Part shown: one piece after another, positions 1 to 57,041 of the stretch | How positions within the stretch are numbered: position 1 is the stretch's first letter | How the letters are laid out: each line of letters begins with the position of its first letter | Source: Mollicutes bacterium | GTDB lineage: Bacteria; Bacillota_I; Bacilli_A; Izemoplasmatales; Izemoplasmataceae | Reading direction: 5' to 3' | Length of the DNA: 57,041 bases | NCBI GenBank assembly: GCA_003558105.1 | Contig: PWMS01000065.1 | Location: 1-57,041 of the forward strand | Position numbers and translations under genes: made by a program | Notes under the pieces: model-generated | Told to the model about the DNA's origin: nothing | Database searches by the model: none | What the model saw: only the letters and a program-made list of their open reading frames with translations

Positions 1-184
1 GCTGGGTAGCTATGTGTGGAAAGGATAAGCGCTGAAAGCATCTAAGCGTGAAGCCCCCTCCAAGATGAGATTCCCCATCATTTATGAGTAAGACCCCTTG
101 TAGACTACGAGGTTGATAGGCCAGAGGTGGAAGCATGGTGACATGTGTAGCTGACTGGTACTAATCGGTCGAGGACTTAACTTT
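1..184 (+). rRNA. rrl: 23S ribosomal RNA, 3' end (partial)
   Basis: The window opens inside a 23S rRNA gene. The stretch ending in GGTACTAATCGGTCGAGGAC followed by TTAAC is the conserved 3' terminal region. The 5S gene follows after about 30 bases, the usual order of a bacterial rRNA operon. The exact 3' end is estimated to within a few bases. Confidence 0.95.
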
Positions 185-216
185 TCTTAAAGGTATTATT
201 CAGTTTTGAAAGAATA

Positions 217-323
<107 letters not shown>

Positions 324-325
<2 letters not shown>

Positions 326-361
326 TTCTTTCTTTATTTTTTAATAAAAGAAGCTTTTTTT
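324..361 (+). terminator. Rho-independent terminator after 5S rRNA
   Basis: GCTTCTTT pairs with AAAGAAGC across an AT-rich loop and is followed by seven T. It would end the rRNA transcript, although the following tRNAs may also be read through. Confidence 0.7.
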
Positions 362-384
362 ATGTCAATAATAGATTTCTAGCT

Positions 385-461
385 GCCTCAGTAGCTCAGC
401 TGGTTAGAGCACTTGACTGTTAATCAAGGGGTCCTAGGTTCGAATCCTAGCTGGGGCGCCA
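385..461 (+). tRNA. tRNA-Asn (anticodon GTT)
   Basis: Acceptor GCCTCAG pairs with CTGGGGC. The anticodon stem-loop TTGA-CTGTTAA-TCAA gives anticodon GTT. The T-loop has GGTTCGAATCC and the CCA end is encoded. Confidence 0.97.
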
Positions 462-468
462 TCATGAT

Positions 469-545
469 GGCCCGTTGGAGAAGCGGCTTAACTCACCAGC
501 CTTTCACGCTGGCATTCACGGGTTCGAATCCCGTACGGGTCACCA
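469..545 (+). tRNA. tRNA-Glu (anticodon TTC)
   Basis: Acceptor GGCCCGT pairs with ACGGGTC. The anticodon loop CTTTCAC between CCAGC and GCTGG gives TTC. T-loop GGGTTCGAATCCC, CCA encoded. It lies seven bases after tRNA-Asn, so the two are co-transcribed. Confidence 0.96.
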
Positions 546-557
546 TAACATCAAGTC

Positions 558-586
558 AAACTTACTCCCAAGAGTAGGTTTTTTTA
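558..586 (+). terminator. Terminator of the rRNA/tRNA transcript
   Basis: Ten base pairs (AAACTTACTC with GAGTAGGTTT) around a CCAA loop, followed by a run of T, directly after tRNA-Glu. Confidence 0.85.
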
Positions 587-642
587 TTTGTGTATCTACA
601 CGCCTTAGATCGACCATTTTCGATAATATTTTTCACTATCTG

Positions 643-686
643 AAAACGCTTTTAAACCCCTTTGATAAGGTTTTAAAGGCGTTTTT
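643..686 (+). terminator. Second strong hairpin with T-run between tRNA-Glu and the EF-G gene
   Basis: AAAACGCTTTTAAACC pairs almost perfectly with GGTTTTAAAGGCGTTTT, followed by T. It reads as a second (back-up) terminator of the rRNA operon. It lies upstream of the next promoter, so it should not attenuate the EF-G gene. Confidence 0.6.
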
Positions 687-720
687 ACTTAATGACCATC
701 AGATAAGTTTTAGAATTTGT

Positions 721-750
721 TTGCTCAAGGCAATTGAATTTTGTTATAAT
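721..750 (+). promoter_or_regulatory. Promoter of the EF-G-like gene
   Basis: TTGCTC, 18 bases, then a perfect TATAAT, ending 48 bases before the chosen start codon. Confidence 0.6.
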
Positions 751-798
751 GAAAGGGCATACAAACAAAATGGTTATATTCTTGGAAGGATGAGTACG

Positions 799-2877
799 AT
801 GAAAAAGTATCCAGTAGAAAACATTCGTTCGATTGCCGTGATGGGACAATTGTCCTCAGGCAAGACGACATTCATGGAATCTGTCTTGCACATTACCGGT
901 GTCAAAGCAAAAAAAGGCAGCGTTGAAGAAAAAAACACAGCTTCAGATTACCGCACGGAGGAACATGACCGCGTATCTTCATTATCGATGAGTCTAATTC
1001 CAGCGGAATACGGAGATTATAAGTTTAATTTTCTAGATACGCCTGGTAATCGTGAATTGATTAGTGACGTCTACCAAGCCCTTAGCGTTGTGAAAGGCGC
1101 TATTTTAATGATTGATGCGACCAAAGGTCTTGATATCGGCACTGAGATGATTCTAGACGAACTTAACGAACGCAACGTGCCAACGATTATCTTTATCAAC
1201 AAAATGGATAAAGAAAACATCAAACTACCCGAATTAATTCAAAAATTAAGAGATACCATCGGTTATCAAGCGGTTCCTTTTATTTGGCCGATTGGTGAAG
1301 CTGAAAACCTCAAAGGTTATGTTGATTTGGTGGAGATGAAAAGCCGTATTTTTGATGGTAAAACCACCCAAGAGGGTGAGGTACCCGATGACTTAAAAGA
1401 TACTGTCGATGCGTTACGTGAGCAAATCGTCGAATCTGTCGCAGAAACCAGCGAAGAATTACTTGAGAAACACTTTGAAGGTGAAGAGCTTACTCAAGAT
1501 GAAATTAACAGTGGTTTAAAACAAGGTGTGCTTGCTGGCGATCTTAAACCAATCGTGATTGGCTCAGCGTTAAAAGATATCGGTGTTCGCACCATCTTAG
1601 AAATGCTCGGCCGTTTTATGCCCGCGCCCAATGAACTTAAACCGATGGGTGGTAAAACCCCAGATGGTGAGGAAATTACCCGTGAAACAAAGGCAGATGC
1701 GCCACTTTCTGCGTATGTCTTTAAAACAACCGTTGACCCATTTTTAGGTTCAGTGAACTTGGTTAAAGTCTTTTCAGGTACCTTAAAACCAGGTCAAGAA
1801 GTGATGATTGCCAATACCAAAAAGACAGTAAAAGTCAATAATATCTTTAGTCTAAGAGGTAAAGATCAAATCGATATCGATGAGATTGGTCCCGGTGATA
1901 TCGGTGCGATTGTAAAGGTTGAAGGGGTTTATACGGGTGCGACTTTATCCGATCCGAAAAACCTCATCATTTATGACGGACCCAAATTTCCTAAGCCAAC
2001 GATTTATGTGGCGATTCACCCCAAACAAAAACAAGATGAAGACAAAATTTCATCCGTCTTACAAAAACTAAACTTAGAAGACCCTTCATTCCAAGTTCAA
2101 CGAAATGCTGAGACCGCACAATTATTGATTGGTGGTCAGGGTATGACCCATATCGGCTATATTCTTGAAAAGATGAAGAACATGTTTAAAGTTGAAGTTA
2201 ATACCGCCGATCAAAAGATTGTCTACCGTGAAACCATCAAGAAAAAAGCCGAAGCAGAAGGCCGTCATAAAAAACAATCCGGTGGCTCAGGACAATTTGG
2301 TGTGGTCAATATGCGCTTTGAACCCCTTGATCCGAACGAAGACGAATTTGTCTTTGAAGAGGTTGTTCACGGCGGCTCAGTACCAAAGAACTATTTCCCC
2401 GCCGTTGAAAAAGGACTTGTGGAAACCTTGCAAAAAGGCCCATTGGCAGGCTTCCCTGTCGTTGGTATCAAAGCAACCTTGTTCGATGGTTCATATCATC
2501 CCGTAGACTCCAATGAAATATCCTTTAAAATGGCTGCAACTTTAGCTTTCAAAAAAGCTTGCGACCAAGCTAAACCAACCATTTTAGAACCGATTATGAA
2601 AGTTAAAATTATTGTAAAAGACGATTATGTTGGCGATGTGATGGGCGATGCTAATAAACGTAGAGGTAGTGTACTTGGTATGGAACCACTAGGTGGTGGC
2701 AAACAACAGATTACCGCTGAGATTCCTGAAGCTGAGATTATTAAATACAACATCGACTTAAAAGCGATGACCCAAGGTAGCGGTGCTTTCACAAGAGAAT
2801 TTTCCCGTTATCAAGAGGTCCCAGATAACTTGATTCCTAAGATTATTGAGGAATATAAGAAAGATAAAGATAAATAA
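799..2877 (+). CDS. Elongation factor G-like GTPase (EF-G2 type paralogue)
   Basis: A 692-residue translational GTPase with the EF-G domain order. G-domain motifs are P-loop GQLSSGKTT (residues 16-24), DTPGN (80-84), NKMD and GSALKD, followed by domains II-V. Two motifs depart from canonical EF-G: the P-loop is not the GHIDHGKTT type, and the histidine of DTPGH is asparagine. These are features of the EF-G2 paralogue group, not of the main translocase, so a specialised or regulatory ribosome role is more likely than housekeeping translocation (inference). The start is the ATG nine bases after GGAAGG. An open frame extends upstream through tRNA-Glu but is not coding. It has its own promoter and is followed by a terminator. 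Confidence 0.9.
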   Translation: MKKYPVENIRSIAVMGQLSSGKTTFMESVLHITGVKAKKGSVEEKNTASDYRTEEHDRVSSLSMSLIPAEYGDYKFNFLDTPGNRELISDVYQALSVVKGAILMIDATKGLDIGTEMILDELNERNVPTIIFINKMDKENIKLPELIQKLRDTIGYQAVPFIWPIGEAENLKGYVDLVEMKSRIFDGKTTQEGEVPDDLKDTVDALREQIVESVAETSEELLEKHFEGEELTQDEINSGLKQGVLAGDLKPIVIGSALKDIGVRTILEMLGRFMPAPNELKPMGGKTPDGEEITRETKADAPLSAYVFKTTVDPFLGSVNLVKVFSGTLKPGQEVMIANTKKTVKVNNIFSLRGKDQIDIDEIGPGDIGAIVKVEGVYTGATLSDPKNLIIYDGPKFPKPTIYVAIHPKQKQDEDKISSVLQKLNLEDPSFQVQRNAETAQLLIGGQGMTHIGYILEKMKNMFKVEVNTADQKIVYRETIKKKAEAEGRHKKQSGGSGQFGVVNMRFEPLDPNEDEFVFEEVVHGGSVPKNYFPAVEKGLVETLQKGPLAGFPVVGIKATLFDGSYHPVDSNEISFKMAATLAFKKACDQAKPTILEPIMKVKIIVKDDYVGDVMGDANKRRGSVLGMEPLGGGKQQITAEIPEAEIIKYNIDLKAMTQGSGAFTREFSRYQEVPDNLIPKIIEEYKKDKDK

Positions 2878-2879
2878 AA

Positions 2880-2921
2880 AAAATGCAAAATAGGGATTCA
2901 AACACCTATTTTGCATTTTTT
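2880..2921. terminator. Bidirectional terminator between EF-G-like gene and ridA
   Basis: AAAATGCAAAATAGG pairs with CCTATTTTGCATTTT, with A and T runs on both sides. It serves both convergent genes, and the ridA stop codon lies in it. Confidence 0.85.
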
Positions 2922-3291
2922 ATTTTACCGCAATGGCATCGATTTCAATCTTAACATCTTTAGGTAAACGACGCACTTCAACCGCAGCTCTAGCTGGGGT
3001 ATGATTTTGAAAAAACGCCCCATAAATTTCATTCATTTCTTTAAACTCGTTCATATCGTCTAAGAAAATCCCACAGCGAACGATGTTTTCTTTTTTTAAG
3101 CCAGCCGCTTCGACAATCGCTAAAATATTGTCTAAAGAACGTTTGGTTTGTGCTTCAATGCCTTCTACGGTTTTCATCGTTTCAGGCTCAAGGGGCAATT
3201 GACCACTGACATAAAGCGTATCATTGGTCATGACACCTTGTGCATAAGCCCCAATCGCTTTTGGAGCCTTATTAGTTTCAATGTATTTCAT
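2920..3291 (-). CDS. ridA: RidA family reactive enamine/imine deaminase
   Basis: A 123-residue protein of the RidA/YjgF/UK114 family, the typical length for a trimer-forming subunit. RidA hydrolyses reactive 2-aminoacrylate and related imines released by PLP enzymes, protecting other PLP enzymes in the cytosol. The C-terminal block RAAVEVRRLPKDVKIEIDAI carries the substrate-binding arginine (Arg101, equivalent to E. coli Arg105) and the family signature. GGAGG lies a few bases before the ATG. A TATAAT on the minus strand precedes it, after the sodA terminator, suggesting separate transcription. Confidence 0.93.
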   Translation of the reverse strand: MKYIETNKAPKAIGAYAQGVMTNDTLYVSGQLPLEPETMKTVEGIEAQTKRSLDNILAIVEAAGLKKENIVRCGIFLDDMNEFKEMNEIYGAFFQNHTPARAAVEVRRLPKDVKIEIDAIAVK

Positions 3292-3328
3292 TGTCTCGAC
3301 CTCCTATGTTGATTATAGCATATGACAA

Positions 3329-3352
3329 GAAAAAACCCTCCAAAAAGGAGGG
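3329..3352 (-). terminator. Terminator of sodA (minus strand)
   Basis: Read on the minus strand, CCCTCC pairs with GGAGGG around a T-rich loop and is followed by a T-run. It lies between sodA and ridA. Confidence 0.8.
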
Positions 3353-3364
3353 CCAAAAATAAAA

Positions 3365-3973
3365 TTAGAGGACAGATTGATAGTTTTCTTGGACTTGATC
3401 CCAATCTACGACATTCCAGAAGGCAGATACATAATCCGGACGTCTATTTTGATAATTGAGATAGTACGCGTGTTCCCAAACATCTAAGGCTAAGATGGGG
3501 GTACCTTCATCAAAAGGAACATCTTGGTTAGGTGTAGAAGTGACTTTTAACTCGCCATTTCTATTGACCACTAACCAAGCCCAACCACTGCCGAAGCGGG
3601 TTTTGGCTGCTGTTTCAAACATTTCTTTAAACTTCTCAAAAGTTCCAAAGGTTTCTTTGATTTTATCGGCTAATGGACCGCTAGGTTCGCCGCCTTTGTT
3701 TGGGCCCATGATGGACCAAAATAGGGTGTGGTTATAATGACCGCCACCGTTGTTTCTTACCGCCGAACGAATTTCTTCAGGGACGTTGTCTAAATCAAGT
3801 AAAACTTCGTCTAAAGGTTGATTAACAATCTCATCATAATCTTCCACCGCAGCTTTTAATTTGTTGATGTAAGCTTGATGGTGTTTGGTATGATGGATTT
3901 CCATGGTACGTGCATCAATATGTGGTTCTAATGCATCATAATCATAAGAGAGTTTTGGTAGATCAAATTTCAT
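3365..3973 (-). CDS. sodA: Superoxide dismutase, Mn/Fe type
   Basis: A 202-residue dismutase converting superoxide to hydrogen peroxide and oxygen in the cytosol. All four metal ligands are visible: His27 ([12 protein letters not shown]), the His of [10 protein letters not shown], and Asp and His of LDVWEHAYY. The GGGHYNH segment together with TPNQD near residue 145 (glutamine supplied from the C-terminal half) is the manganese-type arrangement, although cambialistic use cannot be excluded. GAGGAATT precedes the ATG. The terminator downstream makes it monocistronic. Confidence 0.95.
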
Positions 3974-4060
3974 TATATAATTCCTCCTTTAATTGATTTC
4001 TTCAAGTTTATTATCGCAGTTCTTTGTAGTTTTTTCAAATAAAACGCAATAGTTATTCAA

Positions 4061-4089
4061 AGAAAAAGACATGCTTAATGCATGCCTTT
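4061..4089 (-). terminator. Terminator of the MsrQ-like gene (minus strand)
   Basis: On the minus strand AAAGGCATGC pairs with GCATGTCTTT (ten pairs) and is followed by a T-rich tract, just after the stop codon at 4097. Confidence 0.8.
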
Positions 4090-4096
4090 ACGAGGG

Positions 4097-4783
4097 TTAA
4101 GTTGTTGTTTTCTTAGCTTTTTTAGGCTTTTTATCTTCGACTAATATATAGTTTTTGAATTTAAGGATGGTATAGATTCCAAAGATAATGGTGTAGATAC
4201 CCAATCTAACGAATCTAAAAGCGTCGTCTTGCGCGATAAGATTAATGGCAGCTAGATGGGCATAAATTGCCAAATATGCCAAATACGCCCAACGGTGAAA
4301 TCCGCGCCATTCGGTTGGGTGCATCTTTTTCCGTAGTTTTGGAAACGATGTTATAAACAGCGGTAGTAAAATGGTTGTGGCGATGACACCGGTTGGATTC
4401 ATCGCTTCTAAAGCGGTAATGATTAACAATACGGCGTGTGGAATCAAAGTAAGGAAACCTAAAATCGCCATTTCCCGGCGCACTTTCATAATCGTAATCT
4501 TTGGTTTGGTTTTTTTCTTAAAAGCGCCACCATACATAACGATTATGAAAAAAGCGAGTGTTAAATGTCCTTGAAAAAACAGTGGGTAAAGCACATCTAG
4601 GCCTAAAACATCGGTACGCCCAAATTGATGCAGCAGTGCGAAAACCGTTCCAATAATGGCTAAAACGGTCATACCAAGATAATAACGGTATTCGTTTTTA
4701 TGCAGATGGGTGCCCAATTTGATGATAAAACCAGTTAAAATCACAAGCCAAATCAGGGTAGAAAAACTAAGTAAAATATCCAT
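4097..4783 (-). CDS. Ferric reductase-like heme membrane protein (MsrQ/YedZ-like)
   Basis: A 228-residue protein with about six hydrophobic segments and a Lys-rich C-terminus. It resembles the ferric-reductase transmembrane domain family. The pair of histidines in FHRWAYLAYLAIYAHL, 13 residues apart on one helix, matches the spacing of the heme-ligand pair in MsrQ, and IPHAVLL supplies another candidate ligand. MsrQ passes quinone-derived electrons to the methionine-sulfoxide reductase MsrP. No msrP is in this window, so the electron acceptor is unknown. The location next to sodA suggests a redox role (inference). TTGGAGGC precedes the ATG. Confidence 0.65.
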   Translation of the reverse strand: MDILLSFSTLIWLVILTGFIIKLGTHLHKNEYRYYLGMTVLAIIGTVFALLHQFGRTDVLGLDVLYPLFFQGHLTLAFFIIVMYGGAFKKKTKPKITIMKVRREMAILGFLTLIPHAVLLIITALEAMNPTGVIATTILLPLFITSFPKLRKKMHPTEWRGFHRWAYLAYLAIYAHLAAINLIAQDDAFRFVRLGIYTIIFGIYTILKFKNYILVEDKKPKKAKKTTT

Positions 4784-4928
4784 TATAATGCCTCCAATCT
4801 ATTCCTCTAACATTTTATCATATTCCGAAATAAAAACCTAGACAAGGAGAAAAAAAGCCGAAAATTATCGGTTTCTGCTTGTAAAAATTCAATAAATTTG
4901 ATACTATATATCTCGGCATCTTTAAGGC

Positions 4929-4957
4929 TTGCATTGCCCAAATGATTATGATATAAT
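4929..4957 (+). promoter_or_regulatory. Promoter of the tRNA-Arg/tRNA-Pro operon
   Basis: TTGCAT, 17 bases, TATAAT. The -10 box ends 18 bases before tRNA-Arg. Confidence 0.75.
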
Positions 4958-4975
4958 CTTTTTGCTGCTTAAAAT

Positions 4976-5052
4976 GCGCCCATAGCTCAATTGGATAGAG
5001 CGTTTGACTACGGATCAAAAGGTTAGGGGTTCGACTCCTCTTGGGCGCGCCA
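4976..5052 (+). tRNA. tRNA-Arg (anticodon ACG)
   Basis: Acceptor GCGCCCA pairs with TGGGCGC. The loop CTACGGA between TTTGA and TCAAA gives anticodon ACG (A34 normally edited to inosine by TadA). CCA encoded. Confidence 0.96.
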
Positions 5053-5057
5053 TTATT

Positions 5058-5134
5058 CGGGAAGTAGCTTAGCTTGGTAGAGCGCTTGGTTTGGGACCAA
5101 GAGGTCGCAGGTTCAAATCCTGTCTTCCCGACCA
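5058..5134 (+). tRNA. tRNA-Pro (anticodon TGG), integration target
   Basis: Acceptor CGGGAAG pairs with CTTCCCG. The loop TTTGGGA between CTTGG and CCAAG gives anticodon TGG. CCA encoded. It follows tRNA-Arg by five bases. The last 19 bases recur exactly at 6638-6656, so this gene is the attachment site of the island described below. The tRNA itself is intact. Confidence 0.97.
5116..5134 (+). repeat. Attachment-site repeat, left copy (tRNA-Pro 3' end)
   Basis: AATCCTGTCTTCCCGACCA, identical over 19 bases to 6638-6656. It covers half of the T-arm, the acceptor 3' strand and CCA, the usual crossover region for tyrosine recombinases that integrate into tRNA genes. Confidence 0.85.
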
Positions 5135-5147
5135 TTTTATTGTTATG

Positions 5148-5172
5148 ACATCTCCTTATGAGGTGTTTTTTT
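5148..5172 (+). terminator. Terminator after tRNA-Pro (inside the island)
   Basis: ACATCTC pairs with GAGGTGT around CTTAT, followed by seven T. It lies inside the island and supplies the tRNA operon with a terminator in place of the probable original one now at 6672-6695. Confidence 0.75.
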
Positions 5173-5265
5173 ATTTTAAAAGGCGTTTTAAGCCCTTTAT
5201 TAAGCTCTTTAATTATGGCGTTCATTGAGGTAATATATATCCTAATGACTGTTAATGATTGATAG

Positions 5266-5287
5266 AAGTTAGAAAAAAGTTAGAAAA
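5266..5287 (+). repeat. Two abutting 11-bp direct repeats, left flank of the island
   Basis: AAGTTAGAAAA occurs twice with no spacer (5266-5276 and 5277-5287), about 130 bases inside the left att copy. Read in another register as AAAAAAGTTAG it matches the right-flank repeat at 9 of 11 positions. It may be an arm-type recombinase binding site (inference). Confidence 0.55.
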
Positions 5288-5299
5288 TCCATGCGATAC

Positions 5300-5327
5300 T
5301 TGATTGTGTTGGTTTTCATGGTATAAT
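5300..5327 (+). promoter_or_regulatory. Promoter of the island methyltransferase
   Basis: TTGATT, 16 bases, TATAAT, which leaves an untranslated leader of about 90 bases. The leader contains small inverted repeats (TCACC/GGTGG) but no leader motif that I recognise. Confidence 0.6.
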
Positions 5328-5426
5328 CTATTTTGTGAAACATTGCATTTAGCGTGATCATCATGAGACAAGGGAGGTCACCCAAGGTGGTTCACATACT
5401 GGAAAAACCGACAAAATGGAGGAATT

Positions 5427-6248
5427 ATGGCGAACTATAATTGGATTGATGGGAAAGACTTTTCAATCAGACATTTCTATTTGATGGATCGTTGGCTTCT
5501 GGCGATGATTTTCAAAGACTTCGAGAGTCACGAACCCGAATCCCTGGGGAAACACGCAAGAACCCTCGGGACCCTTTTGGACAGGCATCCGGACCTTGTG
5601 TTCGTGATCAGGAAAAGAACCCCTGAGGCAAGCGGTCCTGTCGATATCCTTTTGAGCATAGCGGAAAAAGACATCAGTGATGAGGCGCTGCGGGCACGCG
5701 AGATTGAACTCATGGAGTTGCTTGAGACCGATGTTGTCTACACAGAACCCGATATCATGCAGAAAAACTGCAATTATATTTACGCGTGGGATGAAAAACA
5801 TTTGCACGCCCTCTGCGATTTGAAAGGCAAGACTGTCTTGGATCTCGGAGCGGGGACGGGAAGACTGACCTTCGCCGCAAGCAAAGTCGCAAAACGTGTC
5901 TATGCCTCCGAACCCGTTGACCGTTTGCGCGAATACATGCGTGACCGTGTTGCAAAAGAAGGCATCACGAACGTCAAAGTCCAGGACGGAATCGTCATGG
6001 ACATACCTCATGAAGATGACACATTCGATGTGGTCATGTGCGGGCATGTTGTGGGGGATGACTATGATGCCGAGGTCTGTGAGATGACCCGTGTGTGCAA
6101 ACCCGGTGGTCACTTGGTAATCTGCAATGGCGATGACGATATCAAACGCAGCAAACCTGACAGGAAGCTCATTGAGCGAGGGTTTGAACCACACTATCAT
6201 GAGAGCTCTGAAAAGGGGGACATTTACAACTATACCAAGAAAGTATGA
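5427..6248 (+). CDS. SAM-dependent class I methyltransferase (island cargo)
   Basis: A 273-residue protein with a Rossmann methyltransferase domain in its second half. Motif I is VLDLGAGTGRLTF (about 137-149), an acidic/proline motif II follows near residue 160, then FDVVMCGHVVG and RVCKPGGHLVI as motifs IV-V. The first 120 residues are a separate N-terminal region that I do not recognise. The substrate is unknown. GGAGG lies six bases before the ATG. Codon use (GGG, AGG, CCC, GTC, more G+C overall) is visibly unlike the AT-rich flanks, pointing to recent transfer, and it is the only gene of the tRNA-Pro island. A 245-codon frame on the opposite strand is a by-product of that composition. Confidence 0.85.
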   Translation: MANYNWIDGKDFSIRHFYLMDRWLLAMIFKDFESHEPESLGKHARTLGTLLDRHPDLVFVIRKRTPEASGPVDILLSIAEKDISDEALRAREIELMELLETDVVYTEPDIMQKNCNYIYAWDEKHLHALCDLKGKTVLDLGAGTGRLTFAASKVAKRVYASEPVDRLREYMRDRVAKEGITNVKVQDGIVMDIPHEDDTFDVVMCGHVVGDDYDAEVCEMTRVCKPGGHLVICNGDDDIKRSKPDRKLIERGFEPHYHESSEKGDIYNYTKKV

Positions 6249-6504
6249 CTATGGCAGAATGGTCTTTCAATCATCCTGAATGGAGTTTAGTGATATCCTC
6301 CTTTTATTATCCAATATCATTTTACACGACCGTAAAATGATTAGTGTGGCGGATTGATCTATAATGTGTTATGCTAATTATCGAAGATAAGAAATTTTAA
6401 GTCTAAAATGTAATTGAAAGCAATACTCAAAAAAATCTTATGTTTCTCTAAGTCGCATTTATAATCTCTGATGACTTCGTATACTTGAATTAGAACACTT
6501 TTAC

Positions 6505-6526
6505 AAAAAGGTCAGAAAAAGGTCAG
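6505..6526 (+). repeat. Two abutting 11-bp direct repeats, right flank of the island
   Basis: AAAAAGGTCAG occurs twice in tandem (6505-6515, 6516-6526), about 112 bases inside the right att copy, mirroring the left-flank repeat in unit length, arrangement and distance from the end. Confidence 0.55.
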
Positions 6527-6637
6527 TAATACTTAAATAGGACACATCTATCAAAGAAAACACAGATCCAAAGTTTAATAAAGCGACTAAAATAGAATGT
6601 AATAACTATAAAAATAATATGAAAACTGGACTGGCCG

Positions 6638-6656
6638 AATCCTGTCTTCCCGACCA
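6638..6656 (+). repeat. Attachment-site repeat, right copy
   Basis: An exact duplicate of the last 19 bases of tRNA-Pro. The bases before it (CTGGACTGGCCG) do not continue the tRNA, so this is a 3' fragment left by site-specific integration, not a second tRNA gene. Confidence 0.85.
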
Positions 6657-6671
6657 CTTATAGTCTAAATG

Positions 6672-6695
6672 AACACTTCTTATGGAAGTGTTTTT
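6672..6695 (+). terminator. Probable original tRNA-Pro terminator
   Basis: AACACTTC pairs with GAAGTGTT, followed by T, 16 bases after the right att copy. That is the distance expected if it ended the tRNA operon before the island inserted. Confidence 0.7.
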
Positions 6696-6880
6696 ATGTT
6701 CTTTGGATTACGATTTATCAGGGTTCTTATTCTGTTTAATTAAACACATCAGATGCATGAATATATTTTAAGTTGAAAAAATAGTCTTGAATGTGAAGCT
6801 GTATTTACATATCATGAAAGAGGTCAAGGCAGGTGAAAGGTATCGCTTCTTATCATGATCGTTCGTAAAGATTATGGAGG

Positions 6881-6909
6881 TTGATTATTTTAATACGCCA
6901 GTATATAAT
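6881..6909 (+). promoter_or_regulatory. Promoter of the 138-residue membrane protein gene
   Basis: TTGATT, 17 bases, TATAAT, ending 30 bases before the ATG. Confidence 0.65.
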
Positions 6910-6939
6910 TACTTTATGTTTTAAAGAGGGTGTTGCTTT

Positions 6940-7356
6940 ATGGAAGCTATCTATACTTTTTTGTTTTTTTCTTCGTATCGTATAGGCCATGTCTTGTTTG
7001 ATTTGGTCGTGCCGTTTATTTTAATGGTCTTGCTTTATGATGGGCTTTTTCGTTATTTAAGCAAACACGTGTTGTATCGTGACATATTCGTCTTTAAACC
7101 AAAACAGGTTGTGTTGAATATGGTTGCACGGATTGTCTTGTTATATACCTTTGTTTTTATGGTCTATGGCATCTATTGGTTGGTTATGCAACTTCAAGCA
7201 TATTGGGTACACATCGTTGTGGTTTTTGTCTTACTAGTAATCATGGTATCGATTCCTATGATGAAACGTTATACACCCAAAAAAACCAGGTATAAACAAA
7301 AACCTTCTTCAATAATGGATCAGGCTGAAAACCTTAGGAATTTTAGAAAACGCTAA
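6940..7356 (+). CDS. Hypothetical membrane protein, 138 aa
   Basis: I do not recognise the family. The protein has three strongly hydrophobic segments (about residues 10-37, 59-80 and 85-105) followed by a positively charged tail (KRYTPKKTRYKQK and a C-terminal NFRKR), which by the positive-inside rule puts the tail in the cytoplasm. GAGGGTG lies eight bases before the ATG, and a good promoter and a downstream terminator make it a single-gene unit. It is just outside the right boundary of the tRNA-Pro island. Nothing in it suggests an enzyme. Confidence 0.6.
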   Translation: MEAIYTFLFFSSYRIGHVLFDLVVPFILMVLLYDGLFRYLSKHVLYRDIFVFKPKQVVLNMVARIVLLYTFVFMVYGIYWLVMQLQAYWVHIVVVFVLLVIMVSIPMMKRYTPKKTRYKQKPSSIMDQAENLRNFRKR

Positions 7357-7397
7357 ACCCTTGTACACTAGCGTTATGCTGTTTACAAATTCAGCAT
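7349..7397 (+). other. Two consecutive hairpins at the end of the membrane protein gene
   Basis: AACGCTA/TAGCGTT (7349-7375) is followed at once by ATGCTG/CAGCAT (7376-7397). No T-run follows, so they are not standard terminators. They could protect the mRNA 3' end. Confidence 0.4.
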
Positions 7398-7449
7398 TTC
7401 AATATAAAATATAGTTACGTTTAAAATAAATCATACACAATGTATAAAG

Positions 7450-7470
7450 ATAAACTTATCGATAGTTTAT
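7450..7470. repeat. 21-bp inverted repeat
   Basis: ATAAACT-TATCGAT-AGTTTAT, a near-perfect palindrome upstream of a terminator and about 60 bases before the next -35 box. Function unknown. Confidence 0.4.
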
Positions 7471-7472
7471 GT

Positions 7473-7507
7473 AAAAATCGTCGCCTATCATTGATGCGAT
7501 TTTTATT
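7473..7507 (+). terminator. Terminator before the VTT-family gene
   Basis: AAAAATCG (or AAAAATCG-T-CGC) pairs with GCGATTTTT and runs into a T-rich tract. Confidence 0.6.
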
Positions 7508-7527
7508 ATATGTATGGTGTTTTCAAA

Positions 7528-7556
7528 TTGTCGATAACGGTTATTTATGCTATAAT
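7528..7556 (+). promoter_or_regulatory. Promoter of the VTT-family gene
   Basis: TTGTCG, 17 bases, TATAAT, ending 30 bases before the start codon. Confidence 0.65.
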
Positions 7557-7586
7557 GTAGGGGATATCTAAAGGAGTTGGGGTGAA

Positions 7587-8231
7587 ATGATGACATACTT
7601 ATTACCGGTCTTAGCAGAAAATAATGGCCTACTCGACTTACTTCGCCAACTTTTTATCCCATTAATCGATTTTTTCATACGTTATGGGGAGATAGGACTA
7701 TTTTTATATTCTATCATTGAAACCATTACACCCTTGGCTGGTGTGGAGTTTATTCTAGTGCCTTTGATTTTAAATGATCCGGAAAGATGGTGGTTTTTAA
7801 CAGCCACGCTAGTCCTTGCGAATACCATTGGCGCTGTTATCGTTTTTCTGTTTTTAGCAAAAGAAGATAATAAGATGTACAACCGCTTTGTCAGCAAAAA
7901 GCAACAACTCCAAGCGAAAAAAATGTTTGATAGATACGGATTTTGGGCTATATTTATCTTTGCGATGACCCCACTACCCTTCTTTGTAATTATCTTTACA
8001 GCGGCGATTGCGAAAATGCGCTTTCGGCCTTATATCTTTGCGGCCTTCTTCTCACGGTCGACACGTTTTTTCATCACTTCTTATTTTGTATATAGTGCCA
8101 GGATGGCTGGTGAACGTCCTAATACAGGACCCATTATCTTCTGGCTTGCCATCATCGGTGTATCGATTGCTTTGGTGATGATGTTTTTCCAACGTATACT
8201 TTTGTTATATTTTGAAAGAAAAGCTGAATAA
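7587..8231 (+). CDS. VTT-domain (DedA/YqaA-like) membrane protein
   Basis: A 214-residue polytopic membrane protein. The central block KMFDRYGFWAIFIFAMTPLP followed by FTAAIAKMRF and SRSTRFF matches the conserved glycine/TPxP and arginine-rich re-entrant region of the VTT (DedA/SNARE-associated) superfamily, closest by eye to the YqaA-type branch. Members act in membrane lipid homeostasis, some as phospholipid or undecaprenyl-phosphate transporters. The actual substrate here is unknown. GGAGTTGGGG precedes two possible ATG codons (7587 and 7590). It has its own promoter and is followed by tRNA-Cys. Confidence 0.7.
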   Translation: MMTYLLPVLAENNGLLDLLRQLFIPLIDFFIRYGEIGLFLYSIIETITPLAGVEFILVPLILNDPERWWFLTATLVLANTIGAVIVFLFLAKEDNKMYNRFVSKKQQLQAKKMFDRYGFWAIFIFAMTPLPFFVIIFTAAIAKMRFRPYIFAAFFSRSTRFFITSYFVYSARMAGERPNTGPIIFWLAIIGVSIALVMMFFQRILLLYFERKAE

Positions 8232-8243
8232 CCCGACTATATC

Positions 8244-8276
8244 TTGACAAGCCGATAAAATATGGTACCATATAAT
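8244..8276 (+). promoter_or_regulatory. Promoter of tRNA-Cys
   Basis: A perfect TTGACA (8244-8249) is followed by TACCAT at 16 bases (8266-8271) and by TATAAT at 21 bases (8271-8276). The first pairing has the better spacing and the second the better -10 box. Confidence 0.6.
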
Positions 8277-8289
8277 AGCGCCAAACCAC

Positions 8290-8364
8290 GGTCCCGTAGC
8301 CAAGTGGCTAAGGCAATGGACTGCAACTCCGTGATCGCCGGTTCGAATCCGGCCGGGACCTCCA
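8290..8364 (+). tRNA. tRNA-Cys (anticodon GCA)
   Basis: Acceptor GGTCCCG pairs with CGGGACC. The loop CTGCAAC gives anticodon GCA. GGTTCGAATCC T-arm, CCA encoded. Confidence 0.96.
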
Positions 8365-8376
8365 TACTTCATATGC

Positions 8377-8402
8377 AAATGACTTTCTGAAGTCATTTTT
8401 TT
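8377..8402 (+). terminator. Terminator of tRNA-Cys
   Basis: AAATGACTT pairs with AAGTCATTT around a TCTG loop, followed by T. Confidence 0.85.
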
Positions 8403-8410
8403 ATTGCAAC

Positions 8411-8439
8411 TTGGTAGAATATCCTAGCAATGGTATAAT
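8411..8439 (+). promoter_or_regulatory. Promoter of the hydrolase/regulator operon
   Basis: TTGGTA, 17 bases, TATAAT, ending 32 bases before the ATG. Confidence 0.65.
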
Positions 8440-8471
8440 GAAGGCAACAACAGTGAAAAGGATGGGGAATA

Positions 8472-9398
8472 ATGAAGCCAAAAGAGTTTTATGTAGAAAC
8501 GCAAGACAAACGAAAATTACGGGTCTTAAAATTCACGCCCAATACCAAAGAAATTCAAGGTGTTGTACATATTTTGCATGGCATGGGCGAACATGCAAAA
8601 AGGTATCAGGCCTTCGGCGAATTTTTAACATCAAAAGGTTATGTGATGTATGCTCATGATCACCGTAATCACGGTGGAAGCTTAAAAAAGAATCAAGACA
8701 TCGGCATCTTTGACATCACCGAGACCTTTGAAGTGGTAGTGCGAGATGTTAAGGATGTTCATGACTTTATATTAAAACACGAGGAAGTTAAAGATCTTAC
8801 CATGTTGGGCCATTCTATGGGTTCGATTATCTTAAGACGGTACTTACAACAGTTCTCAAGCGATGTTGATCGTGCGATTATCATGGGCAGCCCGCCGGTA
8901 CAAAATCCATTTTCTTTAGCTATGACAAGAGCGTTTGTCCATTTGAGCGGTAGTTGTAAAAGCCGAGCTAAACGGCATAAATTTGTGGCCAATATGCTTA
9001 ATAATTCAATTCGAAAACCAATAAAGAAAGCAAAAACAAGTTTGGATTGGCTTTCGCATAATCCCGATAATATTGAAGCCTATCATAAAGATCCCAAATC
9101 TGGATTTACCTATAATAAATATTTTTACCGTTATTTTTTACGCTGTTTATATACAACCAATAAACCTTCTGAGATGAAAAAAAGTCCATTGATACCACAC
9201 CTTTATATCTCTGGTGTCGATGATCCGATGTCTAAAAATATGAAACAAATTCATAAATTGGCCAGGCGCCAAAAGGCTTATGTGCCTTTCCACGAAATGA
9301 AAATCATCGGTATTGAGAATGCCCGCCATGAGGTTTTAAATGAGAAAGCCCCTGAGAAAACTTATGACAAAATCCTTCAATGGATAAAGGACCATTAA
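8472..9398 (+). CDS. Alpha/beta hydrolase, monoacylglycerol lipase/lysophospholipase-like
   Basis: A 308-residue serine hydrolase of the Hydrolase_4 (serine aminopeptidase S33/monoglyceride lipase) type. Visible elements are the oxyanion segment HGMGEHAKRY (about 37), the HDHRNHG block, the nucleophile elbow GHSMGS (about 114-119), the acid in SGVDDPMS and the catalytic His in NARHEVLNE near the C-terminus. It has no signal peptide, so it is probably cytosolic or membrane-peripheral. The likely substrate is a monoacylglycerol or lysolipid, not proven. GGATGGGG precedes the ATG. It shares an operon with the HTH-TPR regulator ten bases downstream. Confidence 0.85.
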   Translation: MKPKEFYVETQDKRKLRVLKFTPNTKEIQGVVHILHGMGEHAKRYQAFGEFLTSKGYVMYAHDHRNHGGSLKKNQDIGIFDITETFEVVVRDVKDVHDFILKHEEVKDLTMLGHSMGSIILRRYLQQFSSDVDRAIIMGSPPVQNPFSLAMTRAFVHLSGSCKSRAKRHKFVANMLNNSIRKPIKKAKTSLDWLSHNPDNIEAYHKDPKSGFTYNKYFYRYFLRCLYTTNKPSEMKKSPLIPHLYISGVDDPMSKNMKQIHKLARRQKAYVPFHEMKIIGIENARHEVLNEKAPEKTYDKILQWIKDH

Positions 9399-9408
9399 GA
9401 TAAGCCGA

Positions 9409-10689
9409 ATGGAATATACATATTTCAAAGATAATTTAAAAATTCTGGGGCATTTATTCAAACATTATCGTGAAGAAAAAGGGTATTCGATTCGAGGGGT
9501 ATCCCGCAGCATCAATGTGGCACACTCCATGATTTCCGATATTGAAAACATGAAAGTGACACCAAACCTAGAAACACTAAAAGAGTTATATGAAACAATC
9601 TCTATTCCGTTTTGTACCGATGAAGCCTTTTTGGCAACCATGTTTCAAACGATGGAATCCATGGTTATGGCGCTTTATTATTTTGATACAAAGAAAGCTA
9701 AAGACAGTTATAACATCTTACTCAGTCACGAAAAAGATTTAAAACATTCTGTTTTACATGTGGAGTACACGTTGGCGATAAACGCATATCGGTTAATGGT
9801 CGATTTTAAAGATATCCACGCGGCACTAGAACATTTAAATCAACTGACCGATTATTTTACCAATGTACAGTATCAGCTATTTAATCTATTAAAAGCCGTT
9901 TATCACTTTCAAAAATGCGATTATGATATCACGATAGATATATTAGAGAAAAATAGAAATTATGGTTTCGATGAGAAAATTCATACCTATGGGCTTTATT
10001 ATTTGGCCTCAGCGTATGAGCGTGTCTTCAGAAGTCATGAAGCGATGCGTATCGCTTCTGAGGCTTCACAATTTCTCATTCAGCATCATAATACCAATCG
10101 TAAAATCTATTTAGATCAGGTTAAGCTTAAAAGTGCTATTGACTTAGGTAACTTTAAGGCGGCAGAGAATATATTGAAAAGTCTAGAGAACTTAATGTAT
10201 CTCGATGATCAGGAATCACGTTTAAAATCAGTTTTAGTTTTATTGAAGGCATATTTGGCCTATCAAAAAAAACAATACTATAAAATCCAAGACATCCTTG
10301 GTGAGCTTAAAAATGACAGTCCCGTCCAAACCCTTTTAAAAGCGGCGACAGCTTACTGTTTAAACGACCTTAAGATGACACGAATGTGGCTTAAAAAGAC
10401 CACTGAATTTTCAAAAGTGTATCCAAAGAGTCAATTCATCGCGGTTGCATATTTGTTTTTGGATTATATCGGTGAAGATGTTTCAAAACAAAAACTGGAT
10501 GCATCTCTCAAAGATGCCATAAAATCACCCTATACATATCCTAGTATTCATTTGTCTTATCTGGTTTATGATCTGATCATGGCTTATTACAAGAAAAAGG
10601 GAAATTATCAAAAGGCTTGTGAAATAGCCGATCGTTGGTTTGATATCTCGAAAAAAAGAGATAAATATGTCACACTAACGGATATTTGA
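9409..10689 (+). CDS. HTH-TPR transcriptional regulator (RRNPP-like), copy 1
   Basis: A 426-residue protein. Residues about 12-66 form an XRE/Cro-type HTH (FKHYREEKGYSIRGVSRSIN, then HSMISDIENMKVTPNLETL). The rest is helical, with repeated tyrosine/alanine patterns typical of TPR arrays. This architecture is that of Rgg/PlcR/AimR-type regulators, whose TPRs bind short peptides, but no cognate peptide gene is evident nearby, so a peptide ligand is inference. It starts ten bases after the hydrolase gene and probably shares its transcript. Two more proteins of the same build lie at 14185 and 16191. No strong Shine-Dalgarno precedes this ATG. Confidence 0.75.
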   Translation: MEYTYFKDNLKILGHLFKHYREEKGYSIRGVSRSINVAHSMISDIENMKVTPNLETLKELYETISIPFCTDEAFLATMFQTMESMVMALYYFDTKKAKDSYNILLSHEKDLKHSVLHVEYTLAINAYRLMVDFKDIHAALEHLNQLTDYFTNVQYQLFNLLKAVYHFQKCDYDITIDILEKNRNYGFDEKIHTYGLYYLASAYERVFRSHEAMRIASEASQFLIQHHNTNRKIYLDQVKLKSAIDLGNFKAAENILKSLENLMYLDDQESRLKSVLVLLKAYLAYQKKQYYKIQDILGELKNDSPVQTLLKAATAYCLNDLKMTRMWLKKTTEFSKVYPKSQFIAVAYLFLDYIGEDVSKQKLDASLKDAIKSPYTYPSIHLSYLVYDLIMAYYKKKGNYQKACEIADRWFDISKKRDKYVTLTDI

Positions 10690-10843
10690 TTACTTAAGCA
10701 AATATTATTTATACTTGTAAACTAACACTACTGCCTTGTTGATTTGTTTACTTTGTTGCATAATGGTACATGTAACACGGTGGATTAGGGAAATGGGACA
10801 TTGTAATATGCGAACTTAAAAAAAACTCCTTTTTATTTTTTTT

Positions 10844-10874
10844 ATCACCAGGGTGGCTCCTTGGTGATTTTTTT
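10844..10874 (+). terminator. Terminator of the hydrolase/regulator operon
   Basis: ATCACCAGG pairs with CCTTGGTGAT, followed by seven T. The 150 bases between the regulator stop and this hairpin hold no convincing gene. Confidence 0.85.
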
Positions 10875-10908
10875 CTTGGATTTATGCTGAATAGAAAGTG
10901 AAATATGT

Positions 10909-10938
10909 TATAATCTAAATGGGATGTAAGCGCTATAT
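10909..10938 (+). promoter_or_regulatory. TATAAT -10 box and CRE-like operator of tdh-kbl
   Basis: TATAAT lies at 10909-10914, with no good -35 box at normal spacing. ATGTAAGCGCTATAT (10924-10938) matches the CcpA-binding consensus WTGNAANCGNWNNCW except at one position. It falls at or just after the expected start of transcription, where CcpA binding represses. A CcpA-type gene is present at 30938. Confidence 0.45.
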
Positions 10939-10965
10939 TATTTTGCGATTAAAGGAGCATATACC

Positions 10966-12039
10966 GTGGAAAAAAAGACGTTAAATATGACGGCGGTTGT
11001 GAAAGATACGCCGGAAAAAGGATTTCTTGTAACAAAGAAGACACTAGATACTACTTTGAAAGATGACGAGGTTTTAATCAAGGTTAAAACTGCTTCATTT
11101 TGTGGAACTGATTACCATATTTATAACTATGATGACTGGGCTAAAAATCGGTTAGAATTGCCTTTGATTGTCGGCCATGAGTTTTCTGGTGAAATCATCA
11201 AAAAAGGGGCGAAAGTCGATGAGCTTAGCATAGGTGATATCGTCAGTGCTGAGACGCATATTATTTGTGGTGAGTGTGAATTTTGTCTACGTCAAGAGGG
11301 TCATATTTGTGAAAATACTGAAATTATAGGCGTCGATACCGATGGTTGTTTTGCGGGTTATCTCAAGATTCCAGCCGCAAATTGCTTTGTCAATTCTAAA
11401 GAAGCCAATATGTTGCATCTTTCTGTGCAAGAACCATTGGGCAATGCGGTTCATACGATGACACATTTTGATATTGTCAATAAAGACGTTGCCATCGTCG
11501 GGTGTGGCCCTTTAGGTTTAATGGGGGTCGATGTTTCTAGAGCTTATGGTGCGAAGAAAATTATCGCGATTGAAATCAACGCGTATCGTCGCAACTTGGC
11601 TAAAGAGTTAGGCGCCGATATCGTAATCAATCCTAAAGAAGAAGATGTTATCAAACGTGTCTTGGAGGAAACCAATGGTCGCGGTGTTGATGTTGTTGGA
11701 GAATTTTCCGGCAACAAAACCGCGATTGAACAATGCTTTAAATATATTAAACCAGGAGGCGGGGTTAGTTTATTGGGTATCCCTTCCAAAGAGATTACCT
11801 TGGATTTAGCTAATGATATTGTCTTTAAAGGCATTCATATCTATGGGGTTGTCGGTCGTAAAATTTATGAGACTTGGCATCAAGTCAAAGCATTGATCGA
11901 CAATAACCAACTGAACTTAGATAAAATTATAACCCATCAAATGCCACTTAAAAAAATTAACGAAGCCGCAGAAATTATGGCTACTGGTAATAGTGGCAAA
12001 ATTGTTTTAATACCTGAGGAGGATGACTATGAAGGCTAA
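10966..12039 (+). CDS. tdh: L-threonine 3-dehydrogenase (zinc, NAD-dependent)
   Basis: A 357-residue medium-chain zinc dehydrogenase oxidising L-threonine to 2-amino-3-ketobutyrate. Catalytic zinc ligands are Cys in FCGTD and His-Glu in VGHEF. The structural-zinc lobe is [15 protein letters not shown]. The NAD-binding motif is VGCGPLG, and GNAVHT and GRKIYETW are Tdh-type blocks. The assignment over other alcohol dehydrogenases is secured by kbl directly downstream. It starts with GTG, correctly placed after AAAGGAG. The 3' end overlaps kbl, so the two are translationally coupled. A CRE-like site lies at its promoter. Confidence 0.9.
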
Positions 12040-13210
12040 ATTAAAGTATATCGATGACAACATTCAAACTTTAAAAGATGAAGGGGTTTACCGAAAACTC
12101 CCGATCAATTATGGTCCTTGTGATCATGTAATCAACTTAAACGGACGTAAGGTTATTAATCTATCGTCAAATAACTATTTAGGCTTAGCGACCCATCCAA
12201 GGGTGATGGCCGCATCGAAACAAGCAATCGATGACTATGGTGTAGGCGCTGGTAGTGTTCGCACCATTGTTGGTAACCAAGATTTATTAGAAGAACTTGA
12301 GGATTTACTGGCCGAATTTAAACAAGAAGAAGCTGTGATGGCGTTTCAATCTGGTTTAAACTGTAATATCGGAACAATTCAAGCGATTACCGCCAAAGGC
12401 GATTTGATTATCAGCGATGCTTTGAATCACGCATCGATTATTGATGGTGTCCGTCTTTCCAAAGCGGACAAAGCGGTATACAAACACAACGATATGGATG
12501 ATTTAAAACGCATTTTAGAAGCCAAGCGACAAGATTATAATAACGTCTTAATCATTACCGATGGTGTGTTTTCCATGGATGGCGATTTGGCGCCGCTTGA
12601 TGAGATTGTTAAATTGGCAGAAGAATTTAACTGTTTAACTTATGTTGATGATGCTCATGGTTCTGGTGTTTTAGGTCGTGGTGGTCGTGGGACCATCGAT
12701 CACTTTAACCTTCATGGAAAAGTCGATTTCATCATTGGTACCCTATCAAAAGCGATTGGGGTTATTGGTGGGTATGTCGCCACAAAAGCTAATGTTAAAG
12801 ATTGGTTGTTGCATCGCGCTAGACCGCTGCTTTTTTCTACCGCTTTACCACCTGCAGCGACCGCAGCGACCATTGAATCAGTTAAGTTGTTAATGGAAAG
12901 TGAAGAACATACAAATAAACTTTGGGACAACGCGACATTCTTTAAAAAAGCCATGAAAGAATTAGGCTTTGATATCGGTCATAGTCAAACACCGATTACC
13001 CCTGTGATGATTGGGGAAGAAGCCAAAACGATGGCGTTTTCAAAAGCTTTATTGGAAGCCGGTGTTTTTGTCTCAGGTATTGTGTTTCCTACCGTCCCTA
13101 AAGGTAAAGGGCGCCTACGTGTCATGATTTCCGCATCTCATACGAAAGAAGATTTAACACAAGCGATCAACGCATTTGAGAAAGTGGGTAAAACACTGGA
13201 CGTCATTTGA
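12029..13210 (+). CDS. kbl: Glycine C-acetyltransferase (2-amino-3-ketobutyrate CoA ligase)
   Basis: A 393-residue PLP enzyme of the alpha-oxoamine synthase family, cleaving 2-amino-3-ketobutyrate with CoA to glycine and acetyl-CoA. It shows SSNNYLGL near the N-terminus, [10 protein letters not shown], and [13 protein letters not shown] with the Schiff-base lysine. Together with Tdh it forms the complete two-step threonine-to-glycine route. The ATG at 12029 sits six bases after GAGGAGG and overlaps the tdh end by 11 bases. An ATG at 12023 is possible but abuts the ribosome site. TGA is its stop, evidence for the standard code. Confidence 0.92.
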
Positions 13211-13227
13211 CGACCGGTGTTTTCTTC

Positions 13228-14166
13228 ATGAGAAAATTTATTGGGTTTGCCATATTGGTGTTTTTCACGCTTGTGTTGTTTATTTCTTCTTTAATCAATC
13301 TATGGCATATACATTACGCATTCTTTTTAGCTTTTTTACTGATTGTTGCGTTTGCAGGGTACCGAATCTTTGCCCATTATCAAGAGGTTTTAGATATTAG
13401 CAAAAGCTATGGTTTTACATCGAAACCTGCGCTTTACGATTTTTTAGCGACGTTTTTTGGTGCGGTTATTACCTTTGTTTTAAGCGTATATCTAGGTTTA
13501 GGTGCGGTATTGGCTTCAGGCATCATCGGGATGCTAGCGGCCTTGTTTTTAAAACCGTATGCCGTGCCGATTTTTTGTGGTTCCTTCCTCGGGATGTCAT
13601 CGCCTGAATTATTAGAGCCTTTAGTATTTATCCTCGCAGCTTTGATTGCAGGTGGCATCTTTGTGTTAAGCAAAGATGTTTTCAATGGTTTTGGTGGAAA
13701 ACTTGGGACCATCTCCTTATCCAGTGTTTTGGTTACCTCGTTTATTTTAAGCCAGACATATTTAGAAGCGCCCATCTTTGATGACTTTGAAATGGTATTA
13801 ATCGTTTTCTTTGCGATGATTGGGGCACTACTAACGTTTATTTTAAATATTCGTTTCCAACAAGGTCCGGTTTTGGCCTCAGGGTTTGTCGGTCTTATTT
13901 TTGGGGCCTTACTACCTGTTTTCTTTCCCGAGATTGGTGTCACCTTAGCGATTGTCGCTTTTGGCGCCTCATTTGTTGGTATGAGTAATACCAAACGGAT
14001 GCATGAAGAGTCTTTAATCATTTTTGCTGGTTTGTTGTTTGGTTTAATCTACATTTTCAGTGCGCCTTATTTCGGTGGGGCCGGCGGCAAGCTTGGAACC
14101 ATTGCCTTTGCTAGTGTATTATCAGTTTCTGGCCTTAGAATGGGTTTAAGAAAGATTATAACATAA
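13228..14166 (+). CDS. Polytopic membrane protein with internal duplication, unknown function
   Basis: About 312 residues, almost entirely hydrophobic with roughly ten membrane segments. The second half repeats the first: GAVLASGIIG...FCGSFLGMSS...GFGGKLGTISLSSVL against GPVLASGFVG...FGASFVGMSN...GAGGKLGTIAFASVL. Such inverted or parallel repeats are typical of transporters, but I do not recognise the family. It follows kbl directly and precedes the second HTH-TPR gene, so the operon is tdh-kbl-this gene-regulator. Transport of threonine, glycine or a related metabolite is only a guess from context. A TTG at 13207 overlapping the kbl stop is an alternative start, and neither start has a strong Shine-Dalgarno. 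Confidence 0.7.
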   Translation: MRKFIGFAILVFFTLVLFISSLINLWHIHYAFFLAFLLIVAFAGYRIFAHYQEVLDISKSYGFTSKPALYDFLATFFGAVITFVLSVYLGLGAVLASGIIGMLAALFLKPYAVPIFCGSFLGMSSPELLEPLVFILAALIAGGIFVLSKDVFNGFGGKLGTISLSSVLVTSFILSQTYLEAPIFDDFEMVLIVFFAMIGALLTFILNIRFQQGPVLASGFVGLIFGALLPVFFPEIGVTLAIVAFGASFVGMSNTKRMHEESLIIFAGLLFGLIYIFSAPYFGGAGGKLGTIAFASVLSVSGLRMGLRKIIT

Positions 14167-14184
14167 CGCCTTGTGGGGGAGCTT

Positions 14185-15459
14185 ATGAATATCCAACAAC
14201 TTCAAAACGCAAATAATAAACAAAGGTTTGGCCGTTTGGTGCGGTATTATCGTCAAATGCATCAATATACCCTACGTTCTTTAGCGCGACCACTTGGACT
14301 TTCCCATGCGTATTTGAGACAAATCGAAATCGGAAAAGCCAACATCACACAAAGAACCTTTGATTATCTAATTCGTACCTTGGCCATAACACCATATTAT
14401 GATGCCAAGGAAGAAGAGGCGTTTTATACAGCCTTAGAAAAAGTTCAAAACGATTTACTGTACTTGAATATTGAACCGCTAAACAAGACGATTGAAGCCC
14501 AAAGAAAAAAGCATCACCAATATAACCATGCCCTTTGGGGTATTGATTATATTTTGATGATGTTGATGTATGATAGCACGAAGCCAACTATTGATGTTCA
14601 AGCATTGGGTAAAACCTATGCCAATCTTTTAAAAGTCGAATCGTTGTTAAGCGATCAACAAAAGCTCTTGCTTTCAATTTGTGGGGCGAATATATATTAT
14701 CACGCCAATGATACTTATGGTACAATTAAAATATTACATGAAGCTTTGGATTTAGACTTGAATAACGATTATGTTTCTTTGGTGTATTATCTTTTAGGAT
14801 TGGCTTATGGCGAGACGTTTAAATTGATTAGGTCCAACCGTTATTTGGATATTGCGATAGAAATGTTTGACCGGCAAAACAACGATTTTAGATCAAGCAT
14901 CACACAGATTTATAAAACCTTAAACGATGTTAAAATTGGTCAAAAGCAAGGTATAGAAATGTCGCTATATAAGGCTATTGCATTTTCAAAACAACATAAG
15001 CTAGAACTTTTTACAACTGTGATTTACCAGCACCTTGTCATTTTTTATACCAAACATAAAAAATTTAATGATGTTTTAGAGACCTTAAAATATTGGGAAG
15101 AAGATACCGTCTTCTCGTGTTTTTATGAAATATATACTCGCTTGAATAAAAGCGAAGATATGGACGCACTGGCTTCCTTTATATCCGCATGTAAAAACAT
15201 TAATGATTATCATTCACAAAAAAATCTTATTTACCTTTATGGTCTTAAGTTTTTTAAAGCCTATATCAATGAAGATGAAGCACAATACGAGGCTTTGTTA
15301 AATCAGTTTTTCTTAGAAACGGTTAAATCAGAGAGTTATTTTGAAATTGAGATTGCCTATGATTATTATAACTGGTTCTTAAGAAACCATCGTCGTTATA
15401 AAGATGCTTTAACACTGACTGAGAAGATGATTAAAATCACCAAAAACGCCTATGATTAA
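14185..15459 (+). CDS. HTH-TPR transcriptional regulator (RRNPP-like), copy 2
   Basis: A 424-residue protein with an N-terminal XRE-type HTH (VRYYRQMHQYTLRSLARPLG, then SHAYLRQIEIGKANI) and a long helical TPR-like remainder rich in Tyr, Leu and Lys. Its length and build match the copies at 9409 and 16191, but the sequences are well diverged. The ATG at 14185 follows GGGGGAG, and a GTG at 14173 would lie inside that ribosome site. It is the last gene of the tdh-kbl operon, which suggests that it regulates that operon or responds to the same signal (inference). Confidence 0.75.
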   Translation: MNIQQLQNANNKQRFGRLVRYYRQMHQYTLRSLARPLGLSHAYLRQIEIGKANITQRTFDYLIRTLAITPYYDAKEEEAFYTALEKVQNDLLYLNIEPLNKTIEAQRKKHHQYNHALWGIDYILMMLMYDSTKPTIDVQALGKTYANLLKVESLLSDQQKLLLSICGANIYYHANDTYGTIKILHEALDLDLNNDYVSLVYYLLGLAYGETFKLIRSNRYLDIAIEMFDRQNNDFRSSITQIYKTLNDVKIGQKQGIEMSLYKAIAFSKQHKLELFTTVIYQHLVIFYTKHKKFNDVLETLKYWEEDTVFSCFYEIYTRLNKSEDMDALASFISACKNINDYHSQKNLIYLYGLKFFKAYINEDEAQYEALLNQFFLETVKSESYFEIEIAYDYYNWFLRNHRRYKDALTLTEKMIKITKNAYD

Positions 15460-15513
15460 AAGTTATCATAAGAACGATTGTATTTTATTAAAATAACGAA
15501 TGACGGCGGTTGT

Positions 15514-15559
15514 CACACTATCAAGGATCCTTAAGATGACGCTCGAAGTGTGTTTTTTT
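15514..15559 (+). terminator. Terminator of the tdh operon
   Basis: CACACT pairs with AGTGTG around a loop that holds a smaller palindrome (AAGGATCCTT), followed by seven T. Confidence 0.6.
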
Positions 15560-15572
15560 AAAAAATAGACAT

Positions 15573-15597
15573 AAAAAAAAGGGACATTATGCCCCTT
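15573..15597 (-). terminator. Terminator of the 164-residue membrane protein gene (minus strand)
   Basis: On the minus strand AAGGGGCA pairs with TGTCCCTT around TAA, followed by eight T. The stem overlaps the stop codon. Confidence 0.75.
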
Positions 15598-16090
15598 AAG
15601 ATTGTTTGGATAACTTCTTGGGTTTGCAAACGCCTTTGTCAATACTGTAAAGGATGTATAAAAAGCCAACGAACATAAGCGAAAGCAATATGACTTTCCA
15701 AAGCAAATTGCCCATCGGAAATACGATCGGTGAAAACGCGATGCCGAAGGCCGCAAAAAAGGCAATGACACAAGGTGCACAGCCAAACGTTAACAGTCCG
15801 AATATAAAGGATAGAAATGGGATACTCGTGCCTCCGAGCGGTTCGGTTTTATAGACGGATAATTTGATTTGTGATAATGAAAGCATTAAAGCCGCCAAGC
15901 TTGCCATGGCTATGTTAAAGCCTTGATGTACGATAAAAAGCGCAGGTGACCAATCGGCAAAAAGCGCTTCAAACGAGCCGTAAGCCAACCAATCTAAAAA
16001 GAAATACAAACCATAGATAAAAATGAAAAAACCACTTAAAATCATGATGTTTTTCTTCTCTTTTTGTTTTTGCCATACGATATTGAGCAT
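15596..16090 (-). CDS. Small membrane protein with a cysteine pair in a membrane helix
   Basis: A 164-residue protein with about five hydrophobic segments and a Lys-rich C-terminus containing one more cysteine. The segment GLLTFGCAPCVIAFFAAFGI places a CxxC-type pair (Cys-Ala-Pro-Cys) in a membrane helix, reminiscent of thiol-redox or metal-transport membrane proteins of the CcdA/Mer kind, but overall the family is not one I recognise. It is transcribed alone, divergently from the third HTH-TPR gene, with its own terminator. The function is unassigned. A thiol-exchange or metal role is inference from the cysteine pair. Confidence 0.6.
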   Translation of the reverse strand: MLNIVWQKQKEKKNIMILSGFFIFIYGLYFFLDWLAYGSFEALFADWSPALFIVHQGFNIAMASLAALMLSLSQIKLSVYKTEPLGGTSIPFLSFIFGLLTFGCAPCVIAFFAAFGIAFSPIVFPMGNLLWKVILLSLMFVGFLYILYSIDKGVCKPKKLSKQS

Positions 16091-16123
16091 ATTATCACCT
16101 ACTGAATATAGTTTAACATAAAA

Positions 16124-16152
16124 TATAATGTATCGCGTCTAAACGCTTTAGA
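16124..16152 (+). promoter_or_regulatory. TATAAT and 15-bp palindrome at the third HTH-TPR gene
   Basis: TATAAT (16124-16129) is followed by TCTAAACGCTTTAGA (16138-16152), a perfect inverted repeat with a 3-base centre at the expected transcription start. The placement suits a repressor operator, possibly for the HTH protein encoded downstream (inference). Confidence 0.45.
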
Positions 16153-16190
16153 TATGGTTTGTCTTGCAAATTAATATAGGAGGGCCTTTG

Positions 16191-17450
16191 ATGAAAAACG
16201 TCTCTACTCACGCTAAAATCATCGGTGCAAAGGTATTTTTAACCCGTCAACATCAAGAGATCTCTTTGCGCGGTTTAGCAAAAAAAACCGGCTTTTCTTA
16301 CAGTTATTTAAACCGGATTGAAAAAGGCAAGACTGTCGCTAAAGCTGAAACCCTTGTTAACGTTTTAAAAGCACTAGGTAGCCCAATGAAAGAAAACAAA
16401 ACTTGGGATACATGGTTGATTGAAGATTATTTACCTAAGGTCTATAGCTGTATTTATTTTAGTCAATACAATAAAGCCAGAAAGATGTATCATGAATTAC
16501 GTCCTTATCATGACTATTTTATAAGTAGCTTTTATTTTATCGATTATTATTTGGTTATGTGTTCGATGATTGTTATGACCCATATCGCATATGAAAAGAC
16601 GGATCATTATCTAAAGACATGTCAACTCCTAGAACCGTTTATGACAGATGAACAAAAAGAGATATTTATTTTAAATCAGGCTCATCATTATATGTTTAAC
16701 AAAGCATTCACGGTGGCACAAAACTATCTTAAACCCAAACTGAAAAGCTTTAAAAACCAACAGATTCAAGCCAGAGCGTATTACCTTATAGCTGTTAGTC
16801 TAACCAATAATTATACACAATACAATCAAGCGATGCTTTACTATCAAAAAGCGAAAGATATCTTTGATGCGCACATGAATTTTGATCGTTCACATCGAAC
16901 CAAAACCATGCAACTGCGGCTTTTTGCATACTTACAACAACAAGACAAATTTAACGAAACCCTAGCGGATGTCAGTGAATATGCCATCAGCAACAAAGCG
17001 GAGAATATGTACAGTTTAATTCAAGTGCACCTTGCCCTATCGCATATAATGCATGAGCGCTATCAAGACGCCATTGATGTTTTATCGCTATTTACCATGG
17101 ATGAAGGGGCGTATTACTTTTTAAAAGCTTATGCCTATATGCGTTTGAATCGAAGCATGGAAGCTATGGACATTATTCAAAAAGTCAAACAATGTTCCGC
17201 AATTTTCTCCTACAACCTTGAAGCGATAGGTTTTCGTATCTTTGAGCGACTTTTGCTGAGGAAAGTAAATAAAACAACACTTAACGATTTAAAAAATTAT
17301 TGTGATCAAGCGCATCAAGAAAAAGATTTATTGATGGTTCAAATAGCCACAACCCTGTATGTGGAAAAACTTAAAGCTAAACGGGCATACAAAGAAGCTT
17401 ATAACTATAAAGAAAAATATCTTCGCGTTTTATTTGCGATTGTACATTAA
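16191..17450 (+). CDS. HTH-TPR transcriptional regulator (RRNPP-like), copy 3
   Basis: A 419-residue protein. The N-terminal XRE HTH ([20 protein letters not shown], then [19 protein letters not shown]) is a textbook example, and the remainder reads as TPR-like helices with repeated tyrosines (for example [20 protein letters not shown]). The ATG follows AGGAGGG. An in-frame TTG 27 bases upstream lies before the ribosome site and is unlikely. It heads a run with yjbQ and the M48 peptidase gene at 11- and 20-base spacing. A palindrome at its promoter suggests autoregulation. Confidence 0.78.
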
Positions 17451-17461
17451 AGGGGGATTTC

Positions 17462-17884
17462 ATGAAACATTATCGAAAAGCGTTATACTTTAACACTAAG
17501 ACCAGACGGGCATTTATTAACATCACAGATGCGGTTGAAGAAGCGATTGTAGAAAGCAAGATTCAAGAAGGCTTGGTTTTAATCAATGCGATGCATATTA
17601 CCGCTAGTGTGTTTATCAATGACCACGAACATGGATTACATGCAGATTTCGAAGAATTCTTGGAACGAATGGCACCCGAAAAACCACATGATCAATACAA
17701 GCACAATACCGGAACACTGGAAGATAACGGCGATGCACATATCAAACGAGAAATTTTGGGCCGAGAAGTTGTTGTTGCCATCAGTGATGGTCAACTCGAT
17801 TTTGGACCTTGGGAACAAATTTTCTACGGTGAGTTTGACGGCATGCGTAAAAAGCGCGTTCTAATTAAAATTATCGGTATGTAA
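17462..17884 (+). CDS. YjbQ family protein (UPF0047)
   Basis: A 140-residue member of the YjbQ/UPF0047 family, whose E. coli member has weak thiamine-phosphate synthase activity in vitro and whose true role is uncertain. Family blocks are [13 protein letters not shown], the acidic/His segment [20 protein letters not shown] (conserved metal-binding His) and the C-terminal [18 protein letters not shown] lies six bases before the ATG. It lies between the third HTH-TPR gene and the M48 peptidase gene in the same direction. Confidence 0.88.
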
Positions 17885-17904
17885 ACATTGGGGAAGTGAA
17901 CTTC

Positions 17905-18954
17905 ATGTATCTAATCGTTCTTTTTAGCATCATCGGCATGCTCATCTTACTAGATAGTACGGTGGATGCTTTAAATCTCAACATCGAACGGTATCCCTAT
18001 CGCCATAAAACCATCGCTCGGATGGTAATTAGAGGCGTGTTTTATTTGCTTGCCTTTTTGTGGCTTTTTTGGGATGTGACCAATATCTATATGCAGATTG
18101 CACCCACAGTGATACTCTTGCTTTTGGCTTTTATGGCTACTGTATATGGCGATAAAGCATTTAATCTTAAACGCATCTTATTTACCTTAAAACAAACATC
18201 CCAACAAATCCTTCTATGGGGAATCGCGCTTTTCACCATGGTTTTTTTCTATTTCATCATGAATCCAATATTGTTGGTACTGTTGCTTTGGGTATTTATC
18301 GTAGGATTTTATGTTTTATTTCCTAAAATCGCGGCAACTATCTTAAAAAAGAAGTTCAGATTGGTTCCGTATCGCCACCATATGGATGCCGCGCTTTTTG
18401 AGTCGCTGGGATTATCAAAAAAGGTATATATGGTTGATGCTAAAAAAATATCAATCGGCTTAAATGCCATGGTATTGGGCTTAGGGACAAAAGCGCATCT
18501 ACTCATGAGTCGCCGCTTGCTTGCCACGATGACATCCGCTTCTACAGAAGGTGTAATCGCCCATGAACTCGGACATATCCAAAAAAAGCATTTATATAAG
18601 AGAGTTACTGCTGTATTAATAGGGCTTCACATATTGCTTATAGCCAATATTTTCGTGACTCAGTATTTTTTCGACCAAGCCATGCTTGTCGAACATATAG
18701 TAAGTCTTGGTTTTATGAATTTCATTTTCATTAGATTGGCGCAATTTGTCATCATTCGCCAGATGCACAAACACGAATTTGAAGCCGATCATGTAGCCAA
18801 AAAACTCGGTTATGGTCTAACTTTAAGAGATGCCCTAAAAAAATTAAAGACTTTCACCGATGATGATTTTTTTCACAGTCTTTATGCAAAATGGTATCGA
18901 ACCCATCCACCAATTAAACAAAGGATGGCGGTTTTAAAACAAGAGAATTTATGA
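17905..18954 (+). CDS. M48 family membrane zinc metallopeptidase
   Basis: A 349-residue integral membrane protease of the Ste24/HtpX (M48) family. It has several membrane helices in the first 150 residues, the zinc motif HELGHIQKKH, two further hydrophobic segments and the third ligand region HEFEADHVAKKLG, then the C-terminal HPPIKQRMAVL block typical of M48. Such enzymes remove damaged or misfolded membrane proteins. The ATG eight bases after GGGGAAG is chosen over an upstream GTG inside the ribosome site. It is the last gene of the HTH-TPR/yjbQ run. Confidence 0.88.
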   Translation: MYLIVLFSIIGMLILLDSTVDALNLNIERYPYRHKTIARMVIRGVFYLLAFLWLFWDVTNIYMQIAPTVILLLLAFMATVYGDKAFNLKRILFTLKQTSQQILLWGIALFTMVFFYFIMNPILLVLLLWVFIVGFYVLFPKIAATILKKKFRLVPYRHHMDAALFESLGLSKKVYMVDAKKISIGLNAMVLGLGTKAHLLMSRRLLATMTSASTEGVIAHELGHIQKKHLYKRVTAVLIGLHILLIANIFVTQYFFDQAMLVEHIVSLGFMNFIFIRLAQFVIIRQMHKHEFEADHVAKKLGYGLTLRDALKKLKTFTDDDFFHSLYAKWYRTHPPIKQRMAVLKQENL

Positions 18955-18971
18955 GGGATATAGATTTTAAC

Positions 18972-18999
18972 TTGTCATTTTTAAAATCATTTGTATAAT
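18972..18999 (+). promoter_or_regulatory. Promoter of the HTH fusion gene
   Basis: TTGTCA, 16 bases, TATAAT, ending 34 bases before the TTG start. Confidence 0.65.
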
Positions 19000-19033
19000 T
19001 AAGGTAGGATGTGAAGTTAGGGGAGGGGATATC

Positions 19034-19852
19034 TTGTACAAAAAAATTCAGAAATTTACACATGCTTTTGTTTCTCCAATTGTCGTGATTGGGGCTAACC
19101 CCCATGCGGAATCGTTGGTGAAAACAAAAGCTTTATTTACAGCATTAGATCAAACATCATTTTTGCTTAGCCCATTTGAAAAAAAAGACCATCTTCAAAT
19201 GTTGCGCCAAGGTGAAAAAATTAGTATTTCCATGTTGAATCAAGAAGATCTTAATGCGGTTCAAAACGACACGTTTACAAAAAGTGCCAAAGTTGAAGAA
19301 AATTTTCACATCCCTTATCACGATGGTTTTTCCAATGTAGCTTTTTTTGAAGTTACCGATGTAGCCATACTCCAAAACCAAAAGGTCTTTGGTCTCAGGC
19401 TTTTAGATTTTTATCTAAGAGAAAACGTGGGGCCCATTCAAGAGGCGTTTGGACTACTAGAAGACGACGAAGCTTACTACACCATCGCTTGGCACCAAAA
19501 GAAAAGCAAACGGCCGATTAAAAATGAACCGTATCACTTTAATTTTAAGTATAAGATCTGTCGTCTTAAACAACAGGGCTGGTCATATTTAGAGCTTGCG
19601 GATGCGTTTAATGTATACCATGAAACCATTAAAGATTGGTATATCATGTATCAAGTGTTTGGAAGGCATGGTCTTACAAAGAAAAAAGCGAAAGAGCTTT
19701 CTATCTCTAAATTCAGCAAAACCGAGAAAAAAGCCTTGGCACAAGACGTCATTGATCAACGTCGGTCTTATCGTCAAATTATGAAAGAAGAAGGCGTATC
19801 ATTATCGCGTCTTCGAAGTTGGGTTAAGAAAACAAGACGCCAACAAATGTAA
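19034..19852 (+). CDS. Possible flavin-reductase-like domain fused to transposase-type double HTH
   Basis: A 272-residue two-part protein. Residues 1-150 look like a flavin-reductase-type split barrel (SPIVVIGAN near the start, then GEKISISMLNQEDL as in 'FxVNxL' family blocks); this assignment is by eye and modest. Residues about 172-215 (LKQQGWSYLELADAFNVYHE, TIKDWY, GRHGL) and 226-268 (SYRQIMKEEGVSLSRLRSWV) are two consecutive HTH units like those of the IS3/IS150 OrfA transposase subunit. No OrfB or inverted repeats are present, so it is not an active insertion sequence. A flavin- or redox-responsive DNA-binding protein is inference. It starts with TTG after AGGGGAGGGG. The BASS-type transporter follows. 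Confidence 0.6.
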   Translation: MYKKIQKFTHAFVSPIVVIGANPHAESLVKTKALFTALDQTSFLLSPFEKKDHLQMLRQGEKISISMLNQEDLNAVQNDTFTKSAKVEENFHIPYHDGFSNVAFFEVTDVAILQNQKVFGLRLLDFYLRENVGPIQEAFGLLEDDEAYYTIAWHQKKSKRPIKNEPYHFNFKYKICRLKQQGWSYLELADAFNVYHETIKDWYIMYQVFGRHGLTKKKAKELSISKFSKTEKKALAQDVIDQRRSYRQIMKEEGVSLSRLRSWVKKTRRQQM

Positions 19853-19891
19853 GATGTTCGAACACAAACTTTAAGAGCATAATAGTTGCTA

Positions 19892-19938
19892 AAACGCCTT
19901 CAGCCACTTAAAATCTATAATGGCTGGAGGCGTTTTTT
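19892..19938 (+). promoter_or_regulatory. Terminator-like hairpin enclosing the transporter's ribosome binding site
   Basis: AAACGCCTTCAGCCA (19892-19906) pairs with TGGCTGGAGGCGTTT (19921-19935) over 15 bp, with six T ending right at the ATG of the next gene. The right arm contains GGAGG, the only ribosome site for that gene. The structure could stop transcription from the upstream gene and also block translation. Confidence 0.7.
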
Positions 19939-20895
19939 ATGTTCAAAACATTGCGATGGATTAAGCGAAATCTTGTTTTAAGTATTCTGATTAGCATGAC
20001 TATAGGGTTTTTAATCGGTCTTTTTATCGATACATCATTTTTAAGAAGTGGCGTGAGCTTTTTGACGTTTTTTATGGTCTATCCTATGATGGTTACCTTG
20101 AATTATGGTTCGTTACTAGAAAAAGGCAATCTGCGTTTGCAGTTGATTACACAACTGGTCAACTTTATTTATCTTCCGATTTTAGCTTACCTTTTTGGTA
20201 TTGTATTTTTTCCTGATGAGATTTATTTACGTTTAGCCATTTTACTCATTGCCTTACTACCAACCTCTGGTATGACTGTATCGTGGACCGTTATGGCTAA
20301 TGGCAATGTAAAAGAAGCGATTCGAATGATTGTAGTTGGTCTTTTCTTGGGCGGGCTGCTCAGTCCTTTTTACATTTCATTTTTTCTAGGAACGAGCATC
20401 GCTTTGCCTTTAGGGGATATCATTGTTCAAATTATTTTGGTCATTTTCATTCCAATGTTACTTGGCTTTATGACGCAAATGGTTTTAAAAAAACGCTACG
20501 GCGAAACGGTTTTTGTAAAATCGATCAAGCCGAAATTCCCACTTTTCTCAACGTTTTTTGTAGTCGTATTAATCGCCTTGGTCATGTCTTTAAGAGCGAG
20601 AATGCTATTTGAACATCCATTGATTTTGGCCCGTATTTTAGTACCGGTTGTTTTAGGGTATTTGGTTATGATTGTCTCACTCCATATTTTAGGCCGTTGG
20701 CTTTTTAATGATAGCGACCGCATCGCTTTTGTCAATGGAACGATGGTTCGCAGCTTATCGTTAGCTTTGGCGATTGCGCTTTCGGTCTTTTCTGATTTAG
20801 GTCCCGAAATTGCTTTGGTCATCGCAATGGCTTACATTGTTCAAGTACAACTGGCCGCATGGTATACGAAATTCAATCTTTCTTTATCGACATAA
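19939..20895 (+). CDS. BASS/ACR3-type membrane transporter
   Basis: A 318-residue protein with nine to ten membrane helices, related to the bile-acid:sodium symporter/arsenite efflux (ACR3) superfamily. Indicators are the length, ALLPTSGMTVSWTVMANGNV (helix-breaking substrate region seen in ACR3/BASS) and the second conserved crossing near LFNDSDRIAFVNGTMVRSLS. The substrate is not determinable: an organic anion or arsenite are both possible, and the metal-resistance genes at 33438-35802 are not adjacent. Translation starts at the ATG immediately after the hairpin that contains its Shine-Dalgarno, so expression is probably conditional. Confidence 0.72.
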   Translation: MFKTLRWIKRNLVLSILISMTIGFLIGLFIDTSFLRSGVSFLTFFMVYPMMVTLNYGSLLEKGNLRLQLITQLVNFIYLPILAYLFGIVFFPDEIYLRLAILLIALLPTSGMTVSWTVMANGNVKEAIRMIVVGLFLGGLLSPFYISFFLGTSIALPLGDIIVQIILVIFIPMLLGFMTQMVLKKRYGETVFVKSIKPKFPLFSTFFVVVLIALVMSLRARMLFEHPLILARILVPVVLGYLVMIVSLHILGRWLFNDSDRIAFVNGTMVRSLSLALAIALSVFSDLGPEIALVIAMAYIVQVQLAAWYTKFNLSLST

Positions 20896-20926
20896 AAAAC
20901 ATCATGGCAAACGGCATGATGTTTTT
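20895..20926. terminator. Bidirectional terminator between transporter and gpx
   Basis: AAAAACATCATG pairs with CATGATGTTTTT. It serves both convergent genes. Confidence 0.85.
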
Positions 20927-20931
20927 AACTA

Positions 20932-21405
20932 TTATAGGTTTTTCGCTATCGCTACCCGCATTTTATCCGGTTTTTTCAAAGGGCCAAAGCGTTTGATGAC
21001 TTGACCGTCTCTGTCAATGAGAAATTTTGTGTAATTCCAACGTATATTGGGTCCTAATAAACCACGTTTCTGGTTTTTTAACCATTTAAAAATTGGATGG
21101 GCGTTAGGGCCATTGACGTTGCTTTTTTCAAACATAGGAAAACTGACGCCATAATTGAGTTGGCAGGTTTCTTGGATATCTTTATTATTATCGAGTTCTT
21201 GGTTGTTAAATTGATCGCAAGGAAAGCCTAAGACGATAAAGCCTTCACTTTTATAATCTTGATATAAGGTTTCTATTTCCTTTAACTGATGGGCCAATCC
21301 ACATTTGCTGGCGGTGTTAACGACCAAAACTACTTGGCCTTCATAATCGCGCATATATTTGGTATTGCCATTGATGGTTTTAGCCTCAAAACGATGAAAT
21401 GACAT
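20932..21405 (-). CDS. Glutathione peroxidase family thiol peroxidase
   Basis: A 157-residue Gpx-family peroxidase reducing hydroperoxides. The peroxidatic residue is cysteine (NTASKCGL), not selenocysteine. GFPCDQF holds the Gln of the catalytic set, NIRWNYTKFLID the Trp and Asn, and a further Cys in QETCQLNYGV is the likely resolving cysteine. Bacterial enzymes of this type generally use thioredoxin rather than glutathione. It is the last gene of a def-transaldolase-gpx operon, five bases after the transaldolase stop. Confidence 0.92.
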   Translation of the reverse strand: MSFHRFEAKTINGNTKYMRDYEGQVVLVVNTASKCGLAHQLKEIETLYQDYKSEGFIVLGFPCDQFNNQELDNNKDIQETCQLNYGVSFPMFEKSNVNGPNAHPIFKWLKNQKRGLLGPNIRWNYTKFLIDRDGQVIKRFGPLKKPDKMRVAIAKNL

Positions 21406-21410
21406 ATAGG

Positions 21411-22064
21411 TTAACCTTTATTGCCAAAGGCTTTTTGCCAGTCGGCCAAGAACGCTTCAATGCCTTTATCGGTCAATGGATGTGCAAAAGCTTTGTCAAA
21501 GACTGCGTAGGGAACAGTGGCGATATGTGCGCCGACACGGGCGGCATCAGCCAATTGTTTTGGCGTTCTAATCGATGCGGCAATGATTTCGGTTTTTAGG
21601 TTATAAATATCGAGAATTTGACGAATGTCGGCGACAACCTCGATACCATCATGAAGGGTATCCTCAAGTCGACCGACAAAAGGCGAGACATAAGTCGCGC
21701 CAGCTAAAGCCGCAAAAAGAGCTTGATTAGAGCTGAATACCAAAGTGACATTGGTTTTAATGTTTTCTTGAGAGAGGGTTTTGACCGCTTTGAGTCCTTC
21801 TTTGGTCATCGGAATTTTGACGACCATATTTTTGTGCATCTTAGCAATCTCACGGCCTTCTTTAATCATTTCCTCGGCTTTTAAGCCGATGACCTCACCA
21901 CTGATGGGCCCATCGACAATGTCGGTAATTTCTTTGATGACTTCTTGAAAATCGCGTCCTTCTTTGGCGATGAGGGTTGGGTTGGTGGTAACCCCGGAAA
22001 TGATGCCAATCGATGCAATTTCTTTAATGTGATTGGTGTTGGCGGTATCGATAAATAACTTCAT
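21411..22064 (-). CDS. Transaldolase / fructose-6-phosphate aldolase (TalC type)
   Basis: A 217-residue short-form transaldolase of the TalC/FSA family, a TIM barrel transferring dihydroxyacetone units in the pentose phosphate pathway. It shows [17 protein letters not shown], the Schiff-base lysine in [14 protein letters not shown] and the C-terminal DWQKAFG. The length excludes the long TalA/B form. Whether it is a transaldolase or a fructose-6-phosphate aldolase cannot be settled by eye. AGGAGG precedes the ATG, which overlaps the def stop (ATGA), so the two are translationally coupled. Confidence 0.92.
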
Positions 22065-22654
22065 ATATTAGCCTCCTGATTTTCTTCTTCTATATTTTTA
22101 AATTCTATAGGTTTTATACCTTCTAAGGTGGGTTTAACTCTTTCTGTAAATAAGACGCCGTTGATGTGGTCAATTTCATGCTGAGTGACGATGGCCAAGA
22201 AATTTCTTAAGCGGATTGTGGTTTCTTTGACTTCGTTTGTTTTCGGGTCTAATAGATGGGCTTTAATCGTAATTTTTTTATGTCGTGGAACCAACCCTTC
22301 AACCTCTCTATCAATGCTTAAACACCCTTCGCCACCAGGCATATAAGTTTTCATTTCTGAGTGAGAGATGATTTTTGGATTAATCATCATATAGTCATGT
22401 TGGGTTTCAAAATTTTCATCTTCTGTATAGATGGCCAACATCCGTAATGACAGATTAATTTGTGGGGCTGCAAGACCAACGCCTTCGCGAAGTTCGTATT
22501 CCTCACGTGTTTTTTCATCTTGTGAATTTATGATAAATTGACGCATTTCTTTAAGCGTTTTTTTGGTTTTATCGTCGATAGGTAAAGAGACATCACTGGC
22601 TTTTTTGCTTAAGGTTGGATGCCCTTCTCTGATAATGTCTTTCATGGTTATCAT
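22061..22654 (-). CDS. def: Peptide deformylase
   Basis: A 197-residue metallohydrolase removing the N-formyl group from nascent proteins. All three motifs are present: GVGLAAPQI (about 63-71), EGCLS with the metal-binding cysteine, and [12 protein letters not shown] with the two His ligands and catalytic Glu. The extra residues between motifs 1 and 2 are those of the Gram-positive type II enzyme. AGAGGTG lies seven bases before the ATG. It is the first gene of a three-gene operon with transaldolase and peroxidase. Confidence 0.96.
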
Positions 22655-22748
22655 AGTGTTTCACCTCTTTTCATATTATAGCAAAATATGCTTAAAAAAC
22701 CTATCAATTCACCTAGGATAATTTGAAAATGTGCATCCCTTTAGAAAG

Positions 22749-22805
22749 ATAAAACGTTTTCATCTTGGCATAAAGGTTGAGTGTAATAGGTTTTCAAAGT
22801 ATAAT
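22749..22805 (+). promoter_or_regulatory. Promoter of pfk with upstream CRE-like site
   Basis: TTGAGT (22777-22782), 17 bases, TATAAT (22800-22805). Upstream, ATAAAACGTTTTCA (22749-22762) matches the CcpA site TGWAANCGNTNWCA except for its first two bases. It is centred about 57 bases before the expected start, a position associated with CcpA activation rather than repression. Confidence 0.5.
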
Positions 22806-22837
22806 GGAATGGATATAAAGTTAAACGGAGGCAAAAC

Positions 22838-23965
22838 ATGAAACCAATTAAAAAAATAGGCGTTATCACAGGTGGTGGAGATTGCAGTGGCTTAAATGCG
22901 GTCATCAGTGCGGTTACTAAAACGGCGATTCGCAAATACGGCATTGAAGTCGTAGGCTACATCAAAGGTTATCTTGGTCTTTATCAAAACGACTTCATCA
23001 AACTGGATATGGATCGGGTTTCGGGGATAATGCACGAAGGTGGGACCATTCTAAAATCTTCCAACAAAGACAACTTATTTAACTACCGTTTTGAAGATGA
23101 AGATGGGACTGTTGAGTATAAAGATGTCAGCGATATTGCGATTGAAAACATGAAAAAAGAAGGCGTCGATGCGTTGGTTGTCATCGGTGGCGATGGTACA
23201 TTGACTAGCGCACGCGATTTTTATCGCAAAGGCGTTCCGGTGGTTGGGGTACCAAAAACAATCGACAACGATTTACCTTCAACCGATGTAACTTTTGGGT
23301 ATAATAGCGCCTTGACAGCGATAGTGGATGCTTTGGATAAGATTCATACAACCGCATTTTCACATGATCGTGTCATGGTGATTGAGGTGATGGGTCGTCA
23401 CGCTGGATGGCTCGCTTTAGAAGGCGGCTTGGCCGGTAGTGCCGATGTCATTTTAATTCCAGAAATTCCTTACACCCTTAAGAGCATTATCGATAAAATT
23501 AACGAACGCGATGCGGATGGGAAAAATTTCTCTATCATTATCATTAGTGAAGGCGCAAAGCCTAAAGACGGTGATGTCCACATTAGAGAAATGGTTGAAG
23601 ATTCAGCTGATTCAGAAAGACTCGGCGGTATTGGCGAACAATTAACCAATCAATTGGCTAAACTTGTTGATAATCACGAAGTACGCTACACCAACTTAGC
23701 TTATATTCAACGCGGTGGGATTACCTCGCATTTTGATAGAAGTTTAGCACAGCGCTTTGGCGTTAGTGCCATCGATACCCTAATGCAAGGTGGTGCTGGA
23801 AAAATGGTTCGTTACAGAGGCCGTCAAATTGCCCATGTTTCTTTAGAAGAAGTCGTCGGTAAAGGCGAAACTGGTGAAACTTCAAAAGGTGGCGCTAAGA
23901 TGGTCGAACCTGAAGGACAAATTGTCGGTGCCGCAAAATCATTAGGTATTAGCTTTGGCGACTGA
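22838..23965 (+). CDS. 6-phosphofructokinase
   Basis: A 375-residue phosphofructokinase committing fructose-6-phosphate to glycolysis. Blocks are GGDCSGLN (13-20), IGGDGTL (117-121 is GGDGT), PKTIDND (139-145) with the catalytic Asp, MGRHAGW and the C-terminal YIQRGG. The phosphoryl-donor signature is mixed: Gly at the GGDGT position is ATP-type, whereas Lys140 in PKTIDND is found in pyrophosphate-dependent and group III enzymes. So ATP is likely but PPi cannot be excluded. Its end overlaps the UPF0223 gene by 11 bases. Confidence 0.92.
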   Translation: MKPIKKIGVITGGGDCSGLNAVISAVTKTAIRKYGIEVVGYIKGYLGLYQNDFIKLDMDRVSGIMHEGGTILKSSNKDNLFNYRFEDEDGTVEYKDVSDIAIENMKKEGVDALVVIGGDGTLTSARDFYRKGVPVVGVPKTIDNDLPSTDVTFGYNSALTAIVDALDKIHTTAFSHDRVMVIEVMGRHAGWLALEGGLAGSADVILIPEIPYTLKSIIDKINERDADGKNFSIIIISEGAKPKDGDVHIREMVEDSADSERLGGIGEQLTNQLAKLVDNHEVRYTNLAYIQRGGITSHFDRSLAQRFGVSAIDTLMQGGAGKMVRYRGRQIAHVSLEEVVGKGETGETSKGGAKMVEPEGQIVGAAKSLGISFGD

Positions 23966-24218
23966 AAAAACGCTACACTATCCCATCGATTATGAAGCGT
24001 ATGATACAGAAGAAATTATTGAAATCATTGAGTTTCTGCATTTAATTGAAGCGATGCACGAAACCTTTGATGCTGCTCAGAGCGAGATCTTATTGAAGAA
24101 ACATACACGCTTTCAAAGCATCATCAACAATAAAAGCGAAGAAAAGCGGATTGATAAAGCTTTTGAAGCCCAAACCGGGATTTCTATTTATCGCTTCATG
24201 AAAAAAATTAAAACCTAA
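23955..24218 (+). CDS. UPF0223 family protein (YktA-like)
   Basis: An 87-residue protein matching the Bacillus YktA/UPF0223 family: a YPIDYEAYDTEEIIEIIEFL block at the N-terminus, a central charged helix and a C-terminal TGISIYRFMKKIK. The family is a small helical bundle of unknown function. The start is taken as the TTG inside the last codons of pfk, because no ATG precedes the conserved region. It is therefore probably translated by coupling to pfk. The stop is followed by only a short gap before the RsuA-type gene. Confidence 0.85.
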   Translation: MATEKTLHYPIDYEAYDTEEIIEIIEFLHLIEAMHETFDAAQSEILLKKHTRFQSIINNKSEEKRIDKAFEAQTGISIYRFMKKIKT

Positions 24219-24256
24219 AAGGGCTGTTTATGCCCTTTTTTTGGAAGGATGAAACG

Positions 24257-24964
24257 ATGCGTTTAGATAAAATGTTGTCAAACCTTAAGTATGGAAGTCG
24301 AAAAACCATTTCAAAAATAGCGAAAGAAGGCATTATCACGGTGAATGATCAAGTCATCAAAGATGCCAGTATGCATATTGACCCTAAAACCGATACCGTT
24401 TGTATCGGTGGAGAAACGGTTCATTTTAAAGAGAATATCACGTTGATGATGCACAAGCGTCAAGGGGTATTATCAGCCCGTAAGGACGATCTTGCTTTAA
24501 CGGTTATCGACGATTTAGACCCCGTGCATCAACGTTACGATTTACACATTGCGGGCCGCTTGGATAAAGATGCGGAAGGTCTTTTGATTTTAACCTCCGA
24601 TGGCAAACTTTTACACGATATCATCTCACCGAATAAATCCGTATATAAAACATATGAAGTCATCACTAAAGAAAAAGAACCGGATATCGCCCGTTTTAAT
24701 CGCCCGATGTTGCTTCAAGATGGCAAGGGTGAACCATATCAAATTGCGCCGCCTAAAATTATCGCCCAAAATGATCAAAAGACAACCATCGCAATTAAAG
24801 AAGGCAAGTTTCATCAAGTCAAAAATATGTTTAAAGAAATTAACAGTGAAGTGCTCTTTTTAAAACGCATTGCAATTGGCAACTTGATTTTACCCACGGA
24901 TCTTCATCCGGGCATGAGTAAAGAATTAACACAAAAAGAGATTGACCTAATATTCAAAAAATAG
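24257..24964 (+). CDS. 16S rRNA pseudouridine synthase, RsuA family
   Basis: A 235-residue protein with an N-terminal S4 RNA-binding domain (MRLDKMLSNLKYGSRK through about residue 60) and an RsuA/RluB-type catalytic domain. The catalytic aspartate is in HIAGRLDKDAEGLLILT, and the C-terminal GKFHQVKNMF motif is typical. The likely target is U516 of 16S rRNA, by family. The ATG at 24257 is eight bases after GGAAGG. A longer frame begins upstream of this ribosome site. It is the last gene of the pfk run, with a terminator after it. Confidence 0.9.
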   Translation: MRLDKMLSNLKYGSRKTISKIAKEGIITVNDQVIKDASMHIDPKTDTVCIGGETVHFKENITLMMHKRQGVLSARKDDLALTVIDDLDPVHQRYDLHIAGRLDKDAEGLLILTSDGKLLHDIISPNKSVYKTYEVITKEKEPDIARFNRPMLLQDGKGEPYQIAPPKIIAQNDQKTTIAIKEGKFHQVKNMFKEINSEVLFLKRIAIGNLILPTDLHPGMSKELTQKEIDLIFKK

Positions 24965-24993
24965 TTGGCTCATATCATAGCCAACTATTTTTT
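24957..24993. terminator. Bidirectional terminator between RsuA-type gene and cysteine desulfurase
   Basis: AAATAGTTGGCT pairs with AGCCAACTATTT, with T-runs in both directions. Confidence 0.9.
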
Positions 24994-26124
24994 AGTTTCA
25001 TCGGATACAATTAAATCTTTGATGGTTTTGACAATTTTATCAATATCTTGGGTTGTTTCTTGTTCTGAAAAAGAAAACCGCATCGAACCATATAGATATG
25101 CATCGGGAACACGGATGCTTTTTAGGACGCGGGATGGTTCAATGACTTGACTGTGACAGGCACTACCAATTGAGATAAAGATACCGGCTTCATTGAGCTT
25201 GAAAGCCATCATTTGGGCGTCTTCGTTTTTAAAGCCAAGGTTAAGGGTACTGCAAAGCCTTGGTTCGTCTAAAGAGGGGCCATTGAGTTTAAAGTCGATC
25301 TTTTCTTCTTCTAAGCGCTTAAGAAAATAAGCGGCTAGATTTTGGATGTGATTTTTATCTTCTGGTTTTTCTTTGAGGCATTCAAAGGCTTTTTCCATCC
25401 CGACGATTGCGGCTAGATTTTCGGTACTGGCCCGTTTGCCATATTCATGATTTCCACCGTGTAAGAGGTTTTCTATGGTATCAGGCTCTTTCGCATAAAG
25501 CAATCCTATACCTCTTGGACCATAAAATTTATGGGCTGAAAAGCTCGCAAAATCGATATCATAACGGCTTAGATCAATGACTTCATGCGCAGGGGCTTGT
25601 ACCATATCAAGATGAAGTTTGACACCATAATCTTTTTTTAGCTGTCCTAAAGCTTCGATATTTTGCATCGTCCCAATTTCATTGTTGGCATAAATAATGC
25701 TTATCAGCGAAACATCTTTATTATCCAACAGTGATTTTAAGTGGGTTAAATCGACATAACCTTTGTTATCAACGTTTACATAGGCAATATCGCCACCGTT
25801 ATCTGCAATAAACTTAGCGGTCTTTATCCCTGCAGCGTGTTCAATTTGGGTGGTCACAATCGTTTTTTTAGGTGCTTTAAAATAACTGCCTTTAAGAGCT
25901 GTGTTCACCGCTTCGGTCCCGCCACTGGTAAAGATAATTTGCTTCGCGGAGACACCGAGCATTGAGGCCATATTCTTTTTGGCTTGGTTGTAGCGTTTTT
26001 TGGCTTTAATGCCTAAATCATGTAAAGACGAAGGATTACCAAAATGCGATGAAGCCACCGCGTGCATCGCATCTAAAACGTCTTTTCTTGGTGGCGTTGT
26101 GGCTGCATAATCCATATAAATCAT
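24985..26124 (-). CDS. Cysteine desulfurase (NifS/IscS family)
   Basis: A 379-residue PLP enzyme releasing sulfur from cysteine for Fe-S clusters or thiolated tRNA. Visible elements are MDYAATTP, FTSGGTEAVN, the His of TQIEHAAG, the PLP lysine in FSAHKFYGPRG and the persulfide cysteine in SIGSACHS, followed directly by more residues, as in the group I IscS/NifS form. No IscU or MnmA gene is adjacent. Upstream are a small unknown gene and a thioredoxin-CcdA fusion in the same operon, suggesting a thiol/sulfur theme. GAGGTGATGGC precedes the ATG. Confidence 0.93.
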   Translation of the reverse strand: MIYMDYAATTPPRKDVLDAMHAVASSHFGNPSSLHDLGIKAKKRYNQAKKNMASMLGVSAKQIIFTSGGTEAVNTALKGSYFKAPKKTIVTTQIEHAAGIKTAKFIADNGGDIAYVNVDNKGYVDLTHLKSLLDNKDVSLISIIYANNEIGTMQNIEALGQLKKDYGVKLHLDMVQAPAHEVIDLSRYDIDFASFSAHKFYGPRGIGLLYAKEPDTIENLLHGGNHEYGKRASTENLAAIVGMEKAFECLKEKPEDKNHIQNLAAYFLKRLEEEKIDFKLNGPSLDEPRLCSTLNLGFKNEDAQMMAFKLNEAGIFISIGSACHSQVIEPSRVLKSIRVPDAYLYGSMRFSFSEQETTQDIDKIVKTIKDLIVSDETKK

Positions 26125-26128
26125 GCCA

Positions 26129-26416
26129 TCACCTCTTCAAGGAAATCGTAATATCGTCATCGTTATAATCTAAAAAATTCAGGGTGTGTTTATGTTCTTT
26201 AAGCTGGATTGTGTCGCTGTTTTCTGTTTCAAACAATGAAGCTAACGTCTGGGCAAAATGCTTCATAACATAAGATTGGTGTATAATACAAGGGTCATCA
26301 TCGTCAAAAAGCTCAAGGCTTTTTTCCTTGATGGCCTCTTCCTTTACAGGCATATTAACCATCTTGCCTTTATAAAGGGTCTGATCTTTTTTACGGATAA
26401 AAATTTTATGTCGCAT
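26129..26416 (-). CDS. Hypothetical 95-residue protein between ccdA-like and cysteine desulfurase genes
   Basis: A small soluble acidic/charged protein (MRHKIFIRKKDQTL at the start; LFDDDDP and DYNDDDI acidic patches; single cysteine in DPCIIHQSY). I do not recognise the family. The ATG at 26416 follows GAGAGGTGG and overlaps the end of the upstream gene by 11 bases. It ends four bases before the cysteine desulfurase start, so all three genes are tightly coupled. The context suggests a role in sulfur transfer or redox homeostasis, unproven. Confidence 0.7.
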   Translation of the reverse strand: MRHKIFIRKKDQTLYKGKMVNMPVKEEAIKEKSLELFDDDDPCIIHQSYVMKHFAQTLASLFETENSDTIQLKEHKHTLNFLDYNDDDITISLKR

Positions 26417-27617
26417 AAGGGAACCACCTCTCAAATAAGTTTGGCAGTTCATGTCCAAAAGCAAGGTAGATAAATAAGATAACCATCGCTAAGAAGAATA
26501 GGGCTGTTATCAGTTTGATAATCGCTAGATGTTCTCGGACAAAATTGGATACCGCCATGACATTGCGGTTCATTATTGCGATTAAAGCAATGATAACTAA
26601 AGGCATGATAAACATGATATTAAAGATAATTAAATAGAAGGTGCCCGTCCCTGTTGCACCGGTTTCAATCAGCGCTAGGACAAAGAAATAAATCTGTCCG
26701 GTACAGGCTGCTTCGGTAAAACCAATGATGATTCCCACCAAAAAAGGGATTAAAAACAGATTGAATTTTCTTAAAAAAGAAGCATCTTCATCTTTTAGAA
26801 TAGTGGTTAATGATTCCATAATGCGTTTGTTTAGATTTTTCACAAACTGTGGTAGTTGGTTTTTAACTTTTTCGTATTTTTCGTTTTTTGTGACCAAGAA
26901 ATCATAGAATGTGACGATAAAGAAAAGCAAGGCCAAAAACGCGAACACGCTGTATAATATCAGACTAAACTCAGCGATTAACGTTTGTATAAAGGCTGAG
27001 GATAAGAAATGAAGGACACCCAGTCCTACCGCTAAATAGGTCACAAAGACCCCAGCGATATAAGCGATTGAAACCAGCACCATGATGCGACGATTTTTCA
27101 CAAAACTAATCAAGGAAACAAACATCAACAGCATCGCGATAGCACAGGGGTTGACCCCGTCGATTAACCCAGCCACAATCACCGTTAAAAGGCCGCTAAA
27201 ACCTTCTAAGACAATGCCTTCACCTAGTGGTCTTAATGGTTCTTCTGCACTGGTTAAAATCGCACCACTTTCCATGCCGTTGATGATAGCATCTTGTCCG
27301 GTATAAACCTCATCACCAGCAAACAAAATGGGGACACTAGCTCTTGTATCATAAGCATTGACAAATTGGGAGAACAGTCTTGATCTCTCTGTTGCATCAT
27401 AACTTAATACGTTAATGCCTTGGTCTTCGATGGCTTCGATTACGCCATCTCTTTCGAGTGCTTGACAATCTTCACACAAAACATCGTAAAAATAAACGAC
27501 ATCATGTAAGGTATCGTCATCATCATTATTGGTTGCTTCTAGATGTATAGTTCCAACCAACCATATTAAAAGGGCGAACCAAAGAGAAACAAGAAGAAAT
27601 TTTTTGCCCATTATCAT
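26406..27617 (-). CDS. Thioredoxin-like domain fused to CcdA/DsbD-type membrane electron carrier
   Basis: 403 residues. A signal or anchor helix (about 6-24) is followed by an extracytoplasmic thioredoxin-like domain with Cys48-x-x-Cys51 (VLCEDCQAL) and the cis-proline segment ASVPILF, then a six-helix CcdA/DsbD-like domain with one membrane cysteine in DGVNPCAIAM (Cys158) and the partner in TEAACTGQIYF. A charged cytosolic loop lies mid-domain. This layout would move reducing power from the cytosol across the membrane to an outer thioredoxin module. A standalone CcdA lacks the first domain. Several in-frame ATG codons make the start uncertain by two residues. Confidence 0.82.
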   Translation of the reverse strand: MIMGKKFLLVSLWFALLIWLVGTIHLEATNNDDDDTLHDVVYFYDVLCEDCQALERDGVIEAIEDQGINVLSYDATERSRLFSQFVNAYDTRASVPILFAGDEVYTGQDAIINGMESGAILTSAEEPLRPLGEGIVLEGFSGLLTVIVAGLIDGVNPCAIAMLLMFVSLISFVKNRRIMVLVSIAYIAGVFVTYLAVGLGVLHFLSSAFIQTLIAEFSLILYSVFAFLALLFFIVTFYDFLVTKNEKYEKVKNQLPQFVKNLNKRIMESLTTILKDEDASFLRKFNLFLIPFLVGIIIGFTEAACTGQIYFFVLALIETGATGTGTFYLIIFNIMFIMPLVIIALIAIMNRNVMAVSNFVREHLAIIKLITALFFLAMVILFIYLAFGHELPNLFERWFPYAT

Positions 27618-27723
27618 CGCTACTTTCTATATTTACTAGTCTATTATAGAATTGAAAAGTTCGCTTGTCAAACCAAAGCGAAAAGAATAATCCCATCCAC
27701 GTTTTTTATAAAATCATGTTATA

Positions 27724-28152
27724 ATGAAACTGGTGATTAAAGTGGATGATAAATTGATTAGAGCTACCTATGACCTCATCGATGATGTAAAAAAAGATAA
27801 GCCTTTCAACGAGGTCAAAAAGTTGAAAACAATCGTGGATCAAAACCAAACAGTTCAAACGATGATCCACGCGTTTGATAAAGCTAAACAAAACTATGAA
27901 GACGCCAAGCAATATGGGCGTCATCATCCCGATTTGTCAAACTATAAAAAAGCACTTTCGAAAGCCAAAAGTGCCCTTTATCAACACCCTGATGTGAAAG
28001 CTTATAAACAAGCTGAACACAAACTTCAAAAACAACTTGATACGATAGCTAAATCCTTAGCAGGAATCATATCTGAAAATATCAACGTCGATATGGCGTT
28101 GAAAACCCAAGATGATTGGAGGCTTAACACATGCAAGAAAGACAAAGTTTAA
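27724..28152 (+). CDS. ylbF: YlbF family regulator
   Basis: A 142-residue helical protein of the YlbF/YmcA family. The block YEDAKQYGRHHPDLSNYKKA and the following helix match Bacillus YlbF, a component of the Y-complex that modulates RNase Y processing. YlbG follows directly, as in Bacillus. The 5' end is ambiguous: the ATG at 27724 lies inside a TATAAT box (27720-27725), so a transcript from that box would begin near the in-frame GTG at 27742, which has GGTGATT upstream. Either that GTG is used or transcription starts further upstream. Confidence 0.85.
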   Translation: MKLVIKVDDKLIRATYDLIDDVKKDKPFNEVKKLKTIVDQNQTVQTMIHAFDKAKQNYEDAKQYGRHHPDLSNYKKALSKAKSALYQHPDVKAYKQAEHKLQKQLDTIAKSLAGIISENINVDMALKTQDDWRLNTCKKDKV

Positions 28153-28406
28153 TCGTTTATTTTAAAAATCCCAAAGTTTTAAAACGTCTAAACCAATACG
28201 GGCATGTCCGTTATTATCATAAAAAACGCAAATACGCGGTTTTATATGTCGATGCTGACCAAGTAGAAAAGCTTAGTGACAGCATTTTGAAGCTTCGTCA
28301 TGTCCGACGGATTGAGCCTTCACTTTTAGACCAAAGCGCCTATACTACAGATACAGAAGAAGTGTCCATTCCCGATGATTTGAAAAAAAGTGATGATGTT
28401 AAGTAA
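28131..28406 (+). CDS. ylbG: YlbG family protein (DUF2129)
   Basis: A 91-residue protein with the YlbG signature: RQSLIVYFKNPKVLKRLNQY near the start, then RYYHKKRKYAVLYVD and VRRIEPS. The family is small, cytosolic and of unknown function, and the pairing with ylbF is widely conserved in Bacillota. It overlaps the end of ylbF by 22 bases. GGAGG lies seven bases before the ATG. Confidence 0.88.
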   Translation: MQERQSLIVYFKNPKVLKRLNQYGHVRYYHKKRKYAVLYVDADQVEKLSDSILKLRHVRRIEPSLLDQSAYTTDTEEVSIPDDLKKSDDVK

Positions 28407-28412
28407 TATAAC

Positions 28413-28460
28413 TTGACAACCCTTTTCAAGTTTGATAAACTTGTCTCGACATTGAAAAGG
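28413..28460 (+). promoter_or_regulatory. Promoter of rpsP with nested inverted repeats
   Basis: A perfect TTGACA (28413-28418), 17 bases, TAAACT (28436-28441). Two palindromes overlap it: CAAGTTT-GAT-AAACTTG (28427-28443) and CCTTTTCAA (28421-28429) pairing with TTGAAAAGG (28452-28460), the second arm covering part of the rpsP ribosome site. The larger one can form only in transcripts reading through from ylbFG. Confidence 0.6.
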
Positions 28461-28471
28461 AGGTAAAAAAT

Positions 28472-28744
28472 ATGGCAGTTAAATTAAGATTACAACGATT
28501 TGGAACTAAGAAACGCCCATTTTACCGATTGGTGGCCGCGGAGAGTTATTTGAAGCGCGATGGTCGCTATTTGGAGATTATTGGAACTTATGATCCACGA
28601 AAAAACCCAACCGCCGTTGATATTGATGAAGATCTTGCGCTTAAATGGTTAAACAAAGGGGCTACGCCCACCGACACCGTTAAAAATATTTTAAGCAAAC
28701 AAGGTGTCATGGCGAAATACCGTCAAGATAAAAATTCACAGTAA
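28472..28744 (+). CDS. rpsP: Ribosomal protein S16
   Basis: 90 residues, typical of bS16, a small-subunit assembly protein. Family blocks are VKLRLQRFGTKKRPFYRLVA, the GRYLEIIGTYDP segment and LKWLNKGATPTDTVKNIL. GAAAAGGAGG precedes the ATG. It is the first gene of the rpsP-khpA pair, with rimM-trmD next, the standard Bacillota order. Confidence 0.98.
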   Translation: MAVKLRLQRFGTKKRPFYRLVAAESYLKRDGRYLEIIGTYDPRKNPTAVDIDEDLALKWLNKGATPTDTVKNILSKQGVMAKYRQDKNSQ

Positions 28745-28757
28745 GGAGCTTTAATCC

Positions 28758-29006
28758 ATGACTGTTGATTATGAAAAACTTGTTTTAGACCTTGTAAGAC
28801 CACTGGTTGTACACGCCGATGATGTTGAAGTTAAAAAATTATCTGAAGACGACCAAATGGTAACCTTACAAGTACTTACACACGCCGATGATTTAGGCCG
28901 TGTGATTGGAAAAAATGGTCGAATTGCCAATGCAATTAGAACCATTGCGTATGCGAGCGCTTCTCGCGAACACAAAAAAATTACAATCAATATCGACGCT
29001 TTTTAA
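28758..29006 (+). CDS. khpA: KhpA, KH-domain RNA-binding protein
   Basis: 82 residues with a single type II KH domain. The RNA-binding GxxG loop is GKNG in DLGRVIGKNGRIANAIRTIA. It corresponds to YlqC/KhpA, which in streptococci and clostridia pairs with KhpB/Jag to bind RNAs affecting cell division. It follows rpsP by 13 bases, as in Bacillus. Confidence 0.93.
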   Translation: MTVDYEKLVLDLVRPLVVHADDVEVKKLSEDDQMVTLQVLTHADDLGRVIGKNGRIANAIRTIAYASASREHKKITINIDAF

Positions 29007-29027
29007 TACACATCATGAGTTTTAAAT

Positions 29028-29056
29028 GTCTCCTAAGTACGGTTGGGAGACTTTTT
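29028..29056 (+). terminator. Terminator after khpA
   Basis: GTCTCC pairs with GGAGAC, followed by five T. It separates rpsP-khpA from rimM-trmD. Confidence 0.65.
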
Positions 29057-29179
29057 ATTCTCTAAATATTATGACACAAAGGTTCCTATGGGAACGTTGG
29101 TTATAGATGCGATTAATAAAACTATTAATTTAATGTTTAACCGTGAACAAATCATGTTTCAAAGATGAGGAGGGATGGT

Positions 29180-29683
29180 ATGCGTTATATTCCAATCGCA
29201 ACCATCAGAAAACCCCACGGGATTCATGGGGCTTTAAAAGTAAGAAGCGATACCGATTTTAAAGAAAACCGTTATAAAATTGGCCAAAAACTGTATATCG
29301 AACACAAACAAACATATCTGCCCGTAACGGTGCAAAAACACCAGATACAAAAAGATGGCGATATTCTCAGTTTTGAGGAATTCGAGCAAATTGAAACGGT
29401 GGAAAAATATCGCGGTTGTAATCTTTACATCGCACAATCCGATCGTGAAAACTTGTCTGAAGATACGTTTTACTACGTGGATTTAGAAGGTATGCAAGTC
29501 AAAGAAGACACTAACTTAATCGGTGAAGTCATCAAGGTCGTCGAAATGCCACAATCTGCGATGCTCAGAGTTAAAAAGACCGATGGCAAAGAGATTTTGA
29601 TACCCTTTTTAAAGGTTTTTATTGCCTCGGTAGACCACCAGCAAAAAACGATTCAAATCAAAACGATTGAGGGATTACTATGA
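29180..29683 (+). CDS. rimM: 16S rRNA processing protein RimM
   Basis: 167 residues. The N-terminal RimM beta-barrel (IATIRKPHGIHGALKVRSDT) is followed by the PRC-barrel half (FYYVDLEGMQV, IPFLKVFIASVD). It binds S19 and assists maturation of the 30S head. The ATG lies six bases after GAGGAGGG, and an earlier in-frame ATG would lie before that site. Its stop overlaps the trmD ATG by four bases. Confidence 0.95.
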   Translation: MRYIPIATIRKPHGIHGALKVRSDTDFKENRYKIGQKLYIEHKQTYLPVTVQKHQIQKDGDILSFEEFEQIETVEKYRGCNLYIAQSDRENLSEDTFYYVDLEGMQVKEDTNLIGEVIKVVEMPQSAMLRVKKTDGKEILIPFLKVFIASVDHQQKTIQIKTIEGLL

Positions 29684-30372
29684 GAATAGACATATTAACC
29701 TTATTTCCAGATATGATCAAACCCGCTTTATCACATTCTATGATGTGGCGGGCAACCCATTATGGGTTTGTCAATATTCATGTTCACGATTTTCGGGCAT
29801 TTAGTGAAAGTAAGCATAAAAGTGTCGATGACAGTCCTTATGGCGGTGGGGCTGGGATGGTTTTACGTGTAGAACCTGTGGTCAATGCCTTGCGTTCCAT
29901 TGAAAATCATGAACACGCCTTAAAAATTTTAATGACACCACAAGGCATCACCTACAATCAGACTCGTGCTGAGACGCTATCTAAAAACGAACACATCATC
30001 ATCCTGTGTGGCCATTATGAAGGCTATGATGAACGTATTCGGGATTATTTTGATGTGGAGATATCAATTGGTGATTACGTTTTAACCGGTGGCGAAATTG
30101 CTGCTTTAGCGGTTGTCGATTCCATCGTTCGTTTGATTCCCGGTGTTTTATCCAATGATGCATCCGCTCAAGAAGATTCCTTTAGCAATGCTTTGTTGGA
30201 ATACCCTCAATATACCCGTCCTCGGGTATACGAAGGGAAAAGCGTTCCAGATATCTTACTGAGTGGTCATCATGAAGAAATCGCGAAATGGCGTTTCGAA
30301 GAAGCCGTTAGACGTACCAAGATACGCCGGCCTGATTTATACCAACAATACCAGGAAAACAAGAAAAAATAG
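29680..30372 (+). CDS. trmD: tRNA (guanine37-N1)-methyltransferase TrmD
   Basis: 230 residues, SPOUT family. N-terminal MRIDILTLFPDM, SPYGGGAGMVLRVEP, then the trefoil-knot SAM site (CGHYEGYDERI, ISIGDYVLTGGE) and the conserved SFSNALLEYPQYTRP stretch. It methylates G37 in tRNAs reading CNN codons and prevents frameshifting. It is translationally coupled to rimM. Confidence 0.97.
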   Translation: MRIDILTLFPDMIKPALSHSMMWRATHYGFVNIHVHDFRAFSESKHKSVDDSPYGGGAGMVLRVEPVVNALRSIENHEHALKILMTPQGITYNQTRAETLSKNEHIIILCGHYEGYDERIRDYFDVEISIGDYVLTGGEIAALAVVDSIVRLIPGVLSNDASAQEDSFSNALLEYPQYTRPRVYEGKSVPDILLSGHHEEIAKWRFEEAVRRTKIRRPDLYQQYQENKKK

Positions 30373-30401
30373 TTGTATTATTTTTATGATTATGCTATAA
30401 T
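30373..30401 (+). promoter_or_regulatory. Promoter of rplS
   Basis: TTGTAT, 17 bases, TATAAT, directly after the trmD stop. Confidence 0.65.
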
Positions 30402-30417
30402 CATTTGCGCTGTGAAA

Positions 30418-30456
30418 AGTGTTGTTCCGCTGGAGAGACACTCCAAGAACAAGCAA
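30418..30456 (+). ncRNA. Structured leader of rplS (L19-leader-like)
   Basis: A two-step hairpin: TTGTTC (30422-30427) pairs with GAACAA, and inside it TGGAG (30431-30435) pairs with CTCCA. It lies in the 5' leader just before the rplS ribosome site, where Bacillota carry the autoregulatory L19 leader. The match to that family is positional and structural only. Confidence 0.45.
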
Positions 30457-30478
30457 TCATATATAAGGAGTGAAAGAT

Positions 30479-30826
30479 ATGTCGCAAAATCTCATCAGCG
30501 AAATTACCAAGGATTACCTTAAAAGCAATCTTCCCGATTTTAGACCGGGTGACCGTGTCCGTGTATCGGTCCGTATCAAAGAAGGCGACCGCGAACGTAT
30601 TCAAGTATTTGAAGGCTTGGTTATCAAACGCCAAGGAAGCGGTGTCAGCGAATCATTTACCGTGCGTAAAGTTTCATTTGGCATCGGTATTGAAAGATCC
30701 TTCCCAGTTCATTCGCCCTCAATCGCGAAAATTGATATCGTTAGAAAAGGTAAAGTGCGCCGCGCGAAACTACATTATATCCGTGGACGCAGTGCGAAAC
30801 AATCCCGTATTAAAGAACGTAGATAA
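30479..30826 (+). CDS. rplS: Ribosomal protein L19
   Basis: 115 residues, the usual bL19 length. It has [54 protein letters not shown] and the C-terminal [15 protein letters not shown]19 sits at the 30S-50S interface. The ATG after AAGGAGTGAAAG is chosen over a GTG inside the ribosome site. Own promoter and terminator. Confidence 0.98.
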
Positions 30827-30830
30827 TTTT

Positions 30831-30857
30831 AAAAAAGCCTTGAAAAAGGCTTTTTTA
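30831..30857 (+). terminator. Terminator of rplS
   Basis: AAAAAAGCCTT pairs with AAGGCTTTTTT around GAAA. Confidence 0.92.
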
Positions 30858-30884
30858 TACTAATAAACAAAATTACACAAAGGT

Positions 30885-30913
30885 TTGAAAACATTTTCAT
30901 AAAGTGCTATAAT
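30885..30913 (+). promoter_or_regulatory. ccpA promoter with overlapping CRE-like site
   Basis: TTGAAA (30885-30890), 17 bases, TATAAT (30908-30913). TGAAAACATTTTCA (30886-30899) overlaps the -35 box and matches TGWAANCGNTNWCA except for A in place of the central G. Binding there would block RNA polymerase, suggesting autorepression. Confidence 0.55.
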
Positions 30914-30937
30914 AGCCTAAAGGAAGAAGGTGGTTTA

Positions 30938-31951
30938 ATGAGTAAAGCAACCATTTATGATGTCGCCGGTGCTGCTAGAGTATCACTCGCGACCGTTTCT
31001 CGTGCGATCAATAACCCCGAGAAAGTCAAACCAGAAACCCGTGAGCGCGTCTTGCGCGTGATTGAAGAACTCGGCTATAAACCCAACGCATTTGCCAAAG
31101 GGCTAGCCTCCAGAAAATCAACCACAGTGGCCGTGTTGGTCCCCGATATGTCGCGTGCCTCAATCGCAGAGATGATGAACGGGATTGCCGATATCGCTAG
31201 GGTTTATAAATACTCTATCCTTCTTTATATTTTGGATAACGAAGAATCTACCGAAGAAGATGTTTTAAAAGAAATCATCGCTGCGCAAGTCGATGGTATT
31301 TTGTATTTGAACGATGAAATTACCGAATCGCAGTATGCTTTCTTACAAACGATTAATGCGGAACATCAAATCCCCATCGTCTTATCCAACACCTTATATC
31401 CTGAAAATGATGAAATACCCAGTGTATCCATCGATTATGATGCGGCTGGTTATGAAATGACGAAGGCTTTAATCGACGAAGGTAGGAAAAATATCTTCAT
31501 GGTTTCAACCGTTCGTAAATACATGGTGAACGACCAAAAAGAACGCGGGTATCTAAGAGCGATGCAAGAAGCACAGTTGACCCCGAAAATTATGCGCACT
31601 AGCGGACGTATATCCATCAATACCGAACATTTTAACGAGTATTTTAGAAACCACAATGTCGATGGTATTGTAGCGGTTCGCGATTCAATCGCGGTTTCAT
31701 TCATCAATGTGGCCAGAGCCAATCATGTCAAAGTCCCAGAAGACATCAGTGTTTGTGGTTTTCAAAACACCAAGTATGCATCCTTATCACGACCCAATTT
31801 GACCTGTGTCGATGTGCCTATTTATGATATTGGCGCAGTCAGCATGCGCGTCTTGACAAAAATGATGAACCAAGAACCCGTTGAGGATCGTACCGTGATG
31901 CTGGATCACGATATCGTTTATAGAGCCTCAACCAAACAACAAAAAGACTGA
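30938..31951 (+). CDS. ccpA: Catabolite control protein A (LacI family)
   Basis: 337 residues. The N-terminal LacI HTH (ATIYDVAGAARVSLATVSRA) and hinge (GYKPNAFAKGLASRKSTTVA) are followed by a periplasmic-binding-like effector domain with CcpA-type blocks (IADIARVYKYSILL; PSVSIDYDAAGYE; C-terminal PIYDIGAVSMRVLTKMMNQE). The resemblance to Bacillus CcpA is strong along the length. CcpA with HPr-Ser-P binds CRE sites to repress or activate carbon genes, and CRE-like sites occur at its own promoter, at tdh and at pfk in this window. The proximity to tyrS also recalls Bacillus. Confidence 0.88.
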   Translation: MSKATIYDVAGAARVSLATVSRAINNPEKVKPETRERVLRVIEELGYKPNAFAKGLASRKSTTVAVLVPDMSRASIAEMMNGIADIARVYKYSILLYILDNEESTEEDVLKEIIAAQVDGILYLNDEITESQYAFLQTINAEHQIPIVLSNTLYPENDEIPSVSIDYDAAGYEMTKALIDEGRKNIFMVSTVRKYMVNDQKERGYLRAMQEAQLTPKIMRTSGRISINTEHFNEYFRNHNVDGIVAVRDSIAVSFINVARANHVKVPEDISVCGFQNTKYASLSRPNLTCVDVPIYDIGAVSMRVLTKMMNQEPVEDRTVMLDHDIVYRASTKQQKD

Positions 31952-31953
31952 GA

Positions 31954-32153
31954 TTAAGACAAGCCGAAAGCTTTGTATTAAAGAGACCTGGTGGTCGGTG
32001 CAAACCAGGATACAAACGTCGCGCGTACACTTAGGAGTCGTCATTACGAAATAATGACCGGTTGCCCCGTTATCGCACTTAAGCGTTAGTTTAACTAAAA
32101 CAAAGGTGGTACCGCGGACAGATGTTCGTCCTTTACAGGGCCACCTTTTTATA
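31954..32153 (+). ncRNA. T-box leader upstream of tyrS (tyrosine)
   Basis: It contains the AGAGA-type element in stem I, the invariant T-box AAAGGTGGTACCGCGG (32102-32117) and a terminator arm CCACCTTTTT (32141-32150) pairing with AAAGGTGG. Two candidate specifier triplets are both UAC, tyrosine (32011-32013 and 32026-32028), agreeing with the downstream gene. Uncharged tRNA-Tyr should stabilise the antiterminator. A weak promoter (TTAAGA, 16 bases, TATTAA) may sit at 31954-31981. Confidence 0.93.
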
Positions 32154-32169
32154 TTTTGGGAGGAACCAT

Positions 32170-33408
32170 ATGAATATAATTGAAGATTTAACGTATCGAA
32201 ATCTAATCTATGCGATGACCGATGAGGACCTTAAAGATAAGCTCATTCATGAAAAATTAACTTTCTATCTCGGCGCCGATCCGACCGCCGATTCTTTACA
32301 TGTCGGTCATCTACTCGCTTATTTGGTAGCGAAAAGATTGGCCGCTTACGGCCATAAACCAATCTTACTTATCGGGGGTGCGACCGGTTTAATCGGTGAT
32401 CCCAGCGGTAAGAGCGAAGAACGTAATCTCCTGAGTTTAGAGGATACCATGATCAACGCTAAGGCCATCGAAAAACAAGTGAAAAAAATCTTACCCGAAG
32501 CGGTGATTGTGAACAATTATCATTGGATGAAAGACTTTGATGTCATCGATTTTTTAAGAAACATCGGTAAGCATTTTAACCTTAACCAAATGCTGGCAAA
32601 AGACAGCGTTAAAAGTCGTTTGGAAAGCGGCATCAGTTTTACCGAATTTTCGTATCAAATCATTCAGTCAATCGACTTTCTGGAACTTTATAAAAACGAG
32701 CAATGCACACTTCAAATTGGGGGCCAAGAACAGTGGGGAAACATCACCGCTGGTTTGGAATTGATTCGCAAAACGCTGGGTTCTAAACACAAGGCCTACG
32801 GGATTGTCTTTCCTTTGATTACCAAAAAAGACGGGACTAAATTCGGCAAAACGGCGGAAGGTGCCGTATGGTTAGATCCAAAGAAAACCTCGCCTTATGC
32901 CTTTTATCAATACTGGATCAATCTAGGCGATGTGGAAGCGTTGGAACGCTTAAAACAATTTACCGATTATAGCCAATCCAAGATCGAAGATATCGCTGTT
33001 AAAATGCAACAAACCCCACACCTGAGACACGCGCAAAAAGAGTTAGGTGAACATTTAACCCAATTGGTGCACGGTGAAGAAAAATTGACCCAAGCTTTAA
33101 AAATCACCGAAGCCTTATTCAAAAATGATATCATCGCGCTTGATGCAGAAGAAATTGAAATGGCCTTTGAAGGGGTTCCCGTCGCAGAATTGTCATCAAA
33201 CACCAACATCATCGATGCGTTGATGGCTTCAACATTAGCTACCTCTAAGCGTGAAGCAAGAACGTTTATTAAGCAAAATGCGATTAGTCTAAATGGCGAA
33301 AAAATCCAAGCGGATTCATTGGAATTAAAAAAAGCCGATGCGCTTCATCAACAATATTTTGTGTTAAGACGTGGTAAAAAACATTACGCTCTTCTCAAAT
33401 TCGTATAA
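32170..33408 (+). CDS. tyrS: Tyrosyl-tRNA synthetase
   Basis: 412 residues, class I. HIGH motif is HVGH (DSLHVGHLLAYLV), the tyrosine site is in GGQEQWGNI, the KMSKS equivalent is KFGKT, and there is a C-terminal S4 domain (SKREARTFIKQNAISLNGEK). It charges tRNA-Tyr. The ATG is eight bases after GGGAGG. The open frame extends 48 bases upstream into the T-box terminator, which is not coding. Controlled by the T-box leader. Confidence 0.97.
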   Translation: MNIIEDLTYRNLIYAMTDEDLKDKLIHEKLTFYLGADPTADSLHVGHLLAYLVAKRLAAYGHKPILLIGGATGLIGDPSGKSEERNLLSLEDTMINAKAIEKQVKKILPEAVIVNNYHWMKDFDVIDFLRNIGKHFNLNQMLAKDSVKSRLESGISFTEFSYQIIQSIDFLELYKNEQCTLQIGGQEQWGNITAGLELIRKTLGSKHKAYGIVFPLITKKDGTKFGKTAEGAVWLDPKKTSPYAFYQYWINLGDVEALERLKQFTDYSQSKIEDIAVKMQQTPHLRHAQKELGEHLTQLVHGEEKLTQALKITEALFKNDIIALDAEEIEMAFEGVPVAELSSNTNIIDALMASTLATSKREARTFIKQNAISLNGEKIQADSLELKKADALHQQYFVLRRGKKHYALLKFV

Positions 33409-33438
33409 AAAAACTCTCAATTTTGAGAGTTTTTTTTT
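33408..33438. terminator. Bidirectional terminator between tyrS and arsR
   Basis: AAAACTCTCAA pairs with TTGAGAGTTTT, flanked by A and T runs. Confidence 0.9.
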
Positions 33439-33725
33439 TAACATTCTAAGACGTGGTCGCGTGCCATTTTATAGATGGTTTCAACATGTTTGTCTTTTAA
33501 AGTATAATAAATTTTTTTACCATCTCTTTTGGTTTTGACCACGTTTCTTTTCCTTAACAAACGCAACTGATGAGAGATCGTGGATTGCTGCATATTCAAC
33601 CGCTTGCAAATTTGATCCACATAGCATTCTCCGTCCAAAAGCAAATCGATAATTTTTAAACGGGTGGGATGCGAGAATATTTTTAAAAGTTCTTGAATCT
33701 TATCGATCGTGTTAGGATGTTGCAT
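33438..33725 (-). CDS. ArsR/SmtB family metal-sensing repressor
   Basis: 95 residues, winged HTH: FSHPTRLKIIDLLLDGECYV, then QQSTISHQLRLLRKRNVVKT and the wing KRDGKKIYYTL. Cysteines at positions 34 and 40 bracket helix alpha-3 (CYVDQIC), close to the position of the CadC/ArsR metal-binding cysteines, and a third is the last residue, so thiolate sensing of Cd/Pb/Zn is plausible. The ATG at 33725 follows AAGGGG and overlaps the ATPase stop by 14 bases. It is thus the second gene of the operon that it probably represses. Confidence 0.88.
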   Translation of the reverse strand: MQHPNTIDKIQELLKIFSHPTRLKIIDLLLDGECYVDQICKRLNMQQSTISHQLRLLRKRNVVKTKRDGKKIYYTLKDKHVETIYKMARDHVLEC

Positions 33726-35802
33726 GTTTTTTCCCCTTCTTTCCATATATTAATCTTAAAGCATTTAATACGGCAATGAGTGTGATGCCTACATCCGCGA
33801 AAATCGCCATCAGCATGGTTGTTTTACCAACTGAAGCCAAAGCCAAAAAGGAGAACTTGACTCCAAGGGAGATCGCGATGTTTTGGATAACAATTCGCTT
33901 GGTGCGCTTAGCGTTATGAAAGGCTAAGGAGAGACGGGTTAAATCATCGTCCATAATGATGACATCCGCCACATCGATCGCAAGTTCACTACCTTGACCC
34001 ATCGCGACACCAATATCGGCTTTTCTAAGTAATGGGGCATCGTTAATACCATCGCCGACATACATCTTTTTCTTAGCACTGTAAATTTTATCAAACTCAT
34101 GTATTTTATCTTCTGGGAGGAGACTGTGAATGTAATCGATGCCACCGACCTCATAAGCCACTTCGGCTGCAGTCGCCTCATTATCGCCGGTCAACATTGT
34201 TATATGGGCTTGTTTCTTAAGTTTTGTTAACGTTTGAAGGGCATGGGTTTTAATGGCGTCTTTAACCACAACCCGTCCGACATATTCACCGGCAATGGCT
34301 ATAAAGATGTTGCTACCTGCGGTATCTTTCTCATCCATACCTTCGATATCGTATTCTTTCAACATTTTACGACTACCAACTAGCAATGTTTTATCATTAC
34401 AACGCGCCTTCATCCCAAAGCCAGGAATTTCCTCGACATCCTCACAGTCAAATAGGGTACCATTGAAACTTTTCGTAATCGATTTTGCAATAGGATGATT
34501 GGAATATTGTTCCATGGATGCGGCTAATTTAAGCGTATAAAGCGATGTGAACCCTGCCACTTCAAAGGCACCCTTTGTGATGGTACCGGTCTTATCAATG
34601 CCGATGGTATCCACATCATTCATCATATCTAAAAAGTTAGATCCTTTAAATAAAATACCTTCCTTAGCACTGGCTCCAATTCCCGCAAAATACGATAAGG
34701 GGATCGATAAAACCAAAGCGCAAGGACAACTGATAACCAAGAATGTTGCAGCTCTAAAGATGTATTCCTCCATATTTTGTGGGTCTAAAATAGAGGGAAC
34801 CAAAACCATAATTAAGGCTAAAAAGGTTACGATTGGGGTATAATACTTCGCGAAACGGGTAATGAAATTCTCCGTTTTAGCTTTTTTGTTGGTCGCATTC
34901 TCAATCAAATCGATAATTTTCGCAATCGTCGATTCACTGTATTCTTTGGTGGCCTCAATTTCTAAAACACTACCGACATTAATATTACCACTTAATACCA
35001 ATTCACCTTCATGGACATCTTGTAATTTTGTTTCTCCTGTCAAGGCGCTGGTATTTAAAGCACTACGGCCTTTGACAACCGTCGCATCAACAGGGATTCT
35101 CTCCCCGTTTTTAACCAAGAGGCGATCGCCTCTTTTGATTTCTAAGGGATCTTTAACGACCGTGCCCGCTTCTGTGATAAGATTAACATAATCGATATGT
35201 AAATCCATTAAGGAAGAAATTTCTTTTTTGGATTGCGCCACCGCACGGTGTTGCAAGTGTTCACCAACAGAATAAAAGATAATAACAAGCGCCGCTTCAA
35301 ACGGCTTTTCAATAATCATCGCCGCAAACGTCGCGACAAACATTAAGGTGTTTTCATTAAAGAATTCTTTACGCTTAACCCCTTTAAAACTGCTTTTAAT
35401 GATTTTTTGGGCGAGAATAAAATAACCGATCCAATAAAGCATATTGATTCTCGGTCTTAAAATATCGTAATAATCAAACAGATATCCAATGGCAAAAATA
35501 ATTACCCCTAAAACAACGAGGCGATAGTGTTTGATAAATGAGCGTTTTTTCGTGGTATGTCTTTGTTCATAAGGATATGTTTCAACCCCGGATTCATGGG
35601 CATCAACAATCTCTTTAATCTCGGGTATCGCCACATCTTCATCATAGTCTTCTGTGACGTCTAAAAGCATGGTTTGGTTGGTAAAATTGAAAGAAGCGCT
35701 CTTAATGTAAGGTAACTTAATGAGCGCTTTTTCTATCTTGGAAGCACAGCCGGTGCATATGAGGTTTTGCATGACTATTTTTTTCACCATTTCAAACACC
35801 AT
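33712..35802 (-). CDS. Heavy-metal P1B-type ATPase (Cd/Zn/Pb efflux)
   Basis: 696 residues. N-terminal HMA domain with Cys16-x-x-Cys19 (LICTGCASKIE), about eight membrane helices, TGE loop (ALTGETKL), membrane metal site ISCPCALVLS, phosphorylation site DKTGTITKG, nucleotide-domain SNHPIAKSI (His-Pro) and hinge GDGINDAPLL. The CPC motif with no His-rich tail is consistent with the Zn/Cd/Pb (CadA/ZntA) group, and the ArsR partner supports this over the copper group. It exports cations using ATP. The promoter has an operator-like palindrome between its -35 and -10 boxes. Confidence 0.92.
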   Translation of the reverse strand: MVFEMVKKIVMQNLICTGCASKIEKALIKLPYIKSASFNFTNQTMLLDVTEDYDEDVAIPEIKEIVDAHESGVETYPYEQRHTTKKRSFIKHYRLVVLGVIIFAIGYLFDYYDILRPRINMLYWIGYFILAQKIIKSSFKGVKRKEFFNENTLMFVATFAAMIIEKPFEAALVIIFYSVGEHLQHRAVAQSKKEISSLMDLHIDYVNLITEAGTVVKDPLEIKRGDRLLVKNGERIPVDATVVKGRSALNTSALTGETKLQDVHEGELVLSGNINVGSVLEIEATKEYSESTIAKIIDLIENATNKKAKTENFITRFAKYYTPIVTFLALIMVLVPSILDPQNMEEYIFRAATFLVISCPCALVLSIPLSYFAGIGASAKEGILFKGSNFLDMMNDVDTIGIDKTGTITKGAFEVAGFTSLYTLKLAASMEQYSNHPIAKSITKSFNGTLFDCEDVEEIPGFGMKARCNDKTLLVGSRKMLKEYDIEGMDEKDTAGSNIFIAIAGEYVGRVVVKDAIKTHALQTLTKLKKQAHITMLTGDNEATAAEVAYEVGGIDYIHSLLPEDKIHEFDKIYSAKKKMYVGDGINDAPLLRKADIGVAMGQGSELAIDVADVIIMDDDLTRLSLAFHNAKRTKRIVIQNIAISLGVKFSFLALASVGKTTMLMAIFADVGITLIAVLNALRLIYGKKGKKHATS

Positions 35803-35815
35803 CCAGTGCCTCTAT

Positions 35816-35843
35816 TTTATATGATAAACCATTCATATGTCAA
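35816..35843 (-). promoter_or_regulatory. Metal-resistance promoter with embedded operator
   Basis: On the minus strand, TTGACA (35838-35843), 16 bases, TATAAA (35816-35821). The spacer is filled by the inverted repeat ATATGA-N8-TCATAT (35819-35838), matching the usual ArsR/SmtB operator design. Repressor binding would occlude the promoter directly. Confidence 0.7.
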
Positions 35844-35879
35844 GCAAAACTGGTATCTCTTTAGCCCTATACAAAGATG

Positions 35880-35908
35880 TTGCTAAATAATTTAAAAAGT
35901 GGTATGAT
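35880..35908 (+). promoter_or_regulatory. Promoter of pepV
   Basis: TTGCTA, 17 bases, TATGAT, ending 22 bases before the ATG. Confidence 0.55.
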
Positions 35909-35930
35909 AACAAGCATTAGAGGTGATGAT

Positions 35931-37295
35931 ATGGACTTTCTAACCTATGTAAAAGAACACCAACAAAGCATTATCGATGAAGTCAAAAAACTGTGCAAGA
36001 TTGAAAGCGTCTTAACAACTTACGATAATACCAGTTCAACCCCGTTTGGTCCTGGTATCCAAGCGGCTTTAGAACACATGCTTAGCTTAGCTAAAAAAGA
36101 TAATTTTGTGGTAAAAAATATCAAAAACCATGCGGGCCATATTGAACTGGGTGAAGGCAAAGATATTTTAGGTATCCTGACCCATCTAGATGTCGTCCCT
36201 GCCGAAAAAAGTGGATGGTCTCATCTCCCTTTTGAACCCACCATCAAAGACGGTAAAATCTATGGCCGTGGGACCAGCGACGATAAAGGTCCAACCATCG
36301 CCGCGTATTTTGCGATGAAATTTTTGAAGGATTTAAATGTAAAATTCCACAAGCGCGTCCGTTTGATTATGGGAACCGATGAAGAAACCAAATGGCGTGG
36401 CATTGATGAATATTTTAAAACCGAGGAAATGCCGATATTCGGTTTTTCACCAGACGCAACATTCCCTTTGATTCATGGGGAAAAAGGGATATACACCTTT
36501 GATATACAGGGTACTTATGCCGATGATGCCCTTATATCCTTTACCTCAGGTGAGCGGTATAATGTGGTGCCAAACAAAGCCAAATGTGTATTAAACATCG
36601 ATTTATCCAAAGCCTTTAAGGACTTTTTAAAATACAATAACTATCGTGGTGAGGTAAAGGGAAACACTTACATTGTCTATGGTAAGACCGCCCATGCGAT
36701 GACGCCCAATAAGGGCTTAAACGCTGCGTTTATCTTAGCGGATTTCCTCAACCAACAGCTGGATAATAATTATATTAAATTCATTCATGATTACTTAGAT
36801 TTTGATCCTTTTGGAGAAAAGCTCGGTATCAACATCAAAGATGACATCATGCATAATTTCACATTGAATCCCGGTATTTTTAGATACAGTAAAGATGAAA
36901 TCATGATTGGCATTAACTGTCGTTATCCAAACGGATTTAACCTCAAAACGACCGCATTAAAAATAGCCAACATTGCGAAAAAATACAACCTAAAATATAT
37001 ATTCCAACAAAACATTCCTTTGCATTTTGTTGAAAAAGATGACAATTTGATTAAAGTTTTAATGGAATCCTATCAAAAAATTACCAACGATACCGAACAC
37101 GAACCCTATACCATCGGTGGTGGTACATTCGCAAGAGCTCTAGATAAAGGGGTTGCTTTTGGTATGGTGATGCCCGGTAGAAAAGATGTTGCCCATCAAG
37201 TTGACGAGCATATTTTTATCGATGATTTAATCGAAGGGACCGCCATTTATATGGAAGCGATTTATGCCCTTACCAGAAAAGATGTAAAAATATAG
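35931..37295 (+). CDS. pepV: M20 family dipeptidase PepV
   Basis: 454 residues, zinc dipeptidase of the PepV/M20 family. Metal and catalytic blocks are ILTHLDVVPAEKSGW (first His and Asp), YGRGTSDDKGP (bridging Asp), MGTDEETKWRG (catalytic Glu pair) and SPDATFPLIHGEKG. The inserted dimerisation-like domain is in the middle and the last ligand is in the C-terminal PGRKDVAHQVDEH. It cleaves dipeptides in the cytosol for amino-acid supply. The start is the ATG after GAGGTGA; the frame is open 54 bases further upstream. Confidence 0.93.
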   Translation: MDFLTYVKEHQQSIIDEVKKLCKIESVLTTYDNTSSTPFGPGIQAALEHMLSLAKKDNFVVKNIKNHAGHIELGEGKDILGILTHLDVVPAEKSGWSHLPFEPTIKDGKIYGRGTSDDKGPTIAAYFAMKFLKDLNVKFHKRVRLIMGTDEETKWRGIDEYFKTEEMPIFGFSPDATFPLIHGEKGIYTFDIQGTYADDALISFTSGERYNVVPNKAKCVLNIDLSKAFKDFLKYNNYRGEVKGNTYIVYGKTAHAMTPNKGLNAAFILADFLNQQLDNNYIKFIHDYLDFDPFGEKLGINIKDDIMHNFTLNPGIFRYSKDEIMIGINCRYPNGFNLKTTALKIANIAKKYNLKYIFQQNIPLHFVEKDDNLIKVLMESYQKITNDTEHEPYTIGGGTFARALDKGVAFGMVMPGRKDVAHQVDEHIFIDDLIEGTAIYMEAIYALTRKDVKI

Positions 37296-37348
37296 GAGCA
37301 TTACTTCTCTAAGCCGCATTTGTTTGTTATAATAAATGCGGTGATTTT

Positions 37349-37999
37349 ATGAGACTAAGAAACGTCAGTTATGCCAAAGATAAGATAGCGGCATACCCCG
37401 ACTATATTAAAGACATCGCATTTAATGAGACGTTTTCCATCGATACGCTTTTAAAAGACCCATCCCGACCTTTGCACCTGGAGATAGGTTGTGGGAAAGG
37501 GCAGTTCATTCACACGATGGCCCAACGGTATCCGCATATCAATTTTCTTGCGATTGAACAATACGACAGCGTCATTATCAGAGCGCTTGAAAAAATGATT
37601 GAAATTCCATGTGAAAATCTTTTCTTGCTTCGTATGGATGCTGAGCACATTGCGACATCAATCCCAGAAAATAGCTTAGAAAAGATTTATTTAAATTTTT
37701 CTGATCCCTGGCCGAAAGTTAGACATGAAAAACGCCGCTTAACCCATCAACGTTTTTTAAAGGTCTATCAAAAATGGCTCAAGCCGAATGGCACTATAGA
37801 ACTTAAAACCGACAATAAAGCTTTTTTTGCCTATTCATTAATGAGTCTAAACGCCTATGGGATGATGTTTCGATTTATCACCATGGATTTACATGCTGAG
37901 GATTTAAGTGGTAATATCACCACAGAATTTGAAGATAAATTTAAAACAGAAGGACCAATATATAAATTAATTGCAACGTTTGAGGAGGATAAATCATGA
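37349..37999 (+). CDS. trmB: tRNA (guanine-N7-)-methyltransferase TrmB
   Basis: 216 residues, class I methyltransferase forming m7G46 in tRNA. SAM motif LEIGCGKGQFI, the TrmB hallmark LNFSDPWPKVRHEKRRLTH, and the C-terminal TEFEDKFKTEGPIYKL. Its stop overlaps the M42 peptidase ATG by four bases. A TATAAT lies at the correct distance before it (37328 region). Confidence 0.96.
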   Translation: MRLRNVSYAKDKIAAYPDYIKDIAFNETFSIDTLLKDPSRPLHLEIGCGKGQFIHTMAQRYPHINFLAIEQYDSVIIRALEKMIEIPCENLFLLRMDAEHIATSIPENSLEKIYLNFSDPWPKVRHEKRRLTHQRFLKVYQKWLKPNGTIELKTDNKAFFAYSLMSLNAYGMMFRFITMDLHAEDLSGNITTEFEDKFKTEGPIYKLIATFEEDKS

Positions 38000-39060
38000 A
38001 AGCTTATTACAAGGATTTGGTAAATTTACCTGGAGCGCCAAGTTTTGAAAAATACGTTAAAAAGTATATGAAAAACCAGATGACCCCAAATGTGGAGTCG
38101 ATTGTAGAAGACAAACTCGGCAGCATCTTTGGCGTTTTAAATGCAGAATCGAAAGGACCACGTGTCATGCTGGCTGGCCATATGGATGAAGTTGGCGGAC
38201 TGGTGACTGGAATTAAGGAAAATGGTTTAATCAAAATGATCAATATCGGTGGTATTAAAGGCGATGTATTCTTATCACAACATATGATTATTTATACCGA
38301 TGATCTTGAAGAAATTCCTGGCATTACGGCCTCTAAACCCCCACATCTTACAAAAGGCAAGAAAGAAGATAAACCCTTGAAATTCGAGGATTTATTGCTC
38401 GATATCGGCGCCGATGATAAAGAACACGCCGAAAAACTGGGCGTTAAGATTGGTCAACAAATCATCCCTAGAAATACCTATGTCGTCACCAAAGATGGTA
38501 AAAAACATATCTCTAAAGCATGGGATAACCGTTTTGGTTGTGCGGTTAGTTTAGAAATATTAGAAAGCCTTAAAAACGAATCTTTACCTTGTTCTTTATA
38601 CGCCGGGGCAACCGTACAAGAAGAAGTTGGTCTTAGAGGTGCAACCACAGCCACCGCTTTGGTCAATCCCGATATTTTCTTGGCGGTCGATTGTTCGCCA
38701 TGTCAAGATTCATTCGACGGCGATGAAATTAGCGGTAAACTCAACGAAGGCTTTTTGGTTAGATTTTATGATCCGGGTGCAATTATGCATCAAGGGATGA
38801 AAGCCCACGTTGAAAAAATTGCGAAAGAAAACAATATTAAATTCCAATATTATAAATCAATGGGTGGTACCGATGCTGCTCGTGCCCAATTAAACAACGA
38901 GGGCGTTGTGGTCGCTACCATCGGTATGCCAGCACGCTATATTCATTCTACCACATCCATGATTCATGAAAACGACTATCAAGCGGTACGCGATATGGTT
39001 ATCGCTTTGATCAAATCTTTCGATCAAAAAACTTTATCAGAGATTAAGTCAAACGTATAG
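37996..39060 (+). CDS. M42 family aminopeptidase (glutamyl/PepA-like)
   Basis: 354 residues, di-metal tetrahedral aminopeptidase. Metal/catalytic blocks are LAGHMDEVGGLV, KAWDNRFGCAV, TVQEEVGLRGA, AVDCSPCQD and the C-terminal RYIHSTTSMIHEND. In this family it degrades peptides released by proteases, complementing PepV upstream. It is coupled to trmB, matching the ytmQ (trmB)/ytoP neighbourhood of Bacillus. GAGGAGG precedes the ATG. Confidence 0.93.
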   Translation: MKAYYKDLVNLPGAPSFEKYVKKYMKNQMTPNVESIVEDKLGSIFGVLNAESKGPRVMLAGHMDEVGGLVTGIKENGLIKMINIGGIKGDVFLSQHMIIYTDDLEEIPGITASKPPHLTKGKKEDKPLKFEDLLLDIGADDKEHAEKLGVKIGQQIIPRNTYVVTKDGKKHISKAWDNRFGCAVSLEILESLKNESLPCSLYAGATVQEEVGLRGATTATALVNPDIFLAVDCSPCQDSFDGDEISGKLNEGFLVRFYDPGAIMHQGMKAHVEKIAKENNIKFQYYKSMGGTDAARAQLNNEGVVVATIGMPARYIHSTTSMIHENDYQAVRDMVIALIKSFDQKTLSEIKSNV

Positions 39061-39070
39061 TAGTTATTTG

Positions 39071-39121
39071 GAACTTATCGAGACGTTAAGCTTAAAGGCA
39101 GGCGATCTCAATAGCAAGTTC
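39071..39121 (+). promoter_or_regulatory. Structured leader before the ECF transporter gene
   Basis: GAACTT (39071-39076) pairs with AAGTTC (39116-39121), and inside it GAGA (39080-39083) pairs with TCTC (39106-39109). A second palindrome (CCCTTAAGGG) follows nearer the gene. It fits none of the riboswitch consensus sequences I know. It may be a vitamin-responsive leader (inference). Confidence 0.4.
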
Positions 39122-39180
39122 AAAATATATAGCTTCATAATAAGGGACCCTTAAGGGCCTAAAATAAAGGAGAAAGAAAC

Positions 39181-39762
39181 ATGAGAGACAAAAAAACACT
39201 AGAAATGACATTAATAGGGCTTTTTAGCGCTATTATCATCGCCATGGCATTCATCCCACAAGTTGGATTTTTCAGATATGGTGGGATTGCCATTACAACC
39301 TTGCACATTCCCGTCATAATTGGTGCTATCTTCGGTGGTGCTAAATTTGGGATTGCTTTAGGTTTTACCTTTGGATTGTTTTCGTTTATTGTGGCGATTA
39401 CCTTACCGGACCCAGGCAACCTGATTTTCCAAAACCCCATTTTGGCAATTGCGCCTAGGGTGATTTTCGGACTTTCCATTTGGTATGTGTACCAAGGGTT
39501 AAGAAGACTGTTTAAAAAACCTGAAGTTCATTTACCATTAACCTTTTTACTGACAACATTAATCCATACCGGGGTAACAGTAGCGTTTATTATTCTTTTC
39601 CAAGCTTCCATCCGGGAATTCTTTGGCGCATTTTATAACGTTATACTCATTATATTCCCTTTAAACGGTTTGGTTGAAATCGGTTTAGCCATTTTGATTG
39701 GTACCCCAATCGTTATGCGGTTAAGACGTTCACAAGCATTTGAAATTCTCAAAGAAGAATAG
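39181..39762 (+). CDS. ECF transporter substrate-binding (S) component, probably pantothenate
   Basis: 193 residues, six membrane helices, typical of ECF S-components. The opening LEMTLIGLFSAIIIAMAFI carries the family helix 1, and VIIGAIFGGAKFGIALGFTF is the usual re-entrant glycine-rich loop. The ATPase and T subunits (EcfAA'T) are encoded elsewhere. Pantothenate (PanT) is proposed because the next gene is pantothenate kinase and the one after it is acyl carrier protein. AAGGAG precedes the ATG. Confidence 0.75.
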   Translation: MRDKKTLEMTLIGLFSAIIIAMAFIPQVGFFRYGGIAITTLHIPVIIGAIFGGAKFGIALGFTFGLFSFIVAITLPDPGNLIFQNPILAIAPRVIFGLSIWYVYQGLRRLFKKPEVHLPLTFLLTTLIHTGVTVAFIILFQASIREFFGAFYNVILIIFPLNGLVEIGLAILIGTPIVMRLRRSQAFEILKEE

Positions 39763-39770
39763 GTGATGAC

Positions 39771-40517
39771 ATGATTCTTTATATCGACATCGGCAATTCT
39801 AATATTGTCATCGGTAAAGGTAACGGCGATATCCAAGAAACCTATCGTTACCGTACCGATGAAAAAAAATCCTCGGATGAATACTACGCATTGTTAAAGC
39901 ACCTTTTCGATGATGTTGATGATGTCATCATCGCCTCTGTCGTACCACAGATCAATACCGCCTTCAAAACATTTTTGATGCGTTACTTTGATATTACCCC
40001 ACTTTTCGTCGAACCTGGAATCAAAACCGGTATCGGCATTAAAACCGACTACCCCAAAGAAGTGGGTGCGGATTTAATTGCGGCTGCGGCTGGGGCTAAA
40101 GCATATTATGGCGATACCGCAATTATCATCGATATGGGTACAGCGACAACCTTTTCTTATATGGAAGCTGGGATGATTAAAGGCGTATCGATTACCATTG
40201 GGTTGGATATGGCTAAATCAGCTTTGGTATCCAACACATCAAAACTCTTGCAATTTGAGTTCCAAAAGCCGAGCCATGTTTTAGGTACCAATACGATTGA
40301 CGCCTTAAATGCTGGTTTTTTATACGGTCATATTTATCAAATCGAAGGGTTTGTCAACCATATTACAACCGATACCAAACAAAAAGACATCCCTATCTTA
40401 ATGACGGGTGGCGCCGCCAAATTGATCAAAAGCTTATGGCCTAGTCACTACATTTTTGATGAGTACTTAGTCTTAAAAGGACTGGCTCATATTTATAAAA
40501 AAAATAGAACTCGCTAA
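39771..40517 (+). CDS. coaX: Type III pantothenate kinase
   Basis: 248 residues, ASKHA-fold kinase phosphorylating pantothenate, the first step to CoA. It shows YIDIGNSNIVIG at the N-terminus, VVPQ, GADLIAAAAGA, IIDMGTATTF and the C-terminal MTGGAAKLI. Type III enzymes escape feedback by CoA and need a monovalent cation. It lies nine bases after the ECF gene and before acpP, and coaE (the last CoA step) is at 48712. Confidence 0.94.
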   Translation: MILYIDIGNSNIVIGKGNGDIQETYRYRTDEKKSSDEYYALLKHLFDDVDDVIIASVVPQINTAFKTFLMRYFDITPLFVEPGIKTGIGIKTDYPKEVGADLIAAAAGAKAYYGDTAIIIDMGTATTFSYMEAGMIKGVSITIGLDMAKSALVSNTSKLLQFEFQKPSHVLGTNTIDALNAGFLYGHIYQIEGFVNHITTDTKQKDIPILMTGGAAKLIKSLWPSHYIFDEYLVLKGLAHIYKKNRTR

Positions 40518-40523
40518 GAATGT

Positions 40524-40552
40524 TTGACAAATGCAGACGCAAAACATATAAT
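40524..40552 (+). promoter_or_regulatory. Promoter of acpP
   Basis: A perfect TTGACA, 17 bases, perfect TATAAT: one of the strongest promoters in the window. Confidence 0.88.
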
Positions 40553-40593
40553 AAACTAGATATTAACTGATGTTATGAAGAGGAGTGAAGGTT

Positions 40594-40818
40594 ATGCTTG
40601 AAAAACTTAGAGATATTATCGCAGAAGAACTCGGGGTTGAAAAAGATGCCATTGATGTCGATAGCGACTTGGCAGAAGATTTAGGGGCCGATTCATTGGA
40701 CGCCGTTGAATTAATCATGGCAATCGAAGAAGAATTCGACATCGAAATTGATGATACCACCGCCACCAAAATCAAAACTGTCCAAGATATCATCGACTAT
40801 TTGGAAAAAGAACTTTAA
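40594..40818 (+). CDS. acpP: Acyl carrier protein
   Basis: 74 residues, strongly acidic, with the 4'-phosphopantetheine attachment serine in [20 protein letters not shown]. It carries acyl chains for fatty-acid synthesis. ATG chosen after GAGGAG. A strong promoter upstream and terminator downstream give a single-gene unit, as expected for a highly expressed protein. Confidence 0.97.
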
Positions 40819-40837
40819 ACACCATAAACTACAAACT

Positions 40838-40870
40838 AAAAAGCGTCTTTTTCAAGAAGGCGTTTTTTTT
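40838..40870 (+). terminator. Terminator of acpP
   Basis: AAAAAGCGTCTT pairs with AAGGCGTTTTT (two G-T pairs), followed by T. Confidence 0.8.
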
Positions 40871-40993
40871 ATGCACCGAATGCTTCTAAACTGTAAATTT
40901 TCGTTTATAGTGTTATAATTAAGCTACCAAAATTCCCAATAAAATACCTTTTATAATTGTTTTACTATTAGAAGAAAGCGGGGTGGATTCCTG

Positions 40994-43732
40994 ATGAAGA
41001 TTATGAGAAGATTATCATTGATTATGGTGCTTGTATCCTTACTGGCACTCCTTTTCACATGGCTTAATCCACACCCCGTTAAAGCCGATGTTGCCTTTGA
41101 TTTTGAAGGTGAAAAACATGTTATCATTGGTTTTCACGATGGTTTTTCACCACAAGACCTCGCGTTAGAGCTTGACATTAATCAAGAGTTTGGACTCATC
41201 AACGCGGTTTCTACCACCCTTAATGCCGAGGCAATTTCGCATATCCAGCAACACGCAGCTATCCGTTATATCGATGTTGATCAACCCGTTGAAATTTCCG
41301 CTCCACCGTTCTCTAATACGCAAGAAGAAACACCTTCATGGGGTCTTGAACGCATTTTTGAAAGCGATACGTATCCGTTTGATTATTGGACTGAAACCGA
41401 CGGGACTGGTGTGAAAGTTGCTGTTTTTGATACCGGTATTGATGGGGCTCATGAAGATTTGCATGTTGCGGGGGGGTATAACACGATTAGCGATGACCCA
41501 TATGATGTAGACTTAAACGGCCATGGTACTCATGTTGCGGGGATTATCGCTGGGCTTTATAACGATGTTGGTATCGTCGGTGTTGCGCCATCGGTTGAGC
41601 TGTATTCACTAGTCGTCTTAGATGACGACGGTAATGGTTCATCGATCAATCTCATCGAAGCCATTGAATGGGTTGTCGATAACAACATCCCTATTGTTAA
41701 TATGTCTATCGGCATGAGTGAGTCTTCCACTGCCTTGGAAAACGCTATTAACGAAGCCCATGCCTTGGGTCATATTTTTATCGGCGCTGCAGGGAATGAC
41801 GGTGAATCAGGTGGTTCTGACAATATGGCTTACCCGGCTAAATACGCCAATGTCATCGCGGTGGGCGCCACCGACCATGATGATACTCGAGCATCGTATT
41901 CTTCTTATGGTCCTGCCCTTGATATTATGGCGCCAGGAACCTCGATTAGAAGTACTTTCCCCGATAATCAATACGGTTATAATAGCGGAACATCCATGGC
42001 GGCGCCTTTTGTGAGCGGCGTTATCGCTTTAATGTTACAAAAGAATAGCAGTCTTTCTCATGATGATATTTTGTCTCATTTGACCAACCACGCCGAAGAC
42101 CTTGGGCTTAGTTCAAACGAACAAGGCGCCGGTTTATTGCGTGGCGATTGGGCCTTAGACGCCACCATGACATCTAACGATGAGACAATGTATACGATTA
42201 GTGTTGTCGCCGGTGATCACGGCGATATATCGCCTGGTGGTACCTTTGAAGCTGAGGCTGGTAGCGATATAACCTTTACCTTAAGTCCCGATGAAGGCTA
42301 CCGTGTTTTTGACGTTTTGATCAACGGTGATAGCCTTGGATCGGTTGAAACATTCACCTTACTTAATATCGACCAAAACTATGATATTGAGGTTAGCTTT
42401 ACCAAAGCAACCTATACACTATCATTTGAAACCTTCGATGGTGAGCCGATCGATGCGATTGATTTATTATATCAAGAGACTATTCCCACCTTACCCTCAG
42501 GCAGCTTAGAGGGACACACCTTTAAAGGCTGGTATTTTGAGGATACCTTTGATACAATCTTTGATTTAGAAACCATGCCCGCTTATGATATCACCATCTA
42601 TGCATGGTTTGAGATCAATACCTATACGATTTCTTTCGATACAAGTTCAGCTGAAAATATCGAGAGCCTCGATGTTGTTTATAACGATATCATTCCCTCC
42701 CTTCCTGTGCCTACTTTAGAAGGACACAGTTTTGATGGTTGGTATTTTGATGCGGATTATGAAAATATATTTAATCTAGAAACCATGCCCGCAAAAGATT
42801 TTACCCTCTATGCTAGTTTTGAGCGCAATACTTATACCATCACTTTTGAAACCAATACCGATGAGACCATCTCTTCTATTGATATCTTATTCGAGGAGAC
42901 GATTCCCGCGTTACCATCTTTAACAAAAACAGGCCATACCTTTATCGGTTGGTATCTTGAGACGACCTTTGAAACGCCTTTTGATTTAGAGATGATGCCC
43001 GCAAAAGATTTAACTTTATACGCCTATTTTGAGGTCAATAGCTACTCTCTAAAAATTTATCAAGATGCAACCCTTATCTATGATCAAGAGATTGCTTATG
43101 CCACCCCTTTAGAGACGTTGGATTTACCAACACCGAATAAAGAAGGCTTCAGTTTTATCGGTTATGATCCACCATTACCTACGCACATGCCTGCATACGC
43201 GCTAGAATTGCAAGCTTCTTTTGAACGAAACAGCTATTTACTTACCATCGAGATGAATGATGATGACCTTATCGAAGAGACCCTTTTATACCAAGAAGAC
43301 ATTTCTTATCCAGAGCCGCTTTTCAAACAGGGCTATGATTTCTTAGGCTGGCAAACAGAAGATACCTTGATTGAAAGCGATAAAATGCCATCTAACGATT
43401 TATTTTTAACGCCCTTGTATGAAGAAAGAGATGTACCGAGCATGCCTGATTTAGAGAATGAAGAAAACTTTGAATTCGGAGAGCGTGTAGAAATCATTCC
43501 GATTGATGATGGTATCACGCTACTCAATGATGAAATCATAGAATCCCCTGTAGAAATCTCACGTCCAGGGACCTATCGCTTGGTTTTAGACGATGGCCAC
43601 TACGAAGTGGTTTACGAATTTAATATCGCGTCTAAAGCGTATAGTGAACTATTTGATATGACCGTGTTTATCAGTGCACTTGGGATTCTTGGTCTTATCC
43701 TATTCAATCCTTTAAAAAGACTATTTATTTAA
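40994..43732 (+). CDS. Secreted subtilisin-family protease with InlB-type repeats
   Basis: 912 residues. Signal peptide (about 1-32, ending near VKA), short propeptide, S8 domain with the catalytic triad in FDTGIDGAHEDL, NGHGTHVAG and GTSMAAPFVSG. Then a divergent repeat with GDHGDISPGGTF, and five InlB B-repeat/Flg_new modules of about 60-70 residues, each with a GxxFxGWY-type core and an xMPAxDxTLYAxFE end (the last two degenerate). An Ig-like segment follows, and a C-terminal membrane helix with a basic tail (NPLKRLFI). There is no LPxTG, so it is anchored by the helix, facing outward. The protease probably digests host or environmental protein, or processes surface proteins (inference). 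Confidence 0.9.
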   Translation: MKIMRRLSLIMVLVSLLALLFTWLNPHPVKADVAFDFEGEKHVIIGFHDGFSPQDLALELDINQEFGLINAVSTTLNAEAISHIQQHAAIRYIDVDQPVEISAPPFSNTQEETPSWGLERIFESDTYPFDYWTETDGTGVKVAVFDTGIDGAHEDLHVAGGYNTISDDPYDVDLNGHGTHVAGIIAGLYNDVGIVGVAPSVELYSLVVLDDDGNGSSINLIEAIEWVVDNNIPIVNMSIGMSESSTALENAINEAHALGHIFIGAAGNDGESGGSDNMAYPAKYANVIAVGATDHDDTRASYSSYGPALDIMAPGTSIRSTFPDNQYGYNSGTSMAAPFVSGVIALMLQKNSSLSHDDILSHLTNHAEDLGLSSNEQGAGLLRGDWALDATMTSNDETMYTISVVAGDHGDISPGGTFEAEAGSDITFTLSPDEGYRVFDVLINGDSLGSVETFTLLNIDQNYDIEVSFTKATYTLSFETFDGEPIDAIDLLYQETIPTLPSGSLEGHTFKGWYFEDTFDTIFDLETMPAYDITIYAWFEINTYTISFDTSSAENIESLDVVYNDIIPSLPVPTLEGHSFDGWYFDADYENIFNLETMPAKDFTLYASFERNTYTITFETNTDETISSIDILFEETIPALPSLTKTGHTFIGWYLETTFETPFDLEMMPAKDLTLYAYFEVNSYSLKIYQDATLIYDQEIAYATPLETLDLPTPNKEGFSFIGYDPPLPTHMPAYALELQASFERNSYLLTIEMNDDDLIEETLLYQEDISYPEPLFKQGYDFLGWQTEDTLIESDKMPSNDLFLTPLYEERDVPSMPDLENEENFEFGERVEIIPIDDGITLLNDEIIESPVEISRPGTYRLVLDDGHYEVVYEFNIASKAYSELFDMTVFISALGILGLILFNPLKRLFI

Positions 43733-43766
43733 GATCTGTCCTCTATTGAGAAGACAGATCTTTTTA
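43731..43766 (+). terminator. Terminator of the subtilase gene
   Basis: AAGATCTGTC pairs with GACAGATCTT, followed by T. Confidence 0.9.
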
Positions 43767-43870
43767 TTTGCCTTATGCATCCTACATTTCTTTCGTAGTT
43801 CGTTTTTAATTTCCGCGGTTTATATGGTAAAATAATAGCGTTACGGTTATATTCAGAAAGAAGGTTCATC

Positions 43871-46504
43871 ATGAAAAAAATTCTTTTAATCGATGGTTCA
43901 AATTTGATGTTTCGCGCTTATTACGCAACAGCCTATTCTGGCAATCTCATGAAAAATTCGAAAGGACAGTATACCAACGCTGTCTATGGTTTTATTCGGA
44001 TGCTCAATGTTATTTTAAAAGAAGACTTCACCCATATACTGGTCGCATTTGATAAAGGTAAAGCGACCTTTAGACATAAAGCATATGAGGATTATAAAGC
44101 TAAACGCAAACCGATGCCCGATGAGTTCAGATCACAACTTGATCTCATTAAACAAGTCCCTGAAAAACTCGGTATCAAAGTCTATGAGAGTGAAGCTTTA
44201 GAAGCGGATGATATTATCGCAACCTTAACCAAACAGCATTATAACGATCTTTCCGATATCGAAATCATCAGTAACGATAGAGATTTATTCCAACTGCTTA
44301 ACGAAAAGGTGCGTATGCGCCTATCTAAAAAAGGCTTAGAACCCGACCAAGTTTACACCAAAAAAACCTTGAAAGAAGATCTAAACATCACCCCAGATCA
44401 AATTCCCGATTTAAAAGGACTGATGGGTGATGCTTCCGATAATTTACCTGGTATCCCAGGGGTGGGCGAAAAAACGGCGTTAAAACTATTGAATGAATAC
44501 GGCACCATAGAAACGGTTTTAAAACACTTAAATGAACTTAAGGGCAAACTCAAAGAGCGTGTTGAAAAGCATGGTCAAGAAGTCCTGAAGTGGCGAGAAC
44601 TCGCTACCTTAAAATGCGATGCAAAGCTACCCTTCGCCTTAGATGATCTGGCTTACCGTGGCTATGACGATGAAGAACTCAAAGCGTTTTATGAATCTTT
44701 GGAGTTCCATAGTTTGATCAAGGCTTTATCAAAAGATACCTCTAAAAACGATAAATTAGAGGCTCAAAACCTCGTTGTTCTTGAAAAAGAGACTCAGATC
44801 GAACCGCTTTTAGCGACGATGAAAACGATGACGTTTTTAATCGAAACCGAATTGAAGGAAAATTATCACCATGCCAAAAATCTTGGCTTAGGGTTTCTTC
44901 ATGACAACATCCAGTACTTTATTCCCTATGATGTGATGATCCATTCAAAAGCCTTAAAAACCTTTTTAGAAGATAAAACGATACCGAAAACCACCTTTGA
45001 TATGAAAAAAGCGATGGTCCTTTTATCACAAGACGATATTAAACTTGCGGGCGTTACCTTTGATTTATTGTTGGCGGCCTATGTTTTAAATCCCTCCAAT
45101 ACCAAAGAAGATTTTAAAGTTGTGGTATCCAATTTTGATTATCACGAGGTTGAATACGATGAAACCATCTATGGCAAAGGGGCGAAGCGTACGATTCCAA
45201 AGCCCAACACTTATAGGCAACACAACGCCCAAAAAATTATCGCTATTGCGGCCTTAAAAGATACCTTGAAAAAAAATCTTAAAGACCATGCCCAAGAGAA
45301 GTTGTTTTATGATATTGAACTGCCTTTAGCAGAGGTCCTTGCGACCATGGAAATTTTAGGTATTGACATCGATAAAAAAGCCTTAAAATCGTATGAGACT
45401 ACCTTAAACCAAAAACTTGAATCCTTAGAAAAAAGCATTCACAACCATGCGGGGAAAACCTTTAATATCGCTTCACCCAAACAACTAGGAGACGTACTTT
45501 TCGATGATTTAGATCTCCCGGTAATCAAAAAGACCAAAACCGGGTATTCCACCAGCATCGATGTTTTGAAGCGTCTTAAGGACAAACACCCGATCATCGA
45601 TGATATCATGGAATACCGGACTTTGAGCAAATTAAAAAGCGCTTATGTGAACGGCCTTTTTGAAGCGGCTGGGGCTGATGATAAGATTCATACGATTTTT
45701 AAACAAGCCTACACCCAAACCGGACGCCTCTCTAGCATTGAGCCGAATTTACAAACAATCCCGATACGCAGCGAACAAGGCCGCGCGCTTAGAAAGGTAT
45801 TCATCCCTAAAAAAGATCATATTTTAATGGCGGCGGATTATTCTCAAATTGAACTACGACTCTTAGCGCATTTAGCGAATGAAAAAACCATGATTCAAGC
45901 GTTTAAAGAAGATGCGGATATCCATGCGATTACCGGTAAAGAAATCTTAAACAAAGATAGCTTAAGCGCTGATGAACGCCGCGTTGCCAAAGCGGTAAAC
46001 TTCGGCATCATCTACGGACAAAGTGCTTGGGGCTTGAGTGAAGAGATGGCTATTTCCCAAAAAGAAGCGGCCCGCTTTATTCAATCCTACTATGAAAAAT
46101 TCAGCGGCATCAAACAATATATGAACGACGTTGTAAAAAACGCAAAAAAAGAAGGTTATGTCACCACACTATTTAACCGCCGTCGCTATATTCCTGAATT
46201 AAACTCCAAAATTTATGCGCAACGAGAACTCGGGAAACGCACCGCGATGAATGCGCCCTTGCAAGGTAGCGCTGCTGATATTATCAAAGTAGCTATGGTG
46301 GCTATTTCCAAAGCGATGAAAGCCCAAAATTTAAAAAGCACGATGCTTTTACAAATTCATGATGAATTGGTCTTTAACGTCGTCCCAGAAGAAAAAGACG
46401 CGATGGAAAAGATCATTAAGAAACATATGAAGGAAGCGGCGGATTTAAAAGTGCCACTGATGATATCGCTCGCTTCAGGAGACAACTTAGATGAAGCCAA
46501 GTAA
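43871..46504 (+). CDS. polA: DNA polymerase I
   Basis: 877 residues, family A, used in gap filling and removal of RNA primers. N-terminal 5'-3' exonuclease (IDGSNLMFRAYYA, AFDKGKATFRHK, ISNDRDLFQLL, GVGEKTALKLL), then a vestigial 3'-5' exonuclease region and the polymerase domain (motif A AADYSQIELRLLAHL, motif B RRVAKAVNFGIIYG, motif C LQIHDELVF). The proofreading domain lacks the DxE of E. coli Pol I (TFLIETELKENYHH instead), so editing is probably absent, as in Bacillus and Thermus. It is the first gene of the polA-CDF-nitroreductase-mutM-coaE run. Confidence 0.97.
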   Translation: MKKILLIDGSNLMFRAYYATAYSGNLMKNSKGQYTNAVYGFIRMLNVILKEDFTHILVAFDKGKATFRHKAYEDYKAKRKPMPDEFRSQLDLIKQVPEKLGIKVYESEALEADDIIATLTKQHYNDLSDIEIISNDRDLFQLLNEKVRMRLSKKGLEPDQVYTKKTLKEDLNITPDQIPDLKGLMGDASDNLPGIPGVGEKTALKLLNEYGTIETVLKHLNELKGKLKERVEKHGQEVLKWRELATLKCDAKLPFALDDLAYRGYDDEELKAFYESLEFHSLIKALSKDTSKNDKLEAQNLVVLEKETQIEPLLATMKTMTFLIETELKENYHHAKNLGLGFLHDNIQYFIPYDVMIHSKALKTFLEDKTIPKTTFDMKKAMVLLSQDDIKLAGVTFDLLLAAYVLNPSNTKEDFKVVVSNFDYHEVEYDETIYGKGAKRTIPKPNTYRQHNAQKIIAIAALKDTLKKNLKDHAQEKLFYDIELPLAEVLATMEILGIDIDKKALKSYETTLNQKLESLEKSIHNHAGKTFNIASPKQLGDVLFDDLDLPVIKKTKTGYSTSIDVLKRLKDKHPIIDDIMEYRTLSKLKSAYVNGLFEAAGADDKIHTIFKQAYTQTGRLSSIEPNLQTIPIRSEQGRALRKVFIPKKDHILMAADYSQIELRLLAHLANEKTMIQAFKEDADIHAITGKEILNKDSLSADERRVAKAVNFGIIYGQSAWGLSEEMAISQKEAARFIQSYYEKFSGIKQYMNDVVKNAKKEGYVTTLFNRRRYIPELNSKIYAQRELGKRTAMNAPLQGSAADIIKVAMVAISKAMKAQNLKSTMLLQIHDELVFNVVPEEKDAMEKIIKKHMKEAADLKVPLMISLASGDNLDEAK

Positions 46505-47372
46505 CGTAGCCCGAGAGACGGTGATGTATCGTAGCTTCTTTGTCAATGCCATCTTGATTTTCGGAAAAATTATCGGCGGTGTTATCTTTAGAAGTAGTGG
46601 CTTAATCGCTGATGGCATTCATTCCTTATCCGATTTTTTAAGCGATGTCTTGGTGATTTTCGGGCTCAAGCATTCACAAAAACCCCCGGATAAGGAACAT
46701 CCTTTTGGGCATGGAAAGATAGAGTATGTGTTATCGCTTTTCTTAGGGATGATGATTTTGGTCATTGCCTATCAACTTTCCCGCCATGTCGTCCTTTCAT
46801 TTTTTGAAGATCCGATTTTGCCGTCGTTATTCGCGGCGGTGGTATCGCTTTTTGTAATCGTGATGAAATTAAGCTTAGCGCGTTATATCATGAGGCATGC
46901 TACCCGTTTGGATTCGCAAGTTTTAAAGGCTAGTGCGCAAGAATCCTTTACCGATGTTTTGGGCAGTGTGGTTGTTATCTTCGGGATATTACTAAGTTTT
47001 CTCGCAGAGCATTATACCCTCGGTTTCTTGGTTTATGCGGACAACTTTGCGGCGATTATCATCATCGCTTTAATCCTGCGTGTTGCCTTGGTCATTATCA
47101 TTGATGCGATTAAAAGTATTTTAGGCAAGAGTGCCTCAAAAGACATTATAAAAAATACTAGAACCACCATCGCCCATATCGATGGCGTCCATGAGGTTGA
47201 CAAATTAACGATGATTGTTTATGGTCATTACTACCAAGTCATGGTCGATATCCGTGTCGATGGGACGCAAACAGTCAAAGAAGGTCATGATATTGCGTCC
47301 AATGTCAAAGCTATATTAATGAAAAATAAAAAAATTGGACATGTGATTGTCCATGTAAATCCGGAGGAATGA
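46491..47372 (+). CDS. Cation diffusion facilitator family transporter
   Basis: 293 residues, six membrane helices and a cytosolic C-terminal domain. The helix II metal site is IADGIHSLSDFLSD (Asp/His pattern), the helix V counterpart is SAQESFTDVLGS, and HPFGHGKIEYVLSL is the CDF signature. It exports Zn, Fe or Mn ions in exchange for protons; the metal cannot be fixed by eye. It overlaps the polA end by 14 bases and sits between polA and mutM, a position not occupied by such a gene in Bacillus. Confidence 0.92.
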   Translation: MKPSNVARETVMYRSFFVNAILIFGKIIGGVIFRSSGLIADGIHSLSDFLSDVLVIFGLKHSQKPPDKEHPFGHGKIEYVLSLFLGMMILVIAYQLSRHVVLSFFEDPILPSLFAAVVSLFVIVMKLSLARYIMRHATRLDSQVLKASAQESFTDVLGSVVVIFGILLSFLAEHYTLGFLVYADNFAAIIIIALILRVALVIIIDAIKSILGKSASKDIIKNTRTTIAHIDGVHEVDKLTMIVYGHYYQVMVDIRVDGTQTVKEGHDIASNVKAILMKNKKIGHVIVHVNPEE

Positions 47373-47872
47373 TGATGAGTCTTTGTATGCAAAGAAAAAG
47401 TGTCCGTCGTTTTTTACCCGCAGAAGTTTCCGATGACACCATTGAAAAATTATTGATGAGTGCCATGCAAGCCCCAACCGCAGTCAACCAACAACCGTGG
47501 GCGTTTGTGGTCATCAAAAACAAAGCGATTCTCGCGCAATTATCGCAAGTCTCAAAAGGTGCTTGGCCCTTAAAAGAAGCGCCCCTGGCCATCTTGACAC
47601 TATTGAAAAAAGATTGTAAAAACCCAGTGATGGCACCCCAAGATATGAGCGCAGCGACCCAAAACATTCTACTTGAGGCTACGCACCAAAATCTCGGCGG
47701 CGTTTGGATTGGTGTTCATCCGCGCAAAGAGCGGATTGAAAACATTCAAAACATGCTTGAACTACCTGAAAATCACGAACCCTTCTCTTTGATTGCGCTT
47801 GGCTATCCTGGGGAGGATCACAGGAAAATTAGCATTCGCTATGACAAATCGAGAATCAAGGTTCTTGATTGA
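47369..47872 (+). CDS. Nitroreductase family protein
   Basis: 167 residues, FMN-dependent nitroreductase fold: MQRKSVRRFLPAEVSDDTIE at the N-terminus (phosphate-binding RxSxR), APTAVNQQPWAFVVI, and the C-terminal GGVWIGVHPRKER, IALGYPGED and RYDKSRI. It reduces nitro or quinone compounds with NAD(P)H; the substrate is unknown. Three consecutive ATG codons follow GGAGG, and the third (47375) has the best spacing. It overlaps the CDF gene by four bases and its stop overlaps the mutM start by one. Confidence 0.9.
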   Translation: MMMSLCMQRKSVRRFLPAEVSDDTIEKLLMSAMQAPTAVNQQPWAFVVIKNKAILAQLSQVSKGAWPLKEAPLAILTLLKKDCKNPVMAPQDMSAATQNILLEATHQNLGGVWIGVHPRKERIENIQNMLELPENHEPFSLIALGYPGEDHRKISIRYDKSRIKVLD

Positions 47873-48696
47873 TGCCCGAGCTTCCTGAGGTTGAAACCGT
47901 CAAACGCTCTTTAAAAAAACGTGTGCTTAATCGTAAGATTGCCTCGGTTGAGATATTTTATCCTAACCTTGTTAAAAGCGATCTGCCATTATTTTCTGAA
48001 AAACTGAAAGATCAAACCATCAAGGATATTAAGCGCCGTGGAAAATTTTTAATCTTCTGTCTTAATGATGGGTATTTGCTTTCGCATTTACGCATGGAAG
48101 GCAAATATTTCATGTTGCCTCAAGCAGAGGCTAAAATGAAACACGAACACCTGCGCTTAAATTTCAGCGATGGTATGAGTCTAAGGTATCACGATGTGCG
48201 CAAATTCGGTACCATGCATTATAAAGAACAGCACGAACTTTTTACGAGTGAGCCTTTAAACAAGCTTGGTTTTGAATATGACGATCCGGCTTTAACCCCC
48301 CAACGTATCTATGATAAAATTAAACCATCACAAAGAAGCTTAAAAAGTGTTTTATTAGATCAAACCATCATTACAGGCATCGGCAATATCTATGCCGATG
48401 AAATTTGTTTTTGTCTAAAAAAACATCCCGCCTATAAGGTTTCTAAAATAACTAAAAAAACCGTTGAAAAAATGTTATCATGTATGCAAGCGACCCTCAA
48501 TAAAGCAATTACACTCGGCGGCTCATCGGTTCGTACCTACAAGGATACCCTTGGGTTCCACGGGCGCTTCCAAAATGAATTAAATGTACACTTACAAGCG
48601 GGCAAACCTTGCCCACTATGTCAAAGCCCTATTGAAAAAATTACCGTCAGTAACCGCGGGACTTATCTATGTAGACACTGTCAAAAGAAGCGGTAG
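47872..48696 (+). CDS. mutM: Formamidopyrimidine-DNA glycosylase
   Basis: 274 residues. The start must be the ATG before PELPEVETVKRSLKK, because Pro2 is the nucleophile and Glu3 is catalytic; the TTG one codon earlier is not used. KRRGKFLIF carries the conserved lysine, GIGNIYADEIC the helix-two-turn-helix, and the C-terminal CPLCQSPIEK...CRHCQ zinc finger is complete. It excises oxidised guanine. The start overlaps the previous stop (TGATG). Confidence 0.97.
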   Translation: MPELPEVETVKRSLKKRVLNRKIASVEIFYPNLVKSDLPLFSEKLKDQTIKDIKRRGKFLIFCLNDGYLLSHLRMEGKYFMLPQAEAKMKHEHLRLNFSDGMSLRYHDVRKFGTMHYKEQHELFTSEPLNKLGFEYDDPALTPQRIYDKIKPSQRSLKSVLLDQTIITGIGNIYADEICFCLKKHPAYKVSKITKKTVEKMLSCMQATLNKAITLGGSSVRTYKDTLGFHGRFQNELNVHLQAGKPCPLCQSPIEKITVSNRGTYLCRHCQKKR

Positions 48697-48711
48697 AAAG
48701 AAGGCATCCAT

Positions 48712-49317
48712 ATGAGTAAGATTATCGGTCTAACCGGCGGCATTGCCAGCGGGAAATCCACCGTGAGTAAAATGTTTAAAGAACGTGAAATTCCCGTGAT
48801 CGATACCGATCAAATTGCGAAGACTTTATTGAATGAAGACAAAGACATATATAAAGAAATATTAAAAACCTTTGGGGAAGATGTTTTAACCCCGAATCAA
48901 GAAATTAATCGCAATAAACTCGCGCAAATCATCTTTAAGGATAAAGAAAAAAGAAAAAAACTAAACGCGATTATCCATCCCAAAGTCAAAGAAATCACCT
49001 TGCATGAAACCACCCATTTAAAAGACTTGAAACAACCGTTAATCGTACTTGATGTCCCCTTGCTTTTTGAGGCAGACTTCGATTCGGTTTGCGATGTGAC
49101 GATTGTTGTTTATGCGCGAAAAAAAGACCAAATATCGCGTCTTTTATCTCGAGAAGGTATTGATGAGGCGTATGCCAAACAAAAGATTAACGCGCAAATG
49201 CCCCTTTCTAAGAAAAAAGAATTGGCCGATTATATCATTGACAATTCCAAAAGCATATTGGAAACAAGAAAATCGTTTGAACGCGTTTTAAAAGAGATTG
49301 AAAAGACCAATAAGTAA
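48712..49317 (+). CDS. coaE: Dephospho-CoA kinase
   Basis: 201 residues, P-loop kinase for the last step of CoA synthesis. Walker A GLTGGIASGKST, then IPVIDTDQIAKTLL, LDVPLLFE and LLSREGIDEAYAKQKINAQM (lid). It follows mutM by 15 bases, the conserved Bacillota order. Confidence 0.97.
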   Translation: MSKIIGLTGGIASGKSTVSKMFKEREIPVIDTDQIAKTLLNEDKDIYKEILKTFGEDVLTPNQEINRNKLAQIIFKDKEKRKKLNAIIHPKVKEITLHETTHLKDLKQPLIVLDVPLLFEADFDSVCDVTIVVYARKKDQISRLLSREGIDEAYAKQKINAQMPLSKKKELADYIIDNSKSILETRKSFERVLKEIEKTNK

Positions 49318-49328
49318 GAGGGATTTTT

Positions 49329-50510
49329 ATGAAAAAGATTCATCCTAAAACCGAGATTAAAATCTTGGCTAAAGCGCCGATATCCCATACCCATATGCAT
49401 GTCTTAAGCCTGCTTTACCAACCCATTATCGGTAAAGAGGCTTTTGGTCTATACACTGCTATGCATGCGCTTTTAGATCGCAATCATCTAAAAACCCCAG
49501 CGTATCCACACGATTTTTTTTACGATATGCTTGATTTAAACGAAACATCTTTTTTACAAGCGCGTCAAAATCTTGAGGCGGTCGGTTTAATCGAAACATA
49601 TCAAACCGAAAACGGTTATGCGCTTGATTTATATTTGCCATTTTCCGCCGAGGCGTTTATCAAAGATACACCCTTCGGTGTTTATTTAAAAGATAAGATT
49701 GGCGAAGAGCGTTTTTTCGATCTTATCAATCACTTCCGTATCGTGCGTCCGAAAAAAAGAAAATATAAAAATATCTCGGTATCGTTTGACGAAGTATTTA
49801 AACCGGTTTTCAACCGGGTAAAATCGCAACACCGCTTTACAGAAGACGAGAGTAAAAAGGCTTCTTTTACCGAGAAAACTGATATCGATTTGGTCATATC
49901 GGGCCTACCTGATTCTTTGAATACCGATAAACTATCCGTAAAAAAGATAAAAGAGAAACTACAGGAGATCGCCTATATCTATCAATGTTCTGAGGCCGAT
50001 TTACAAAAGATGTTGCTGAAATCATTTGATCCTAAAAACGATGATTTCGACTTAGAAAATTTGATTAAACTGGCCCAAACCCATTACCAAAAACAAGGCC
50101 ATGCCAATATCACAAAAAAGAACGACGCTTATTCCTTATCGTACTTTAAAAACATCCACCCTAAACAGCTTTTAGAAGAAGCGACCGGAAGTAAAGCCGC
50201 GGCGGTAGAATTAAGAGTGATTGAACGTTTGATTGTTGAAAGCGGCTTTAAACACGAAGTTATCAATGTTTTGATCGCTTATGTTCTAAAAGAACTGAAC
50301 AATGATTTTCCCGCTTATAACTACTTTGATAAGGTGTTGGCTACGTGGCGACGTCAAGACATTAAGACCGCAGAAGATGCGGTCGACCACATCATGAAAA
50401 GAAAACGTCAAAAAAACCATAAACCCGCCTCTAAAAGACGCGTTAAAGATAAACCCATCGATACCAATGTCGATTGGTTTGACGACTACTTGAAAGACCA
50501 AGGTGAATAA
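49329..50510 (+). CDS. dnaB: Replication initiation protein DnaB (Bacillus type)
   Basis: 393 residues, not the helicase but the Bacillus-type DnaB/DnaD-like primosome protein. The N-terminal winged-helix half contains HVLSLLYQPIIGKEAFGLYT, the middle is helical, and the C-terminal DnaD-like domain ends with AYNYFDKVLATWRRQDIKTA (the YxxxIxxxW signature). The tail is basic and ends with an acidic NVDWFDDYLKD. It works with DnaD and DnaI to load the replicative helicase. dnaI follows one base later. Confidence 0.9.
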   Translation: MKKIHPKTEIKILAKAPISHTHMHVLSLLYQPIIGKEAFGLYTAMHALLDRNHLKTPAYPHDFFYDMLDLNETSFLQARQNLEAVGLIETYQTENGYALDLYLPFSAEAFIKDTPFGVYLKDKIGEERFFDLINHFRIVRPKKRKYKNISVSFDEVFKPVFNRVKSQHRFTEDESKKASFTEKTDIDLVISGLPDSLNTDKLSVKKIKEKLQEIAYIYQCSEADLQKMLLKSFDPKNDDFDLENLIKLAQTHYQKQGHANITKKNDAYSLSYFKNIHPKQLLEEATGSKAAAVELRVIERLIVESGFKHEVINVLIAYVLKELNNDFPAYNYFDKVLATWRRQDIKTAEDAVDHIMKRKRQKNHKPASKRRVKDKPIDTNVDWFDDYLKDQGE

Positions 50511-50511
50511 G

Positions 50512-51393
50512 ATGAGAAAACTGAATTTCAAAGATAATCCCCAACTCATCGATGAGATTATCGATGGGTTGAGTGAAGATGCTTCCTTAAAACCGTTCTT
50601 TTTAGAACACGATATCGATACGACGACCATCGAAGATGCTTTGGCCGATCTTTTGACATACAAAAAAGAGATTAAATACTGCCAACCTTGTAAAGGCCTT
50701 CATCAATGCCAACAAGATACCTTAGGCATGAAACCGGTCCTTCAATATCAAGGCGGTAAAATCCGTTTAGAATATGTCGCTTGTACTTATCTTCAGGCCA
50801 AGGAAAACCGTCAGATTTCAAAGCGTCGCATCAACGCTTTACATATGCCCAAAATGATTTTTGAAGCCACCTTGAAAGATTACTACATGAACAGCGATGT
50901 GCGTAAAAAGATCTATCAAAAAATTATCGGCATCGCCAATCAGTATGTCAAAGGCGAAAAAGTTAAAGGCCTCTACATTCACGGCCGTTATCAAATCGGA
51001 AAAACCTACACCTTAGCCGCGATTGCCAACCACTTTAGCGATCAAGGCTACGGGGTGACCATCGCTTATTATCCTGATTTGGTTCGAGAACTTAAAAGTG
51101 CGATTAAAGAAGGCAGCTTAGAAGATCGCATTCAAGCGCTTAAAAATGTCGATGTCCTATGTTTGGATGATATGGGCGGTGAAGCCTATAGTGCTTGGAT
51201 TCGCGATGAGGTCTTAGGCCCTATTTTACAATACCGTCTCTTAGATGAGAAACTCACCTTTTTCACCTCTAATGTGCCCTTGCAAGATTTAACCTCTTAT
51301 TATGTGGAAAGCGAACAACAACAGGAAAAAATCAAGGGCTTTCGGATTATCGAACGCATCAAACATCTTAGTGAAGTCATTAACATGAAATAA
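50512..51393 (+). CDS. dnaI: Primosomal protein DnaI (helicase loader)
   Basis: 293 residues. The N-terminal helicase-interaction domain has a zinc-site-like cluster CQPCKGLHQC (about 56-65). The C-terminal AAA+ ATPase has Walker A HGRYQIGKTYTLA and Walker B LCLDDMGGE with sensor FFTSN. The ATG after AAGGTGA overlaps nothing and is preferred to a GTG inside the ribosome site. It loads the replicative helicase at origins together with DnaB/DnaD. Confidence 0.95.
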   Translation: MRKLNFKDNPQLIDEIIDGLSEDASLKPFFLEHDIDTTTIEDALADLLTYKKEIKYCQPCKGLHQCQQDTLGMKPVLQYQGGKIRLEYVACTYLQAKENRQISKRRINALHMPKMIFEATLKDYYMNSDVRKKIYQKIIGIANQYVKGEKVKGLYIHGRYQIGKTYTLAAIANHFSDQGYGVTIAYYPDLVRELKSAIKEGSLEDRIQALKNVDVLCLDDMGGEAYSAWIRDEVLGPILQYRLLDEKLTFFTSNVPLQDLTSYYVESEQQQEKIKGFRIIERIKHLSEVINMK

Positions 51394-51422
51394 TTGACAA
51401 ATCGCCATTTTCTTTGTATCAT
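51394..51422 (+). promoter_or_regulatory. Promoter of the T-box/mazG/thrS transcript
   Basis: A perfect TTGACA, 17 bases, TATCAT, immediately after the dnaI stop. Confidence 0.8.
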
Positions 51423-51427
51423 GTTTG

Positions 51428-51627
51428 TAACAACGTTGAAGAGGCCAAAAACGTCTCCAAAGAAAGCGAAGCGGGCCATGGTGAAAGCCGCTACGGAGAT
51501 GCTACTTCCTCAGAGTTGACCCCGAAAGGTGTGTCCGTTTGTCGCGTTAAGACCTCGAGCGCTTATGAACTAAGGTGGTACCGCGGAATTTTTCGTCCTT
51601 AACAATGTTGTTAAGGACGTTTTTTAT
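51428..51627 (+). ncRNA. T-box leader of the mazG-thrS operon (threonine)
   Basis: The invariant T-box TAAGGTGGTACCGCGG (51571-51586) is followed by a terminator CGTCCTTAACA/TGTTAAGGACG with a T-run (51594-51625). Upstream is a long stem I region. The specifier is not certain: ACC (51519-51521) and ACT (51504-51506) are both threonine codons. Because a mazG-like gene lies between leader and thrS, both genes are under tRNA control. Confidence 0.92.
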
Positions 51628-51644
51628 ACACAGGAGGTCACGAT

Positions 51645-51950
51645 ATGTTAAAAAAAGAACTTACGATTCAAGCCCTGCAAGCGCATATTAAAAAGATTGA
51701 TTTTCAACCCGATAAAAAGTATGAAGTGGTCTTAAAGCTGTTTGAAGAAGTCGGTGAACTATCTGAAGAAATGCGCAAGGAACATCAACGAGGGTTAAGT
51801 GAAAAACGGAAGGATAAAATCAAATATGAACTATACGATGTTTTACACTATGTGACCCATATTGCCAATATATACGGTATTGACCTAGAAGATGCGATTA
51901 TCGAAAAAGATAAAATCAATGAAGCTAGGTACGAAGGTAGGAGGAAATAA
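51645..51950 (+). CDS. MazG-like nucleotide pyrophosphohydrolase
   Basis: 101 residues, single-domain MazG/all-alpha NTP pyrophosphatase. It has the metal-binding pattern EEVGELSEEM (ExxE) and the downstream ELYDVLHYVTHIAN (ExxD). Such proteins hydrolyse non-canonical or excess (d)NTPs. CAGGAGGTC precedes the ATG. Its position between the T-box leader and thrS is unusual: it is regulated by threonyl-tRNA charging (inference). Confidence 0.85.
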   Translation: MLKKELTIQALQAHIKKIDFQPDKKYEVVLKLFEEVGELSEEMRKEHQRGLSEKRKDKIKYELYDVLHYVTHIANIYGIDLEDAIIEKDKINEARYEGRRK

Positions 51951-51951
51951 T

Positions 51952-53883
51952 ATGATGCAAATTACATTTAAAGATGGTAATGTCAAATCGTTTGACGAAG
52001 GCATGTCACCCGAAGAAATTGCTGGGGCCATAGCCCCGGGTCTAAAGAAAAAAGCGGTGGCGGCTTATGTTAACGATGAGCTGTATGATTTAAATCGCCC
52101 CATCTATCAAGATGCGAAACTCGATATCATTACAAAAGATAACCAAGAAGCCTTGGAAGTCTTAAACCATTCCACCGCTCATCTTATGGCCCAAGCGGTG
52201 AAACGCCTTTATCCTGATGCAAAATTCGGTGTTGGTCCTGCGATTAAAGATGGCTTTTACTATGATATCGCTACCGAACACACCATTACCGATGACGACT
52301 TACCAAAAATAGAAAACATGATGCGCCGCATTGTCAAAGAACAAGAATCGATGATGCGAGAAGAGATCAGCCAAGCAGAAGCTTTAGCTCGTTTTAAGGA
52401 TGATCCTTACAAACGCGAACTCATTGAAGAGTTGCCCGAAGGCGAGATTATCAGTATCTATACCCAAGGCGAATTTGTCGACCTTTGTCGTGGTGGGCAT
52501 ATCGGCAACACCCGTCACATCAAGCACTTTAAACTCTTAAGTGTCGCTGGAGCCTATTGGCGGGGGGATTCCGACCGCGAGATGTTGCAACGTATCTATG
52601 GTACGGCATGGTTTAACAAAGAAGCCTTAGAACATCACTTAAAAGTCTTAGAAGATCGCAAAGAACGCGATCACCGCAAACTCGGCAAAGAGCTAAAAAT
52701 CTTCATGCTCGATAAAAGAGCCGGTCAAGGCTTGCCCATTTGGTTGCCCAATGGCTATACCATTCGCCGCACCTTAGAGGATTATGTCTATAATTTAGAG
52801 CGTAAAAATGGTTATTTACATCTTTCAACACCTGTTTTAGGTACGAAAGAACTCTATCAAATCAGCGGCCATTTCGATCATTATCAAGACGATATGTTCC
52901 CGTTGATGAAAGATAAAGATGAAACCTTTGTTCTACGTCCCATGAGTTGTCCTCACCATATGATTGTCTACAACAGTGAACTAAGAAGTTATCGCGATCT
53001 ACCTTTAAGGTATGCAGAAATTGTAACCCAACATCGCTATGAGGCCTCCGGTGCTTTGAGTGGTCTTGAACGGGTACGGGCCATGACTTTAACCGATTCC
53101 CATATCTTTGCGAGAAAAGATCAAATCAAAACCGAAGTCTTAAATGCTTACCGTCTCATCTTACAAGTCATCAAGGATTTAGATTTAACCATCGATTATA
53201 TTGAACTGGCTTTAAGGGATAAAACCAAAGGCAAATTCCACGATGATGATAAACTATGGGATGAGGCCGAGGCCACTTTAAAACAACTTTTGGATGAAGA
53301 AAATATCGACTATCATGAAGTAAAAGGAGAAGCGGCATTTTACGGTCCAAAAATCGATATCCAAGTGCGCACCGCGATGGATCATGTCATCACCATGTCC
53401 ACCGTACAACTAGACTTTTTACTACCGGAACGCTTCGATTTAACCTATATTGGTAAAGATGGGGAAAAACACCGACCTGTGGTTATTCACAGAGGGCTCA
53501 TCTCCACTTGGGAACGCTTGATGAGCATTTTACTCGAACAATACAAAGGGGCCTTCCCCACCTGGTTAGCCCCAACCCAAATGCGTCTTATTGCAGTAAA
53601 CCAAGAAGCCCACGGTGATTTCACGCAAAATCTACATGAACAATTCATCGACTTGGGATTCAGAAGTTCGATTGACCTGCGCGAAGAAAAACTCGGTTAC
53701 AAGATCAGAGAAGCTCAAACGCAAAAAATACCTTATCAACTCGTCATCGGCGATAATGAAGTTAAAAACAACACCTTGACCTACCGTCGTTATGGTCAAA
53801 AAGAACAAACCACGGTATCGGTTCAAGCCTTTATCGATATGATCAACAATGAGATTAAACATAAGACTAAACACGCTGAATAG
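51952..53883 (+). CDS. thrS: Threonyl-tRNA synthetase
   Basis: 643 residues, class II. TGS domain (1-65), editing domain with LNHSTAHLMAQAVKRLYP and HSTAH/CRGGH motifs (FVDLCRGGHIG), catalytic core with zinc ligands in LRPMSCPHHM and an HRGLISTWERL motif 3, and a C-terminal anticodon domain. The ATG is seven bases after AGGAGG. A longer frame upstream overlaps mazG and is not real. Regulated by the T-box leader at 51428. Confidence 0.97.
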   Translation: MMQITFKDGNVKSFDEGMSPEEIAGAIAPGLKKKAVAAYVNDELYDLNRPIYQDAKLDIITKDNQEALEVLNHSTAHLMAQAVKRLYPDAKFGVGPAIKDGFYYDIATEHTITDDDLPKIENMMRRIVKEQESMMREEISQAEALARFKDDPYKRELIEELPEGEIISIYTQGEFVDLCRGGHIGNTRHIKHFKLLSVAGAYWRGDSDREMLQRIYGTAWFNKEALEHHLKVLEDRKERDHRKLGKELKIFMLDKRAGQGLPIWLPNGYTIRRTLEDYVYNLERKNGYLHLSTPVLGTKELYQISGHFDHYQDDMFPLMKDKDETFVLRPMSCPHHMIVYNSELRSYRDLPLRYAEIVTQHRYEASGALSGLERVRAMTLTDSHIFARKDQIKTEVLNAYRLILQVIKDLDLTIDYIELALRDKTKGKFHDDDKLWDEAEATLKQLLDEENIDYHEVKGEAAFYGPKIDIQVRTAMDHVITMSTVQLDFLLPERFDLTYIGKDGEKHRPVVIHRGLISTWERLMSILLEQYKGAFPTWLAPTQMRLIAVNQEAHGDFTQNLHEQFIDLGFRSSIDLREEKLGYKIREAQTQKIPYQLVIGDNEVKNNTLTYRRYGQKEQTTVSVQAFIDMINNEIKHKTKHAE

Positions 53884-53889
53884 CGAATT

Positions 53890-53925
53890 AAAGACGTTTA
53901 TTTGAAAGTAAACGTCTTTTTATTT
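53890..53925 (+). terminator. Terminator of mazG-thrS
   Basis: AAAGACGTTTA pairs with TAAACGTCTTT around TTTGAAAG, followed by T. Confidence 0.92.
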
Positions 53926-54030
53926 GCGAAAAAAAACTCGCATGCATACCATAAAAAATGTCAAAATAAATTGTATCCTCAAGCTTTTTATCATATAGTA
54001 AAAGTATAAAAGAACGAAAAGAGGGATACG

Positions 54031-54765
54031 ATGCGTAAAAATTTTATCCTCATATGTACCGTGATTTTTGTGGGTATCATGGCCGGATGTAATGGTAATG
54101 GTGAAACAGAAGCAACCCTAGATTACCAATCACCACCAGAAGATTATCTTTATTTAGAAGAAACCATACATGGTGATTTTATAACGGTCATCTATCAAGG
54201 GCAAGCAACCCATGAGGAAGCTTTAGATGATTTTACCACATGGATTGAAAGCGCTGGGGGTCTTTTGTCTGATGCGGTGCCTTTGGATGTTGGCTTAAAC
54301 GTTGAAGATTACGTTGTCTTTGAATCCCCCGAACATGATGAATATCTTGTTTTTTATACCGCTTTAGCGGATGATGAGGTTATGATTTATCTTAAAGTCA
54401 TCCCCTCAGATTATGTGCCAAGCGATACCGTTTTAAGCGAAGATGTTGAGGGTTTTGACCCAAGTGTCGTTGTGCGTTACCCCAACGCGGTAAGGTATGA
54501 TTTTATGCATAGGGAGACTCCTTACGACGGGGTGCTTTATGAAGTCATATACAACTACTACTTGATTGAAGCTGAAAGTATTGAAGATGTTTTGGATTTT
54601 TATAAGAATGTATACGGTTCCTCAGGTTTTGACTTAGACCATGAATCTGAATTTGAACTTGGCTATGATAAAGAAGACATAAGCCTCAGTATCGCCGTTT
54701 TTGAATCGTATCAATATCCAGGGTTTCATGAATTAAGGATTGGCTACCGCAAGCCAATCTCATAG
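54031..54765 (+). CDS. Predicted lipoprotein, 244 aa, unknown function
   Basis: A signal peptide of the lipoprotein type with lipobox IMAGC (cysteine at about residue 20), followed by an acidic soluble domain rich in Asp, Glu and Tyr. I do not recognise the family. There are two similar halves in outline (an acidic beta-rich segment beginning near DYLYLEETIHGDF and one near AVRYDFMHRETPYDG), which may reflect a duplicated fold. GAGGGA precedes the ATG. A second, larger lipoprotein gene follows, so this may be a surface-protein locus. Confidence 0.8.
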   Translation: MRKNFILICTVIFVGIMAGCNGNGETEATLDYQSPPEDYLYLEETIHGDFITVIYQGQATHEEALDDFTTWIESAGGLLSDAVPLDVGLNVEDYVVFESPEHDEYLVFYTALADDEVMIYLKVIPSDYVPSDTVLSEDVEGFDPSVVVRYPNAVRYDFMHRETPYDGVLYEVIYNYYLIEAESIEDVLDFYKNVYGSSGFDLDHESEFELGYDKEDISLSIAVFESYQYPGFHELRIGYRKPIS

Positions 54766-54813
54766 TTTTTATTAAAGCTTAGAAATTTAAACTATATATA
54801 ATTAAGAGGGACA

Positions 54814-57041
54814 ATGAAAATGAAAACTTTTTATAGCATTTTGACGTTTTTATTACTTCTTGCATTCCTTACGGCTTGTGGCAACGACAGCGATGATAAT
54901 GATGTTGTCGCTTCTGCACCGTCATTTAACGTGGTTGTCTTTTTTGGCAGTATCCATATTCAGATTGATGACATTACCGATAGCGATGAGAATCTAATGA
55001 GCTTTCAAGATTTTTATGCTTTAATCAATCAAGAAACCTCTGGTTTAAGGTTTTACAGTACCGATGCAGCGGTACCCGAAATTTTTCATGCTTTTGAAGC
55101 TTTAAGCACCTTAGATGATATTGTATTTGACGAAAACAGCGGTATCATCGAGGTGCAAGGCGATATCGAACGCCACACTGGTGCGTTTGCACCGGGGGGC
55201 TCATTTGAGGCTTTTGAAGTATTCAAGCACGATCGTGCCGAGATTTACATTGAAGCTGACGATGGCACTTGGGAAGCCAGCGAAGCGGTAGCCGTGCCCT
55301 ATATGAACATTGAAGCCAGTCATATGGATCATCAAACCGAGTTACTACTTACTGGCAATCAAGCGTATGGAACGGGCGATTTAGCTTTTTTACCAAGTTT
55401 CACGTTGGCAGGCACCTACGAGATTGATCTTCTATTAGCCACAGGCAACACCTATCTTGAGGCGAAAAATAATGCGAAAATCGTCGCTGATTTGGCCGAT
55501 GAGCATATTTACGTATGGTTTGAATGGGTGGATGAGTATGCAAAAGGCATTGAAGGGTTAGAGTCTTTGACGCTTAGTTTTGATACTCAACGTTTCACCC
55601 TCTCGGCAACCAAAGGTGATGCGCCTTTACTTGCAGCCATGACGCTTTATTTTATGGATGGCAATATTGGCACGATACAATATCTTCAAATCCGTTATTT
55701 GGGCAGTGAAAACGCTGCGGTTGTGGATGTTTCGCCCATCACAGGCAGTGGCTCTGAGACAACCATTACTTCAGATTATTACACGATTAATGATGGCGAT
55801 ACGCTGGATTTCACCGATAATCAGATCACCGCTGGGGCTCAACTTTTGACCAACGATCTTTTAGTGGGACAATTTTTAGATAATCTACAAAAAGAAAGTT
55901 TGAATCAAACTTGGAAAGTAACCACCGAAGACAACCGACCTTTAAGCCCCTCAGTCTTCGGACCGGCCTTAAGTAAAGATCCCCATGAAGACACCATTGC
56001 AGATGGCGATATTTTAAGTGTGCTTTCTTCCGATTGGTCCACAATCAGGTTTTACCGCCTTGAGGTATTGGATGTTGAACCTTATCTTAATGCCATTAAT
56101 GAGGCTGATAACGCCGAAGCTTTATACGACAGTTTGGCTGAAGAAGTGTTAAAATTAGAGGTTAATCAGAACTTTAAACAACACTATTTTGAGGCTTATC
56201 AAAGCAGTGGTTATCTTGATGAAACCACATTTGAATACTATGTAGGCGTTAAAACCTTCGTAGAAGAAGTCAACCTAGAAGCCGAAGCCATGATAAACTT
56301 ACTTTTAGATCTCAATGCCGCAATCGATGAACTTACACTACTGGAAGCTTTAGAGGCCTTAGAGGATATCGAAGCTATCGAAGAAGCTTATCGTGAAGCT
56401 TACTGGCATGCCTATCAAGAAGCCAACTATACTGAAAACGACTTTATCGCCTTAGAAGAAGTCCAAGCCTTTGTGGACGAAGTCAATGCCTATATGCAGG
56501 CACGTGAAGCGAAGCTTCTTGAAATCAATGCGGCAGGCGATGCCGACCAATTACTCACAGCGCTTGAAAGCGTCGATGTGTTAACGGATGTCAATCCAGA
56601 GTATAAAACGATGTATTATGAAGCCTACGTAGAGGAAGGTTACGATAGTACTGAGAATTTTGATGCGATAGAAGCGGTACAAGGGTTTATCAATGGCGTC
56701 AATGCAGCCATGGATGAAATCGCTACATTACTAAGCGATATCAATGCAGCCACCACGAGTGAGATGCTTATCAACGCGCTTATAGATGAAGCGGTCGCTT
56801 TAGAAAATAGTGAAGTTGATTTTGAGAATGATTATTGGACGGCCTACCAACATGCTGGCTATGATGATTCAGAAACTTTTATAACCATCGAAGAAGTACA
56901 AGCCTTTGTGGATGCTGTTAATGAAGAGGTCGAAGCACGCTTATTATTGTTAGCTGACCTCAACGGCGCAAACAGTAAAACGGTTTTACTTAGTGCCCTT
57001 AAAGATAGTGAATTAGGCCTAAATAACGTTAAGGATGACTA
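54814..57041 (+). CDS. Large repeat-containing lipoprotein (partial, runs off the window)
   Basis: At least 742 residues without a stop up to the window edge. The signal peptide has the lipobox LTACG, then an acidic linker. The first 400 residues form a region that I do not recognise (start of mature part SFNVVVFFGSIHIQIDD). From about residue 425 it consists of repeats of about 72 residues, each with a VQAFVDEVN-type motif, a leading INAA-type motif and a tyrosine/alanine helix (YWHAYQEA, YYEAYVEE, YWTAYQHA). Four copies and the start of a fifth are visible. It is probably a long surface-exposed helical protein, perhaps an adhesin (inference). AAGAGGGA precedes two possible ATG codons (54814, 54820). 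Confidence 0.85.
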   Translation, partial: MKMKTFYSILTFLLLLAFLTACGNDSDDNDVVASAPSFNVVVFFGSIHIQIDDITDSDENLMSFQDFYALINQETSGLRFYSTDAAVPEIFHAFEALSTLDDIVFDENSGIIEVQGDIERHTGAFAPGGSFEAFEVFKHDRAEIYIEADDGTWEASEAVAVPYMNIEASHMDHQTELLLTGNQAYGTGDLAFLPSFTLAGTYEIDLLLATGNTYLEAKNNAKIVADLADEHIYVWFEWVDEYAKGIEGLESLTLSFDTQRFTLSATKGDAPLLAAMTLYFMDGNIGTIQYLQIRYLGSENAAVVDVSPITGSGSETTITSDYYTINDGDTLDFTDNQITAGAQLLTNDLLVGQFLDNLQKESLNQTWKVTTEDNRPLSPSVFGPALSKDPHEDTIADGDILSVLSSDWSTIRFYRLEVLDVEPYLNAINEADNAEALYDSLAEEVLKLEVNQNFKQHYFEAYQSSGYLDETTFEYYVGVKTFVEEVNLEAEAMINLLLDLNAAIDELTLLEALEALEDIEAIEEAYREAYWHAYQEANYTENDFIALEEVQAFVDEVNAYMQAREAKLLEINAAGDADQLLTALESVDVLTDVNPEYKTMYYEAYVEEGYDSTENFDAIEAVQGFINGVNAAMDEIATLLSDINAATTSEMLINALIDEAVALENSEVDFENDYWTAYQHAGYDDSETFITIEEVQAFVDAVNEEVEARLLLLADLNGANSKTVLLSALKDSELGLNNVKDD
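56086..57041 (+). repeat. Tandem protein-coding repeats of about 72 codons
   Basis: Units begin near 56086, 56308, 56520, 56736 and 56954, spaced about 212-222 bases. They are similar at protein level, with diverged DNA, so they are not recent copies. The array continues beyond the window. Confidence 0.75.

Follow-up and report, generated by a model that had tools for sequence, protein, structure and literature searches.

A one-gene island at tRNA-Pro in a Mollicutes genome, probably a minimal CIME-like element with arm-like repeats inside both ends

How does a single methyltransferase gene come to lie between tRNA-Pro and an exact copy of the last bases of that tRNA gene, with no integrase beside it? 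The locus stands in the window analyzed here, a 57,041-nucleotide stretch of a Mollicutes bacterium that is contig C85 of the host assembly (G000; 1.56 Mb in 123 contigs, 83% complete, 4% contamination). An earlier note on this DNA had read the arrangement as the product of site-specific integration and had left two origins side by side, a satellite or other element mobilized in trans and the last remnant of a larger island. Our data bear out the integration, given relatives without the insert, a sharp 19-bp boundary, a lack of tRNA similarity 5' of the distal copy, and matching repeat pairs inside the two ends. The interval from 5135 to 6656 is probably a minimal island, resembling a cis-mobilizable element (CIME), that arose from site-specific integration of the tyrosine recombinase type.

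Boundaries of the island and its site in relatives

Within the window, tRNA-Arg (4976-5052) is followed by tRNA-Pro(TGG), which ARAGORN places on the plus strand. The two ends of the island and their surroundings carry the following features.

5058-5134, + strand: tRNA-Pro (TGG), the intact integration target (ARAGORN; Rfam tRNA, 70.5 bits)
5116-5134, + strand: proximal att core, attL-like, the final 19 bases of tRNA-Pro (repeat comparison, genome pattern search)
5147-5173, + strand: terminator-like hairpin 3' of tRNA-Pro, presumably element-borne (flank comparison)
6249-6637, no strand: AT-rich noncoding right end of the element, with a GC content of 30% (composition)
6638-6656, + strand: distal att core, attR-like, read as the displaced original 3' end of tRNA-Pro (repeat comparison, genome pattern search)
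6671-6700, + strand: terminator-like hairpin 3' of the distal core, which may be the original chromosomal tRNA-Pro terminator (flank comparison)

The earlier note's starting observation, that the final 19 bases of tRNA-Pro have an exact second copy about 1.5 kb downstream, stands: AATCCTGTCTTCCCGACCA is found at both 5116-5134 and 6638-6656, identical at 19 of 19 bp and at 21 of 22 over 22 bp, and a weaker similarity, 79% over 58 bp, extends across the terminators downstream of the two copies. The two island ends hold the only exact copies of the 19-mer in the host assembly, where the next-nearest match, with one mismatch, is tRNA-Pro(GGG). Across 49 family genomes, the remaining copies examined were all 3' ends of tRNA-Pro(TGG) or tRNA-Pro(CGG), and the backwards 19-mer, used as a control pattern, had no occurrence. 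A tRNA-excluding pattern, which is blind to one-quarter of the possible non-tRNA copies and to all imperfect ones, picked up just two copies outside tRNA genes among 395 class genomes, the distal copy of the window and one in G074. On these counts, a chance origin of the 19-bp repeat can be taken as excluded. As in a CIME, direct repeats of the attL and attR kind stand at both ends, one of them rebuilding the target gene; as in an attP, the core is identical to attB at the tRNA 3' end over 19 of 19 bases.

In relatives, the order tRNA-Arg, tRNA-Pro, VTT-domain gene, and tRNA-Cys is conserved, and the VTT gene begins about 0.13 to 0.21 kb past tRNA-Pro in G006, G009, and G017, compared with 2.45 kb here. 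The empty tRNA-Pro site that the earlier note had proposed to look for thus has its counterpart in relatives that lack the insert, several with tRNA-Pro almost adjoining the next conserved gene, and the insert is not common to all relatives; the comparison is with other species, a same-species empty site with identical flanks not being among the genomes. In G004, a member of the same genus, a single 19-mer is present at tRNA-Pro, the methyltransferase is absent, and other genes lie downstream, which marks the interval from tRNA-Pro to the VTT gene as a variable spot. The rest of this interval, 6657-7586, also varies among relatives, and an ORF at 6940-7356 (138 amino acids, membrane-like) has no homolog in the fetched loci.

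The flanks speak to the polarity of insertion in two ways. For the flank 3' of the distal core (ACACTTC...GAAGTGTTTTT hairpin), alignment to the flank of same-genus G004 gives a score of 15.0, versus 6.5 for the proximal flank. The flank of G006 (genus g2) fits the proximal side better, opposite to G004. The usual polarity, with the tRNA restored by the incoming element and the original 3' end displaced, would fit the one same-genus flank, with G006 contrary, and is best called ambiguous here.

Paired direct repeats inside the two ends

Each end of the island also contains a pair of short direct repeats.

5264-5287, + strand: proximal direct-repeat pair AGAAGTTAGAA/AAAAGTTAGAAAA, period 11, putative integrase arm-type sites (repeat search, shuffles)
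6503-6526, + strand: distal direct-repeat pair ACAAAAAGGTC/AGAAAAAGGTCAG, period 11, putative integrase arm-type sites (repeat search, shuffles)

The proximal pair reads AGAAGTTAGAAAAAAGTTAGAAAA and the distal pair ACAAAAAGGTCAGAAAAAGGTCAG, in identical orientation. Their layout is the same on both sides, with a period of 11 and a 13-base match, and their spacing from the cores is near-symmetrical (129 bp proximal, 111 bp distal). A consensus common to both pairs, RGTYAGAAAAARGTYAG, matches the genome at these two places only, even when one mismatch is allowed; since this consensus was drawn up after the sites were known, the repeat structure itself was tested by shuffling. Such a repeat appeared in 0.17% of dinucleotide shuffles of the left end and in 0.27% of those of the right end, and at both ends in 0 of 3,000 trials, while the real DNA of the set contains 15 such repeats per 475 kb.

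An attP of the tyrosine recombinase type with arm sites has its core flanked on each side by related repeats, and such repeats are present here. In Cluster J mycobacteriophages, whose attP targets a tRNA gene, imperfect 10-bp direct-repeat pairs flank the core on both sides, and the core lies about 100 bp from int (PMC3706429). The island shares with that attP (PMC3706429) a tRNA-matching core and direct-repeat pairs of about 10 bp flanking near the core, which are taken as arm sites. It differs in that the phage encodes an integrase beside attP, whereas the island does not, and in that the repeat sequences are unrelated. Because the pairs are laid out as in a phage attP, the 1.5 kb most likely comprises both genuine ends of an element recognized by a tyrosine recombinase-type integrase rather than one att scar.

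By their architecture, the paired repeats look like integrase-binding arm-type sites; the reading is drawn from architecture, since searches of 395 class genomes, 49 family genomes, and viral contigs turned up no relative that combines an integrase with this core and these arms. The positive control, a complete tRNA-Cys element in G031, has no such paired repeats beside its 301-amino-acid integrase, and the arm reading is therefore not confirmed by a relative. The G031 element (C22:167258-189143; L096 and L097) spans about 21.8 kb, with the tyrosine recombinase gene adjacent and an imperfect 48-bp repeat of the tRNA-Cys 3' end. Paired arm-like repeats at both ends of the island are new evidence beyond the earlier observation.

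The cargo methyltransferase

Between the cores lie one gene and a promoter-like sequence.

5300-5327, + strand: sigma-70-like promoter 5' of the methyltransferase, TTGATT, 16-nt spacer, and TATAAT, with TG preceding it (consensus match only)
5427-6248, + strand: cargo, a 273-amino-acid class I SAM-dependent methyltransferase with a helical N-terminal part of about 110 amino acids (ORF calls, profiles, predicted structure)

The methyltransferase ORF, which matches Methyltransf_25/11 at an E value of about 1e-15, is the sole substantial sense ORF between the cores. No recombinase ORF is found there, just as the earlier note had described, and its claim of a foreign composition holds by all three measures: the GC content of the gene is 0.491 versus 0.394 ± 0.024 in the other long ORFs of the window, its GC3 is 0.573 versus 0.390 ± 0.033, and its codon usage distance is the greatest among 37 window ORFs.

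The gene is absent from five same-genus genomes. Its closest homolog (75%) is on contig L033, between undecaprenyl-diphosphatase-like and sugar-kinase-like genes, and homologs at 57 to 61% occur in genera g8 and g16. In L033, L034, and L035, whose contexts were fetched in full, the 19-mer is absent near the homologous genes. In related bacteria, the cargo family is an ordinary chromosomal gene. The contigs that bear the homologs have a GC content of 49 to 51%, making a donor of such composition plausible. Compared with the L033 homolog, dN is 0.18 and dS is saturated, near 3, which indicates that the family is under purifying selection. L033 itself (PWNQ01000100.1) is binned as Bacteroidales and may be a mis-binned Mollicutes-like contig.

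As to function, the best substrate-type fits are UbiE/MenG-like small-molecule methyltransferases, far under the family cutoffs, and the substrate is named by no library searched. Read from the sequence, motif IV lacks DPPY/NPPY, and activity as a DNA adenine methyltransferase is for this reason unlikely. A fold search with a medium-confidence predicted model (pLDDT of 72) matched only generic class I methyltransferases, and searches of phages, plasmids, and viral contigs for mobile copies of the cargo returned generic methyltransferase matches or none. Two candidate roles were tried and rejected. For defense, the PADLOC mad2 match spans the methyltransferase domain only, and the island contains no partner gene. 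For a phage satellite, regulators of its own and packaging and capsid-interference genes are missing, the methyltransferase being the single ORF and its PHROGs matches being to generic methyltransferases only.

Remnant, mobilized unit, or tRNA relic

A CIME is an element that has lost its integration and transfer genes while keeping attL and attR (PMC5704250). Like a CIME (PMC5704250), the island has att repeats on both sides, a restored target 3' end, and no integrase, excision, or transfer gene inside. Unlike a CIME, it measures only 1.5 kb, holds one gene, and is not in tandem with an integrative and conjugative or mobilizable element (ICE/IME); it has, in addition, an arm-like repeat pair inside each end, and CIME-type excision in trans is putative here. 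We propose that tyrosine recombinase-type recombination between an attP carrying a tRNA-Pro 3'-end core and the chromosomal tRNA-Pro(TGG) would have restored a complete tRNA-Pro with the element's own terminator behind it and that the original tRNA-Pro 3' end and terminator would have been displaced to the far side. The element would thereby retain both cores and two arm-type repeat pairs, one inside each end. Its methyltransferase may be expressed from its own promoter, and the element encodes neither an integrase nor an excision factor, a relaxase, or a replication protein. Internal deletion of a larger integrative element is its most likely origin, and excision would presumably now occur only with an integrase of the same core and arm specificity supplied in trans.

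Such an integrase was sought in the host and beyond. A profile search of the genome found no PF00589 gene on the island contig and four on other contigs, namely, those for XerC and XerD, one on C25, a contig of 3 kb, and a truncated gene on C70. Within reach of these genes there are no core or arm matches, though the sequence around the C70 gene stops at the contig edge and the assembly is incomplete. XerC and XerD were rejected as helpers, as they are housekeeping copies by context and score, and so was the C25 recombinase, which lies beside an intact tRNA-Trp without matching core or arm sites. Contig C25 (L069; 3059 bp), which adjoins that tRNA-Trp, encodes an HTH repressor, a rolling-circle Rep (REP_ORF2-G2P), and the tyrosine recombinase, and it looks like a tiny integrative replicon, a single-stranded DNA phage-like element, or a sister-strain contig; contig C100 carries a second tRNA-Tyr/Trp pair. 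Among the 395 class genomes, core-plus-arm patterns matched only this window, viral contigs gave no match, and no ancestral or intermediate ICE/IME form was found. Neither the unit at other tRNA genes nor the cognate host recombinase that the earlier note had suggested looking for came to light.

These results bear on the reading of the island as a currently mobile mini-element, a satellite-like single-gene cassette for which a small size is normal and which another element or a phage, through its integrase, would regularly excise and integrate in trans. Both ends look complete, with cores and arm-like pairs, and the stretch between them holds no trace of an integrase; the distal 19-mer has stayed perfect though unselected in the chromosome, and the host assembly does contain two tyrosine recombinase genes that are not of the Xer kind, one on C25 and one on C70. 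Yet a second copy of the 1.5-kb unit occurs nowhere among the sequences searched, the nearest cargo homolog, in L033, shares only the gene and 14 bp upstream and not the ends, and neither non-Xer gene has cognate arms nearby, the one on C25 lying by tRNA-Trp. We regard this reading as rather unlikely. A minimal tRNA-targeted cassette, in which one cargo gene lies between complete attP arms and is trans-mobilized by an arm-matching integrase, is unlikely. The remnant, CIME-like island is preferred over a trans-mobilized mini-element because neither an integrase-bearing relative nor a second copy of the unit was found; of the two origins in the earlier note, the remnant is the one favored, trans-mobilization having neither a helper integrase nor a second unit in its favor. 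An island of this CIME-like sort is a known kind of element, unusual in its small size and in the completeness of its ends.

Other systems share parts of this arrangement. At ssrA in Dehalococcoides, 15 genomic islands without an integration module have been described (PMC3146451). They too (PMC3146451) lack integrases, are bounded by repeats of about 20 bp from an RNA gene 3' end, and carry cargo of foreign composition, but they have a serine recombinase helper and complete sister islands in the same array, whereas neither sister nor helper was found here. The island is like CALIN cassette arrays and MITEs (PMC11389934) in depending on an enzyme supplied in trans and unlike them in having a tRNA 3'-end core instead of folded attC sites or terminal inverted repeats. 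Within the class, a tRNA-Pro island in G074 has the identical 19-bp core pair on a contig without a PF00589 gene, so the tRNA-Pro core is used by other elements. That island is 19.6 kb long, with relaxase, MobC, and Abi genes and no matching arm repeats, and its repeat similarity runs at least 100 bp past the tRNA. It was considered as the missing parent and rejected, as it has the same core but neither an integrase nor matching arms. Its span (C32:48818-68448; L091 and L092) includes relaxase, MobC, Abi_2, sulfite-reductase-like, and iron-transport-like genes. The tRNA-Arg/Pro/Cys cluster, in which tRNA-Cys is the next tRNA downstream of tRNA-Pro, is an integration hotspot.

It is very unlikely that the distal 19-mer remains from the 3' end of a tandem tRNA-Pro(CGG) gene before which the methyltransferase was inserted or recombined, with no site-specific integration. 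A tRNA-Pro(CGG) is really present at this spot in related genera, which made a test necessary: in g8, g9, and g16 it lies about 50 to 150 bp after tRNA-Pro(TGG), with the 3' 19-mer exact or at one mismatch, and the two terminator regions of the island are, as noted, 79% alike. A second tRNA-Pro (CGG) soon after tRNA-Pro(TGG) is seen at loci L043, L044, L045, and L053 of related genera. However, the 58 bases 5' of the distal copy resemble either tRNA body less than shuffled sequence does (P = 0.92 and 0.97), no tRNA covariance match is found there to an E value of 0.5, the CGG gene is absent here in same-genus G004 and in genera g2, g3, g5, and g13, and the matching paired repeats would go unexplained. 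A decayed tandem tRNA gene, which the earlier note had named as an explanation that would refute its own, is rejected for this lack of tRNA similarity; identity begins sharply at the 19-mer, as expected of a recombination core.

An assembly or binning artifact, in which a misjoin at the conserved tRNA-Arg/tRNA-Pro stretch inserted a contig piece from another community member, is extremely improbable: the assembly is fragmented and partly contaminated, and the contigs of G004 and G012 break at the tRNA-Arg/tRNA-Pro pair, but the left flank keeps the Asn-Glu...Arg-Pro order of G034 and the right flank the VTT-Cys order of the family, so that both flanks are native, and a misjoin across nothing but a 19-mer would not account for paired repeats inside both ends.

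Integrase-less islands flanked by att repeats are usually dismissed as scars. The CIME-like island described here holds a core and both arm-like pairs within 1.5 kb, putatively all that an integrase would need, and so offers a compact natural substrate for the question of mobility in trans. Integrase-less islands of this kind may be recognizable by paired repeats at matching distances inside the att repeats and not by att repeats alone. If the cassette reading were true, one-gene units could spread without mobility genes of their own.

Follow-up and report, generated by a model that had tools for sequence, protein, structure and literature searches.

Flavoredoxin-type split barrels are normally FMN-binding homodimers, and the known flavoredoxins are stand-alone proteins. 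We know of no transcription factor that has a flavoredoxin for its sensor, and a literature search of incomplete coverage found no described flavoredoxin-HTH regulator. Tandem helix-turn-helix (HTH) units are present in OrfA of IS3-type insertion sequences and its kin (HTH_Tnp_1, HTH_28; IS3, IS630, IS481). Bacterial regulators derived from captured transposase DNA-binding modules are little documented in the literature searched. In primates, SETMAR joins a SET methylase to the Hsmar1 transposase. In Acinetobacter baumannii, the reductase HpaC (C1; 5zyr, 5zc2) carries a flavin-reductase barrel followed by a domain of HTH fold, and its MarR domain regulates the enzyme, showing that an HTH joined to such a reductase need not bind DNA (PMC10816480).

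Here, we describe a gene from a Mollicutes bacterium that encodes a flavoredoxin-type barrel and a transposase-type double HTH in one chain. It lies in the window, which is the whole stretch of 57,041 nt that was analysed. The fusion is probably a domesticated one-component transcription regulator made from these two parts.

Architecture of the fusion protein

The features of the locus are as follows.

16164..17450, + strand: c0, XRE-HTH regulator, with a conserved place in the locus
17462..17884, + strand: c3, which we take to be YjbQ/UPF0047-like; position conserved
17896..18954, + strand: c2, M48-type membrane peptidase, directly 5' of the fusion gene in 16/16 genomes
18972..18999, + strand: promoter-like sequence TTGTCA-16-TATAAT, 5' of the fusion gene
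19020..19028, + strand: ribosome-binding-site-like sequence GGGGAGGGG ahead of the TTG start
19034..19852, + strand: fusion gene (split-barrel domain and double HTH), TTG start, 272 aa, intact ORF
19034..19483, + strand: residues 1-150, predicted diverged flavoredoxin/flavin-reductase split barrel (AlphaFold2 and VIA-align; PF01613 matches of orthologues)
19532..19699, + strand: residues 167-222, HTH unit 1 (Pfam HTH_23/HTH_28; predicted helices 167-180, 185-192, 196-214)
19718..19846, + strand: residues 229-271, HTH unit 2 (Pfam HTH_28/HTH_Tnp_1; predicted helices 229-240, 246-253, 257-271)
19939..20895, + strand: c5, SBF/ACR3-like transporter, directly 3' of the fusion gene in 12/16 genomes

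An earlier note on this DNA had proposed a fusion at 19034-19852, and it proved to be real: the reading frame is intact on the + strand and recurs with the same two-domain order in 16 genomes. Since this order is found at the same locus in all of them, the fusion goes beyond chance. All 16 orthologues have a -10-like hexamer a short way 5' of their start. The combination of a sensor-type and a DNA-binding-type domain is recognised by sequence in 11 members, whereas the sensor of the window copy is recognised by fold only.

In 11 of the 16 fusions, the N-terminal ~190 residues are unmistakably of the flavoredoxin/flavin-reductase type and match the Pfam family Flavin_Reduct (PF01613; gathering score 27 bits; best 7e-16), the matches in orthologues being located at residues ~12-141. 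Members of the clade with an intact flavoredoxin domain, hereafter the intact clade, all score above the gathering value among the matches listed. Searched against the PDB, the N-domain profile of this clade matches flavoredoxins from nearly one end of these proteins to the other (3bnk, 1.1e-26; 2d5m, 6e-19). The window copy gives no PF01613 match up to an E-value of 10, and is therefore classified as derived from the Flavin_Reduct family and not as a member of it. Pfam recognises only the C-terminal part of the window protein, and its barrel is invisible by sequence.

For structure prediction, the window protein and two homologues were given to AlphaFold2. In the window model the N-domain is β-rich with moderate confidence (pLDDT mostly 50-77) and the C-domain is helical and confident. 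Foldseek and VIA-align place residues ~3-144 of the model in the flavin-reductase split-barrel family, with a VIA-align Z-score of 12.4 over 132 residues at 3.2 Å for the FMN oxidoreductase-like structure 3e4v, and of 10.6 for flavoredoxin 2d5m. The assignment of the N-terminal half to a flavin-binding-type split barrel, made beforehand from the letters of the DNA, is thus borne out at the level of predicted fold for residues 1-150. The opposite outcome, that this part adopts no barrel, had been named as grounds for abandoning the idea, and a barrel is what the models predict.

In the C-terminal ~105 residues of the window protein, Pfam finds HTH_28 (4.7e-7, in two stretches), HTH_23 (2.9e-6) and, below the cut-off, HTH_Tnp_1 (2.2e-4). 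HTH_Tnp_1 and HTH_28 are matched by all 16 homologues, which share a transposase-type double HTH of ~107 residues. The motif V-Y-x-E-T-x-x-D-W-Y in unit 1 and the motif V-S-L-S-R in unit 2 are invariant throughout (16/16). Indeed, the strongest constraint in the fusion falls on HTH residues, with 28 invariant columns and nearly invariant recognition-helix segments. When the C-domain was modelled alone, two HTH units were obtained with a pLDDT of 87. Fold matches of this model are weak (Z ≤7.3) and comprise HTHs of paired-domain proteins, Tc3, SETMAR, IstA and TnpE, with 7s03 as the top Foldseek match; this likeness fits a transposase origin. Among the sequences of solved structures, no match to the HTH profile was obtained. 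In a profile comparison, the C-domain can be aligned to an OrfA-like protein from the same genus across both of its HTHs (E-value 4e-8, ~25% identity). The NCBIfam matches of the window copy are all far below the cut-offs (IS630 2.9e-5, as the best; IS481 6.5e-5; IS3 0.0028). Of the earlier description of two HTHs in the order of IS3/IS150 OrfA, the tandem transposase-type pair stands in all 16 proteins; NCBIfam does not settle between IS3 and IS630/IS481 as the source.

Distribution and inheritance

The fusion is intact in 16 genomes from seven genera (g1, g3, g4, g8, g13, g14 and g16) of one small family, whose members are uncultured, wall-less-type bacteria related to Candidatus Izimaplasma, with one full-length copy per genome. 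Of the 15 full-length homologues beside the window copy, two come from named public records, one a MAG of Candidatus Izimaplasma and the other of a Mollicutes bacterium. It had been proposed to look for the same fusion elsewhere by profile search, and outside this family none was found in 90 genomes of the order, a class sample of 395 genomes and a phylum sample of 392 genomes. The matches beyond the family are overwhelmingly stand-alone flavoredoxin-like ORFs of ~180-200 codons, in which the N-domain only is covered. In the N-domain tree, a single branch (95/100) separates the fusions from the stand-alone flavoredoxins. The viral contigs searched contained no relative, and the plasmids and phages searched yielded flavin-domain matches only, weak and with less than 60% coverage. 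Mobile spread of the fusion was rejected on these searches.

The gene order c4-c0-c3-c2-fusion-c5 is kept across the seven genera. Distances between C-domains correlate with those between neighbouring genes (r 0.63-0.74), which indicates that the fusion is vertically inherited and not mobile. Four genomes possess the locus without the fusion gene, so that the gene is dispensable. At the copies inspected, no transposase catalytic gene was recognised beside the fusion. The sole inverted match bracketing the window copy is a 12-nt, A/T-rich sequence (18959-18970 and 19908-19919), which is unseen in the flanks of the relatives. Insertion-sequence ends were therefore rejected, the flanking matches being short and not conserved, and the earlier statement that catalytic gene and terminal repeats are both missing holds for the window copy.

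These data bear on the reading of the gene as a plain transposase remnant, or as an OrfA extended in frame by chance. Pfam and NCBIfam do name transposase families for the HTHs. A remnant is nevertheless hard to reconcile with one conserved chromosomal position in 16 genomes, the missing catalytic partner and a full-length flavoredoxin domain under purifying selection. The conserved, non-mobile locus refutes this reading, to which we assign a practically negligible probability; none of the homologues is a plain transposase subunit, the case that the earlier note had feared for all of them.

A genome from another family of the same order (G074, family f3) contains a stand-alone flavoredoxin directly after the gene c19 (L069 4124-5643), with c3 ~3 kb away. 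Over 232 residues, its c19 shares 37% identity with window positions 13207-14166, ~5 kb upstream of the fusion. The adjacency of c19 and flavoredoxin in another family is a sign of a shared ancestral neighbourhood, and this one genome hints at a stand-alone flavoredoxin as the ancestor of the fusion at the same locus.

As a separate observation, c0 and c2 (window 16164-18954) share only ~30-40% identity within a genus and diverge faster than c3 and c4, with their position kept; they are possibly a fast-evolving signalling pair. Loss of the fusion was rejected as the driver of this divergence because genomes that retain it show the two genes diverged to the same extent.

Unequal divergence of the two halves and candidate targets

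In genus g8, where the barrel is intact, within-genus identities are 69% for the N-domain, 73% for the C-domain, 42% for c0 and 35% for c2. The corresponding values in the window's genus (g1) are ~19%, ~61%, 32% and 31%, with 65% for c5. Since the neighbours diverge to a similar degree in both genera, the barrel alone lost constraint in the window's genus. Residues invariant in the intact clade are kept by the window copy at 33 of 39 positions in the C-domain and at 9 of 37 in the N-domain, and the C-terminal DPIIYG..KYY region of the flavin domain is missing. Genus g1 and its sister genus g16 form one diverged clade in the C-domain tree (96/97) as well as in the neighbour tree (92/92), and hence the divergence of the barrel began once. 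Where dS is unsaturated, both domains are under purifying selection (dN/dS 0.06-0.12). Even the diverged N-domain of the g16 pair gives a dN/dS of 0.12, which argues against free drift and for a domain that still does something.

The pattern of constraint also bears on the main rival reading, an enzyme with an autoregulatory HTH. The barrel would then have remained a flavin reductase, and the two HTHs, binding no DNA, would act as a lid or respond to a ligand. A. baumannii HpaC provides a precedent, as a ligand of its C-terminal MarR domain relieves the self-inhibition of the N-terminal flavin reductase (PMC10816480), and the HPAH C1 reductase structures 5zyr and 5zc2 are among the top Foldseek matches to the window model. 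However, such an enzyme should keep its catalytic domain, and in g1 it is this domain that lost its conserved residues and the HTH that was kept, the reverse of the prediction; the nearly invariant recognition-helix segments likewise speak against it. We consider this reading improbable and continue to prefer a regulator.

Every fusion, including those of the intact clade, has another residue in place of N29, presumably an FMN contact in flavoredoxin, although the closest stand-alone relatives within the order retain it. The presumed FMN-contact positions are mixed even within the intact clade. Judged from sequence, flavin binding or redox sensing is therefore plausible in the intact clade, though not assured. 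For the window copy it is unlikely, given the missing PF01613 match, the few invariant residues kept and the loss of the DPIIYG..KYY region.

Candidate targets were sought next to the gene. By eye, no shared site besides promoter hexamers was seen 5' of the fusion gene or in the divergent region between c4 and c0. On the other side, the region 19860-19940, named in the earlier note for DNA-binding assays, overlaps a striking palindrome, GTTNGNNNNCNAAC (window 19856-19869), just 5' of the c5 promoter. It is found in 10 of the 12 genomes in which c5 is linked to the fusion, and 500 shuffles per genome gave one equally good palindrome at most. Its position before the TTG-17-TA(t/a)AAT promoter of c5 is constant, and it is mostly followed, 6-7 nt on, by a TGCAT-like sequence. 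These properties would suit a fusion protein that regulates the adjacent c5, but the palindrome occurs ahead of c5 throughout the family, also in eight genomes that lack the fusion (G011, G031, G042, G025, G033, G027, G013 and G021) and is absent from two with it (G008 and G023). GTTNGNNNNCNAAC was accordingly rejected as the operator of the fusion protein and is probably that of another regulator, which leaves regulation of c5 through this site very improbable.

A 16-bp hairpin (window 19891-19936, 94% complementary) ends just before the ATG of c5 and holds GGAGG in its 3' arm; stems of similar appearance are present in L052 and L053. The hairpin may serve in translational control or be a terminator that overlaps the c5 start.

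A further candidate is a multi-subunit proline-oxidation operon with 2Fe-2S, FAD, 4Fe-4S, BFD-like, DAO and P5C-dehydrogenase genes, of which c11 encodes L-glutamate gamma-semialdehyde dehydrogenase (above cut-off). In g3, g4, g8, g13 and g14, all with an intact flavoredoxin domain, the operon lies downstream of the fusion; in g1 and g16, whose domain has diverged, it is not among the adjacent genes, as expected of a redox-linked regulator specific to it. The divergence in g1 and g16 belongs to a single clade, however, so that the correlation amounts to one event. The operon is moreover present in most members of the family with or without the fusion, and the window genome (G000) carries two copies elsewhere, on contigs C96 and C116, unlinked to the fusion; in G014, c2, c5 and the operon follow one another without the fusion gene. 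Its promoter, upstream of c7 (L056-L066), shows a conserved TTGTCG..TGTAAGCGCTTTATGA..TATAAT with a cre-like element of its own, TGTAAGCGCTTT, suggesting catabolite control. Regulation of the operon, as suggested by adjacency, was rejected because the operon is common and, in the window genome, lies apart from the fusion; a regulator dedicated to it appears unlikely.

Proposed origin and comparison with known systems

The domesticated regulator that we favour may have arisen when a complete flavoredoxin-type protein gained the paired HTH of a transposase at its C-terminus, probably once, in an ancestor of the family. As flavoredoxin-type barrels are homodimers, the protein would have two double-HTH arms, which the barrel dimer presumably joins at an operator with inverted repeats. 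In the intact clade, the geometry of the arms, and thereby transcription, could respond to flavin occupancy or redox state, or else to a different ligand of the pocket. In g1 and g16, where the fold is kept and most conserved residues are gone, the barrel is probably a dimerisation scaffold or the sensor of a different ligand, with the DNA specificity retained. DNA binding, dimerisation, ligand and targets are thus what we infer for the fusion protein. The idea of a captured and domesticated transposase DNA-binding module, put forward in the earlier note, stands as far as fusion, conservation and lack of mobility are concerned, and its role as a regulator is part of this inferred scheme. Tentatively, the family could represent a new class of redox one-component regulators, consisting of a whole flavoredoxin and a captured double HTH, in which the window's sub-lineage later dropped the flavin function, re-purposed the barrel and kept the DNA specificity. 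One bacterial family shows the birth of the fusion, its vertical retention, its absence from four genomes and the later decay of the sensor, which makes the steps of domestication testable.

Compared with flavoredoxin (PF01613; 3bnk, 2d5m), 11 of the 16 fusions show full-length N-domain homology and the window copy the predicted fold, although in the latter the PF01613 signature is lost, along with most of the conserved residues. The tandem HTHs have the same order as in IS3-type OrfA and its kin, but the fusion is found at a fixed locus without a catalytic partner or insertion-sequence ends. A. baumannii HpaC resembles it in the placement of a flavin-reductase barrel before an HTH-fold domain; there, a single winged MarR domain controls the enzyme, whereas here a transposase-type double HTH has outlived the conserved residues of the barrel. 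SETMAR is similar in that a host domain was joined to a transposase and the paired HTH kept, and differs in retaining the whole transposase and in having no flavin-type domain. The lineage-restricted domain fusion is genuine, and the domestication of a transposase module is probable; the combination is new, while its parts are known.
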